Positions 1 to 64,000 of a stretch of DNA of 64,000 nucleotides are shown here, piece by piece (the first letter of the stretch is position 1; every line of letters begins with the position of its first letter). Source of the stretch: Adineta ricciae (Eukaryota > Rotifera > Eurotatoria > Adinetida > Adinetidae). Made by a program: the position numbers and the translations under genes. The stretch spans positions 1 to 64,000 of the forward strand of contig CAJNOJ010000093.1 of assembly GCA_905250025.1 (NCBI GenBank), read 5' to 3'. The notes beneath the pieces were generated by a model. The model made no database searches. It was not told the DNA's origin and worked only from the letters and a program-made list of their open reading frames with translations.

Positions 1-717
1 GAACTTCATAGGTGTTGTCTGGGTTGAGAATCAATGTGTAAAGATGGGTGAGTTCGTCATCTTTGCATTTGATATCTTTCTTGATCAAGAGATTTTTTCC
101 TTTGTAGGTGAAAATAACATGGACTTTCTTGGTGCTGTAACCGCAAATATCAGGTCCTAAATAGAGATTAGATTGAAGAGAGAAAACTCCACATTAGAAG
201 TCTTACCGAACATAATGTTGTACACTGAATCACCGGTAAGACCTGTTTGGTCAACATCTCCTGGATAGATTTTAGCGTAGCCACCACCACAATCAATTTT
301 TTGTTCGTGTTTGACAGTAAATTGAATGACAAGTGTTTTGCCTTCATTGGAGAATGAATCAAATTTAGCTGAAATACCGTAGAATCGCGCATCTTGGGAG
401 GTTTGAAGGCCTAAATAATCATATATTATAATCAAAATTCATCACGAGTAAAGTCTATTTACCAAGATCTTTTTTAGCATCACCATAGAATTTACCATGA
501 CTTAATTTAAATTCACCTAAATCTGGCTTAGCCGTTGATTGGACCCATCGACTTTTATAACTTTCGTCTAGAGAATAGCAAGAAAGAATTCATTATAAAC
601 ATCCGCAGAGAATTCCATAGTTTTCTTTTTACCTTCGAATTTTTCCACAAAGTAGTCTTTCGAATAGACAGTTGCAAGAAGGGCAACTAGTAACAATAAA
701 CAGCTTGACCGAACCAT
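1..717 (-). CDS. CALR: Calreticulin, N-terminal part (gene runs off the left edge)
   Basis: Calreticulin is the ER-lumen lectin chaperone and calcium-storage protein. Four exons are visible: 633-717, 463-567, 207-410 and 1-156 (open at the edge), joined by GT-AG introns of about 50-65 bp with matching phases. The 183 visible residues begin with a hydrophobic signal peptide (MVRSSCLLLLVALLATVYS). The family block GLQTSQDARFY follows, then FTVKHEQ and DCGGGYAKIYPG. The Tyr and Lys of the GGGYxK motif and the Tyr of YNIMFGPD, which contact the glycan in vertebrate calreticulin, are present, as are the disulfide Cys residues of DCGG and DICG. The P-domain, acidic tail and ER-retention signal lie outside the window. 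The start codon is the only ATG that gives a signal peptide. Certain at family level. Confidence 0.96.
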
Positions 718-1925
718 GATAATGCTAAAATAGAATGAATGGGTCAGCGGTCAGTTAGAAGAAGAAGAAGAAGACGAAGAAGAGTTCTCTTGTTCGCGCG
801 CACACTATCATATGTATACATCGATGGGCATGAACTCAAATGAAAACGACCGACTAAGAATGCAAGTATGAGATGGCCTCCTTCATTCTCTTTCCTTCTT
901 ACTACTATTATATTTAATATAAGGCAGACGAAAAGACGAATCAATGAGCAAACAACGGGATATGGGTTGTGTTCGACTGATTGGACGAATTGAATCTTTC
1001 TAAACCTATCAAAAAGCAACGTGTGGATAGGTATCTGAATGCGTATTTGTCATTAAATTGACTCATTCAATCGATCGATATATTTGAATTTATTTAAGAT
1101 TTCATCTTGAACTAGAAATAAACCGAATATTTTCCATGCGTTTTCCATAACGACATCTATATCAGATGGTGTCTTTGCCTTGAATGAGATAAGAAGATAA
1201 GATTTCAAGTTAGTTCGACTAAACGGTTTGTATACGAACACGTTCCTATGCTATGTCATTCTCTCTGTTCGATTGTAATTTAAGTGATGCTTCAAATGTT
1301 TACTATTCTTTCGACAATAGCTTTTTTTAAAAGAATAGAACATAAGTGTGAAAAGGCAAAAACTTTCAAAATAATTAACATTCCTTTTCTGGGCAAAAGC
1401 TTTTGTTGATCAAATTTCAGCGAGACTTTCTCGTGCATGAAACATTTGTTACTTTTGATTGTAAGCTTTCTATTAATAGAACATTCGCCTGTCTACTACA
1501 AAAAATAAGCACTAACAGCATGTTGACTGAATGGTAAAATGGTAACAGATTCTAGGCTTATGAGAAATAGTATCTAACAATGCCATGTAGTCGACGAAGA
1601 AATGGATCTATACGTAGCGCAAGTGAATTATCATACTTTTGCAAAATGAAACTTATTCATTGAAGAATCTCGTGTCTGAATAAATGAGTGATTCTAGAAG
1701 AAGAAAATGAAGACTTTCGCATAGAAAATACGACGATTCGAACAGCTTTTGAGTATATTTGTTGAATTGATCTCAAATGGTAGACTGAGGGCCATATAAA
1801 ACATGACCTATGTCTAGGCTAATTATCTATCGAATGACTTTCACACATGAGTGTTTTTATTTTTTAATTTACAAGTCAAAACAACATTATGACAACAATG
1901 AGAGACATTCAAACGTAAGTCACAC
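718..1925. other. Intergenic stretch
   Basis: Upstream region of calreticulin and downstream region of the CRAL-TRIO gene. Short open frames here lack family resemblance and splice-compatible partners. A short GAA-type run lies near 756-783. I see no RNA gene or repeat family. Confidence 0.6.
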
Positions 1926-2867
1926 TCATAAATTACACTCTTTTCGGACATTAGTCAACAACTGTGTAATATGTTCAAGGTCAACACCATATTGTTCGAG
2001 TAGTATCATTGAGTCATTACGTTCTTGAGTCCATTGTCTAAATGATTGATTCATCTCAGATTCAACAGAACCTAATTGTCCACCATATTCCACAGGTAAT
2101 AATGATGGATCGATATACATATGTAAAGATTTTCTCATTGAATCATCAGACGATCGAGAATGAAAATAGATTCGATCGTGAAATTCTCCGCGATAGAACA
2201 TCCGCAAGAAATGGAACAGTGGACTGAGACAGGTAGGATAATTATATACATGAATTTGCCGTACGTGTATTGGATACATTTTCTCCCAGCAATCAATATA
2301 CCGTCGAATTCTATCCAATGTGAATTGACTGATATGTTTCAGACGAATACTTGTAAAGTCTAATAAAATAATAAATCCATATAATTGAGCAGCAGGTTGA
2401 CTGTTGAGAATATCAGCGACAGCGAATGCATAACGAGTTACATCATCGAAAGTGTATTGAGTTGGATTGTATCGGCCCATGCGCATAAGAAATATCAGGT
2501 GTTTATCCTTAGTCGCTTTTGGTAATTGAAGGCAATAGACTAATTGGCCAATTTCGCACATGAGAGGACTCTTTAATAGATCACGATTTGTAAACCTACG
2601 GTGAACGAGTAAATCTGTCTAGAAAATCGAATGAAAGAAAAAGAAAACGTACCATTGAAGATTTTCAGTGCGGTACTGCCAGAAGCGGATTAGTCGTTCT
2701 TTGGCATGTGCAATGCGAAAATCTGTGACGCGTAAGAATCGTAACAAAAATTCATCGGTGTCTAACGAATTCAAAATCGGTTGTTGTTCTCGTAACCATT
2801 TCCTCAGATGAATAATATGATCTTTGATTGTCAACAACTGTCCATCATAGAGATCTACTGAAGCCAT
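1926..2867 (-). CDS. CRAL-TRIO (Sec14-like) lipid-binding protein
   Basis: Predicted 294-residue cytosolic carrier of small hydrophobic ligands, in the alpha-tocopherol-transfer-protein/clavesin-like group. Exon 1 is 2653-2867 and exon 2 is 1926-2595. Residues about 10-70 form the CRAL-TRIO N-terminal helical domain (ILNSLDTDEFLLRFLRVTDF). The Sec14 lobe follows from FTNRDLL to GGQLGSVESEM, and LPVEYGGQLG matches the family's closing motif. The intron is ambiguous. A 57-bp intron with donor GTACGT and acceptor CCGTAG keeps the usual WFxNRD junction. A 30-bp alternative is also open but is shorter than every other intron here. The ligand cannot be told from sequence. It is divergent from the KH gene 2.2 kb away. 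Confidence 0.87.
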
Positions 2868-4130
2868 AATTCACCTGCTAGCAGACGTATTTTTATGGGA
2901 AATGAACGGCGGGAGAATAAAGAAAAGAACACAATTTTCTTTCTCTTCCTTTTTCTCTTTCACTTCTTCTAATTCGAAGAATCTAGATTGAATAATAATA
3001 CATGAGAACTTACCCTTTTCGTCTTCTTTATCTCGATGCATGTTTTTGAGAATAAAAAGATGTTGTAACAATAGAAAATGCAACAATGCATGAAAATACA
3101 AGAAGTAATTATCTGAAGGAAGATGATGAAAGTTTCGCATTACGTTATTAAAAGAATAAATAATCATGTTCGCAGATCGATTCTTGCGGAGAATGAAGAG
3201 ATACAGCAATATTTCAACTAACTATGAAACTAACGAGCTAGTCTCGAGTACATTCAAGTTTGATCATCAACAATTGTCAAGTGCTCCTAATATAGACGAA
3301 GTTTTCATTGAATTCCGAGTACATGACTTTTAAAAATAAAGAAAAAAAAAGGAGAAGAAACATTATTTTTCTGACAAATCTCAAGAAGAAGAATATTCAT
3401 CAGTTGTAATCAAAGTACATTAATTAGAAGTAATTATAGATTGAGATACGTCGTTCGAAATTATAGATAATATATTCAGATACAAAGAAGACAATTATGT
3501 CCCTTTCAATTACGTACGAAAGGATATCTGTTATGCATTTTTCTCCTAATGATAAAAGACAAGTAACCAACTGGAATCTTTTTCGATGTAATGGAATCGG
3601 ATGGATTATAAATAGATCACAGTGTTCTTCTCTTTTTTATAACTTATGTTAATTCCTAAGAAAGTTCTCGCGGAGTGGCAAAACTTATTGGAAAATATTT
3701 TCAATTGAAACCAAAAGCTCGCAGGATAATTTTGTTCTCTTAGTTAAGAAAATAATCATCTGTCGTCTTAGAAGATTTTCTTGACAAATTCAAAACAATT
3801 CATAGAAATCATGCGAACGATTCGTTTACCTCTAACGATAAATAAATCGTGATGTTCTTGTTCGAATTAGTCGAGAGATAATCTTCTTTTGAAAGATATT
3901 TTACTCCGGATGAGACCACAAGTACAAAGTTGCACTCTTTACACTAAGTATAAACAAAATGGATGTAAGAACGAAACGACATATTTTTGACATAAATTAC
4001 ATAGAACCAAAACATGACGTTTTTTCATTTGACACGCTAATAGTTTGTGATTATGGAACATTATGACAACATTTCTGATACATCAACAATAGTTGCCAAT
4101 AATTCGATAGAGTTGTTTTGACCTTCGGTC

Positions 4131-4199
4131 TTACATTACAGATAATAGATTTCACTGAGTGTGGTTAAACTCAGCACATAGTGAGTATGTGTAATGTAA
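4131..4199. repeat. Nested inverted repeat
   Basis: Outer arms ttacattaca (4131-4140) and tgtaatgtaa (4190-4199) are perfect 10-bp complements. An inner pair ctgagt (4155-4160) and actcag (4169-4174) sits between them. It could extrude as a cruciform or fold in RNA. No coding potential overlaps. Confidence 0.6.
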
Positions 4200-4472
4200 T
4201 CAGTTTTTGAATAGTACGTCTCGTGTACAGATAGTACACCGAAGAAATTTGAATATGATAACAAAATAATATCGGATGTCATGATAAGAATTACAAATCT
4301 TTGTTTAATTTATTATGACAATGAAATTTAGAATAATAGAACAATACAGAAGATAATCTTCTTTAAATGCTTCGATTACAAGCGACACGGCAAACTAGTT
4401 TGAAAGTATAGTGTCAACGATAAAGACGTACTCTTACTAAATGTATATGATGGCTTTCCGGTTGCTAAGATG

Positions 4473-4493
4473 GATCACGATCAACTCGTGATC
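4473..4493. repeat. Short perfect hairpin
   Basis: Perfect 8-bp stem gatcacga/tcgtgatc with a 5-nt loop (tcaac). It lies about 0.5 kb before the KH gene start. Function unknown. Confidence 0.55.
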
Positions 4494-5024
4494 TGATTAT
4501 TACATATATCGAACACTGGGTTGTCATTGTATATCAATATGATAAATGTCAAGACTGATGATCGCACGAAACTGATCTCATGAAGTTCCATCAGATGCAT
4601 CATAATTGCCAGATGGCCTGATATGCAATGAAAATTGATTTCAAGAATATCTGAATTTTGCGTTGACTTGACTTGTATGAATTCCATCGAGCGTATAACT
4701 CAAGGAGGTATCTCCACTTCCGCAAGGCACTGTTTTATAATGACCTTCAGCCCATCAAATTTCCTTTGAACCTTTCTGAGCATACTTCATTACCCCAAAG
4801 CCTGGAAGCGTATGTGTCAAAAATGTAAAGTCAGTCGATTTCCTGCTGACTCAAAGAGCTCTATTACTATTGAAGGAACAGCAAGTAGATTTCGATGGGC
4901 GTCACCGGTAATCGAGAAGAACGGTGTACAAAATTCACCATTGGTATTTTGAAAAGCAGCAATAAGAATCGAATAGAACAAAGACGAATGAAATAAAACG
5001 TTACTTTTATCCGAAATTTTCACC

Positions 5025-7089
5025 ATGTCAAACAGTAATACAACTAATCCACCACTTTTTAACAACAATAAATCATTGTATGGAACACGAACTCAAACCA
5101 ATCAATCATCGAAGAAGATTTCCATTATTGAAGATAAAGCAACATTAGAACCTGTACGCCCATTTCCCTCATCACCCAATGCTTCATCAACACATCCAAA
5201 TTCAAGTTTTCAACGCAATGCATCAAGTGAATTATCATCTTCACAACTACATAAACAAATTCAAATACAAAAGCAAGCCTTGAATTCTATTAATCTTGAT
5301 CAGATGCATCAAAATGTTTATCATCAATTAGACGAATGGAAGAATATGATGTACAATCGTGTTGATTCTATGAAAAGTCGAATGTTGGAAGAAAATGCCC
5401 AATCACATAACCAATTGATATCACTTCAAAATGTCATGAAAAATTTACTTGAAGAGGAAATAATCAAACAATTGTTATTATTGAAAACGAATCCACAACT
5501 GATTAATGATCAAGAACTTGATGAAATAGAACAACGGCTCGAAAGAGTGAATGTATTTCTTCTTCTTTTCCTTTCGAATCAACATCTTTCATTGTTGAAA
5601 TTTCTAGGCTGAAATTGAATTCATGAAAAGATGTGATGTTCAACTAGATTCTTCGAATACTCAAATTGTTGGAGATATACACTTACATAAAATGACTGAT
5701 TTTAGTAAACACCAGCCGCTACCACAACCTCCACCCTCTCCACCTCCACACTCATCGGTACTGCCAACAATATCCTCACAACTATCAACAACTATCTCGG
5801 ATGAGAAAGGTAATTTGAAAAAAAAACAAAGTGAATTTGAAAGTTGATTGATACATTTTTAGAATTAGATCAAACACCAACTGCATCTGAATTAACTGCA
5901 TCGAAACCTATTCCTCCAGTTTGGACCGATGCCACTCGTCAAGGTCTCAATAGTTTATCACATTATCTTCCATTTCGTTTATTAATTCCAAACAATGTTC
6001 GCGAAAAGTTGATCGACAGTTTCGATATCGAACACTTCGAGTCTGAATTAGCACTTTCGTGTGAATCTCCAATTGAATCCATATTAACCATAATCAATCA
6101 AGATGACCTCGACGTCTCCGTCGAGATTCTAAATGATCTAATGATTGCATTTCAGTGCTCATCAAGCCAGTATGAACTTCGTTTGTTATATCCGAAAAAA
6201 TTCATTTCAATCATAACTGGTAAACGTAACGAACGACTAGACCGTTTGAAAGACAAATATCAATTGGATATGATGAAAGTTTTTCCACAAGCATGCCCAC
6301 TCAGTGATGAACGCGTCATTCTACTACGATGTCAACATGCGGACTATATTATCTAGTGAGTTTGCTTTCAATAGACAAACGTTAAACACTTTCTTGTCTT
6401 GCTTTTAGCTGTCTTCGTGAAGTGATTCAAAATGTTCTTGAACAAGGTCATTTTGATAATGAAGATCAATCTTATGCTATGTACGATCCATCAGAGAATT
6501 ACGATGAGTCGTCTGCTCATGAGTACGGTGGTTACAAATCGAATGATATATGTGAAGTAACTCTAGCTGATAATAATAATGACGCTTCAATGGAAGATTT
6601 AACTGAAACGAAACAACGATCAAGTGCTTCCGCACATTCATCTTCTTCATCGTCATTGACGAAACATCGGCATAATTCAGAAGAAATTCCATTGAATTAC
6701 GATGATACCGAACCTGAATCGGACGATGATGATGATAACGATGATTCGAAGCGATCTCAATCTTCCGAAGATAAGCGAATTTTCGTAAAAAAATTAAATA
6801 CAGTCAAAGGACGACAAGTGGGATTATTGATTGGTCCATTTGGTAAGTTTCTTCTTCTTCGGAAAGCTTGTCCTAAACGAATACTTTTTCTTCACATTCA
6901 GGTCAACATATAACACAAATTCGAGAGCAAACCGGGGCAAAAATTCACCTAACAAATGATGATAACGAACCTTCGGTCATCAAAGGCACAAAAAGTCAAA
7001 TAAACCAAGCACTTCGTTTGATTAGAGAATGTTTACAAACACAAAAACCTATTCCTCGAACTGCATTCAAAGGTGGTCGACGTCGTTAA
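5025..7089 (+). CDS. KH-domain RNA-binding protein, coiled-coil N-terminus
   Basis: Five exons (5025-5546, 5608-5809, 5863-6355, 6409-6842, 6902-7089) give about 612 residues. The exon 1 donor could instead be at 5553, adding two residues. The N-terminal 80 residues are Ser/Asn/Thr-rich. Residues about 85-185 are Gln/Glu/Leu-rich and look coiled-coil. A Pro-rich patch precedes a folded region with a KH-like segment (ISIITGKRNERLDRLKDKYQ). An acidic Asp/Ser linker follows. The C-terminal KH domain has a clear GxxG loop, IGPFGQHITQIREQTGAKI, typical of type I KH domains that bind single-stranded RNA or DNA. The protein ends KGGRRR. I do not recognise a specific orthologue; the RNA-binding role is inferred from the KH fold only. 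Confidence 0.85.
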
Positions 7090-7726
7090 ACTCTTGTTTT
7101 GCATTTCTCCTTCTTTTTTCCTATTCGATCATGTACATTTTAATATACATATTAGATCGTCGTTCATAATTACTAAATCTCAAGATTATTTGTCAAAAGT
7201 AAAATATGTATGGATATTGACTTGATCGACTGTCTACTAATTCAAATTTTCTGTTCGTTAAACACATGTTTGTCGTGTTGAATGCTGAACAACATGTGGT
7301 AGAGAGAGAGAAAAACACGTGTTTTCTTTCCTTCTGATAGTCATATTTAAATTTATGCTCAGATAGTCGATCGCATTTGAACATAAACGTTAGACATAAC
7401 GCAGCAGAAGACATTTTTATCTGTTAGTTTTCATGCAAATGGATCCACATTCGTCCATCCCGTGTTGTAATCAAGTTTGTACAGATCCTGACTTTCTTCG
7501 TTGGTAATTTTTCTTTTTCTTTCATCGAATAGCTCATTTCAATGCATTTGAACGATCAACTTTTATGTATGCATGCAAAACCCGCAATCAATCAGCATCA
7601 TTCAGTTTGTAAACGATTCAATTCTTCACTAGGTCTCGATTGTGATCTGGTTTTCAGTGTGTTTCATCTTCGAAATATTCTTCACATGAATTTGAGCAAA
7701 TTAAAACTATTCGTTCGAACTCATCT
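7090..7726. other. Intergenic / possible 5' exons of the RRM gene
   Basis: Downstream of the KH stop. A candidate short coding exon begins at the ATG at 7433. Splicing it from 7503 to the next good acceptor (7657) gives an early stop. An alternative donor at 7475 (GTTTGT) would join in frame to coding-looking sequence from 7658, but the intron would be 183 bp. The true 5' end of the RRM gene is unresolved. Confidence 0.4.
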
Positions 7727-8339
7727 ATGAATCGACATATATCAGTGCCATCTTATGATCACGTAAATCTTTTCGCTGAAGATTTCCCGTCGACACGACA
7801 TCAAGAAGATTCTCCGCTGCGCATTCATGTTGGAAATATTCCATTTCTCTGGACAGTTGACGATTTATGCAAACAATTTCTCGTAAGATAATGCTTCTTC
7901 ACAGTGCGACTTATGTCAAGATATTCTTGAAGGTTTTTGGACCAATCAAAGATCCTGAAATTGTTTCGAATGAACGTGGCTCAAAGGTACAATTAATATT
8001 TGTGACAAAAAGAAATCTAAATTTAATGAATTCTCTCCTCTAGGGATTCGGTTTTATTACATTCCTTCGTCGTAGTAAGCACGAAAAAAACGAAGATATA
8101 AATAAATCATTTCATCAACAAATGCTAATGTCGTATTTTTCTAGGTGATGGTGTAAATGCTATTCGTGTCAAGAATGGCTCGATTGCTGACGGAAGGAAA
8201 ATAACTGTAAGAGTGTCTATTCAGATTCGTTTATTAGACGGATGTATTTTAGGTGGCGTTAGCATCGTCTCGCTCTTCGAACCGAATCAACTCGTCGCAT
8301 TGTCATTGTTGCTCGCTAAATAATCATTTTGTTAACTGA
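7727..8339 (+). CDS. RBFOX-like single-RRM RNA-binding protein (short)
   Basis: Exons 7727-7882, 7933-7986, 8044-8074, 8145-8206 and 8253-8339, with introns of 46-70 bp. The RRM matches the Fox-1/RBFOX family: RIHVGNIPF, then NERGSKGFGFITF (RNP1) and DGRKITV. The His, IPF Phe and RNP1 Phe used by RBFOX to bind UGCAUG are in place, while the residues after IPF differ (LW instead of RF). The protein is only about 130 residues and ends in a Ser/His/Cys-rich tail, without the Ala/Tyr-rich C-terminus of RBFOX. Frame-consistent Ser-rich coding sequence extends upstream to an acceptor at 7657, so the N-terminus may be longer. It may be a splicing regulator, a truncated paralogue or a dominant-negative form; the last two are inference. 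It converges on the CNG channel gene, 225 bp away. Confidence 0.72.
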
Positions 8340-8564
8340 ATTGTTTGTGTTTTTCTTTTCTTCCAAATAAAACTAAATTCATGTGTAGGCGATCTGATCA
8401 TTGTCGCTCTGTTGTGCATACATACAATCAAAAAACAACATATATTAAAGATAATTATCAGAAAATCAAAAGAAAATAGATTCAGGAGGAGTTTATATAC
8501 ACGAGAAGAATGAAAACCCTATTCATTATCTTTTTTTTCTTGTTGTTTCGACACCGGTTGTTAT

Positions 8565-11500
8565 CTACTTGCCAATGAATTGTTTTTCTTCAAGAGTTTT
8601 CAAACGAGCTTTGGTTTCGAGATATTCATCTTTGTACATCGAATTCAGAGATAAATCTTGTTTTTCCAGTTCACCTAAACGTTTTCTTAAATATTCAATT
8701 TCATTGGATATAATTGAATTCTTTCGGCTTCGTGTATCACTGTGAATCAAGGAATATGTTCGACCGACACGTGGCAAACCGACGGGCGATTTCGTATCGG
8801 TTGTTGTCGACCATGACACCGAGTGATTGATGGTTGGTTGTCGAGTGGAATTCAATGATGATGTCACACTGATCGATGATGCAAGTGGAGCTGCGGTTAA
8901 CAAAGAATTTGATGACAAAGAAAGAGGTTGATGTTGTGGTTGATTTTGTTGCGGCTCAAAAGAGTAGATTGGAAGTGTTGTAGGGGTATCAACAGGAATT
9001 TCTGCTTCTTCAATAGTCGATAAATGACGAACACCACTACCTGTTCGACGGATAGGAGCGTGAAATGGAAGACGGCAGCTTGCTTCGACGAGACCTGGTG
9101 CACTTTTACTTCGTTTCAGATTAACTTAAAAGAAATTCCAGTAGCAGAAACTATCGTAAACATCATCGAAATATTTACTTTGCTGAATCAGCGGTTTTTT
9201 ATGTTTCTCTAAACGTTTGACAGCGATTGCTTCTAATTTCACTCGAACAGCTGGATATTCTTTCAAAACTTCCCACAAATCTTCCTTCGAAAGACAAAAT
9301 AAATCCGAATAGCCAACTGATCGTACTGATGCTGTTCGACGGTTTCCACTTCCCATATTCAAAATACTAATTTCTCCGAAATACGATCCTAGAAAAAACA
9401 TTCTTCAATTTATTTCCGAACATCCTCTCGTTTCTGACCAGCTTTCAATGTTGCTAAGACTGTTTTATTGTTGTCTGCCATGACATGTAATTTGCCTCGA
9501 TTGACGATATACATTTCCTTTCCGACTTCACCTTTCCGACAGATAAAATCGCCCGGAGAGAAAAGTACAGGTTTCAAACGTAAAACCAATTCATTTAAAA
9601 ATCCAGCTTCAGTATTTTGAAAAATTTCGACCTACAAGAAAATCGAGTTTTCAGTAACGACTTTTCCTGTTTTCCTTCAAGAAAATTTACTCGTTTCAAT
9701 GTATCCAGATGAACATGTATGGCAATCTCAGCACGAAGTTTATACGGTAACAGTGAAAGAACTTGATTATCATCAACAGATTTATGACTCATCCATAAAT
9801 AATCAAACCTAAAAAAAGAAAATCCTCAGACATTCATATTCATTCAACCGATAAGAGCATGCTGATTTTCTGTTTCTTCCTAGGGATAAGAAAAGCAATT
9901 TGCTACAAGCATATTCTTTATCCGGATCTTCAAAATTAAAAATTCCCGAGACTTGAAGTTTTGCTTCTCATGGAATCGAATTGAAATATAATCTACTTAG
10001 TCTTTTTCTTCGATACAAGAGACAAACAAAAACAACTCACCATCGAATAACCCGATCTTCCAAATTACTCGGTACACGTCGAAGAGACATATACGTTTTC
10101 ACTGCATCCAATTTCGCTGCAAGTCAAAAAGACACTTCAATAAATATTCTTAATAGCTCTCCACTTTTACCTTGAAAATCTTTTCTGGCATTACTGAGAT
10201 TAGATACAATCGACGCGACGTGTCCCATAATAGTCGCGAACAGTAACAGAGCGAATATCAGTTCAATACTTAGAAAGATATAGTCTTCTTTCGATACTGG
10301 TTTGGTTTCATAATTCTGCGCTAGTGTCAATGCCGAGATCGACCAATATCTTCAATTGAAAGTACAAAATCGGATATTTTCAATTATCAGTCGTTTCAAC
10401 TTACAAAGCTTTGAAATAATCTAACCCACTATCACTAAATGAGAACGAAAAACGTTTGGAAAATCCTAATTCAGATCGTGTATGTAAAATATAAATCAAA
10501 CATGCATTCCAATGAAATATTGCAAGTAAATAGTGTATCATAACAATAGTACGAAAGAGATTTGGATAGTTCGTATGTCGTTCAGTTCGGTCGAGAAATG
10601 TCCAAAAACGATAAATTTTCACTAAACGAAATATTCGAACAATCGACTTGAAACCAATGGATAAATAAAGAAAATCTAATGGCATTAAACAAAGGCAATC
10701 TATATAAAATCGAGTTGTATTCATATAATAGTGACGTAGTTTTATTGGATCGGTTTGTAATACTCCTTCTTCGAGATAAGCTGTACGAAAATTGAACATA
10801 ATATCCATTAGATAGAGAAAATCACATGAATAATCAAAGATAAACCAAATCAGGAGATTCTCACGAGTCAATTCATGAAAGGAAAAGCGGAAAATGATTA
10901 TCCAGAAATTGTAGAGAAATGCCAAACTTATGATTGATGTCCACCAGTATGTTAAACGACCACTTGGATCAAAAATAAACGTAAAGCGACGAGATGAATG
11001 CGAACGTCGACTGGTCGGAGAATTGAAATCGAATTTTTCAAAACGAGCTTTTATGTCTTGTCGACGTGCTTTGCGCAACTGTCGAGATTGACGAATATAA
11101 TCTCCTTGGTACGAGGCGAAGAGATTGACATTTTCGGCTGATATACGCTGTTGCGAGACAGGTGGTGTGACTATTTTGTCTGCTTGGATGTCGTTATTAG
11201 GTTGCCGAGTATTCGATGGATTGATACTATCGCGAACTGACGAAGCTATCGAAGAATGATGCGACTGTGGTTGTTGAGATGTTGCATTGGTTGGGTTGGA
11301 AATAGATTGAATGGATTTTGAACTGCCAAGTGGATATTTTGGTGGTGGAGACGAAGAAGAAGACGACAATGATGGGGATTGATTTAGTATTTTTGTAGGA
11401 TTGGATTCGATTGAAGAACGATTGTGAGAATTATTTGATACTAATGGAGTAAAATGCGTTGATACCGTTGAGTGTTGATGGTGATTTGGCGAAGAGAATG

Positions 11501-11678
11501 ACAAAGACAAGCTTTTATCTTTGGATGGAGATACGGTAATTTCACATAGGTCGTCGTCAGTGGTTGCTGAATGACCTTGGTCATATAGCTTTGTTGAAAT
11601 ATGCGTTGTATCATTGTCAGTAGTTGAATTGCACACTTGATAGCGAACAGATGATTTGAACGATGATGCTTGAGCCAT
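8565..11678 (-). CDS. Cyclic nucleotide-gated cation channel, alpha-type, altered pore
   Basis: Seven exons (10405-11678, 10171-10349, 10041-10116, 9691-9808, 9439-9631, 9179-9388, 8565-9124) encode 869 residues. The N-terminal 240 are Ser/Gln-rich and disordered. S1-S6 follow, with a basic S4 ([12 protein letters not shown]) leading into TERHTNYPN. The C-linker ([18 protein letters not shown]) and the cyclic-nucleotide-binding domain ([28 protein letters not shown] with the cGMP-contacting Arg-Thr) are classic CNGA. A C-terminal helix [14 protein letters not shown] could be the leucine-zipper region. The pore is odd: after YWS the usual TTIGE filter reads TLAQN, with one extra residue and no filter glycine. 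Coding sequence is open upstream to an acceptor at 11729, so further 5' exons may exist. The start used is the first ATG in the exon. Family certain; conduction properties not. Confidence 0.9.
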
Positions 11679-12085
11679 GCCATCACGAGCGTAATGCCCA
11701 GGAACAGGGCGGCTGGAACTCACCGAAGTCTGAAAAACGGAAAGAAAATATGTTCTCTTGTTTTCCGTTTTGTTAATATTGAAAACAAGTCTTGCATGAT
11801 ACGTAAACAATCATTATGAGAAACACAAAAACGAAATCAACAAGATCATCATTACAGCGATCTGGACCAGTAGGTAATAATCAAACATACGATATGATAT
11901 TGTCGGCCTTAGAACTTCACTTGGAAGACAGAAGGAGAGTTTATCGTTGGTGATGGAGCAGAAAGCGATTGAGATGCTTTAGAAAGACTGGCGGCGATTT
12001 GAAATCAATCTCTGAAATATGGTGCCTGATAAAAAGAGAAGCGATGAAGATGACGGGAAAAGAAAAAGGAGGAAGAAGGAAAACC

Positions 12086-12105
12086 AGAGAGAGAGAGAGA
12101 GAGAG
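12086..12105. repeat. (GA)n microsatellite
   Basis: An uninterrupted AG/GA dinucleotide run of about 20 bp, followed by a short gcag repeat. Confidence 0.85.
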
Positions 12106-15100
12106 GCAGGCAGGAAAACGAGATGAATAGAAGAAAAAAAAAGAGAATCTTCCAAGTGTGTAACGCAATCTCTTTTTTTGCTAAGATTTCAGTGCTAACG
12201 AGTGGAGGAGCATTTGATATGATTGTTTAGAATGTATATCAATGTCTCTACTAGTGCATATTTGACAGCTGTCCGTCCGACTTGCACTTCGTAATATGTC
12301 AAGCATCATTGAAAAAAAACCGGCGAGGAAAGATGTTTCCTATGAGACAAAATATAAACACTCAGACGCGAAGAAACCACACTCTCATTGTACAAGATCC
12401 TTATTTTCCCAAGGCATGCCAAAAGGAAACATTAGTGGATATTGAAATATCAATACAACATCCACATACGCACATGTCCTTAGTCGTCAGTCGGGATTTT
12501 AGTGTTATTTATATCTTTAATGAAGGTACTATTAGCTAAAGATGGCAAAACTGAATATATTAACGTCAAAATAAAATCTATTCATTGCCAATCGATTAGG
12601 CAGCTGTTACATAAGACTTTTCATTGTTCTCGTATAAATGTTATCTCGTCGTTTAAAAATAAAAAAGTAAATATTTTTCTCCTCTAGGTACCTGTCGAAT
12701 GTTTGTTCGCGACAATCGTTGTTAAAAGCAAACTTATTTTAATCACTGTCAACATTTATGTATATGAGCATCATCAATTTGCTTGTCACTTGGAATTATT
12801 ACTAGAAATTTTATGATAGAAAGAGAAAAAAATCTTTCCTTTTCAGATGTCTATCTTTATCTGCAAATGAAATAGACAGATAATCGTGTAGACGAAAAGG
12901 AAATCTTTTCACGATATTAATTTTTGGGAAAATATGAATAATATATCGAGTCATTTCTTTCTGGAAACGAATAAAACAACATTGACGTTTACATCGGACA
13001 AGTTTTCTCTTTCTTCGTTTGTAAATTCTAGTTCGTCTTGTTTTCTTTTTGAGCGTATTCAAAGAGAAGCACACTTAGGCATCTAAGGAATATTACTTGA
13101 TGACAATTTTTTTTATGTTTACTAGAATGTCCTTGGAAAACTGTCGATTGTCATTGTAAAAAACAATTTCTAATATCTATATATAAAGCTAGCTACATGA
13201 ATGAATGAATTTGAGACGATGATTTATCTATTCGAACGTCAAACTAAGTCAACCGGGATAAAAACTCTGATTATGAACGAATAAGAAAACCAAGAGAGAT
13301 GCTTAGTTAAATGCGATTGCTCTGAGGAAAGAAAAGAATTAGCTAAAGTGGTATGTCTAATTTTCCTCTGTCTTTTTATCTCCAAGTACTTTAGTAACAA
13401 TTGTTGTTATTTCCAATGGAGATTTGGGAGCGGATTGAAATTGAATTAACATAGAAACATAACATCGATCAAACGTGTCGAATAGGGACGTGAAAAGTCG
13501 GTGTACATTCTCTGGTGTTTCGAAGAAAGCACAAATCATTTAAATCGACACTCGAGTATCGCATTTGCATTCGAACGTCACTATCGTTTGTCGGGGTAGC
13601 AAAAACCTTGGTTGATAATGAACGAGTATAAGTAGAAGAAAGAAAGAAAGATGATGATGATGACGAGAAAAACATTGATGAAGAAAATGATGGCAATGTC
13701 GTTCACTCAAGAATAGCTGCTGTGCGATCTAGCACGTACTATCATAACTGTCAAAGAGAAAGTTTTCATTTCCGGAATGACGGGCAAGTGTGTTCTCTAA
13801 TGATCGAGATTACATTATCGAAAGTAGTCGAACAACTTTTTCTACTCGTCTCCTATTTTCTTCCATTTAGTTCTTTTAATACGATCAAAATACATTGAAC
13901 GATTTTCTAAGTTGCCATCTTATTCGAACTTCCGTTCTGTGAAATCATTCGAGCATGAAATGCATTTACTCAACAATAAAATACTGAAGAGTGAATAAAT
14001 TTTTTTTTAAACAGTAAGAAATAAAACTTTTGTCAAAATGAACATAACAAACAATAACATGAGAAAGAGAGAGAGAGAAATACCGATAAAAGATTAAAAT
14101 AAAACTATCTAAGCATATTTTCTTGGATTTATATACAAAAGATGGCTTTGAATACACGCATGGGTTGACAATCTAGAAAAGCTTATTGGTTCATGAAAGA
14201 AGGGAAACAACTGAATTAGATCTTATATTATTATTAATTCTTTCTGTTAATCCATTCGGGACGGTATTATTTTTCGAGAATATATTATGTGAAGAACAAA
14301 GTTTGACAATATATAACTATATTCCTCCTCAACTTCATTATGTTTTGTCTTTGTTACTATCATAGCCGTATAACCTTAGAGGTATATCATTATCGCAAGT
14401 ATATTATCACACATACACAAGTGTATATGATTCGTAGTGAAAATTTTTTTTCTGTTCATAAACAACCAGCGACCATTGTGTAGTGGCCACCCGTCCTGAA
14501 AAGGTTAAGATCTTTTTTCTTTAAGGATTTCAATCTGCGATGATCACAGCGATCTACTCGGATCAAGATTAGACGAGAAAAGTTTCGATAAGTCTATGCG
14601 TGTGCAATATTACATTTTGGAACTAAATATTTCTGTTCACCTATCTTTGTTGCTGCTTGAGTAGAAGTTATGTCTGTTTATATTAATGAGAAAAGGAAAC
14701 CGGAAGAAATTTAGTGTGAAAAAATGAACATCGACGCATGTGCACGGAAGCTTTCTTCCCTGTTCTGTATCTCTATTGCATTAGTTAAACGGATACTATT
14801 ATTAATAAAAAATACGAGAGAAATATCTTCTATTACCTTCATTTACTCAAAGTATTTACTCCGTTTTGCCTTTTGAAAACTGTAGATTGCGTCTATTTGA
14901 ACATAACAAGAAAAGAACGGAAACATAGGATTACCTTGTTTTGTTTGATGTTTTATTAACATGATTAATAACAATAATGTTTTTTATTTCATAGGAAATT
15001 GCACGTAATTTATCAATAGACATGCCATTCTAAATGAAATTGTTTTATCGATATAAAGAAGTATTAAGTACATATATGTACATGATAATGATTGTTGTCA

Positions 15101-15190
15101 TTTCTAGACACGCACACATCAATCGACTTGTCCCTCTTCTCTAGATTTCCCTAAATCAGCTTAGTTAACTCATATACACTCGCTCGCTTT

Positions 15191-15218
15191 TTCTTCTTCT
15201 TCTTCTTCTTTTTCTTCC
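15191..15218. repeat. (TTC)n microsatellite
   Basis: A ttc trinucleotide tract in a wider pyrimidine-rich strand, non-coding. Confidence 0.8.
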
Positions 15219-17409
15219 ACATTATTTATTCTCTATTTAAACTTGTTCTCATGAATAAATAATCAATCGGCACATCTCTATGTCTCTCGGCGCATGTTTT
15301 CTGTTCAGGATATTTTTGTTAGATCTGATAAATCTATTAGGAAATTTAGTCTATTCCATTCTTTTGACAAATAAATCATCGTAGGAAAAGAAATTTTCTT
15401 ACTAAATCTTTTGGCAAATGACCATAGAATAAAAGAAAAGGAAAAAAAGGAGTGAGGAAAACTGAGGGAAAGAAGAAAAAAAAGAAAACGAGAAGAAAAT
15501 GTTTCCTTTCATAATAAGAACAACAGCAACAACAAAAACAACAACAACAGTAATGTAGTGTTACATCGTCTTTGTTCCACACATATGCGTTTTCTTTCGT
15601 TCATTCATCTTTTGCTATAGATGCGTGCGTTCGTTCAATTTTCTAATAGCATCCAAACCCAAGTTCTTTTTTCTCTTTTATCTATGTCACATCATTTCTT
15701 CGTCTCTCCCTCTCCTCTTTTTTTTCTGTACTGTCTTCATATGTAATCGTTTCTACCACTCCCTAGTTTTTCTTACTGCTGTGTCTCTCGATTTTTTTCC
15801 TATCTATTCATTCAGTTGCATCCCACTGTTCGTTGTATCGAATGCATGTCGCCAATAGGCAACTGAGTACGCTTAGTCTCGCATGTCGTCGCTTTTCTCT
15901 CTCTCTCTCCATCAGTCATAGACATCAACTTCAGCTCATCAATATCTAATTCGATCGGAACTAACTAAGAACTCGTTGACGCAATACTTAACACACGTTT
16001 GTATACATATATTCACATGTAGATAATAAAAAAGGAAAAGATCATTATGTCAAACCGGAAAACACGCATAGTTAATCTACTTATTAAATAAATAAAGATT
16101 ATGATACTTGACGAATATTTCGACAAGTGATTTTTATCTCATAAACATACACTTGAGTTGATCAAATGGAAAGTGTACTCTTTTATTCGCTCGAATTTGA
16201 TGATATATGATCAAGTTGTCAAATAAATGTTTTCTTCCATGATATATGTGAGCAGAAAAAGAATGTCGAGAGAAAACTAATGTTAATTAGAAAGGAAGAT
16301 TTATGTGTTCGAAGAAATTCCACTGAACAGAAAGTAATCGATAATAGTTACGTTGTTTTTTTTTCTCGTGGAATATGCAATTAATGTTGATAAATCTTCA
16401 TGAAAACATTGATGCAGAAAAGCGCATGTTAATAGTGTTCATTGATTTCCAATTTCTTCTATGAGAGAATATATAAATAGTACGAGAAGGAAAAACTGAA
16501 CTTGATCTTCAATAATCCGCTCATATATTTGTCATTTTTCTTTCCTTTTTTCATAAATAATCATTTGATATTCCAACAAACTGCTCTCGTAGCTTTTAGT
16601 CGTTTAAAATATTCATTGTTAGTTTGCCTGCTATTTCCCCTTTTGTTGTTCTGTTTCGACCCGATCGATGTCATTTGTATTTCCGTCCGAGAGAACATGC
16701 GTGCATGCGTGTGTTTTAGTCTTTATAATTCTGTCTCTCAAACTTTTATGTTTCGGCAGAAGCAATTCTCAATGAATTGTGTCTTTTCATGTTCTTAGCG
16801 TTTTCTTTTTCTTGAGAAATGACTATCATTTCCTGTCGTTGTCAGAAAAGCAATAAAATCTAGGCGGATCTAATCATCCTAACAGACAAATGTCTTCATA
16901 TTTTTAACTTTTGAACCTTTTTTTAATGTATCTGACGACAGAAAAAAAGAAATGAAATTGTTTGAGCAAAACATAAGGAAGATCCGCTCGGATGATAGGC
17001 ACACAGCGACAGAAAGAGAAAGAGAAATCTAACGAAAAACAAAAGGCACACATAAAGTTTATGGAATGAATGCATCAATCATGGAAAATAAATAGCACAA
17101 TACAAACATACACATCATACGTTCAGATGACTAGGTAAATGAAGAGAACAACACCAAGAAGAACAGTAATAATAATAATAACAACAAAAAAAAGTGAAAC
17201 AATGAAATGACATGTTTAGTTGTGTCTGAAAATTCGACATACATAAACAAAGGAAAAACCGCGAACAACGCACAGAAATACGACTGCTCACCGCCCAAGA
17301 AGGAACGAACAACAACAAGGAAAGAAAAAAGTAAAAAAAGTAAACGTGACTGAACACAACAACCACAAAGAATATGATCTGACATACGGCTAAAGTAAGA
17401 AGAAAAGTA

Positions 17410-18969
17410 TCACATGAGTTGTTGTTGTTGTTGTTGCTGTTGAAGACTAGATAATACTAACGCATAAGCATGCATAAGCATAAAATGTGGATTATCGGCA
17501 AATGTTGTTGAATATTTCGCAAAATAGTTTTGTGCCAAGAGAAGATTATATGGATTGGAAAGAATTTTAGCAATCAATTGTTGAGATTCGAATGCAGCTG
17601 CCACAGCCATTTGTGCACTGGGATTGTTATTCGCATGCGTTGTTGAAGGATTTGCATTCTCTTCCGGACATGTTGTTGATGAAGATGAAGAATATTTTCT
17701 TCGTTTTTCACCATTTTGACTTTCAGATGATACACACGAATAGGACGATGACGAACAACAAGAAGATGGACTCGGTGTTGGTAAACAATCAACATTGATT
17801 GTTAACGGACGTTTCTTTGGTGGCAAAGTATTCCATCCGCTGGTATTTGGTGGTGAATCTATTGATGAAGATTTACAATCAATATTAAATTCCGTTTTGA
17901 TTAGTTTCGACGGTTGATTCCGCTGACCGCGTTGTCGATGACGATACAATGTTGACTTAACCGAAGAGAAAGATGGCAAATGGGAACGTATTTCAGGTGA
18001 ATGTTCATCAACAGATCGTGCTAATTCTTCATCGTAAATTCTCGGGATAGTGACTGTATCTTCAGCAGCACGTTTTTTCAAACGTGACAGGAATTCTTGC
18101 TGAGGATCAACGCGTAAGGTGCGTCCATGTAAATGATCATCGTTGCGACGAACAACTCGTTCGCCAAATGTTCGTACACTTGCACTGCATAGTTCACTGA
18201 AACAAAGGAATGAAGTCAAACAATTATAGGAACAGACAACAACAAGCGAACTTACTGGGTGCATGTCCATGACATTGAGCCATCGAGATTATCTCGTCGA
18301 TGTTTGTATCTATGACCATCGAGCAGAATACATGGTTTACCTTTTTGTGTTGTTTTAAGAACGAATGTTGATGATAAGGTCGAATTAGTGTTTTCATTTG
18401 TTGGTATTGTCTCTTCACTTTTAATACTTGAATTCAATGATGAGGTTGAGAGAGAGAGATTTGTTTCATCTATGGACACTTCCAATTCTTCTTTGATCGA
18501 TGTGTCATTCACAATCGGCTTTTGACTCGACGCTAATTCTGCCAGAACATCGAGCCTAAAAACAAAACCATTTTTAATTACAACAAAATTCTCTTAAACC
18601 ATTCGTCTCTCTCTCACTTATTCATATTAAACTATTTATTCTGATCTGTAGAAAACAGTATAGATGTATGTAGATGTATATGTATGTATGTATGTAAAAT
18701 GAAAAAGAAGACTAAGAATGGTCTTTTCTTTTGTGCGGCATGTCTATATATGTATTTGTGCTTCGAGAACAAAACATTGTATACACCGTATGTAGTGATT
18801 ATACAATGTGTCCATGTGCGTTCCGAAAACAACAATAACATATACAAATACATATGTAACTCTTTTCGAGAAAATATAGAAACAGAATATCAAGGGATCA
18901 ATATGGTAGAAGTACGTACTTGCTTAGAGAAGTTGGATTTAAATTTTCATTTGTTTGTTCCTCTATCAT
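17410..18969 (-). CDS. FLYWCH-type zinc-finger protein with poly-Q tail
   Basis: Three exons (18920-18969, 18256-18555, 17410-18196) give 378 residues. The first exon (MIEEQTNENLNPTSLSK) was placed because its GTACGT donor and phase complete codon 17; its intron is 364 bp, long for this window. One FLYWCH domain spans about residues 80-141: FVLKTTQKGKPCILLDGHRY, then W113, C115, C120 and the H138/H140 pair in DDHLHG. These residues bind zinc in the family, which contacts DNA or protein partners. The rest is Ser/Pro/Asn-rich, with a basic patch, an Ala/Leu-rich helical stretch and eight Gln before the stop. The layout suggests a nuclear DNA-binding regulator. Some FLYWCH proteins derive from transposases, but no transposase domain is seen here. 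Confidence 0.85.
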
Positions 18970-19950
18970 GACGATGGTGGTGATGTTAACCAGGACAAAT
19001 CTTGAATAAAAGAATCAATGTACGAAATGTGTGTCTGCTATATCATTAAACAGGGTGTCTACTTCCTATTCTCTCTCTCTTATTCTCTCTATTCCCATTA
19101 CTGCGTTACGTATGCTTGGACAAATGCATTCGTTCTTTTCATTTTTTCTCTCTCGTCGTCGTCGTCGTCGTCGTCTGCAATAACATGGAAAACACGGCGG
19201 CAGATGGTCAGCACGCGCTCGCCTCTGTCCATTCATTCAAGAGAAGAGGTGGCACACACGCACATTTGATAGGACAAAGGGAACACAAAAAAAAGAAGGG
19301 GAGAGAGACGTTAATTTAAGACATACATATAAAAAAAATGATGAGAAACTGGCACAGACGGGAAGCGGCAGCGCGCATTATATGCCCGGACATTGACCTT
19401 CGTCGTCTATAGGAAAGTGCGACGCGTGTCTCATCTTGATATGTGTTCTGTGTTGTTCCGAGTGAACCTTCTGCTGACCACAAATTAAAAAATAATTTTC
19501 CTTACAGTCAGACGACGGAAAAAAGAAAAAGAAAGGAGACAATAGGAAACGTGCATGCACTTTTCATTCTTCTTTGCATTGTGTCGTTCTTAGTTTTGCT
19601 TTGAACAAACTAATGTGTGAGACATTTGTCCACCTGTCCGAGAAATTAAATGTCCATACGCACTGATCTTGATGGGATCAGTTTTATTTGAACTTTTTTT
19701 CTCATGAACATACAATACCAATAGATCATTTTCAAAAGAGAACAAACTTTAATGACAGCTTTCATTATGCATGCATGTACAGATATCGAACTTGTTTTTG
19801 ACAACCTTTCAAGTGGATATACATGTTTCATTCGCACACTTCAATGTAACCATATGTTCAAGGAAAAAAAACTTCGATGTCAGCTAATCAATCTACAAAA
19901 TCGCTGGTTATCATTATCGCTTCGCTTATCTTATGAGCCAACAATTTCAT
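18970..19950. other. Intergenic, upstream of the FLYWCH gene
   Basis: Probably the promoter of the FLYWCH gene. It contains a CGT microsatellite and pyrimidine runs. The open frames here come from these runs and show no family match. Confidence 0.5.
19154..19175. repeat. (CGT)7 microsatellite
   Basis: Seven tandem CGT units, unusually GC-rich for this neighbourhood, in non-coding DNA about 190 bp upstream of the FLYWCH start codon. Confidence 0.85.
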
Positions 19951-20872
19951 ATAAGGCGATCAATTATTTATTTGTTTTAAAGAGAAAAAAAAACGCAAAA
20001 CAAAAGGTGATAAAGATAAAAGTCACAATAAAAATTTGGAAAAATAAAATCTACATTCAATTGTGTTTCTTTGTCGACCTAATGACTAATGTATTGAACA
20101 AAATGGAAAGCATAGTTCATCGGGATCGAGTTGACTTCGTGCGAAATTAAGAAAGATTCGTTCTAATGTAGTTTGACTGACTGTGTAATTTTCAAAGACA
20201 ACAGCGCATATTATATCATCAAATCAATGACATGCTCTCGCGTTCTTTGATCTGTGTTCATCGAGAGAAAAAACATCACATAGATAAGAGAAACGTTTGA
20301 AAACTACTTAGATGTGTGTGAGGGTTGTGTTTTCTTTAAGATAAAATGATTTATTGGCTAATTTATCGTTTGAAGATATTTTTGATCATGAATTTAAATT
20401 CAGTACAGAGAATTCGTTTGATTCGTGGAACATACTAAGTTGTACACGATTTTCTATTCAACCGATATTAATCGTGAGTGTTCCTATAATATTCATCTGT
20501 CTTCTAGCTGAATGTGTTTATTTACACCATTTAGTAGCACAGAAAGTGCAGCTAATAACAGATCAGCTTCATTAGCATACATATGTACAGAGTTTTCGTG
20601 GGCTTCTCTCCATTGACTATGCGGAAAGGATGAGGGTGAGGGTGGACTAGTAAATTATGGGCTTGAGCAATCGACCTGAGATCTCAGGACATATTTACTT
20701 ATATATATACTTAAATGTATCCTGATGTCTCAAGTCGGTTGCTCAAGTCCTTATCTAATTAATTAGATCTACTCCCATTCGTCGCCACATCACTCGGTCT
20801 TCAAAAATAAAATGCAAATGTTACCAAAATTATTATATAAGGCAAAAAACGGGCTGGGATAAAATCCATCAC
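19951..20872 (-). pseudogene. Decayed copy of the ABCA 3' end, interrupted twice
   Basis: Sequence at 19951-20186 aligns with 26484-26765, the last ABCA exon plus about 150 bp of its 3' flank, in the same orientation. The block resumes at about 20510-20625 (matching 26765-26880) and ends with a short match near 20857-20872 (26893-26905). Relative to the intact gene it lacks 39 bp of the last exon and carries many substitutions. It is split by about 320 bp of unrelated sequence and by a hairpin element. Because the copy includes the 3' flank and keeps its orientation, it is a segmental duplicate and not a retrocopy. It cannot encode the ABCA C-terminus. Confidence 0.82.
20640..20790. mobile_element. 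Hairpin (MITE-like) insertion in the ABCA pseudogene
   Basis: Arms at 20659-20698 and 20711-20750 are reverse complements at 32 of 40 positions, separated by a 12-nt AT-rich loop. Weaker complementarity extends outward (taaattat against aattagataa). The intact ABCA copy has no counterpart, so this is an insertion. It has no open frame. The shape suits a miniature inverted-repeat element, but target-site duplications are not evident by eye and the family is unknown. Confidence 0.6.
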
Positions 20873-20893
20873 TTTGGAAAAAGTTTATAGATT

Positions 20894-21958
20894 TTATGAA
20901 CTCACAATTTCTGGCGGTGGCATCCAAATTGGCCGACGACCGATCTTAATTTCGCAATTACAATTGCCGCTATCATGTTCAAGAGAATAGCACATCTGTC
21001 CTCGATGGCAGAAGAACTCTACACTAAGTTTAACAATATAAATATTGTTCTGTCGATCAAAAAAGTGATCATCAATACCGAATTGTGCTAGTCGAGCAAT
21101 AAGATATTCATCTTCTACATGATGCCATGATATCCATGACACGTCAGCGCCAATTAGCTCGTCTTCATTATCATTCGGCATTGTATGGATTTCGAAGATA
21201 GAGCTAGAATTTGCAGGGTCAGAATCAGGACATGCAAAAAATAATGCCACATCTCTATCTCGGCTTGTACTAATAAACGTGCCACATTTAAAAAATGCAT
21301 TCTTTTTTGTTCGACTTCCATAATCAAAGTTATTCAACTCATCAGGATCAATTATAATCCTAGCTAAACCATGATAGACAGTAATCGGTCGGTTGACATA
21401 ATCATGTTTATTCAAACAACAAATAGCGCTATTCAAAGCTCGACCGAAAATTGGCCACTTTTGTGTATAAGTACACAGGTTACCATTCGTTACATCTTGC
21501 ATTGAGAATAAACGTTCGTCTTCTTTTAATTTCTCGTGCAAAATGGTATTTGTATAAAGCATCACTGCTGACATTTGAATATTAGATAATGGTGAGCCCA
21601 TCTGCCTGTGTCGATCATGCTCCATTCTTTGCCTAACACGATCGCAAAATACCGAGCTCCATATATCTCCGTAACCATTTCGTTTAACTTCCTCTTCTAA
21701 GTCGTCATTATTCGCTTTGCCAGCCCAAAAGTTTCGATTGTATTGATGAGCACGTGATCTATTGCAGTGTTGATATGCTGACTTAAACTTTTTTGATTGG
21801 AAATTATCTTCAACTGTCATTCCACCACGACGCCCTGGATGAAAGTTCATTGAACAATGATCTATGTCGTCGAGCCGATAAGTATTATCCTCAACAAGTC
21901 GAGAGAGTATCGGACACTGACTACCATATTTGCACAGGAGCTTCTTAGATGGCAACAT
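20894..21958 (-). CDS. PBZ-like zinc finger fused to an ADP-ribosyltransferase domain
   Basis: Intronless, 354 residues. The N-terminus (residues 5-42) has LCKYGSQC then HCSMNFHPG. C9, C15, H34 and H40 suit a C2H2 zinc site like the poly(ADP-ribose)-binding PBZ finger, with a longer middle than usual. Residues about 165-350 resemble arginine-type mono-ADP-ribosyltransferases: ITVYHGLARI (strand 1), GTFISTSRDRDVALFFA (S-T-S motif), SSIFEIHT, and EDEYLIA giving an E282-x-E284 pair. The reaction would transfer ADP-ribose from NAD to a protein side chain or other acceptor. The first catalytic position, normally Arg in YRG, is His here, as in PARP-type HYE enzymes. No signal peptide, so probably intracellular. 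Bdelloids are known for many acquired genes; acquisition of this one is inference. The 3' end lies 22 bp from the pseudogene block. Confidence 0.78.
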   Translation of the reverse strand: MLPSKKLLCKYGSQCPILSRLVEDNTYRLDDIDHCSMNFHPGRRGGMTVEDNFQSKKFKSAYQHCNRSRAHQYNRNFWAGKANNDDLEEEVKRNGYGDIWSSVFCDRVRQRMEHDRHRQMGSPLSNIQMSAVMLYTNTILHEKLKEDERLFSMQDVTNGNLCTYTQKWPIFGRALNSAICCLNKHDYVNRPITVYHGLARIIIDPDELNNFDYGSRTKKNAFFKCGTFISTSRDRDVALFFACPDSDPANSSSIFEIHTMPNDNEDELIGADVSWISWHHVEDEYLIARLAQFGIDDHFFDRQNNIYIVKLSVEFFCHRGQMCYSLEHDSGNCNCEIKIGRRPIWMPPPEIVSS

Positions 21959-23174
21959 GTTTTCTTATTCTAATGACAATATAAAGCGACGGTGTGATAA
22001 ACAAACTCGATTCCTAACAATTTCTTTTAAAGTTTCAGACTGATGGCAAAATGAGAGCAGTAACTTGATCAAATTCTGTGTAACCTTTTTGTTTTATAAA
22101 GACCTTTGGCAATTGATAAAGAGTATTTATGTTACTTAATTGTACAAAATAAGGAAGTGTGTGTGTGATAATAAGCTCGATAGATCTTGATAAATATAGA
22201 TGGAACAAAGGAAATGACGATTTGACAGGTAGTGAAGAAATTCGACCATATCGACAAGAATATTAATCAAGTCTGACAAGCAAGTTGGGAAAAGTTAAGC
22301 AAAATAATCGGTGTGAAGCTAGCACGAACAAACGATCTGTTAGCTAAAAACTTTTTTTATTGAATGTGTCCCGTCCATGCAAACTATACACCATTCGACT
22401 CAGAATAATGAATATAATCATTGAAAATACTTAAAGGAACACTGATGCAACGATTTTCATTAGAATCAATTGAAATACTTCCGGATTTTCATCCCAATCG
22501 ATCATTTCCGTAAGAAAACCAACGAATTTTTCCTCAAATCAAATGTTAAACCAATATCTAGCAAAACTCCATTGAAAACTCCTCAACTGATATAGAACCC
22601 ATCAGTAAATGCTGTTAAATTTGAAGGTAAAATAATCGTTGGTAAACAATCGATGAGTTCTGTTGAGATGAATGAAGAATAACAGATTGTATCCACACGA
22701 TACCACACCCTCAGTTCCACTTCCATTCCAAGCTTGACGACATTTCAATTCATTCTTTTTTAGATTCAAGAAAATTATTACAAATATCATGAGAAGTTGT
22801 TTCATTTTTAAGGCAGAGATAAGAAAAACGAATTTTCAGATGTCGACTTGTTCCATGCTTCGTATCAAGTTTAAAAGGTATGTTGATAAAATGTCGAAAA
22901 GAGCGAGCGTGAAGTTTTGTGAGTGAGGTTTGAAGTGGATGGATCCACTTCTCAGTAGTAACGAACACCTAAGTCATAAACTTTCGGCTTTCAAAATTTC
23001 TAATTCAAATGCAATAGATATCTCGATTCAACTTGTCATAGACAAGTGCAATCAAATTCCTTGCATCACTACTCTGTTGATTATTTATAAATTATGCATC
23101 GTACGAAAACATCAAACTATACCATCAACGAGAAAAGTATTGCTGTTCTTTGCTAAAAAAAGTGATGACTTTCT
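21959..23174. other. Intergenic, with one doubtful small ORF
   Basis: Upstream of the ADP-ribosyltransferase gene. A 67-codon minus-strand frame at 22602-22805 starts with a hydrophobic stretch (MKQLLMIFVIIFLNL) and has two Cys in a short Gly/Ser-rich segment, so a small secreted peptide is possible. No splice partner or homologue is apparent. Nothing else is seen. Confidence 0.35.
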
Positions 23175-23822
23175 TCATTTATTTGGACTGTGAAACTGCG
23201 AACATAGAAAACAAAATCCTCGACACCACATTAACTGAAAATAACCCAAAGAACAGTCAGGTTGGATTTCAATATAACGCATAGAAATGAATAAAGGAAT
23301 TCGAGTAATTATTCTTAAAACACAATTTGAATGATATGTATCAATGAAGTTTTCGAAATTGAAATTGCCCAAATGGAATAAAAAGGTTTGTGGAATTGTT
23401 GAAGCTTCAATTAACCAACGGAGAATATTGAAAATTGTTATTTTATAACGAATAAGTGGTTGTAGCCAAATGAATAGAAAAACCGTATTCATATAAATTA
23501 ATATTAATTTCGTTTCTTTCTTCAACAGAGAAATTATTGATGAATATCTTTCTAAATGCATTGGACTCGTACGGTGATAATAAATTACGTTACGTATATT
23601 GGAAGTTATTGGTGAGAAAAACGCGATGACCAATAAAAAAGTGAAAAAGTAGCATTCAACGAAGTATGTAGCACACATATAACTAAGAAGTCGAAATTTC
23701 ATGTCAAGTAAACATAGCGTTAAGTTCGATTTAACTAAAAAGAGTTGGTTTGCTTGTAAATAATTTATTTCATTAACAGATGACATTTGATTGGAGAGAA
23801 TGAAAGGAACGTTGTCAAACAT
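23175..23822 (-). CDS. Hypothetical multi-pass membrane protein
   Basis: A 215-codon uninterrupted frame without recognisable family. It has several hydrophobic segments: YFVECYFFTFLLVIAFFSPI, LILIYMNTVFLFIWLQPLI and others, separated by basic loops (YYHRTSPMHLERY, LLKKETK). The pattern of helices with a basic loop is loosely like a chemoreceptor-type GPCR fragment, but no conserved GPCR motif is visible. The start could also be the Met at codon 13. Its length in AT-rich DNA exceeds most chance frames nearby, yet a decayed gene remains possible. Confidence 0.35.
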   Translation of the reverse strand: MFDNVPFILSNQMSSVNEINYLQANQLFLVKSNLTLCLLDMKFRLLSYMCATYFVECYFFTFLLVIAFFSPITSNIRNVIYYHRTSPMHLERYSSIISLLKKETKLILIYMNTVFLFIWLQPLIRYKITIFNILRWLIEASTIPQTFLFHLGNFNFENFIDTYHSNCVLRIITRIPLFISMRYIEIQPDCSLGYFQLMWCRGFCFLCSQFHSPNK

Positions 23823-24022
23823 AACTTTGTCGATTCACGTATTCAATATTTAACAATGATATATGTATGCGAGCAAGGTCAATCTATTGAGAAAAATATC
23901 CTTTCCGTCTATTCATAATTTATCAGCTTTGTTCTTTTTGTTCAACAGTAGAAGAATGTGAACAGAATAGACGATAATAGAGAAGAAAAAAAAGGATGAC
24001 CAGTCCGTCCTGTGTATGTTAA

Positions 24023-24648
24023 TTATGCAGGCAATGTGCAGATCATGGTGAAGCCTGCTAAACCGAGTGCTGTGCATGATATCGAAAATATGCCAAGAAC
24101 CAACCGTCGATTGTCGGATAAATATTGATATTGTGCCCTAACTGTGACCGGTTTTTGGAATAGACGTGGATATCTGTCTGCGACAAACCAGCAGAAATGA
24201 TCGATTAATAAGGTAATGATTGCACCCATGAGCCATCCGAATGGAAAACTTGACATTGAATCCAATAGGAGTGAATTCGTTAGACTAATGCAAAGTTGCG
24301 CAGAGATTAATTGGACCCAATAGAAAGACCGATCAACTTGATCAATAAGACGACAAAATTGTGTCGGAACAACTATAACTGTCGTTTGCTGAACAGATAT
24401 TAAAATATCTTTGATATGTGATATTATTATCAAAAGAGCACATTGTAAAATAAACAGACCCAAACGATACAGAATAGGAATATTCCATTGCAAAGCCTTC
24501 ATGTACCTCGCGTAAAAATCCTGCCAAAAAAGAAATTAAACGGCGTCATTCTTCGGACAATTTATTTATATACCATTATTCTGCTTGTGCGCGCCGTCAG
24601 TATCGCCGATGTGGTGAAATGAAGGTGAAGAAAATCCCATGGCCTCAT
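24023..24648 (-). CDS. Unknown four-transmembrane protein
   Basis: Two exons: 24574-24648 (MRPWDFLHLHFTTSAILTAR...) and 24023-24520, joined by a 53-bp GT-AG intron in phase 0, giving 190 residues. Four hydrophobic segments are visible: LYRLGLFILQCALLIIISHI, YWVQLISAQLCISLTNSLLL, FGWLMGAIITLLIDHFCWFV and LVLGIFSISCTALGLAGFTM. A short polar loop (RYPRLFQKPVTVRAQYQYL) lies between the last two. The spacing is tetraspan-like, but no CCG or claudin W-GLW-C-C signature is present. The family is not recognised. The clean intron and length argue for a real gene. Confidence 0.6.
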
Positions 24649-26611
24649 GATTCTTTTCACATCGGAACCGTTTGACTACGACGATACAAAAGCACGTGGA
24701 CATGATGAAGAAATGTCAAAGAAAATAAATTCGAAAGAAAAACAAACATTTTCACAGATGACAGTATCATCGTTGAATGGAGAATAACCATCAAAACGTG
24801 TTTTTCGATTTATTTAGAGTGATTAGAATAGTTATCGACAGGAAGATTACCGAGATAAGTTGTTTAGAAACGATCAATTTGCAACAAAGCAGCTGTGACT
24901 TTCTTATTTAAGATCAAATGACAATGCTCCGTTACTTCACAATATTTGCATCCAGTGTTGATTTCGAACAGAAGAACTTTATTGATAACTTCTATCAGTC
25001 GAGAGGGTCTAGCGAGTCACGTGAATAGAGCGCTATTCATTTTAAAGATAGAGATATCACTATAAGTGCCATGGTTGACAGCGATCAATTTGCAGCAAAG
25101 ATGTTGGTGACTATGAACCCATAAACTATGCACAGACTCATGATTAGTGTGAATAGATGTATGATAGAATAAATGAGTTATAAGAGTTGATAATGACGTG
25201 TTCAAAGAAAAGATAATCTGAAGACTTATTGATAAAAAAGTCTCTTCGCATCTCTCATGTCAACAGGATCTAGAGAATTGAAGAAAACGTTAGACTAACT
25301 AATCGGCTCTTTTCAGCAAAGTTATTCGATATGTTGTTAGCTCTCTAATTATATCAATTGACACATTTTTGTCCTTATAACGTGTATTGAATCGAAGACG
25401 ATTATGTATCTTTTGATACTAAATCTTAGTAATCAACTCCTCTCTTATATCATCATACATAGACATCGATCAGAAAGTCTATTTATCTCTTGAAGATGCT
25501 TTGATTAAATACTGATGTTACAAACGAGTTGAAATAATATTCGATAATGAAGAATACAACAATCTCTCATAACAATTTCAAATGTTCTGATCATCGATAA
25601 GCACATATCAAATCAGGTAGTATAGTTCTCGATCATGAAACTAAATATAACTGTTGGCTTGCTTATTAACAACGTCACTCTGAGTGTTGTTATCATTTTC
25701 TTCCAGTGAATTGAATCGAACAGCGTTTATCTGAGGATGAGGATGTGGGTGTAACAATTACCTCGTTTCTTTTGTTCTTTCACCGAGAAAATCGAAATAC
25801 GTCGACTTATGGTGACCGTTGTTGCGGAATGTGCATACATATATATGTTATGTCTGCTCGAAATGACATTGAAGCATAGATTATTTTCTTTGTTGCTTAG
25901 TTTTCGTGGAGTAGTACATAACTAAATTTACGCTTGTTGTTTACGTTAACTTTCTTTTCTTATTTTAGAAAAATGATCTCGCCTTGGAAACTATGAAAAT
26001 AACTTTTCAAATGGATATCATGATTGACAATGCTCCTAATCGAATGATACATGATATGTCACCCAATCAGCGGGCAGCATTCTACGACTTACAAACAAGA
26101 AAATCATCATTAATGGAGCAGCTGAAGATCTTAATGTTGAACGATCATGATTTATGATGCGCGGTCAAACAATAATTATAACTTCGTTCTTTATTGACAT
26201 TTACCCTGTTCATCTGTTATTGCACTAGGAAGTTTAATTAAAATAATACTATCTTTATCGCCTATATTTTTATTTTCGTCAATCCTCGGCAGCAAAAAAT
26301 CAAAGAGTTAACATGGGAGATTATCAGTATTTCCTATAGAGATGAAACTCGAACCAGGCCTTCATCGACAAAAGATGAGTGCATTCGATTGAGAAAGGAT
26401 ACTTCTTGGACTTTGACAAATATTTTCTTCCAACATTTTCATGGACTTATACGTCGTACAGTATTAGAATATAATGTTCTTGTATATCAATTATTTATTT
26501 GTTCTGAAGACAAAAAAAACGCAAAACAAAAGATGATAAAGATAAAAGTCACAATAAAAATTTAGAAAAATAAAATCTACTTTTAATTGTGGTTCTTTGT
26601 CGGCCGTATGA
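24649..26611. other. Intergenic, around an orphan exon
   Basis: Between the four-TM gene and the ABCA 3' end. It holds the plus-strand orphan exon (25969-26157) and otherwise AT-rich sequence. The last 150 bp, the ABCA 3' flank, is the stretch duplicated at 19951. Confidence 0.5.
25969..26157 (+). CDS. Orphan terminal-exon-like coding segment
   Basis: Follows a good polypyrimidine acceptor (tattttag) and stays open for 62 codons to TGA. The translation is not low-complexity: LETMKITFQMDIMIDNAPNR, then MSPNQRAAFYDLQTRKSSL and an amphipathic MEQLKILMLN end. A Met inside it (codon 9) could start a 54-residue peptide. No upstream exon with a compatible donor was found. It may be the last exon of a lost gene, part of a pseudogene, or a small gene. 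Confidence 0.35.
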   Translation, partial: KNDLALETMKITFQMDIMIDNAPNRMIHDMSPNQRAAFYDLQTRKSSLMEQLKILMLNDHDL

Positions 26612-29600
26612 CTAACGTGATGAACAACATGGAAAGCATTTATCTAAGTAACTAGCTTCTCCACGTAGTCGACGGCGTAGTTCATCGGGATCGAGTTGAC
26701 TTCGTGCGAAGTTAAGAAAAACTTGTTCTAATGTAGTTTGACTAACTGTATAATTTTCAATTGAGTACGTTTGTTTATATGATTCAATAACACGAAAAAG
26801 TGCAGCTAATGATAGATCAGGTTCATTGACATGAATATGTACAAAACCTTCGTAGGCTTCTTTCAGTTCACTATGCGGAAATTGTTGTCGAATAATGGAA
26901 TAAAATCCATTGACACGATTGTCGTCGAATACATTTAATTTAGCCATCAATGTATAACCTAAATAAACATTAATATACAAAGCGAACTCATATCAATCGA
27001 TTTTCTGCTTTTACCGGCGCCGAATTTCGATTTCAAATGTTGAATACTTCCCAAACATTTAAATTTACCGTTGACCATGATGGCTAAACGTGTGCATAAA
27101 GCTTCACATTCTTCCATCGAATGACTTGTTAACACAATTGGTTTGCCATGATCACGACACTGTGCAATCGCATTCCAGAAATGTCGTCGTGCTTTCGGGT
27201 CCATTCCTGTTGTTGGTTCATCGAGAAAAATAATTGACGGATCACCAATCAGTGCTACAGCAGCTGATAATTTACGTTTATTTCCTCCACTATAAGCATA
27301 CACTGGCTTTTTGGCATGTTTTCTCAGATTCATCAGATCTATTAGTGCTTCGACGATCAAGTAGATCAAATGTTCTTGTACACCACGTAAACGTGCAAAC
27401 ATGTAAAGAGTTTCTTCGCCAGTTAACAAATCAATCAAAGCATCGAATTGTGGACAGTAACCCATACATCGTTGAGCGCGTCGCATATTTTCTTTCAGAT
27501 TGATTCCATCAAGAATAATTGAACCTGAATCGACTGTTTCATCACCAGTGATCATTTTAAATGTTGTTGTTTTCCCACTAGACAAACAAAACAAGACTTT
27601 CTCAACATCAAATGATTGTGTAGCCACTACTTACGCTCCATTGACACCTAATAGTCCAAAACATTCGCCATGTTTGACTCCAATAGAGATTTGATCAACG
27701 GCGTGAAACACTCCATTGTAAACTTTTTCGACTTGGTTCAGAACAAGAACATCCGTTTGTATTAGTTCAAAATGTGATGTGCTTTGAAGTCGTTCAACTT
27801 CGGCTTTAACATCAGCATCATCGCCTGGCTCTTCCGTTCGAAGTTGATCGGCTCCTGGTACAAGATCTGAAATGGTGTTATTACCAAATTCGACATAGGT
27901 TTGATTATTTGTGAAACCATGACGAATCCAATAGGCAAGTTTTGAAAAGAGTCGATAGTCAATGGCAAAAAGAGCAGCAAAACAGATAATAGATTGAATC
28001 ACCATAAATACCACAAAACGACCAACACCAGGCTTTTCCCAACTTAAGTAATTACTTGTGTAAGAAACACAATTCGAACCACAGTTACCTATTGAAAAAT
28101 GAGGAAAATATTGCATCGAGAATCTTACATCGTTCTTACCTTTGCAACATGGGTTTGGTACAAAAGCACAGAGCGGTATTAACGGTTCGCAGAGTTCATT
28201 TAGAAACGAATTCTGATAAATATCATTGAGACCTTGACCAAGACAAAAATTTGGAAATAATATAAGAAACACCCACTCCAGAGCATTCGCTATATCTAAC
28301 AAATCAAGTTGTGGAATAGCAAGAATCACAATTGCCAAAAGTGTCGCTTGACCTAAGTGAAAAAGAATACATAGATATATAGAAATCGAGTATACGATAA
28401 TGTTACTTGTTATTATATTAATGATTGTAATCCAAGCAAAACCGCTAGCAGGAATTTGAAAAAGGTATGAAATCAAATATGTCATTGGAATATGTGAAAA
28501 GCCGTATAGAATATACAATAAAATAGTATATCCTAATCGACCACTAGTCAAATAAACTTTCAGGTCTTCTTTGACTGATCCAGCTGCCCAATAAAATATC
28601 GCCCAAATGAAAATGATTAATACCGTTGCGAGAATGTAGTAAATTAAATCCCAAAGAAATGTACTACACCAAAATGTAAATCCATTCGCTCCGCTCAGAA
28701 ATTGTAAATGTTTCGCTTTGGAGATCCGTTCTTTGATCAAAAACACGGCGTATGCTGCCATTAAAAATCCAAAGCCAAACACAATGCTCGATGCCATTCG
28801 AAAACCGAAGAATTGTTGAGATTGAAAATCGCTGATTGCTTCTGTCAATGAGCGTGGCAACTGAAAAGCAGAGAAAAAAAAGAAATATTCGAACGCAAGA
28901 CATCTGTTAAGAACTAACTGGATGGTTAGTAACATAAATAGTACTATTGCTCATGGTTGGTGAAGAATATTGTTTTAACAATGCATTTGTAATGGTATTT
29001 AAAGTCAACGGTGGAACATGATAAGGTTGATTATTGAAGAGTGCAATGATATTCAGTACATTTTGAGTAGAATTCATCGTTACACTCGCTCCAATATGAT
29101 AACGATCAGATAAATCTAGTAGACTTCGTTGGCCGATACACGCTAAATATGATGTAACGTTAGTTGACGTTCCGTCCTGACAGGGTCGAGTATTATTTTC
29201 AGTTAAGTCAATCAGATTTGGTGCTTTTGGTAATTGTTGAAGATATTTTTCATAGGAACGAATAAAATCAACAGTTGTGTTGGACATTCGGTCGTACGTG
29301 TACGGAACATGACTTTCTTCGTATCGATCAAGTGACATTAGTAGTGATGGACTATCGCCTGGTTTTGGTATTTGTTGTTCGATAATTAATGAGATAATAA
29401 CAAACAAAAATGGTAAGAGAGCAGAAAATAGAACAAGATAATTTCTCAAGGAATTGATAATGCGTTTGAGTAATAAAGCATAGAACTGTTGAAAGAACAG
29501 TTGTAAACCGGAATTTTTTAGTATAACTATATCAAAAACACCTAGAAAAGCTTGATTAAATAAGACGACAAGAGTATTTTAGATTTGAATTTACTTTGAG

Positions 29601-32147
29601 GTCCAACATTAATAAATTGTGACGGAATTTCTTGTAGAGTATCGTCATGCGCAATCGGTAAATGATTTATTTGTGGATTAGTTACAGTAACGATTTCGTC
29701 CGGTTCATCTTCTTCTACACTAAAATCAAAGACAGTAACTTTCTCTGAGAAAAAGGATCCGTTGCTTACATTTTCATAAACACTTCTTCAATTGATGTTT
29801 CGGATAATCCAATACTAAATATTTGTAAGACGCTTTTATTTCTTTCGATGTCTTCAAACAACGCCGGAAAAGCTGATGATGATCCGTGTGGTAACAGCAC
29901 TTTGCATTCAGCGCTGATGGCTGATTCTAATTGTGCATGGGGAATATGTTTTTGAACTAATTGAAGAATGCGCGAAGAATCAGAATTCATATCTTTTGAT
30001 AGGATCAGGTGAAAACCAACACCTAAAATGTTTGTTAGATGTCATTTTTGCGAAATAGTCAAACAAATATTTTCATACCATATCGTGTCTTTAGGAAAAA
30101 TGGTGAACCACAACAACGAACGCGACCTTCACCCATAATTGCGATCTACATTAATGGATAAAAATAAGTGGAATCGAAGTCAAACGAAGTTTCATACTCG
30201 ATCACCAAGAACATCAGCTTCATCCATAAAATGAGTGGTGAAAAGAATCGTTCGATCCATACGAAAACGTTGAAGCATTTCCCAAGTTGATCGTCGAGCA
30301 GCAGGATCCATTCCTATTCGAAATTCATTGCAATTATGCCTAAGAATCATATGAATGCACTTCACTATCTTACCACTAGTTGGTTCATCCAAAACAACCA
30401 CTTTAGAATTAGCGATCAATGCAATACCAACACTCAACTTGCGCTTCATACCTACAAGTTTAGTTTGCGATCACAGAGAATCTCTTAACTCGACTATCTT
30501 ACCACCGGAGAGAGCTGATGAAAGTGTGTCCAATTTGTCCGTAAGCATCAAATCTTCAACCATTCGATTGATTTCATTGTCAATATCATTGGATGGATGT
30601 CCTTTAAGCTAAATGATCAAAATTGAAAAATTCGGAGTGGAAAAAAGGTCTCAATGATATTCAATTACTGTAGCAAATAATCGCAGATGTTCTCGAACAG
30701 TCAGATGATCGAAGAGAATATTATATTGCGGACATAAACCGAGAATATCACGAACTTTATCCATTGATGTTGCAATATCTAAACCATTGATGATGATTTG
30801 TCCACTGGTTGGCGGGATTAGACCTTGAAAATCGAAAACAATCAATCAGTGCATTNTTTCTTTTTCGTAGACAATATTTTTGACTGTATTAATAGCAGCG
30901 AATATGTATGACATGACCAGTAAGAATGGAAACCAAACTTGAATAACCAGAACAAAATTGTCCGCTTTATAAGGTGGATACGGATAACGTTGAAGTTCAA
31001 TGTCAAAATTCGATGAGTTAAACGTTGGATTCAGTTCTTGAAGAAGTTCCATATCCACAGCTCGTTGTAATGCAAGAAAACCTACAATAATCAACTTACT
31101 TCGATAGAACATGCATTGTTAGTCTCTTTACCTTCTTTGAAATAGCCTAAATCAAATAAAATTTTTCATTAGAACGAGAAGAGCTAGAAATTTCCAATGA
31201 CTGACCAGGTGTTCCTCCAGATGAACTATTTTTATTTCTCGGCCCAAGAATTGGAAATATTGGATATATTAGATTAGTTCGCCAATTATTTTCTCCATTG
31301 AATATTCCCCTAGATGAATTTCTTTCAGATTAATATGAAACATTAGCCGAAATGTTTACCCTGATCCGGAATTTCTCAGCTTGGCAGATAATCGGATTTT
31401 ATACGTAATATTTGACGTTAAGTTCAAGTTCGAAAACACAACACCTCCAAGAAATACCGAGTCCGGCATCTGAGTATTAACTTCGTTGACAAGTGCAGTT
31501 TCATTTACATATGCCTGGGCTAAAATCCAACAAAAACATACTCATGACTAGAAAATGCAAAATATTTACCGGTTAAGCCGATTCTTCTCGCAGCTCTATT
31601 CATAACAGCCGTAGTGAATACTGTCATCGGCGCAAAACCAATCACCGATGGCTGAGTTCCATCGAACGTCGGAAATTTGGTAATTGAGAACGGTTGAAAA
31701 GTCGTATCGTCTTTGAATGTTTCTGATTTGACAATATGCCTTATAGCAAGTAGAACAAAGCCAAAGAAAACTGGAAGTGTAATTTCGAGGAATGTACGAA
31801 TTGGCATTCGCTTTGCCAACAGAAAATTTTTCCATAATAATAATAAATAATGCCTGCCAACACGGCGCCAGCCTTTGTGATACCTTTCAACCATATCTAT
31901 AACATGCAAATTGATGATGCAAAGTTATTTCGGGGACAAAGAACAAATATTTGGTAATGACGCTCTAGCGGAGTAAAACGAAGTAGAAATGTATGTGTTT
32001 ATCACTATTATATATAACAAGATAAGCAATCAAGAATGACAAAATAACAGGTCATACTCTAAAATCCTCGAATACACTCTAAGAATGTTACGAACACTTA
32101 CTTTTCGGTGGTGGTTGATGAGAACTATCATGAACTCTCGGCGCCAT
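26612..32147 (-). CDS. ABCA-subfamily lipid transporter (interrupted by an assembly gap)
   Basis: At least 18 exons, from [15 protein letters not shown] (32102-32147) to CCSSR (26612-26958). Others: 31570-31896, 31360-31519, 31206-31309, a 15-nt microexon 31132-31146, 30857-31081, 30670-30823, 30503-30608, 30374-30451, 30198-30313, 30079-30145, 29770-30022, 29595-29719, 28919-29541, 28140-28860, 27635-28088, 27015-27577. It resembles full-length ABCA1/ABCA3 transporters: [15 protein letters not shown] in ectodomain 1, then NBD1 with [16 protein letters not shown] and [15 protein letters not shown]2 follows, then NBD2 with Walker A GVNGAGKTT split by an intron, [10 protein letters not shown] and [10 protein letters not shown]. 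Such proteins move phospholipid or sterol across membranes. An N at 30856 marks missing sequence: TM3-TM6 of TMD1 and the NBD1 Walker A are absent, so activity cannot be judged from this copy. A 51-bp intron at 28089-28139 is readable in frame but has perfect splice ends. Confidence 0.9.
30856..30856. other. Assembly gap marked by a single N inside ABCA
   Basis: Upstream exon sequence ends at NIVYEKE and downstream sequence resumes in an intron leading to GLIPPTSG. In ABCA proteins roughly 250-300 residues lie between these points, so about 1 kb or more is collapsed into one N. Confidence 0.8.
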
Positions 32148-33087
32148 ATAAAATACAACCAATTCACTCTCTTAGTTACTCGATACTGAATGAGAGCGAA
32201 ATTATACTTTAGTTTTCGACACATTTATTGCTCTAGATAAGCTCTTTTTCGATAATAAATTCTTTTGGGATAAAAATATTCGATTTGTTAAAATCTAATC
32301 AAATGAATTTATGTCAAAGGTAAAAAGGAACATTTACTTTTCTGAGGTTTACGTAACTCAGAAGCAAAGAAAATGACTCATTCATCTTTTCATGTCTAAG
32401 ATAAAAACAAAGTATTCTCATCGTTTTGTTTTATTTCTTAAATCATCAACATTACAAAAACATAACAAAATCGAGGTTTCACTTCACTTGATTTCCGACA
32501 ATCTTCATAAGTCCAAGAGACCTTCGTTTTTCTTGATATCTGAAGTAACGTAATAATGATGAAATATTTTATAAATACAAATGAAACAAGTCGTTGTTCT
32601 ATCATTTCTGTATAGAAAAAGACATAAATTAGTTTCTTTGAAAAGATTGGCATTTGTGGATGAAATATGTCGCAAAAAGTATTCTTTAATTTAAAACAAA
32701 ACGCAAAGTATTCGACATATTTCCAAGTTTACAAAATTGTCATCAGAAAACGAAATGCAATGTTCATTTTAATGTTCAAACGAGATGTTTACAAAACACA
32801 GAAAAAAGAACACATTGAAAAGAGAGAAAAGACACTGATTTATCTATTCATTTGCCGTAGATCTTTTCTTTATGTTTATACATTGCAAATAAATATAGCC
32901 AATATGGTTCAATTTTCGATATTTTAAGCACAAATAGCGAAAAGATATACACACATACAACGACAGATTGAAAGAGAGAGAGAGAACTGTATCTATTTAC
33001 AATGACAACACACACTTGCAGATCAGAAATACGATAGGATTCTTTTGCATAGATGACGATGATCGGTTTTGAACTGTTTTTCTTTTA
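32148..33087. other. Intergenic
   Basis: Upstream of ABCA and downstream of KLHL8, AT-rich. The ORF at 32667-32927 is Lys/Phe-rich and without homology. A short GA run lies near 32974. Confidence 0.5.
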
Positions 33088-35722
33088 TTATACACAACTA
33101 GAAGGATTGGTAGGATTTTTCACTTCGCATAGTTGAGAAACACTTATGTCACATTGAGAAACGCCGGCACCTGCTCGACATATGTTAATACTTGCCACTG
33201 ATGCCCATCTAAGAAAAACAAAGCCGACATGTGTGACTCAAATTCGATAGTCTAAAATATCTTATTTACTGTTGAGTCTCGGCATCGTAAGCTTCAACTG
33301 TTTTCAAATACGTTGAACCATCGTGTCCGCCGACAGAATATATTCGGCCACCTGCAATAAAACAAGAGTAGGATGTAAGTGCGTTAGAGAATCGAACTTT
33401 TACCTAGTGTAGCTGAACCAACACCGCCGCGACATGATGTCATATTCGGCACCATTGTCCAAACATTTGTGTCAGGATCAAAACATTCAACTGAATCAAG
33501 TGGTGAATTATCATCAAAACCACCTAAAATCAAAATTGTTTTTAAATTTTTTTATCATTATCTTTAACTAAGTCGTACCAAGTATGTAGAGTCGATTGTT
33601 GAGTACCGTTACCGATGCGCCAGCACGTCGTTTATTCATTGGGGCGATCGGAGCCCATTTATCGTAAGATGGACAATATCTTTCGCATGAATTCAACGAC
33701 GAACTGCCATCATTACCACCACAAGCATACAAATAACCCTAAAAGTTCGAAGACATTTACCATAAAAATTGATTCAACTGTTAATCTGTTCGAACCTTAA
33801 GCGCTGCAACAGCTACACCACCACGTGCCGTTGACATCGATGCTACCGGACTCCACGTATTATGTTCAATGTCATATCGTTCAACAGTATCGAAGCATGT
33901 CGAATCATCAAGTCCACCGACCGCATACAATGGACCACCAAGACAACCAACAGCAATACCTCGTCTGCAAGAAAAAGTTCAGTATCTAATCATATCTATC
34001 AATTTACCGCCATGTGTTCATGGGCGCCAAGGGTTCCCAGCGATTTGTTTGTGGATCGAAAACTTCAGCACTATTTAAATGAACGTTACCATCGTGACCA
34101 CCAATAGCATATACACGACCATTGACTGCACATACACCGACATGACGACGTCGAGTTGTCATTTCTGATATATAAAACCATCGATCATGTCTCAGATCAT
34201 AGCATTCCACCTAGAAATATCCAAACGATTGCATCAGTGAATAGCTCGTCATGATCATACCGATTTAAATGGATCACCTGTAGCACCACGGCCACCAACG
34301 CACAATAACACACCTAGGAAATGAATATTTTCGACGAATAAATTGTTTCAATCTCGCATTACCTGCGGCTGTTTTTCGTGGAATTATCTTTGATCCCATT
34401 GGAGATTTTGTTGTTAACAGATTCGCTCGTTTGAAAATATGCACTTTCGCATCATCCAACAGATCTCGACATGTCAGATTGGTTCGAATTAACTCTTCTT
34501 GAGCAATCACATTAAACAGGTAATCTGTGTTGATCAATGGAAATTTGACTTCTTGTAATAGATCTGCAAATGAAATCGAATAGAAATTATTTCCTAATCG
34601 AAAATCAAGCATACCGGCAAGATGAACAGCTCGTTCTCGTGGATCATGTTTAACCCATTTGATTACTGCATCATAGACATCTTTTTCGTCCAATATACCC
34701 AAATCCGACGATGCAATCAATTCCTAAACATTATAGAAATGAATATCCAACTGAAATCGTTGTTACCCGACGTACTTTCAAATGTTTGTATGAAATTTTG
34801 TAAAAATCATCAATTTGAATAATTTCCAAGAAATGATCACGAATAAATTCATCAGCTAAGTCAATTAATGATTTACGATTAAGTAGTTCGGCATATTGCC
34901 GTATTTCTGTACAGTTAGTTAACGATAAATGTTGCCGTAGGAAACTCGAGCAAGCTTCAGCTAAATCTTCTGTTTGCAGAACAGTTGATGCAAATAGAAG
35001 ATTCTGAACATTATCAATTGTTATGACGGCTTTCGCAGTATAGGCAAATTCTATGATTGTTCTCAATGAGTTTTGATGAATGTCTTGAATTTCAATTCGA
35101 CGTTTGTCAGCTTCGAGCATGCCTAATGTGAACATCGATCGAAAATATGGAATTGTTGCAGCGAGAACAACTTTATGACAAAGAAATGTTTGGTTATCAC
35201 AAACAATTTCGACGTCACAGAGAATTTGGTCTTGATAAAATTCAAATAAAGTATGGAATGCATTGCTACAAAGAACAAACACACAGGGTAACTCGGCGAA
35301 GGATCTCATTTCCGAAATACTCACCTGTGTTTTGTAAAGGAGACTTCAAACGCTTGTTGATCATCGACTTCCATGTGTTGTAATTGCTGTTGTTGTTCTC
35401 GTAATGACTCAACTAAAACAAGAATAAGCAAACAAAATGATAAAAAACACGAAGAAACAGGATTTCAAAACTACATACGTTGTTTATTGTGATACAATGC
35501 TTGCCGTTGAGTAAGCAGGCGGTTGGCAGGTACAAAATCTGATGAATCAACGTTCATATCATTATTACGAATGGTACCGGTTGATGGTGTAAGTGTGGCT
35601 GCGGATATTGTTGTTGTTGCTGCTACTGACGCAGCAGCAGCAGCAGCTGTTGGATTCAAGGTAGATAAAAGATCAACGATATTGCTGTTGTTACCAGCAG
35701 TTGGTGAAGTCTCCCCAGACAT
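33088..35722 (-). CDS. KLHL8: Kelch-like protein 8 (BTB-BACK-Kelch E3 adaptor)
   Basis: Twelve exons (35479-35722, 35325-35412, 34776-35265, 34615-34723, 34363-34563, 34261-34313, 34008-34210, 33796-33964, 33579-33738, 33404-33523, 33270-33351, 33088-33208) encode 679 residues. An Ala/Thr/Gln-rich N-terminus of about 110 residues precedes the BTB domain ([20 protein letters not shown]). BACK follows, then six Kelch repeats with GG pairs. Family-specific strings place it with KLHL8: [55 protein letters not shown] and CRAGAGV near the end. BTB-Kelch proteins bridge cullin-3 ubiquitin ligase to substrates held by the Kelch propeller. All repeats are intact. The substrate is not inferable. Confidence 0.94.
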
Positions 35723-35986
35723 CGAGCAGAAGACAGATTATGAAGTATCTAAAAATGAAAAATCAACATCGACATCGTTGTCTTTCAATGGTTGACAATA
35801 AAAGTGCACTTAGAAGAAGTTATATGACTTTATTATGATAGAGAAGTACTTTTTTTAATGATCAGAAAATTTCATTCAAGTCATTTGATTATACTTTGTT
35901 TCTCTCATTCATATTTTTTTTCTATCTATAGACTAATCAAAGATATTATCAATAGAGGTCGACACCACACTACGCAATTAATCGTA

Positions 35987-36550
35987 TCAATCAATACGAG
36001 TCTCTTTCAGATGCTTCTTGACTAAAGTCCAATACTGTTCAGCCTTTTCGTCATATTGATCGAAACCAGTGTCCTTTGCTGCTTCGTCAAATGTACGCAT
36101 TCGAAGGCACAGTTCAAAATCGGGATGCGAACGAAACTCTTCTGCTTCTTCGTTATTCATCGGTCCACCTTGATACACAAGTGTTTGTTTCGATGCATCC
36201 GATAAACGATTGTAATAATCCTTATCGACATGAGTTAAATACCGTTTTGCATTGACGTGATTCTTCACGAGATAACATATTCGTTCTGATAAGCCGATCT
36301 TCTCACGAAGATATTCCGCACCAACATGTTCGTGTCGAAGTACACCCAAATTACCCATTAGATCTTCTTGTTTTTCACCCAACAAATGTCCAATATCGTG
36401 AAGAAATGCAGCAATGATCAATTCCGCATCGTTTGGAGCGTATTGTTCGGCACAGTATGCTGCTTGCACTGCATGCTGAAATTGCGTTACAGGTTCACCG
36501 TAATATTCGCTTCCACCATGTTTTTGAAATAATAATCGAATACTCTCCAT
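35987..36550 (-). CDS. HD-domain oxygenase of the PhnZ/TmpB type
   Basis: Intronless, 187 residues. The PhnZ family uses a mixed-valent di-iron centre to cleave C-P bonds of hydroxylated aminophosphonates; related HD proteins occur in animals with unproved substrates. Visible features: Y16-x-x-E19 (YYGE, substrate-gating pair in PhnZ), H26, the HD pair H51-D52 (FLHDIGHL), H75, H98 in LVKNHVNAKRYL, YYNRLSDASKQTL, and the C-terminal Asp of FDEAAKD. All expected metal ligands are therefore present and the enzyme should be active. Length matches the bacterial enzymes. It lies between KLHL8 and ATG5, on the same strand. Oxidative phosphonate catabolism or a related 2-hydroxy substrate is inference from the active site. 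Confidence 0.85.
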   Translation of the reverse strand: MESIRLLFQKHGGSEYYGEPVTQFQHAVQAAYCAEQYAPNDAELIIAAFLHDIGHLLGEKQEDLMGNLGVLRHEHVGAEYLREKIGLSERICYLVKNHVNAKRYLTHVDKDYYNRLSDASKQTLVYQGGPMNNEEAEEFRSHPDFELCLRMRTFDEAAKDTGFDQYDEKAEQYWTLVKKHLKETRID

Positions 36551-36826
36551 ATCTTATCTTATTCGAATGCGCAGAAACTTCAGACCCACCTGACGTGACA
36601 AACGCAGATGGAATATGCCGAAGAAAAGATAATCATTCCTTAAGAATGCAATTTGAGCCGTGAGAGTAAGCCATACGGACAGATACTTACAGTCATGGCC
36701 ATATTAGTCATCGGTGAGAATCATGCAGATTCTCAATAAGCGACATCTTTTCTGAGTAATGAAAGCTTGTCTGAGTTTTTATTTGACTAGATTAGATTAT
36801 AGAAATGAACAGAGTGAAAAAGTCAA

Positions 36827-37741
36827 TTATGTTCGTTTTTCCACAAGACAGATATGGAGAAAATTGTCAGGATAAGAAAAGTATTCGCTTAGCCATTGCA
36901 CAGGCGTATGAAGTGGTGGTTGAACCCCATGGATAATTATTTGATAATCGTTTACATTCGTATTTAACATCTTCTTGCCATTCGCGAATTGTTCACAATG
37001 TAATTCATGATTTAATGAATATTGTACAAGGTCATTCAACGTCATCCATCGATCATGTTCAGAGTCATAAGGTGCGAACAGCTTTTGCAGGTAAGGCCTG
37101 TCTAATAAATAAATTCGATAAGGTATGTAACGAAAATACAATAAATTATCTGTGTAAGACATTAATTTCATGTTGATATTCCAAAAAATTTCGTATTTGT
37201 CTTGTAATAAAGAATTCCATAGTTGTTTATGATCACGCCTTTGCATATCGCCTATAATCTGACCTTTATGCTTCAATGCATCGGCTTCTTTTAATGTGGA
37301 CATATAATATGCTTCAATAGATTCTCTATCTGGAAAACGTATTAATTCATTTTCAGGAAATTGACTGAGATGAACTGTAATTTGCCATGGAAGATGACAT
37401 GTACTCGATGTTAATGATGAAGTATATAAATCATAGAGTACCCCAATAGGATAATGCCATTTCAAAGGAATACTTTCATATTCAAGCCATAAATTATGAA
37501 TACTAAGATGGTTAGTTGTATCAGCGAGATTCTCCTTGTAATACGTTGAATAATAGCGAAATATTTTCTCGATAAAGCATGGGAAATAGAGATGACGAGA
37601 AAGCATTAAGTAAAGCGGCTCTGGTAATTCAGATCGGTTGACTTTACTCATATCATCGTCCGAGAGAATGAAACATATTGGTAAACGTGATTGCCATAAC
37701 TCTCGTGTTATGTCTCCATCATCCATTGATGCGTTACCCAT
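36827..37741 (-). CDS. ATG5: Autophagy protein 5
   Basis: Intronless, 304 residues, slightly longer than the human protein of about 275. ATG5 is conjugated to ATG12 and with ATG16 forms the E3-like complex that lipidates ATG8/LC3 on the phagophore. Conserved strings: LWQSRLPICF, IWLEYE-like NLWLEYESIPLKWHYPIG, LPWQITVHLSQFPE, EADALKHKGQII, DHKQLWNSL, RYIPYRIYLLDRPYLQKLF and QWLSEYFSYPDNFLHI. The acceptor lysine for ATG12 (human K130) corresponds to K151 in TLKEADALK. Both ubiquitin-like folds and the helical middle are complete. Extra length comes from loops near residues 30-40 and 62-80. Confidence 0.96.
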   Translation of the reverse strand: MGNASMDDGDITRELWQSRLPICFILSDDDMSKVNRSELPEPLYLMLSRHLYFPCFIEKIFRYYSTYYKENLADTTNHLSIHNLWLEYESIPLKWHYPIGVLYDLYTSSLTSSTCHLPWQITVHLSQFPENELIRFPDRESIEAYYMSTLKEADALKHKGQIIGDMQRRDHKQLWNSLLQDKYEIFWNINMKLMSYTDNLLYFRYIPYRIYLLDRPYLQKLFAPYDSEHDRWMTLNDLVQYSLNHELHCEQFANGKKMLNTNVNDYQIIIHGVQPPLHTPVQWLSEYFSYPDNFLHICLVEKRT

Positions 37742-38498
37742 CTAAAATTTTCAAGAAATGTCTTCACAAATAAACGTTCGCTGTCTAGTCGTTCTGCACG
37801 GTTTGCTTAGCACAAAAGAAACTGATAAACGATTGACCATCTGTTACAGATCGTCTTTACCGCAATGTTATGATTTAGTTCCGTTCTGCATGATGTATTC
37901 TATCAATCAATTTATTGTATTTTCCATATCTAACGTACTAATAAATACAATTAGATAATAAATCTAGAAGTAAAATTAAATAAACGGTTATTGTTTATTT
38001 AAGATTATCAAATGTATCTTTTTCACCGAACACGCTCACTCTCGAATAAATGAAAAGGCTTAGCTTGTCGTTCGCCTTCTCTCTCTCTCTCCATCTATCA
38101 TAATAAACACAAGCATTACAGCATCGTTTGTAATCGTATATTATATCAACGTTATATTGTTGCTTTCAATTTGGCTTGATAATCCTCGTCATTATCAGTT
38201 TGAAAACGACGCAAGATCAACGCCCTTCTCTTTTTTTTTTATAAATGAATCATGAAATTCATTTTGACAGGTGGAGAACACGCAATCGTTCGATGGATAT
38301 AACATATTCGGGGGATAGAAATGCACAGCTCTGAAAACATCTGAATGATTTATCAGAAGAAAACATAAAAAGAAAGAAATATAATACGAAAATATTCGCT
38401 TGTTGGAACACACAAACAAACAAACAAAAACACTCGCACACATTTCAACAACATTGTGCTAAGAAATCTACAAAAGAAAACATTGCCATTCGAAGATG
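37742..38498. other. Intergenic
   Basis: ATG5 upstream region and 3' flank of the dystroglycan-like gene. A short frame at 37758-37958 and Cys/Phe-rich frames near 38195-38443 show no family resemblance. Nothing else is seen. Confidence 0.5.
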
Positions 38499-39944
38499 CT
38501 ATTCCGACGCTTTTTCGTGTTCATCATTTGCTGGAGCTTTTTCAATACGCATGACCAATGGTGTATGAGTTTGTTCAACTTTTTCATCCAATTCCTCAGC
38601 AAATACAACAGGAATACCTGAAAAAGAAACGTTTTCTCGATGAATTATTATTTCAATTGACTTTCTTTACCTTTCGAAATGAACTGGCGTTGATCGTGAT
38701 GACGAAGTGATTCTTTGTAATAGTCGTGTTCTTGTTTATACTTACGATACGAATAATTTTGATAAAGATGTTTAGTTGTTGGACTAGTTGACGTTCCATT
38801 TGGTAAGAGTAATGTCGATGATGATGATGAACGTCGATTACAGCAAAGGCAACATGCAATAATAGCGCATATGAATAGTCCAATAGCAATTACAGTTAAT
38901 GGTACAATAACAAGAGGTTGATAAAGTTGTTTGAGAACAAGATTATTAAATGATGGTACTGTTCGATTGAATTTCATTGTATTATCATTTAATAATCGTG
39001 GTGGAAGTGTTAATTGGCCTTTGCGCAAATCGATCTGATGGATTTTGAATGTTGTTGATGTTTTGGTCGATGTGGAGACTGTCGTGGATTTGGTTAATCG
39101 AACAATTGAGATTTCTATTAATGGTAGAGGAAAGAGGGGCACAAGCTGCAAACGGCGAGAATAGTAACGATCGAGCAATGTTGTTAAATGATACGACAAA
39201 TTCGTGGAGAAATACAAATCACACGAGAAATACACTTTTATCATAGAACCATTAATTCTATGGACAGTTAATAAGGATTCGCTTAGATTGAGTGCGAGTG
39301 ATAATGTACGAACGATAAAATAACGATTCAAGAGTGAATGATTGTAATTTGCTGATGACATATCAAAGACAGCCAGGAGAAGATGGTCCGATGGATGGAA
39401 TAATGATGACGAAGGAGTAAAATTAAATGTTAACTGCAATTCGATGATGTTATTTAATTCTAAATAGAAAATATGGATTTTGCGAATCGTTATTGAATTG
39501 TTTTACCTGGTTTTACATGATGATTGATCTGTTGGAATTCAATTCGAAATGGACCTGAATAATCTCCAAATAGTGGCAAAGCAAAGATCGTTCCATTCTC
39601 AATCGCAAACCAAAGTTTCTCCTTTGGCTCAATATTTTTCACATGTGCATTATTAATGTTCAAATATCGTTGATAGAGTTTATTGTAATCGACATTCGCT
39701 GTGAATTCCTACAAAGAAAATCCAAATTGAGTGAAAAGCCTGTTCTTTCCTATTATTATCAAATCTTACTAATGTTGATGAAGATGATGTATGAAGACGT
39801 TGATAATGGTCATTTTGATCGAACTATGATTGTAATGAAACTGAGAATGAAGAGAAGAAGGAGAATATTAAAACTTAATCTTACCATTTCCGCTAATTGC
39901 GGATATGAAATAAACAAAAGAAGAAAACTTCGTAATAACATCAT
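38499..39944 (-). CDS. Dystroglycan-like single-pass membrane protein
   Basis: Exons 39885-39944, 39507-39708, 38671-39459 and 38499-38617 give 389 residues. A signal peptide (MMLLRSFLLLFISYPQLAEM) precedes a cadherin-like stretch (KLWFAIENGTIFALPLFGDY) and a second extracellular region with several N-glycosylation sequons. One transmembrane helix lies at about 269-294 (PLVIVPLTVIAIGLFICAII) followed by a Cys cluster. The tail carries RQFISKGIPVVFAEELDEK and PLVMRIEKAP. This aligns with the juxtamembrane tail of vertebrate beta-dystroglycan (FIKKGVPIIFADELDD, then PLILQEEKAP). The PPPY motif that binds dystrophin is absent; the protein ends soon after EKAP. No mucin region, so it is less than half the usual length. 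It could be a dystroglycan or sarcoglycan relative; dystroglycan is favoured by the tail. Confidence 0.62.
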
Positions 39945-41775
39945 GTCTTTCTTTGTTGCTGTTTTATTATGTTAATAGTCACCGTTTTGGCCAACAACGT
40001 GAATCAAGCATGATCATTGTACGTATTTGAGAAGTGATATACTTAGACCGTTCTTTTTCTCTCGTCTTTCTCTCTCTCTCGTTCTCTCCTTTTCTTCCTC
40101 TTCTTCTTCTTCGCGTTTTTTATTCGATGTTTATATAGCACATACACTGACTTTGTGAATAAATGTTCAGAAAGAATGAAGAATATGTTACTAGTACTGC
40201 CGTTGTATTATTGTTATTAGCATGATTTTTTTTCTTCTTTTTCCTTTATATACGATCTATGCTTATTCTCTTGTGTCTATTGTTGATATTCGCGCGTTGA
40301 TTGTTATCATCTGTTGTTCGAGAGCAGACAAGAAAGGATATCATCAATAATGCAGAAAAAAAAGAAGAAGAAGAACTGCTCTCTTCTTTGTTTTACTACA
40401 TATCCAGGATTGTCGATGTGTTATTAGCAGAATGAACATACCCGAGTGAGTGGGAGAAAGAAAGAAAGAAAAGAATGGAAATATGCTCGACGAGCGGTCG
40501 GTCAGTCAGATGGGGATCAAGATAAGAAGTATAGACGTAGCGAAGTGACCCAGCGTGATGTGAGCTTGATAATACGGAAGAGAGAAGAGTTCGAACGAAT
40601 TGATGAATGCTTACATATCCATATACAACCTAAAACGCCTTCTTGTCTTCTTCTCACGTCATGAGTATAGGTCATTGTCTAAATGAGACATACCGAAGAA
40701 AAATCGATATGTTAAACCCATATTCTTCTCAATTCATTCAATAAATTACTTCTCAGCTTGAAAATGAAAAATTGCTCTTGACCTTATCAAGTAATATACA
40801 ATCAATGGCAGTCTTTGAAAAAAAAGAAGATTGAATTTAAAATCATTTTTCTTTGTTTTATGTAATCGATTTCTTTCGTGGAGTTTTTCGTCTATTTGAA
40901 GACATATGATTACACTCGAAAGACTATTTCGACTCTTTCTCTTCTTTTGTTTCTCTTCCATCATTACTACACATATTTCTCGCCTTTTTGACGTTGAAAC
41001 GGGCTTTGAAGAGCATCGTAATTGAACATAATGATGATGTATATATACGCGAACACATCATTTCTATCGATAAGATGACGATTATACAACAATTATCTAT
41101 TTACACTCCTATGTTTTCGATGAGAATGTCCGTTGGTCTATACTCATCTAGTCAAAACATACACGAGCAACACATTTTCACATAAATCATCATGAGGATA
41201 TATGTGCATGTATGTGCGTCATCGCCTAAGGGTGTCTCCCTCTCTTAACACGTAATCGAAAGCAGATGATATCATCAAAAGTCGTTCTAACTTATTCTCT
41301 CGTGTAAAATAAAAAAAGAAGAACAAAAGACAGATTTGGAATTCTCTCATGAATATAAAATATCGGTTGAATATCAGTTTTGTCTGGATATACGAGACAA
41401 TTAGATATGATAGATGAATGAAACAAAATATAGTCGATCAAATGTTTTGATCTTATGTTTAGAGTGTATTCAAACTAAAACAACCATATGGTCTACATAA
41501 CTATCGTAAAAATTAATCATGCGTATGATCAATTAAGATAAAAATTCTATTGATCAGTGATAATGTACTCTCAATGGTTACTTTTAATCTGATAGTTGTC
41601 GAATTCAGACAAGAAAACATAAGACATTAGTCAACATGTATATTTATGAGGAGAGACGGGAGGAAAACATAACTAATCGCTGAATTAAATAATATCAAAA
41701 TGTTCGAAAAAAGACGTTCAGCTATAAATACAGATGGAAGGGCAAAGTTTCATAGGAAAATAAAGCGAAAATGAA
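39945..41775. other. Intergenic
   Basis: About 1.8 kb of upstream sequence for the dystroglycan-like gene and downstream sequence for OCIAD1. Pyrimidine-rich runs around 40060-40115 generate low-complexity frames. No gene found. Confidence 0.5.
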
Positions 41776-42258
41776 TCATTTTGTTGTATCGTATATTGGA
41801 TCACCGTATTGATTTACACCGACTGGTACAGTATGCGTATCTGGTTCAGCTGAATTAGGAACAAAAACGACTGCTTCGTTTGGATCTCTTGTTGATGATG
41901 ATTGAGAATCGTGTTGTTGAGGGGCGATTAGTTCTCGAGCATCACCCGTAAGAAGTGCATGAGCGAGGTGACTCTCAGGTATTTGTGTCAGGATTTTCTT
42001 GCGACATGTTGGAGCATAGGAGATTTTTCCAATTAGATAACCGGTGAATAAACTTGCACCAAGTTTAACCCATTTTGCTTTTGCTGTGATGATATTTCGT
42101 TGCATTGCATATTGTGTTGCGAAAAATGTGATCAAACCCAATGGAATACTTCGATATATCAATGACTCTCGTTCGCATTCAGCTAAAACACGTGTTTCAT
42201 CCGGAGTAAGTTGTGGTGGTTGCATTTGTGGAGTAGTTTGTGCCGGAGTTCGTGACAT
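41776..42258 (-). CDS. OCIAD1: OCIA domain-containing protein
   Basis: Intronless, 160 residues. OCIAD proteins sit on mitochondria and endosomes and affect respiratory complex assembly and lipid handling. The domain is at residues 18-105: LTPDETRVLAECERESLIYR, RSIPLGLITFFATQYAMQR (hydrophobic helix 1), KLGASLFTGYLIGKISYAPTC (helix 2) and HLAHALLTG, all characteristic. The remaining C-terminus is polar and ends GVNQYGDPIYDTTK, resembling the short conserved GDxxY motif near the end of other OCIAD1 proteins. No targeting presequence. The call is firm for the family; OCIAD1 rather than OCIAD2 is chosen from the tail. Confidence 0.88.
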   Translation of the reverse strand: MSRTPAQTTPQMQPPQLTPDETRVLAECERESLIYRSIPLGLITFFATQYAMQRNIITAKAKWVKLGASLFTGYLIGKISYAPTCRKKILTQIPESHLAHALLTGDARELIAPQQHDSQSSSTRDPNEAVVFVPNSAEPDTHTVPVGVNQYGDPIYDTTK

Positions 42259-42435
42259 AATTAGTTTACCTTTATTTTTTTCTTAGAAGTGAAATTTTTG
42301 TGAATTTCTACAATATAAATCATTAGAATAACAGATCTCTTTATCTATACATAGGATTATTTTCATTTCTTTTTTTTCTTTTTTCATTTCTTTATGAAAG
42401 AAAAAGCCTTTATGTACAATATTGGAAAAATATTT

Positions 42436-43061
42436 CTATTTTTGTCCTCGTAAACGTGTACCAATCGAGTCAGTTGCTGGTATTGATCGTGTTGATATTC
42501 GAGATGTATCTTTGGTCGATTTTCGTTTGTCAGTTTTCGACTGTTGCTGCTCATCGTCATCTTTTGGCTGAGCATTCAGCTTTGAACGACCACTTCGACG
42601 GCCACTATCACCATTCGACGTGCCAGATGATGGAGAAGGCGGTCGTTTTCGCGATTTAGTTACAGCGGGCGATGGCGTTGGAGCTATTGCTGTTGGTTCA
42701 GATTTATTAGATAAATCTTTCTCCACTTGTTGCTGACCTTCATTTTCTTGTTCAGTAATCTCAGCTGGATGCCATTCGAAATCATGATCGTTGGATTCAG
42801 GTAGCTCTGGATTATCAAAAACGCTTTCATCGTATCTATGTAATATGAAAATACAACTGTATGTCATAAAAAAGAAAGAAAGTATAGTTACAGTGTACGA
42901 AGATGATCGATCATTTCATTGAATGTGAAAGCTGGCGGAATACTTGACTGATTAAGACGTTTCCAAAGAAGAAGATAAAAGATTCCTTTTGGTAAAACAT
43001 GTTCAGACATGGTTGATAAATGATATAGAAGATCAATCTCTGATTCAATTGATAATGGCAT
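42436..43061 (-). CDS. EAF7/MRGBP-like subunit of the NuA4/TIP60 acetyltransferase complex
   Basis: Two exons (42892-43061, 42436-42835) and a 56-bp intron give 189 residues. The N-terminal 80 residues match the EAF7/MRGBP family: SEIDLLYHLSTMSEHVLPKG, FNEMIDHLRTLYDESVFDN and FEWHPAEI, in the order seen in human MRGBP (a helical block, a WDHLSTM-like segment, then a short acidic motif). MRGBP links MRG15 to the TIP60 histone acetyltransferase complex in the nucleus. The C-terminal half is disordered, acidic then basic, with nuclear-localisation-like KSRKRPP and RRSGRSK, and ends RLRGQK. The start is the ATG that opens the conserved block. Confidence 0.75.
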
Positions 43062-43537
43062 TGTTCAATTGGAAAGTATTCTACCGTTGACAAAAACAAA
43101 CAATTTTTTTTTGATCGTTTTGCACAGAATGAATTCGATTAAGACAATGAAACTTTTTACGAATTGGAAATCATCATTCAATTCAATTGTGATGGTAATA
43201 GGTAACATCCAATAGGAGTTTTACAAATTTATCAAATGACACTTAGCGACATCTTGTGTGCAGATATACTTGAAACTAGATTTGATCGTGATGTGCGATA
43301 TCTTTGGATCCTTTTCGGAACAAACAATGAGATGATAAAAGTGTTGGCGACATATTTTTGTTAGCATATAAATAACTCTTGGCTGTTTCATCTGCTTCAA
43401 GTGTCGAGCGCATTTAATATCGGACTAATGTTGAGTTTACTTTCGAGCATTTGCGTCAGCAATAATGATAAGATAAGGTTAGCACTGGCTTATATAGCCT
43501 ACTCCTGTATCCAAACTGATCATGCAGCAGATTCATT
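43062..43537. other. Divergent upstream region
   Basis: This 476 bp separates the starts of the MRGBP-like gene (-) and the EF-hand gene (+), so it is a likely two-way promoter. No other feature seen. Confidence 0.5.
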
Positions 43538-44217
43538 ATGGCAACGGAAGACAAAGGTAATGTTGGCCGATGTTTTACATTTTGATATAGGCTCCTTTTG
43601 TGTCTTATGTAGAACTACGATTACTTTTTGCTTTATTCGACGTGGATAACAGTGGATCGTTGACCAAAGATGAACTTCGTCAGTTGCTTCAATCACCTGA
43701 TCCTGATGGTCCATCTGTGTCCGAACAACAAGTAGCTGATTATTTGAAATTAGCTGATACTGATAGTAACTGATTATTTATTTCGACTCCATATATATGT
43801 ATCTGTTTGATTTGATAGATAGCGGCGATATTTCGGTTGATGAATTTGTTCATTTCATCAATACGAATGTTCGACAAGGTGCCTATGGATTAAAAAGTAT
43901 CTTTCGAACAATCGGTAATATAGATTCACTTGTTCTGTATCCAAATGACTTTTCTGTGCAATTTGAATGTAGATACAAGTGGCGATGGTTTCGTTGAAAA
44001 AGATGAATTCGAACAGGTGAAGAAAACTAACCAACAATTGAACAAAACATTAGTTAGTATTTTTGACAAGAAATTTCAACAAGATTCCAGCAGTAAAGTC
44101 ACCTACGAACGTTCGTACTAGAACACTGTAGACATATACAATAAACATAATCATTCTTTTTTATTTTTAGAATTTGTTGAAGGTGTCAATGAATACTACA
44201 CCAGTCTTGGAAAATGA
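43538..44217 (+). CDS. EF-hand calcium-binding protein, copy 1
   Basis: Five exons (43538-43556, 43613-43765, 43819-43914, 43973-44110, 44171-44217) give 150 residues. Three canonical 12-residue EF loops: DVDNSGSLTKDE, DTDNSGDISVDE (completed by splicing A to AT at the 43765/43819 junction) and DTSGDGFVEKDE, each with D1, D/S3, D/S5 and E12. The fourth (QQDSSSKVTYEQF) is degenerate and probably does not bind calcium. The layout is calmodulin-like; a sensor or buffer role is inferred. Intron 4 uses donor GTTCGT. It has a tandem paralogue at 46561 with the same exon plan. Confidence 0.88.
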
Positions 44218-46560
44218 TTAAAAAAATACAATGATTGCCTTGTAATTTAAATTTTGTGTTTTCTAATCAAATATATGACCTAGTAGAACTCACCTGAATG
44301 ATAACATCTCTTCATATTTACGTAAGGAAAGTGAACTACAAAAGATAAAAGATGGTGTATTTTTGTCAGAAAAAAGAGTATCACATCAGTTAGATTGTTA
44401 ACACACGACACTTTGAATAACTTCTTCTTGAAACAAATGTTTTCTTGATTATTCGTTCAGAAATATTCAACTCACTGAACTTAAACTCGTTTAACATTTG
44501 AGAGACGTTGTAGAGAAAAAATATGCACATGATCTATCACATTCATTTCAACCATAGCATGCTATTACTCTCATGGATTATTAGTAGTGTCAAACTCGAA
44601 AAGTGAATTTAGCTATTTACATCAATAATCTGTAAATTTCTCTATTAATATGGAACTTTGGTTCTGTTTTTCTGAAGCTGAGTAGCTCAGTTTCACAAAC
44701 CCGGTCAATTGTAGTAGGATGCTAGGCGAATCTATCAGATTTATCTGTGAGGAATTATGAAATCAGATGTTGTACTTCGGAAGGATTAGGAGACTAAGAA
44801 AATCAAATGCAACTCTGAAACTGGATAATTAGCGTTGACTATTTCATTCGTTAATACAGAATATTTTGTTGAATGTATTGAAGCCTTTTGTGGTTGTTCG
44901 TTCGAGTTCGAATAGATACAAATTTAATTCTTGAAGAATAATTCAAATTTTCATATCTAAGCATAAAGCTCCATGAAATTCAAACTTTACGTTATTTCGT
45001 TTTCCAGTTTATTTTCGAAGCTAAAATGAGGAACCAAGTCTTCATTTCCATTTGGGCTTGCATCGGACAGCTACTGCATATTAACGTTTATTTTTACATT
45101 GATCAACCCGTATAATATCATATTTTTTGGTAAAAGGACACGTCTATATTGGTAATACTGTAAGAACAATACGAAGAATTTATTCCATATTGAAAAACTT
45201 ATATTAACGATTTAAACAACACTAAGACGATGTTCAAATAAACTTCAATAATGAAAGTTAGCATTGGAATAAAAAGAAAAGAAAGTATAATTAAAATAGT
45301 AAAACTTGAAAAAATTGACTGTGCAACAAGACATCCATCTAACTAGATAAACCATGACTGAAAATGATTTTCATTTGAAAGCTTTGATTCGATTGATCAA
45401 TCAAAAATGGATCAAAATCTTTTTTCGTTATTATGTGATATTTAATTACAAATATTTTTTATAGTTGATGTTTTTATTCGATCGACAGAACGCAAGGCAA
45501 AACAAACGATCAATCGCTTCTGAACCAGAAATTCCAATGTCTCTCACCATTATTGAAACTAATTTATCTACTCATGTTATACAATACAGAACGATCAACA
45601 ACCAAAAGTCAGTCACATTTTATTGTGGTTCTTTTTCTTCCTCCATTATGTGTGTCATTAAATATATTGCTGCGTTAGCATTACTTCTCAATGGAACCAA
45701 GCTCGGAACTAAAATATCTTTGGTGGATATTGATGGGACAGAGACAAAACATTAAACTTCGATTAACTATTTTATAATGTTACACTTGTTCAACCATATC
45801 ACATATTCAGATCATAGGATAATATTATAGCTTGACAATTAGATCAAACGCTTAATCAACTTTAGGATTCATCTGATTTAATGGAATTATGAATTATTTG
45901 CACTGGACAGAGAAGAAACTGAAATCGACTTTAAACTGTTCGCTGAAGATTCAGAAGGAATGTTTTCTTCATCATCATTGACTATTAACATAGAATTGAG
46001 AAAATAGTAACAAAAACAAATTGATTATTTTTATGTTTTAATCACGATTGGATTAGTTTTCTTTCTAATAATTAAACAGAAAAAAATAAATCATAGCGAA
46101 CAACGACCCTATGCTTGAGCGTGGAAAACTATAAGACATCTGACTAAGCAATTTTCCACTTTTCATTCGACAAGTAATTTGAGGAATATTTCCAAACAGA
46201 TATCTAATCAGTAGAAAGGAGACGAATTACATGTATCTAGAAAGCGATATTTGATAGATATTTCCCTTCTGTACGAACGTTTGTGTCACTTGCAGCCATA
46301 CATAGGCAATATCAACGTAATCGTTCCCTTCGTTCTGGAATTCATTGCAGGTGTCCATAGATATGCTACATCAGTCTCAGCGAATAATCGAAACAATTGC
46401 CTTGAAGTTTCCGTTTTAATTCTATGTTTTCTAAAAGATTATGGCCAAGCAGAAGTCATCTGAATAAATATATCTTCTCCATATTTACATAAAGAAAGCA
46501 AGTTACAAAAGATAAGAGACAGTGCATTTGTGAAACAAAACGAGTATCAACTCAGTTAGA
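44218..46560 (+). pseudogene. Remains of a third EF-hand unit between the two intact copies
   Basis: The stretch 46340-46560 matches 44175-44400, the last exon and 3' flank of copy 1 (compare ggtgtccatagatatgctac with ggtgtcaatgaatactacac, and the shared ttacaaaagata string). It precedes copy 2 without belonging to it. The 44400-44480 stretch downstream of copy 1 similarly matches the first exon and intron of copy 2 (acacacgacactt against acacacgatactc; ttattcgttcag against ttatttgttaag). Together they are the start and end of a decayed middle unit. The intervening 1.9 kb has a 96-codon frame (45465-45755) of unknown meaning and no other gene. Confidence 0.65.
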
Positions 46561-47221
46561 ATGTCGACACACGATACTCACGGTAAGTTATTTTTCTTGG
46601 ATTTAATACTTTTCCTACGATTATTTGTTAAGAATTAAAACTATTATTTTCATTATTTGATTCTAATCATGATGGTCGTATTTCACAAGATGAAATTAAA
46701 CAGTTAGTTGAAACAGTTTCAGGCCAATCATGGTCCGAAGAACAATTGGATGCATTTATGCAAGTTGTTGATACAGATAGTAAAGAATCTCAGCAAAATT
46801 CATATTCCAATCTGAATTCATTTCTTTCATATAGCGAGTGGAGATATAACCATGGAAGAGTTTACTGTCATGATGAATCGATATGTGCCAACAAGTACAC
46901 TTGGCTTAAAAGATTTATTTAACACGTTCGGTAAGACAAGATATGTACGATTTCTCAAGACACTTTTTTGTTAGATGTGAGTGGTGATGGATGTGTGGAT
47001 AAACAAGAATTTGAGCAAGTGATGAATGAGAAGGGCAAAGACCTGAACCAAGATCAAATTAATATATTTCAAAAGTTATTTCAACAAGATGAACATTCCA
47101 AAGTGACTTATGAACGTTCGTTATCGTTTGACTATTTTATGCAAAAACTATTCTTTTGCTTTTTTTTTCAGAATTTGTCGATGGTGCAACGGAGGTTTAT
47201 AAAAACGTGAAATTTAATTGA
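46561..47221 (+). CDS. EF-hand calcium-binding protein, copy 2
   Basis: Five exons (46561-46582, 46633-46779, 46835-46930, 46975-47115, 47172-47221) give 151 residues with the same intron positions and phases as copy 1. EF loops: DSNHDGRISQDE, DTDTSGDITMEE (joined over the exon 2/3 splice) and DVSGDGCVDKQE, all with acidic position 1 and Glu 12; the fourth (QQDEHSKVTYEQF) is degenerate. Protein divergence from copy 1 is large (the linker SGQSWSEEQ against DGPSVSEQQ), so the duplication is not recent. Both keep full frames. It converges on the FoxF gene. Confidence 0.88.
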
Positions 47222-47817
47222 CACTAGATCATCTTTTCTTCCATTTCATTACTTCCATAATAAAACTAATCAGTGTATTCGAAAAGAAAAGAATTGTGGA
47301 ACTCTTTGTTCGAGATGATATCGATGACATCATTGGATACGCGATCTCCATCATTCTCTATTTACTACGATGATATCAAGTGCAGATGATATTATTGAGA
47401 AAAGATATATATCGATCAATTTGATGGATTGATATCATCCGTTTTCTGTCTCCCGATGAGACAAACAATCTAACGACATCGATCTATTGGTACGATTACG
47501 CAGTAGGAAAGGAAGAAAGAGCCAACCATTTCTTCGATTGATGCATGCAAATCAACAAAGCATCCGATTGTTACACTTGTCTATATTTTTCTCTCTATCG
47601 TTCCTTTTCTTCTTTCTCCTGATGCAATAAATGATATTAGTCAATTGCACATCATCATATTTCAGTGAAAGTCTTCACCTGCCGGAAACGAAACAAACAC
47701 AAACGATCTTTGAGATCATCGAAAGAATGAAAGAGAACGAGACAAATGAGAAAAAAGAGAAAGAGAAGAAATACACACACAAACCAGTAAAAGACAGGAA
47801 GAAAGAGAAAGCATTTT
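47222..47817. other. Intergenic, convergent
   Basis: 3' flanks of EF-hand copy 2 and FoxF. Purine-rich runs give the chance frame at 47631-48029. No feature beyond that. Confidence 0.5.
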
Positions 47818-49650
47818 TTAATAGTTCGATGAAGACGGATGATGATCATAACAGGATAATGTTGCCGGTAACAATGCATGTTTCTGATCAAGAAAACCAG
47901 CAAATGGATTGGCATAGAAATGATTATGTGGATCAAAAGATGAACTTGTTGGTGGATGAGATGATGGATTTCCATATGAAAAGTACGCTGATTGAGATGG
48001 GCCTGATGCATAATGTACACTATTGGTAAAATGTGCATGAGATCCTGAATCTGTCTCATCTGTAATTCTTGCATTGGTCGATAAGGCTGTCGTATTAGTT
48101 GTTGATGATGCCGACGAAGAACAAGATGAATTGGTTGCTGTAAAATGAGAACGATGAGGATAAGTAGAAGAATATGAGGCCATGAGAGCTGCAGCTGCAT
48201 AGAGATCTGACGAATGATGTCCATTGACTGCTGCTGCTGTTGATGACGAAGCAGCATAATTACTAAGATCGAAATAGTTTCCAGCTCCAACACTTGTTGT
48301 TGTCGAAGGTGATGATGACGATGGATTCTGATTGTAGGAACTAATAGCACTTGGATCTAGAACGGATGTTGCTGCTGATGACGATGTTGCCGTCACATTT
48401 GTTCCTGTCGACACAGTTGAATCGATTTGACCTAGAAGATTAGGATATACTGGTTGTTTTCCTAATTTTCGTCGAAATCCTACATGAAAAAGGCAACAAA
48501 AATAAACGTAAAAAAAAGATAAAAACGGCAATTAATCACCTCTAGGTCTTCTTCGCATACAATTATCATCAAACATACAATCAGAGTCAGGTGCAATCGT
48601 CCAATAATGCCCTTTACCAGCTCGGCCTATTTCAAAAACAAAAAATATATTTAATAGTCTTTTCAAATCTCCAGATTTTACCCATTGCCTTTGGCAATTT
48701 AATAAAACATTCGTTTAGACTTAAATTATGCCGAACAGAATTTTTCCAACCCATATATGTCGAACGAAAAAATGGAAAACTTTGTTGTAGAAATGCATAG
48801 ATCTCTGACAATGTCATTTTCTTCGTTGGTGTGCTATTGATGGCCATGACAATCAATGCAATATACGAATCTAAATACGATGTCAATCATGATTTACAGA
48901 CGAATCGAAAAAAAATTCATTCTCACATGGTGGTTTTTCTGCACGGCGATTGGATTTTCTTGGTGCATTGTTTGATGCATTATTCGATTCTTCTTTTTCT
49001 GGAGTCTTGAAATCCATATCTTCTTCGTCATCTTCATCGTCTTCTTCGGTACCTGTCGGATGACTTTCATTTGAATCATCTTCACCTGACATTGCCGAAT
49101 GAATGTTTTTCATTGGCGATAAATGTTCAGATTTAACATCAATTTGAGAAGATAAACCAGCCGATGACGATGAATTGTAATGCATATTGGATGGATGGAG
49201 ATGATCTACAGGATACGATAATCGATTTGCATGATTAGAACTTCCTTTTGAATGTTCGGACGATGATGCTGCGGCAGCAGCAGCTGCCGAGACTTTCCAA
49301 TAAGGTGAACATTGAGAATACGGATCATTGTAAAGATTATTCTGTTGCATTGAATAATAACTAGCTGTTGATGGAGCTTGTGGTGGAACTGGTCCATAAT
49401 TATAACCAGTAGTTGTGTTATATAAATGCGAATGATGATGGAAATGACCTGGGTTTGTGGTATTTCCATTCATTGGACTGTTTGTAGGAGGATTTCTTGG
49501 ATGGTAGATGGATGTTGGTGCTGATGTCGTATGTAAATGATGATGTTCATTTGTCGTATTGATCGACAAGGTAACTGGTTTATCAGTATCTATTTTGATA
49601 TTCATTTGACAAGTGTCAATCGTTGAAGACGTTTTTCCAATAATCACCAT
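47818..49650 (-). CDS. FoxF: Forkhead transcription factor, FoxF class
   Basis: Four exons (48927-49650, 48682-48870, 48540-48626, 47818-48479) encode 553 residues. The forkhead DNA-binding domain spans about 238-335: [64 protein letters not shown] and RRRPRGFRRK. The FMFxxxxxRRRPRGFRRK-like end ([18 protein letters not shown]) is diagnostic of FoxF, a mesodermal regulator of visceral muscle in animals. The N-terminus is His/Asn/Ser-rich with an Ala run and an acidic block just before the domain. The C-terminus is Ser/Ala/Tyr-rich and ends with a PFAGFLDQ-type segment. Three introns lie inside the forkhead domain, which is more than in vertebrate FOXF. Confidence 0.93.
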
Positions 49651-50536
49651 ACACTACTTCCAAATCTAGAGAAATACAAGGCAATGGTTAGAAAGTTAAT
49701 GAAATAAGTAAAATCATTGAGGAAAAAGTTTCTCGTCTTTCGTCAGAGTAAAGTTTTACGCCAATTAGGACATCTATTAACATATCCTTTATTTTGTATC
49801 TTATACTATTATATTCTAATAAACAAAAACAGCAGATTATCATATCTACCTGTCTATAAATCTTGACTATTGGCGAGTTGTTTATTCTAGAAGAAGAGTT
49901 TTAATAAACATTAAGAATCTATCTATTTATATATATACAAATTTGTTATATCTTAGTCGTTTGTTGTATACAATATCAGCAACAACAACTAGTACTACTA
50001 GAAATAATAATAATGATGATAATAATAATGATGATGATGACAACAGGAAAAAGCGGAAGACAATATAGATATCTCGCTATGTATATTTTTGAAACAAAAT
50101 GTTTATCCCATTGATGAGGAGACAGCAGTAGCAGAAAGAAACTAAGCCTGACAGATTCGAGACATAAGTAATGAGTCGTTTACAAATTCGACAAACGGCA
50201 AACACATATACACTGGCAGGATAAGTGTGTTTAGATTTGTTCGACCTCTGCTTATGTGTTTATTCGAAAAAGAAGAAGAAGAAACGCAGATCCCTTCCAC
50301 CTAAAGGAGGAGAAGAACTCGTCTNTATTTCTTGTCTTCATGATTGATTATCATATCTCAGCAGACACTAAAAAAACACTTTGCCAATCAAAAATCATCA
50401 ATGAACATTATGCTGCTTAATAAATCTATTTGTCTAAATGGATCCCATTGATTATTATTTTTATTAAAAAAAGAATGAAGCAGAGAAGAACTGAAGATAT
50501 GGACGGATGAGAAAGAAAGACATCTGATTGAATTGA
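49651..50536. other. Intergenic, with assembly gap (N at 50325)
   Basis: FoxF upstream region and 3' flank of the FBXW9-like gene. It contains an imperfect AAT/GAT trinucleotide tract at about 50004-50040 and one N at 50325, so the real length is unknown. No gene found. Confidence 0.5.
50004..50040. repeat. Imperfect (AAT/GAT)n tract
   Basis: Alternating aat and gat triplets over about 37 bp in non-coding DNA upstream of FoxF. Confidence 0.7.
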
Positions 50537-52192
50537 TTATGAAGCATACCAACGTCGAAATTCATCACGATGAACGCTAATTAAATTATTATCACTTCCA
50601 CCAATTACTGTTAAACCGTAATCATTTGCAGCCATCTAAAGATAAACAATTCGAAATTTCATTTTCTGATTTGTTTTTTTTCACTTACACAAAGATGCTG
50701 ATCGAATGTATCAGCTACAATTCGGCCAACGTGCGTTATTGGAGTTGATAACTGATCAATAGCTAAAGTTTTCGTTGAAGCAGTACAGGTTTGCAGTATA
50801 CCTCGACTATGATGCAATGCTGTGATCGGACAATTATGTTCAGTTCGAATTTTCTACAAGAAAATCGGTTATTATGGAAAATCGTTTGTGGAAAAGTGTA
50901 CTTCGACAAATTCGCAATGATCTTGTTTCCAATTGAATACATGGACATGACCTTCATTATCACCGAGAAAGAGAAGAGAATCTTGGTAATACGATGAAAC
51001 ACGTTCACCAAGATTTAACTAGAACGAAAATATGTAATTGTCGAGAGACAATTCTCGCTCAATAACATACCGGAACGTTTGCAACCTTTTGCCATGTTCG
51101 ACGATCATAAATACATAATGTACTTGGTTTATGTATCACTAATATATAATCGTCTTGTAGTTCCAATGCGTGAATATAACCTCTTGGGGTGACACGTTCA
51201 TTACGGACAAGAGAATTGTCGTCTGTTCGCGTGTCATAAACATGTAAATGACCATTGTAGATCCCGGCATAGAGGAGAGAATTTTGTAATCTGTGTGTCA
51301 TTGCAAAGGTTGCTTGTAATCTTCGAAAGAAGATAGAAAAGAATCATTTGAAAAGTTTTGGAGGAATTGTCTACTTGATTCGAGAGATTTCACGCATTTC
51401 TGCATTCATATCCCAAAGACGGATTTCTGAATTAGATGATGTACTTGACAGAATATGTTTCTCGTGGCTGAGTGACCAAATCCAACGCTAGATGATGAGT
51501 ATATAATTCTAGTTCAATGTGTCTATCTGAAGAAATTTTCGGTTTTACCAGCTGAGAATCTTCTGCACGTTTGACCACGTATGGTGAGCCGAACTCATCT
51601 GATGTTTTTGTCTCTTCTGGCCGAACTAATCGTCGTAAATCGAAACAACAAATCGATGAATCTCGACTGCCAGTAATACATGTATAACCATCCTATATAA
51701 GGTCGAAATTTTGCAGTTTTCGTCATCAGGATATTCGTTACATACTTCAAGAAGAATCGTATCCGTTATTGGACCGATATGAACACCTGATATGGAAAGA
51801 ATGTTTTGATGTTGTTCAGCACATTGTTTCCATTCGTGTCCAATACGTCCGAGTTGATGACAAACATCGAGCCATGTACGATTTCTATTTGGGATTGATC
51901 GGTACGGTGCACGAACTTGGCGTTCATATCGATATTTCCAATACGATTGAGACGAGAGAATAAATTGTCGTAATGGTTTACAAACAAGACTCAGGTTCTC
52001 GGCAATGAATTCCGCTGACATATAACCAAACAGATTTAACCTAGAGACAAATGATCTTATTTCGAACACTCATAAAAGACATTTGTTTTACCAAATTTCG
52101 GGCGGAAGAAGATGAAATAGGCCACATTGACATGTTCTATCGCCTTGATTTTCCGAAAAAAGTTGATCATCGATCTCCTTGCTACCTGACAT
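50537..52192 (-). CDS. F-box/WD40 protein, FBXW9-like
   Basis: Eight exons (52092-52192, 51746-52040, 51549-51692, 51375-51487, 51071-51320, 50902-51018, 50689-50853, 50537-50635) give 427 residues. The F-box is split by intron 1: HLLPPEIWLNLFGYM, then LSLVCKPLRQF. It would bind SKP1 in an SCF ubiquitin ligase. A WD40 propeller follows: YTCITGSRDSSICCFDLR, LSSTSSNSEIRLWDM, LLYAGIYNGHLHVYDTR, ILVIHKPSTLCIYDRR, LLFLGDNEGHVHVFNW and GLTVIGGSDNNLISV. The substrate is unknown. The N-terminal exon was set by the ATG in frame with the F-box. It lies 206 bp downstream of the MPV17L2-like gene on the same strand. Confidence 0.8.
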
Positions 52193-52398
52193 TCGCTATG
52201 AAATCTATGAAAACAGTATCAATAGAATGGCTTGTATCGGAGAGGAGCAAACGAATTAGTACAGTCAAAAATTTTCCTAGTAAAAAGTATTATTCAACTA
52301 AAAAAAAAAACAATCGTCTACAAAAGACAGATGACTCATCAATGACTAATAAGCAAAGTCGCCTATTGTTTGTTGGCACTTGTAGAGTGTCAACAAAT

Positions 52399-53033
52399 TC
52401 ACTCGTGTTCATGTTTATATGCGCTGATAAAGGCATCGAAAATGAATGCAACCAAAGACAGAAATGGTACACGATAGAACGATGGAACATAACGAAAATT
52501 AAAGATTTGAACAGGACAATAGATGAGACAATCAGCGATATACAAAGGAAGAAAATTCATGCGAGTGTCGCTCATCAATTCTCGGATCGATGTCCTTCCT
52601 TCAAGAATTGAAGTCCCTAAAAATCAGCAAGCAATGTGTCAAACTGACCACAAGTCATCTCGATTTACCTATAACATATGTTAATGTATACACAGGCGCT
52701 GCAATCGTCTGATCAAGGAGCACTTTTTTAAAGACGTTACGCCATGTCGGTTGAACAATAACACGGTCAAGAAAGGAGTACCAAATATGTCCTTCGACAC
52801 CCATCACAGCGCCAGTAGCTAAGGCTGCAACTAGAATTTTTCAAAACAAACGACACTCGATTATTCTGAAGAGAAACTATCACGATTGGGTATGTACCGA
52901 TTCGTTTGTCATCGAGAGATTGTTTCTTTTCATAGAAAAGTTGAACACAAACGTCACTGCTAGCAAGAAGACCAGATGCAGATGTGAAATTGATGAGAAA
53001 CAGTCGGTGACGGCGAAGAAAACTTCTGATCAT
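52399..53033 (-). CDS. MPV17/PMP22 family protein, MPV17L2-like
   Basis: Three exons (52898-53033, 52669-52830, 52399-52616) give 171 residues. The family's membrane proteins sit mostly in the mitochondrial inner membrane; MPV17L2 supports mitoribosome assembly. Strings in family order: LLASSDVCVQLFYEKK, AALATGAVMGVEGHIWYSFL, VFKKVLLDQTIAAPVYTL, GTSILEGRTSIRELM, NFLPLYIADCLIYCPVQIFNF and VPSFYRVPFLSLVAFIFDAF. The last block corresponds to the W-x-P-x-Q-x-NF...VP signature, with W replaced by Ile. An N-terminal basic stretch (MIRSFLRRHRLF) could be a mitochondrial targeting signal. A plus-strand frame over 52051-52611 is an antisense shadow. Confidence 0.86.
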
Positions 53034-53343
53034 TCAATAAACCAACTAAAACAACGGAATAGAATAATTGTTATAACGTTCTTTTTTCAATGAATCATTG
53101 GTTAGATTTCATCCATCGAAATATTTTCATTTATGTGCCCTTGTAGAATGATTTTAGGTAAAACTTGGATTTGAATGAAACAAAAATTGATGTAAATGAG
53201 TCTTTTTATATTGAATAAAGAAATGCGAACGCTGAGATTCATAAAAGTTAAACAAAAACTTCAAAACACAAAAAAGATTATATCATAATGCTTAAATGTG
53301 AAAGTTCGAATTGCAAATATATTGTCGTTATGATATTTTAGAC
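53034..53343. other. Short intergenic stretch
   Basis: Upstream of the MPV17L2-like gene and downstream of the SERF gene. AT-rich, without further features. Confidence 0.5.
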
Positions 53344-53706
53344 TCAATGAGTCGAAGCTGCGGCACCTGCTCCGCCCGATGCATTGTTATTTCCACCAGC
53401 ACCACCATCAGTACCCTTCTTTTGTTGAGCTAACTGTTGTTTCTCGCGCATTCTGAAACGAATCAAAACACATCAAGTAATTCGGAGTTCGTCAACAAAA
53501 CAAGTTACTTACTTAGCAGCATCTCGCAATTGTCGTTCTTGTAATGATAAACCTTTATTCCCTTCCATTTCAGACGATGCCACGTTTTTCCCTTTTTGAT
53601 TTTTCTGATTCTTTTCCCGAGCAAGGTCACTAAAACGACATGGAAGATAATATCATTGAACGTATTTCGAACGCAATCTATCATACCGTTGATTACCACG
53701 CGTCAT
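53344..53706 (-). CDS. SERF: SERF-family small basic protein
   Basis: Three exons (53687-53706, 53513-53629, 53344-53452) give 81 residues. The opening MTRGNQRDLARERNQKNQKG is the SERF signature, followed by LSLQERQLRDAAKMREKQQ, the helical second half. SERF proteins are small disordered factors that bind nucleic acid and speed aggregation of amyloid-prone proteins. The C-terminus extends into a Gly/Asn/Ala-rich tail (GGAGGNNNASGGAGAAASTH) longer than in human SERF2. All three exons have matching phases, and the 20-nt first exon encodes only MTRGNQ plus two bases. Confidence 0.88.
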
Positions 53707-55133
53707 GATCGAGCGTTATCGGCTTCGCCAAGCAGAATATCTAAAACGCAAAAAAATATACATTACATCGTCTATCGTAATCGACATAATAACGATGATT
53801 CTTTTTTTGATATATGACTACTCATTAGTCGTTTTTTCTCTTTACCTTCTACGTGCGTCCTACTTTCGAATCGTTAACTAAATGCATGAGTAAGAGGAGA
53901 CAAACGACAATACTTGTTCATCCAAATTTTTTTATTGGCTCTTTTTTTGCTTGTTTTTATATGTTTATATCAATCATGATCAAAAAAAGGGAAAAGAAAG
54001 AGAACAAGAACAACCAAAAAAAAACAACATCAATAACAAGAACAAATCGTTTTAAACACTCCTTTTTTTTCATGTTGCTTTCTTCTAAAAAAAAACAAGA
54101 ATAAAGACATTTCTTCATCTTCAGTAGATACAGCCAGAAGAATACAAAACCAGAACTCATCATGTGCAGAGAAGTACGGTGAATGAGATAGCTTGATAGG
54201 TATATATACGTATATATATGGAGAAACAAAGTTAAAAAGAGGATCTGGTAGCTTGTGAAAGACACATGACGACGAGAGACACATAGAGGACAACAGTGGA
54301 CAAATGGACAAAGACATGTACATGCATAAATACGACACAAGGGATTTTTGTTGTTGTTTAGGACATTCTAAAACGAGTTATATCAGCAGTGTTGGAAGCA
54401 AATGATCAACCACCGGAGTTGTCGATTGTATTTAGTTTGTTGTATGTTTGAGTTTGAAAGAAAGAAGAAAAAAAGACATGAGGAAAGACGAAAATGATTT
54501 GCGTTCATACTTTTCGTTCGTTTTATCATCTTACATAGATTGGGAAAAACATTATATTGACAAAGACAAAACAGAGGAAAGTAGTTTTTAAGAAAATATG
54601 CACAACACAGCAAAGACATGGTACAACGAGCAAAAACTCTCCGGTGCATATCAATGTTGTTTTGTTTCACAAACAACAAGTGTCAAATAGCTTAGATACT
54701 AGTTAAGATTGTTTTATAAGACATACATTTACACAAATAGAGTGGAATCATCAACTTCAAGGAAAATAGAAATCGAGATCAATTCAGGCATACACACACA
54801 TAAACAAAGAGCGAAAAAATGAAACATACTGAACCGGAGTATACATACATTTGTATATATATATATGTGTGTGTAGAAATATATACATGAATATATGCAT
54901 GGTGATGTTCAACGTAACTGGAAGAGTAAAGCGCAAAAATAGATATCAGCTGCTTGAGAAAAACCAAACGAAAGGAAAACAAACTGTCTAAGGAGGTTGT
55001 GTAAAAGGACGTAGGTGTGCGCAATGCACGAGAAAAGAAAAGGCAAATAAATAGACTGAGATATACAATGTTTGAGGAAGTTAGAGAAAGCACGGAGAAC
55101 ATTATTTTCTTTTTTGTTTTCTTCTTCTGTTTT
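53707..55133. other. Intergenic / 3' UTR region
   Basis: 3' flank of the AF4/FMR2-family gene and upstream region of SERF. Homopolymer and TA/TG runs, for example a tatata-tgtgtg tract near 54856-54875, explain the Phe/Leu/Tyr-rich chance frames on the minus strand. No gene found. Confidence 0.5.
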
Positions 55134-58100
55134 CTAAGCAACACTTAAACGTAACAGCTCAATGGCATCGAAAATATACAATACAAAGTCTAAAGTTGTA
55201 TCATCACGTGACAGACGTCGGTTTTGATTTTGTTTCAGCAACTGTTCGGTAAATTCTAATTAAACAAAGAACATTCTACTTAAGAGACAATGCCATGCAT
55301 TTCGATTTACCTTTGAGGGATCTTTCACATGATAGACTTTCAGCTTTATTCCAATAGTATGTCGAATGATATGAATTTAACATCAATTTCGAAAATTCGC
55401 ACATAGATCGATGTTGTTCTATTTGATTATTTCCACTAGTTGTACTTAAGTCCGATAAGCTTGTTTGGGATGTTGTTGATAATGGTGAGATAGGATTGTT
55501 ATCATTATTAGGTGTTGATTGTTGTTGAAGATTGGGATTTGTTGTTGTTGTTGTTGTTCTTGTTGATGTTGCTGGTGGTGCAGTTGATGAAGGGTTTTTT
55601 GATTGGTTAAGATATTCTATGACTTGAGTAGCATAACGATCAATTGTTGGCATACTAGTATTGAATTGTAAATAATAAATTAATGATTGAAGCCAATAAC
55701 TAGAAGTTTTAGATGACATTTTCGTCTGTTTGAACTGAAAAATCGTTTTCACTTACTTAATTAGAAGAAATTTTTGTTGCAGATTATACAAATCTGTTGA
55801 TTGAGACGGATTCGTTAAACAGAACATTTTCTTATGGTTTTGAGCAAGTTGACTAGAATAACGAGAAGATCAGCATCGAGAAGGTTATTTTTCAAATGTA
55901 TTTCTTACTCTAACATAATTAATGTCGTTGCTAGTAATGAAGTACGTTGATCTTGCTTGGTTTCATCATTAGCACATTGGATATAATAACAAACGGATTC
56001 AAGATATAAACCCATGGCTTCACGAGCCTCGGCGAATGTTGTTCGTTTACCACGATCAGCTTGCTTCTTTTTCCGACGTGCTAATGAAGCTAATTCTGCT
56101 TTCGACAGGTTTCTACAAGATATCAAATGTGAATGATCTAAAAAAAAACAAAACCATTCAAAACCTTACTTAAATTTTGTATAACAGCTTCTCGTTGATG
56201 AATGCATTGATCGTGTATTAGCTGTTGTTAAACTATCAGATGTGTTAATACCATTACCAAGAGAATTAGTTGCTGATGAATTCTCGAATGGTGCTGATTG
56301 TAAGAGTGGTTTAACACTGAAAAATATTCATATTATGTCGATGGATTAGTTTGATGAAAAACTTACTTGGCTGTTGGCTTCTCCTTTTTAGGTTGAGTTG
56401 ATAATATTGGTGAAATAGTTGCTGTATTTGTTGTTGACAGAAAACTTGTCCGAGTCTTACTATCTAAGTCGTTTGATGGTGTAGTATTGTTGGTAATTGA
56501 AATCTGTTCATTCTTGGCAATAGTTGTTGAGGTTAATGTTGATGGCTCTTGTTTCGATAGAGTTTTATCTTGAACGTGACTAGTTTTATTCTTTTTTTGA
56601 TGTACACCATGTGTTGTCGAGGGTTGATTGTTCATTGATGATGATGATGACGATGATGATGATAATGAATTTTGAGATAAACCATCGAGTACATCTGTAT
56701 TGTTGTCATGTTTGAGTAAACCATTTGCATATCGTTTCGATGTTCGTTGTGATCGTTCGATGGATTGCTCCTCTGCAAGGAGATATTCATCTTTGTCTAT
56801 CTTCTTCACAGTGCCATTCGTACCTTGATCCAGAAATAGATGTGTCGGAATGGCTATAGGAAGTGAAGGACGTTTAAAATTGATTTTAGTATTTACAGAT
56901 GACACAAATGATTTCAGTAATGCTCGTTTAATCAGTAGTTTCTTCCGTTTATTTTGATGTTCTTCAGATTTATGTACATGATTATCATGATCAGGTTTGT
57001 TTTCAGGTGAAATACTGCGTTTTCTTACAGTTGATAATGATTCTGATGACTGTAATAATGAAGAATCAACAGGTTCAGAAAGTGTCTCTTTTCCACGTAC
57101 AAAATCCATTAATGACAATGTATTTGCATTCTAAAAATAATTCAATGAAGAATATTCTATTCAATGAAGAAGTTTTAATCACGAACGGTTTCATTGGTTT
57201 CATCATCATTCTCGGCATCACTGTGCGTAGCCTCTTGGTTATCACTGTCTTCATCTTCACTGTCTTCATTATCTTCACACCGACTATGACTTATACCGGA
57301 ATGTTGGAGTTCACTGAAAGTCAAAGGAATATGTACATTTTCCAAAGTACTTCCCTTATCTTACATTTGATTCTCATATGAATGATAAGAATGATTATCA
57401 TTACTATTGTTTTGATTCTTGCTGTTGTTGCTTGTTGTATTAGTGTCGGTCAGTTCAGTCAATACTGTAAATGTTTTTTCGTTATGATTCTGATTCTCAT
57501 CGTCATCATCATCATCACCATCATGTTCATTGTTATTGTCATCTTCATCATTCTCATCGTCACTCAGGTTCACAACACCTTCACGATGTGAAACAAGTGC
57601 CATTTTACGACTAAATCAAAATGAATAAGTATACTCTTGTATTCAAAAAGAGTGCTTTTCAATCGAATTACCTTTCGAGAACATCATCAACAGATTCTAC
57701 AGATAAATAATCGAGTAAAGATGGTACTGAACTTGATAACATGAACTTACTGGATTTTGATTGATGCCTAGATATTCTTGCAGGAAATTTCATCAAGATG
57801 GGTGCCGCGACTAGCTAAAATATCGAATAAACATAGGCTCGAATTGTGTGAGTGGTATTTTACACGAAGATTTACCTGCAGAATGAGCGGAACAAGACGT
57901 TCAACAGTTACTGGAGATCTACCCTTCTGAATAGACAGAATTCACAATGGAATCGTTCTTTCGAGTAGAATCAATAGAAAACGTACGTGGATAGAAGATA
58001 CGGTATTGTTAGCCGACTGAGAAGATGTCGTTATCGTTGATGAATTATGCACAATAGTCGATGAAGCCGTATTTGATGTCGAATTACGCGAGGATACATT

Positions 58101-58514
58101 GGATTTCGATTCTCTGCCAAATCAAAATAGAACTATTGATCATTTTGGTAAGACAATCGAAATGCATACGTAATATTCAATCGAGGTGCATGACCATGGA
58201 AATCTATACTTGTTTGTCTACGACAACCTAATATAGCTGTAGCTTGACCAAGAATTTGTACAGCTTTTCTACTGAGTTCATCAGTCTAAAACAAATAGGT
58301 CAGTGATATCGATGGCTGTTCTACGATCAATGCTTACCGAAAATCGATGACCATTGGTCATAGTATTGTTATTTGTAGTATTCGATCCTGATGAAGATGT
58401 ATTATTCGTCGTTGCTGAATTTCGTCTATGCGTTGACGATGATGACCTATGATGCGTACGATTAGTGGTGAAAACCTCATTCAGCTGTGGCTGTGGGGCA
58501 ATATCGACCACCAT
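55134..58514 (-). CDS. AF4/FMR2-family (AFF) transcription elongation scaffold
   Basis: Fourteen exons give 884 residues: 58338-58514, 58170-58285, 57987-58113, 57876-57926, 57751-57814, a 25-nt microexon 57672-57696, 57365-57610, 57187-57313, 56367-57130, 56170-56316, 55909-56112, 55757-55852, 55311-55699, 55134-55255. The C-terminal 280 residues resemble the AF4/FMR2 C-terminal homology domain: FAEAREAMGLYLESVCYYIQ corresponds to the YAEAALSFIEC helix, then SPLSTTSQTSLSDLS and MCEFSKLMLNSYHSTYYWNK (compare the family's ILHSYDYWEMAD). AFF proteins scaffold the super elongation complex with P-TEFb. The middle is Ser/Asp/Glu-rich with basic NLS-like KRKKLLIKR. A segment APILMKFPARISRH resembles the short LMVKIxLxLLSR motif. 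The N-terminal 60 residues are Ser/Thr/Asn-rich and not diagnostic. Firm for the C-terminal domain, moderate for the family name. Confidence 0.65.
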
Positions 58515-61509
58515 GGCTAAAATAACAGTAACATCATACAATGGTCATCATCGTTTCAAGGTAGTTAAAAGGGAAAAAATGACGAAAAAAAGACAAAATG
58601 ATATGGAGAATAGAAGAAAAATTGCATCGTCTCTTTTACTCTCTTTTTTCACCTAATCATAAGGATAGGAGATGCAGTAGTGTTCGAAATAGAGAGAGAG
58701 GGCAGTCAGCCGCCGTGTGCGATGTGCGTCAGTTCTCATCGAACATCGTATATAGGGTAAAGAAAAAAAACGAGAAGCGAACGAGAGAGAGAGAAAGAAA
58801 GACAGATTCTCCTTGCCTTTCTCTACCCATTTTGCTTTCCTCCACCTTCTTTCCTCTCGTAATGTGTTAGGTGTTGCTGCTGATGTTGTTCGTCGAAAGA
58901 ATATAGACAACAATCAACGCACGATTTATATTGTTGTTGTTATTGTCGATAGTACAGTGTCAAGAAAAGAAAAAAAAGAGCGAGAAGAAAAAGAAATACG
59001 AACGATTGTCCATATTTTATCTACTGAAGGCAATTCCTTCGATATACTACTATGGGAAAGATCGAGAGAGTATTCATTCAAATGAAAACTTCATTGGAAT
59101 GTCTAAACTCAAGTTGGCATATAAATATATGTATGAATAAATAATACAATATGAAAGTAAATTATTCGCACGAACAAACTACTTTTGAATGATTAATTCT
59201 TGGGTAAAAATAGTAACGACATTGTTATTCTTCTTTCTATTTTTACAACTTCTAGTACCCATCAAATGAACAGGCCGTCAAAACTAAGCATCTTAAACAA
59301 AGGTACAAATTGCTACTCACTGTCACACATCGTTCTCATGAGACAAAACTTATGAAACGAGAAAAGCTAACTTGATTCAATCCTCCCACTAGAACAGATA
59401 TGAGAAACGAATATGTTTACCACCATCGATCAGTGTGTTGCTTATCGATCAATCTTCGGGCGAATTAACCTTTGCGATTTTGAATTCGAATGGGAGTACT
59501 TACAGAAAATCTCCGATCTGATGTAGAATTTTCAGAAGAATATGTTAATAAATATAATTTTTGCTTATTCTTTTCTTTTTATCGACAAGCAAACCAGTTC
59601 TGCGCACTTTCACTATGTCTGTAATGTGTTCTTCTTTTCTTTTCGTCACCATCATCAACTCGATTTTTTTCTTCATCATCAAGTAAACGTTTTTACACGA
59701 GAAAGAACGAACAAATGAAGACCGTATGTATGTCGCATACCCTAATGTCAATATCGCCTTTTACAGTCATTTCGTCCCTAGTCTTAATATTAAAAGAAGA
59801 AGCACAAAATGAAATGAAAAAAATACGAAAACATACCTTAGATTTCAAAAAGCGGAATCTCTTCTTAGGCAATTGCGAGTTGTTCGTAGGTGAACATGAA
59901 AGATAATATTTACAAAAATTGAGCCAAAGATTTTCCGAAAAAAAAACAAGGAAAATGAAGAGAGTCAGTACGCACACACAGTTGCAATTGAAATGAAACG
60001 TATGTGTGTGTGGGAATGATCTAGAAGAGAGAATATCAATGATTAGAAATGGAGAAATCCTCTGAGTAACTGTTATTTCACGGAAAAAATCACTTTTTGT
60101 TCTGTCTTTATCCAAAATAAGACATCATTTGTCCTTGGAACCTTATTGATATGCAAGATATTCTTTATTTATTCATCAAATAACATACTCAGCTTCAAAT
60201 TTGCTTCGTCAATCCTATTGGTTTTATAATAATGGTCGTAGTATATAACTTAGTAATAGGAAGGGTTGAAAAAAGTGCACATCATATGGTGGAGGATCAA
60301 TCGAGAAACAACGAACGAGAAAAAAACGAAAGAAAGAAAGAGCACAGCTTGTTTGGTTACGCGAATGTCCTTATCATGAAATATACTGTGAATACAACGA
60401 AGAGAATCATCCCATTCATCTCAAAAGAAGACAATATTTCCCGAAATATCCACCAAGAAACGCAATACTTGTAATTCACCTCGTTTTTCCTTCCGCTGTT
60501 CTTCATTGATAATCTACTAGCAGTAAAACGAAATAGTTTCGATCGGAGAGGAAAGATGTCGACGTAAAAAGTAGACATAAAAGCAACACACTTTCAAGGT
60601 TCTCATAGCTCACCCGCCATCAACCTTTTTTTTGATAGTGATCAAATGATATAGATGCGCATATGTATGCGTGCCCTTCACTTGATGGTTCATGCATCTT
60701 CTTCTCTCATTTTTGGTCGTTGTCGTTGACGAAGAAAAAAAAACGCAACGACAACGAATTGTGTCAATGATCGGGCAAGGACGTCATTATGAAGACACGT
60801 CGCCGAAATATCATCCTCAGACATATACACAAAATAATAAAAGAAAAGATACAACTAGTTAAGAGGAAAGAAAACGGATCACGTTTACGTGCTTGATGTC
60901 GAATACAACGAAATGAATAGGTGACTGGGAGAATCGAAGATATTTATGTTCGAATTGGATATTCAAAAACCATACCGCAAATGTTTATGGTACATGAATG
61001 TTTTCATTAGCAAGTTAGAAAAATATGTAATAAACTGAGGAAAAATCTAAAACTGAAAGAGAAAAACTCGAGACGAACAGTGAGAAAGTAGACATATCAT
61101 TCAAACAGCTGTGTCTACATATGCTCTATTCATTATCATTCCATGTCAACTAAAAAACAAGATTTTTCGTAGTGATAAACGCTCTCTTCCTCTCTCAATC
61201 GCCGACAAAATCATTACATTTATCTAAACAAATAAACAGGCGAATAACCCAACGACAACAACAACAACAAAAACAGACAGTTAGTCAGTCAGTTAGTCAA
61301 CGTGAAAAGAAAGATAAACAGCTGATTTTCATCGAACAGGCCAATCATGAAATTGCCATGTACTTACTGAACAACAAATTTTCTATTCGTAACAATCTTC
61401 CGCCAATAGAAAGTGTCGGTGGGTGACTCATTGAGAGTTTCTCATTTTACCGGCGACGCAGAAAATTTCTTTCAAAACTTTTCTTTTCCATTGTGTTTCA
61501 TCAACTTTA
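58515..61509. other. Large divergent intergenic region
   Basis: About 3 kb between the starts of the AFF-family gene (-) and exportin-5 (+). AT-rich with purine runs (gagagaga near 58690, aaaga runs) that produce Lys/Glu-rich frames. No coding exon supported by splice sites, no RNA gene and no repeat family identified. A tract of caacaacaac around 61255-61270 lies just before the exportin-5 start. Confidence 0.5.
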
Positions 61510-64000
61510 ATGCCAAATCTCGATCTTCTACGACAAATCGAATCAGCTGTCTTGTCATGCGTTTCATCAGATGCTCAACGTCGACAACAAGCCTATGACT
61601 ACGTCGAAAAGATCAAATCTGATCCAAATCAATCCTTATCGATTGGATTTGACTTTTTCGATAAATCTCAAACGTTCGATCCATTAGTGAAGCATTTCGG
61701 TTTGCAATGTATTGAAGAAACAATCAAATACAAGTGGACAGCGCTCGATTCGCAATTGAAAGTGTCGATTAAGGAACGTTTATGGTTGTTAATGAACGAA
61801 CAAGATCAACTACCTACGCACTTAAAAACGTGAGAGAAAAACATGTTGTTGTCGGAAAACGAGCATTTTTCATTTTTCAGAATTCTAGTTCGTTGTGTTT
61901 GTGAGATAGCCAAACGTGAATGGCCACAACAATGGCCCTCGTTTCTTGATGAACTTGTCTCATTATCGAAAACGAATTCAACGAACGAGTATTCATTGTT
62001 AATCTTAGCGTATCTCATCGAAGATGTGATTGTTCTTCAAACATTGAATCAAATACGAAAGCGAGACATTCAAACCACATTATTACAACATGGGAATAAA
62101 CTTTTAGAGTTTATTGAATATTTTCTGGATTTACCAAATACAATTTCCAGTTCTCTTTATGCATTGACCATGTTTGCAACATTTCTGCCGATCGACTTAT
62201 TTTTTTCTACGAAAATCATCGATAAAATCGTTCTGTTACTAAACTCATCAACTCATCGAATGAAAGCAGCTGAATTTCTTAGTGTTATTTCCGATCGTCG
62301 AGGAAAATACGAAGAACGTTTGCCATTACTTCAACTCTACCCTTATTTATTTCAATCTGGATCTCAATACAACGATCTCTTTTCTGCCATTCAAGTCAAA
62401 CAACCCTACGAAACTTATGATTTCATGAAACAATACGCAATGGTTATCACGGCACTGTGTGAACAGTTATGTTACTTATGTGGCGGAGAAGACACAAATA
62501 AGAAGACGCCACTACCCGAACAATTTTCCAACGGAGTATTTCTACAAGTTCTCATAGCATTAATGCAACATCCGAGTATTTATATATCGTTGTACGGCTA
62601 TCAGATGTGGCTACAATTACTCAAAGCAAATATATTTCAAGAAAATGACTATAAAAACATTTCACCCATTGTTCTTCGAGCTCTATGTCATTCATTAGTT
62701 AAACAACCTTACAAACAAATAGATCAAGAACAAGGTAAGAACTTACACAAATTGACTCTTAAGCAACTTAGTTGAGTTGGTCATCTATCGAACGAAATTG
62801 ACACGAAGTATATTACATCTATGTACACACCGATCGATGGCGAACCTGTTGACTTGGGTACATCATAGTTTAATTAACGGAACGATATACTTGATTTCGC
62901 CTTGTACACTGTATGAGTTTAATTGATATTTAAATTGATTGTAAAATAGACGAGATGTTTATAATGATACGTGATCAATAAGAATTCGACTTCAGATCGA
63001 CATAAATCTGTCTTTTTTTCTCTTGTTAGAGATAGCATCTTATTACATTCGTTATGATTATGAAGACGAATCTGATTATCAGAAATTTATTGGCAAAAAT
63101 CGAACGATTCTCATTCGATCAATTGATAATGTTTGTAAAAACAATGATCAGTTGGCAATAGCTATACGGATCGGTTTTGATTACGCGGATTATTGTTTTC
63201 AACCAGCGAATCTTACTAATCTCTTACTTTTTGAATCCCTAATTGCCTATTGGCAAATAATCGAACGACATTCACGAGCATTATTAACACCGCGGGAAGT
63301 ATTCAATCATCTGAATATCCTTTCAGATGCAGATCAATTAGCTTTTTGTCAACGTGGACAGACATTGATTCAACAGCTATTATCGATAAATGATCACGAA
63401 AATCTCGATTTTGTAGCATACTCGCTACGTTTGTTAACATGTTTGTATGTTTTTACACGCGGAGAACAATCGTGGACGCAACGAATTCTCGAACATCTAT
63501 TTCGTGTTTTGACAACAGAGAGAAATCTGGGATCCCAAATGAGCCCATTACAAAAGCAAGCAAGTTGCTTAATTGATCTATGTCTGAATTATGGTCCTTC
63601 AATCTTTGTTTACTTCAATGATTTATTTCAAGTCACACAAAATTTAGTTCAACAACAGACAGCAAAAGATCAATCGATTCGACTTGCTGGTTGGCAATGG
63701 AGTATTCTAGTAGAATGTTTAGCGATTCTTTTGAATTACTTTCAATCGTATCAACAACAGGCAATGTACATCAATGGACTTGTTGAACCTTTCGCGCAAA
63801 TTCTAACACAATTTAATACGAATGTCAACGATATACAAGGTTTTATTGATTATATTGGACTGAAACCAACACCAGATGGTAAGAAACTGTCCATCTCTCT
63901 TAAAAGTTCATCTCATGATATGATTTAGCGAACTCAACCAATAATCAACGTTTCGTTCTACTCAGTGTTCATATTCTCTGCGGTCTTCTACGACGTATTG
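61510..64000 (+). CDS. XPO5: Exportin-5, N-terminal part (runs off the right edge)
   Basis: Exportin-5 is the Ran-GTP-dependent karyopherin that carries pre-miRNA and other double-stranded RNAs out of the nucleus. Exons 61510-61829, 61881-62734, 63030-63878 and from 63929 onward. Diagnostic strings: FDPLVKHFGLQCIEETIKYK, CEIAKREWPQQWPSFLDEL, LAYLIEDVIVLQTL, RKRDIQTTLLQ (human: KREWPQHWPDML, RLAEDVVTFQTL, RRRDIQQTL). These mark the importin-beta N-terminal repeat and the Xpo1-like domain. The 295-bp intron (62735-63029) is much longer than its neighbours and contains no recognisable gene. About 690 residues are visible, roughly half of a typical exportin-5. The start follows a non-coding leader with no competing upstream ATG in frame. 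Confidence 0.93.

What the first reader, a model, noticed from the sequence alone, without database searches (positions are those of the whole stretch)
20894..21958. ADP-ribosyltransferase with a YHG catalytic motif behind a PBZ-like finger
The domain has the STS and ExE motifs of arginine-type transferases, but the first triad residue is His (VYHG) as in PARP-type enzymes. An N-terminal C9/C15/H34/H40 cluster resembles the poly(ADP-ribose)-binding finger. A reader plus a hybrid-motif writer in one intronless protein would be a new ADP-ribose signalling arrangement, next to duplicated and inserted DNA.
Basis: partly seen in the sequence, partly recalled or inferred. Interest (0 to 1): 0.78.

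Follow-up and report, generated by a model that had tools for sequence, protein, structure and literature searches.

The report
Rotifer ADP-ribose enzyme with zinc finger
A rotifer gene joins a stretched version of a zinc finger known for gripping ADP-ribose chains to an enzyme domain that probably attaches ADP-ribose and whose usual first active-site amino acid has changed; it may read and write the same chemical mark, but this has not been tested.

Summary
The ORF at 20894-21958(-) encodes 354 aa with a finger C9/C15/H34/H40 and an ADP-ribosyltransferase (ART) domain with VYHG, FISTS and EDE motifs. One paralogue in the same genome (45% identical) keeps both parts in one frame. [quoted passage not shown] Pfam's PBZ model misses it, and without allowing for the insert it is not significant. 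His196 occupies the first triad column: 45 of 48 aligned ART rows have Arg, 3 have His. R200 is not the missing Arg. Ligase genes followed by one or two PBZ fingers suggest a bdelloid. PBZ fused to PARP, PARG and ligase E is in print; PBZ with a toxin-type ART was not found in ten searches of open-licence papers. Best reading: the finger docks on ADP-ribosylated proteins and the transferase modifies neighbours. Whether the His enzyme is active and the finger binds ADP-ribose is unknown; structure prediction never started (queue full at 17 attempts). New variant of a known kind.

The parts
20894..21958 (-). Uninterrupted ORF, 354 aa (P0001), stop codon included
21821..21934 (-). Long-loop PBZ-derived CCHH finger, residues 9-46 (C9, C15, H34, H40, HPGRRGG)
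   Evidence: 22 of 37 aligned residues (59%) identical to the paralogue
21881..21913 (-). 11-residue insert (residues 16-26) between the second Cys and Y27-R28; 10 residues in the paralogue
   Evidence: none of the in-frame GT..AG stretches listed would restore a canonical finger
21608..21820 (-). Linker, residues 47-117, 26 of 69 aligned residues (38%) identical to the paralogue
21020..21607 (-). ADP-ribosyltransferase domain, residues about 118-313
   Evidence: Pfam ART 17.1 bits, below its cut-off 22.3; own-genome profile of 11 ARTs 58.8 bits, best of 1000 shuffles 5.8; profile of 30 other ARTs 16.7 bits, best shuffle 7.6
21371..21373 (-). His196 of VYHG, in the first triad (Arg) column
21263..21271 (-). 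STS motif, residues 230-232
21107..21115 (-). ExE motif, E282-D283-E284
20897..21019 (-). C-terminal tail, residues 314-354, with CHRGQMC...CNC; the paralogue has a shorter, unlike tail without Cys
   Evidence: residues 51-354 hold no second PBZ-like finger by score
22302..22406 (.). Arm-like stretch of a small inverted-repeat element, upstream of the gene
   Evidence: many copies, mostly 78-91% identical, often in facing pairs about 250 bases apart
22405..22907 (.). Repeat with 84-85% copies at C333 and C319

Best explanation
A bdelloid rotifer enzyme made of a PBZ-derived zinc finger with a lengthened loop and a toxin-type (exoenzyme/arginine-type) ADP-ribosyltransferase domain in which the first triad residue is His: an H-S-E transferase. 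Shown here: the two parts in one frame, kept together in a paralogue; the finger's descent from PBZ; the His in the Arg column. Inferred: zinc is held by C9, C15, H34 and H40; the finger docks the protein on poly- or mono-ADP-ribosylated proteins, as PBZ does in APLF; the transferase, with His taking over NAD contact and E284 as catalytic glutamate, then adds ADP-ribose to nearby targets. This would tie a second ADP-ribosylation step to sites already marked by PARPs, for example at DNA damage.
For: Paralogue with the same order, 45% identical, finger 59%. Finger: split profile z 8.8 and 11.9 for the two proteins, 0 of 20,000 shuffles each; still 0 of 5000 each with canonical fingers only (15) or without the C99 arrays (33). 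An unforced alignment keeps C, G, C, H, H invariant in 15 of 15 fingers, and the profile of those 15, which include both long-loop fingers, finds APLF in the PDB at 8.8e-17. C99 arrays bridge it: DKNDPNHCSKYFHP against DKNDIDHCSKYFHP in the paralogue. ART domain; the paralogue passes the Pfam cut-offs for ADPrib_exo_Tox (38.5 bits) and ART (31.1). Ser and ExE kept in both. Setting: a genome rich in ADP-ribose proteins: 150 ART stretches (only 150 of 553 candidates were scored), 125 PARP stretches (exon pieces, not genes), 34 PBZ places. No obvious signal peptide (by eye).
Against: No activity, binding or expression data. Arg to His could inactivate; human ART3 (K-L-V) and ART4 (G-S-E) also lack the Arg (PMC7955679, passages). 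The paralogue keeps 1 of APLF's 3 contact residues. Pfam PBZ matches neither finger. Without allowing for the insert, HMMER gives this finger only 7.2 bits and 15 of 10,000 shuffles score higher (the paralogue ranks first with 22.3 bits). Pfam ART is below its cut-off for this protein. No structure model.
Confidence: 0.45

Rival explanations
1. Pseudo-enzyme: the Arg to His change ended NAD transfer, and the protein is now a binder of NAD, ADP-ribose or a partner, aimed by the finger.
For: Arg is kept in 45 of 48 aligned ART rows; human ART3 and ART4 show that the first residue can be lost in this family (PMC7955679, passages); His sits on two separate branches, one of them a single gene.
Against: His is the residue PARPs use at this place, and Ser and both Glu of ExE are kept in both paralogues although they are only 45% identical overall, which is not expected if catalysis were lost long ago.
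Confidence: 0.3
2. Active transferase, but the finger no longer reads ADP-ribose: the insert turned it into a protein- or RNA-binding module.
For: The 11-residue insert lies in the stretch that carries the ADP-ribose contacts; the paralogue has H, Y, D where APLF has Y, Y, R; the insert keeps I, RL and D in both.
Against: This protein has Y, Y, R at the aligned places; the same genome uses variant PBZ fingers together with a PARG domain, so variants can stay in the ADP-ribose trade.
Confidence: 0.2
3. A horizontally acquired or element-borne cargo gene: a toxin-type ART carried in by a mobile element, with a finger added by chance and no host role.
For: Repeats directly upstream; toxin-type ART match in the paralogue; a similar FLYWCH-like stretch on C64 has nothing like the ART within the next 3.4 kb.
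Against: No relative found in prokaryote, viral, phage or plasmid scans (the peptides used in 17 and 18 all come from the finger half); some neighbouring ORFs look like ordinary animal genes (by eye); synteny with C64 was not shown beyond that stretch.
Confidence: 0.05

Closest known systems
PBZ domain (Pfam PF10283; APLF, CHFR, SNM1A)
   Same: C-x5-C and H-x5-H halves, CxYG, HPG; Y, Y and R at the aligned ADP-ribose contact places of APLF in the window protein
   Different: 18 residues between second Cys and first His (6 in APLF, 7 in the DPxHC type of this genome); not recognised by the Pfam model
R-S-E clade ADP-ribosyltransferases (PF01129 ART, PF03496 ADPrib_exo_Tox)
   Same: Domain profile, STS motif, ExE motif
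   Different: His in place of Arg; N-terminal zinc finger; no obvious signal peptide (by eye)
PBZ-PARP fusions (Entamoeba, Dictyostelium, Capsaspora, lancelet; PMC4245714, passages)
   Same: PBZ reader and ADP-ribose writer in one protein
   Different: The writer there is an H-Y-E PARP domain, here an ART-type domain
Bdelloid ligase E with C-terminal PBZ (PMC10665377 and PMC6264785, passages) and A. vaga PARG with PBZ repeats (PMC4245714, passages)
   Same: Bdelloid enzyme with PBZ added, probably as an aiming part
   Different: Ligase or glycohydrolase, not transferase

Membership tests
PBZ (PF10283) | Four ligands C-x5-C ... H-x5-H | tested here: met
   by sequence; zinc binding itself not tested
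PBZ (PF10283) | Short spacing (about 6 residues) between second Cys and first His | tested here: not met
   18 here, 17 in the paralogue
PBZ (PF10283) | Match to the Pfam model | tested here: not met
   no match for either finger
PBZ (PF10283) | Descent from PBZ by profile, with the insert allowed for | tested here: met
   0 of 20,000 shuffles; 0 of 5000 with two reduced profiles; split chosen
PBZ (PF10283) | ADP-ribose contacts Y381, Y386, R387 of APLF | tested here: inconclusive
   Y11, Y27, R28 aligned here, H, Y, D in the paralogue; with canonical fingers only, Y27 falls in the insert
PBZ (PF10283) | Binds poly(ADP-ribose) | not testable with these tools
   needs a binding assay
R-S-E clade ART | Domain profile | tested here: met
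   58.8 bits on a profile of 11 ARTs, best of 1000 shuffles 5.8; Pfam ART only 17.1 bits, cut-off 22.3; paralogue over both cut-offs
R-S-E clade ART | Arg as first triad residue | tested here: not met
   His196
R-S-E clade ART | Ser of STS and ExE | tested here: met
H-Y-E clade (PARP) | His as first residue | tested here: met
H-Y-E clade (PARP) | Tyr as second residue; PF00644 match | tested here: not met
   Ser in its place; ART was the only Pfam family at E up to 10
Any ADP-ribosyltransferase | NAD-dependent transfer | not testable with these tools
   needs an assay

The most novel reading that the evidence does not exclude
A reader-writer in one chain built from two lineages: a PBZ-type finger that recognises PARP-made ADP-ribose and recruits an H-S-E transferase, so that poly-ADP-ribose marks at damage sites are followed by a second, chemically different ADP-ribosylation. 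As far as I know it would be the first enzyme shown to run ART-type chemistry with a PARP-type first residue.
Probability: 0.2. Interest if true: 0.75.

Novelty: new variant of a known kind. Interest (0 to 1): 0.5.

Why it matters
Bdelloids survive desiccation and radiation, and PBZ-bearing repair proteins and PARPs are part of that story in print (PMC6264785, PMC10665377, PMC10809525; passages read). A finger-transferase fusion with His in the triad gives a direct test of whether an ART with His in place of the clade's Arg is active, and of how far a PBZ loop can be stretched. If active, it would link ART-type and PARP-type ADP-ribosylation in one animal cell.

Tried and rejected
Relatives outside this genome: none found. 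Genome contigs: 50 stretches matched a pattern, 0 confirmed. Viral contigs: 106 stretches, 0 confirmed. Phages by tblastn with the window protein only: none. Plasmids by tblastn with the paralogue only: none. The four peptide patterns all lie in residues 27-58, so they do not exclude distant bacterial ARTs.

The idea that the 11-residue insert is a small intron read as coding: rejected. The script listed GT..AG stretches of 20-89 bases that overlap the insert and could drop out in frame: 5 in the window gene, all touching the second Cys codon; 7 in the paralogue, 6 touching the second Cys codon (one of them leaves a stop) and one removing the stretch with the first His (judged by eye).

CCCH finger (tristetraprolin-like) as rival for CxYGxxC: the following C-x3-H of that type is absent (spacing recalled), although the A3 profile gives CCCH chains weak scores, 1.4e-4 and 1.7e-4 at best.

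PBZ+ART elsewhere in this genome: comparing the 34 PBZ places with the 150 ART places by eye, only C357 has both within 3 kb; there the PBZ exon stands before a PARP-like frame and the ART lies in a further frame behind a stop. Among what I looked at, only the two long-loop proteins hold both parts in one frame.

PHROGs and NCBIfam: nothing for this protein at E up to 1; weak ART-toxin matches for the paralogue. PDB by sequence: nothing or one unrelated chain at E 1.1. The 98-base palindrome 3' of the gene gave no other match in the genome. Empty site: the C64 match is a FLYWCH-like stretch (domain name by eye); the ABC-transporter-like ORF has no C64 hit, so an empty site was not shown. Sigma-70 promoter scan: no excess (7 found, 7.8 expected), and not meant for animals.

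Structure prediction: the same request was answered 'busy, 100 jobs waiting' (17 attempts), so no model and no fold search was made.

Full report
What is there. The window is G000:C93:1-64000 of a 130-Mb genome in 1033 contigs. The ORF at 20894-21958 on the minus strand encodes 354 aa. Its stop-free frame of 356 codons is far longer than the longest of 300 shuffles of window 20001-23000 (150).

The organism. One search lists 11 places with the Pfam ligase core. Near three of them PBZ places lie on the same strand, about 0.5-0.65 kb downstream: one at C28, two at C78, two at C392 (ligase scores there are modest, 30-34 bits). One and two PBZ fingers at the C-terminus mark ligase E copies A and B of bdelloid rotifers (PMC10665377, passages). 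I take the genome to be a bdelloid's; that is an inference, no name was given.

The transferase. Pfam ART gives 17.1 bits, below its cut-off of 22.3, so by the library alone the domain is doubtful. A profile of 11 ARTs of the same genome, none with His, gives 58.8 bits; the best of 1000 shuffled sequences gives 5.8. A profile of the 30 other ART rows gives 16.7 bits, best shuffle 7.6. The one close paralogue (C580:662-1804, 381-codon frame, 45% identical) passes the Pfam cut-offs of ADPrib_exo_Tox (38.5 bits) and ART (31.1). Aligned with 46 other ART rows, VYHG falls on VYRG: 45 of 48 rows have Arg and 3 have His, namely this protein, the paralogue and L007. The 48 rows are some of the ARTs for which loci were fetched, far fewer than the genome holds; L004 and L076 are one gene and several others are near-copies. 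Ser of STS and both Glu of ExE are kept. R200 lies four residues on and has no counterpart in the paralogue. In the tree the two finger proteins form one clade (100/98) and starred branches force at least two origins of His; branches are long and the tool warns that joins may be false.

The finger. Pfam PBZ finds 34 places in the genome but not this one, and residues 1-63 alone match no Pfam family. Still, a profile of 37 PBZ-like fingers of the genome, without the two proteins, matches in two collinear pieces: profile 1-7 on C9-C15 and profile 8-25 on Y27-R44, with 11 residues between (10 in the paralogue). As local matches these pieces are weak in the window protein (3.8 and 7.2 bits; 15 of 10,000 shuffles beat 7.2), while the paralogue's 22.3 bits beats every shuffle. 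Scored with such a split, the window protein gets 41.4 and the paralogue 62.4; the highest of 20,000 shuffles for each are 16.5 and 18.5. I fixed the split, and the fingers were picked by a pattern with G at the fourth position. With only 15 canonical fingers, or without the C99 arrays (33 fingers), 0 of 5000 shuffles reach the score. An unforced MAFFT alignment of 15 fingers places the same insert and keeps C, G, C, H, H in all 15. The profile of that alignment, which includes both long-loop fingers, finds APLF first in the PDB (8.8e-17) and CCCH chains weakly. The bridge is a pair of arrays on C99 with fingers such as CRHGNDCWDKNDPNHCSKYFHP. The finger is the best-kept of three parts against the paralogue: 59%, against 38% for the linker and 45% for the ART domain.

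Can it read ADP-ribose? In APLF, Y381, Y386 and R387 make the contacts (PMC6264785, legend passage). Their aligned places hold Y11, Y27 and R28 here, but H, Y and D in the paralogue. With the canonical-only profile, Y27 falls in the insert. So such residues are there, but their geometry is unknown.

Surroundings. Upstream lie a piece like the arm of an inverted-repeat element (22302-22406) and a repeat (22405-22907) with two 84-85% copies. Downstream is a 98-base palindrome (20656-20753) without another match in the genome. Some neighbours look like ordinary animal genes (by eye: an ABC transporter, a channel-like protein). The genome is crowded with ADP-ribose proteins: 150 ART stretches scored of 553 candidates, 125 PARP stretches, and PARG with arrays of variant PBZ fingers. 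PARG with PBZ repeats is in print for Adineta vaga (PMC4245714, passages).

How it probably works. The finger holds one zinc and docks on ADP-ribosylated proteins; the transferase adds ADP-ribose nearby. The docking and the chemistry are inferred. The main rival is a pseudo-enzyme: human ART3 and ART4 lack the first Arg too (PMC7955679, passages). I give 0.45 to the active reader-writer in some form, 0.3 to the pseudo-enzyme, 0.2 to an active enzyme whose finger binds something else, 0.05 to a cargo gene without a host role.

What is known. PBZ with a PARP domain is in print for Entamoeba, Dictyostelium, Capsaspora and lancelet (PMC4245714, passages). PBZ with ligase E is in print for bdelloids (PMC10665377, PMC6264785, passages). 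For PBZ with an ART-type domain, or for 'H-S-E', I found nothing in searches. These cover open-licence papers only; of the papers listed I looked into six, by passages (PMC6264785, PMC4245714, PMC8529158, PMC7955679, PMC10809525, PMC10665377), and saw the rest as listings. Aravind's 2015 survey of the superfamily is known to me here only as cited in PMC7955679.

Verdict. The arrangement is a new variant of a known kind: PBZ-aimed enzymes. It deserves a bench test; its function is not shown.

Noticed in passing
L065 and L066 (G000:C357:50500-55500 and 63500-68000): Two copies, about 13 kb apart, of a canonical PBZ exon followed by a PARP-like stretch and then a VYRG ART frame.
   Followed up: partly
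L067, L068, L069 (G000:C365, C248): Long open frames with arrays of variant PBZ-like fingers of differing loop lengths; a microbial-type PARG domain in L067 and L069 (L068 not scanned).
   Followed up: partly
L079 and L080 (G000:C99): Arrays of DPxHC-type PBZ fingers, about 15 kb apart, each before a hydrolase-like frame (by eye).
   Followed up: partly
L007 (G000:C36:338575-340002): A second, separate ART with VYHG in place of VYRG; no long-loop finger by the pattern.
   Followed up: partly
window 20656-20753: 98-base palindrome with 49-base arms, 80% complementary, no spacer, no other match in the genome, just 3' of the gene.
   Followed up: yes
window 20897-21019 (residues 314-354): Cysteine-bearing C-terminal tail CHRGQMC...CNC, not shared by the paralogue; not PBZ-like by score.
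   Followed up: partly
L070:2544-3842 (-): Neighbour of the paralogue: frame with membrane-like stretches and a PARP-like GFGIYFARS stretch; resembles Gig2-type proteins as I recall, no Pfam match over cut-off.
   Followed up: no
L025 and L026 (G000:C38, C14): A canonical PBZ finger that seems split by a short intron between CPYGK and GSTCYRKNPEHF (by eye).
   Followed up: no
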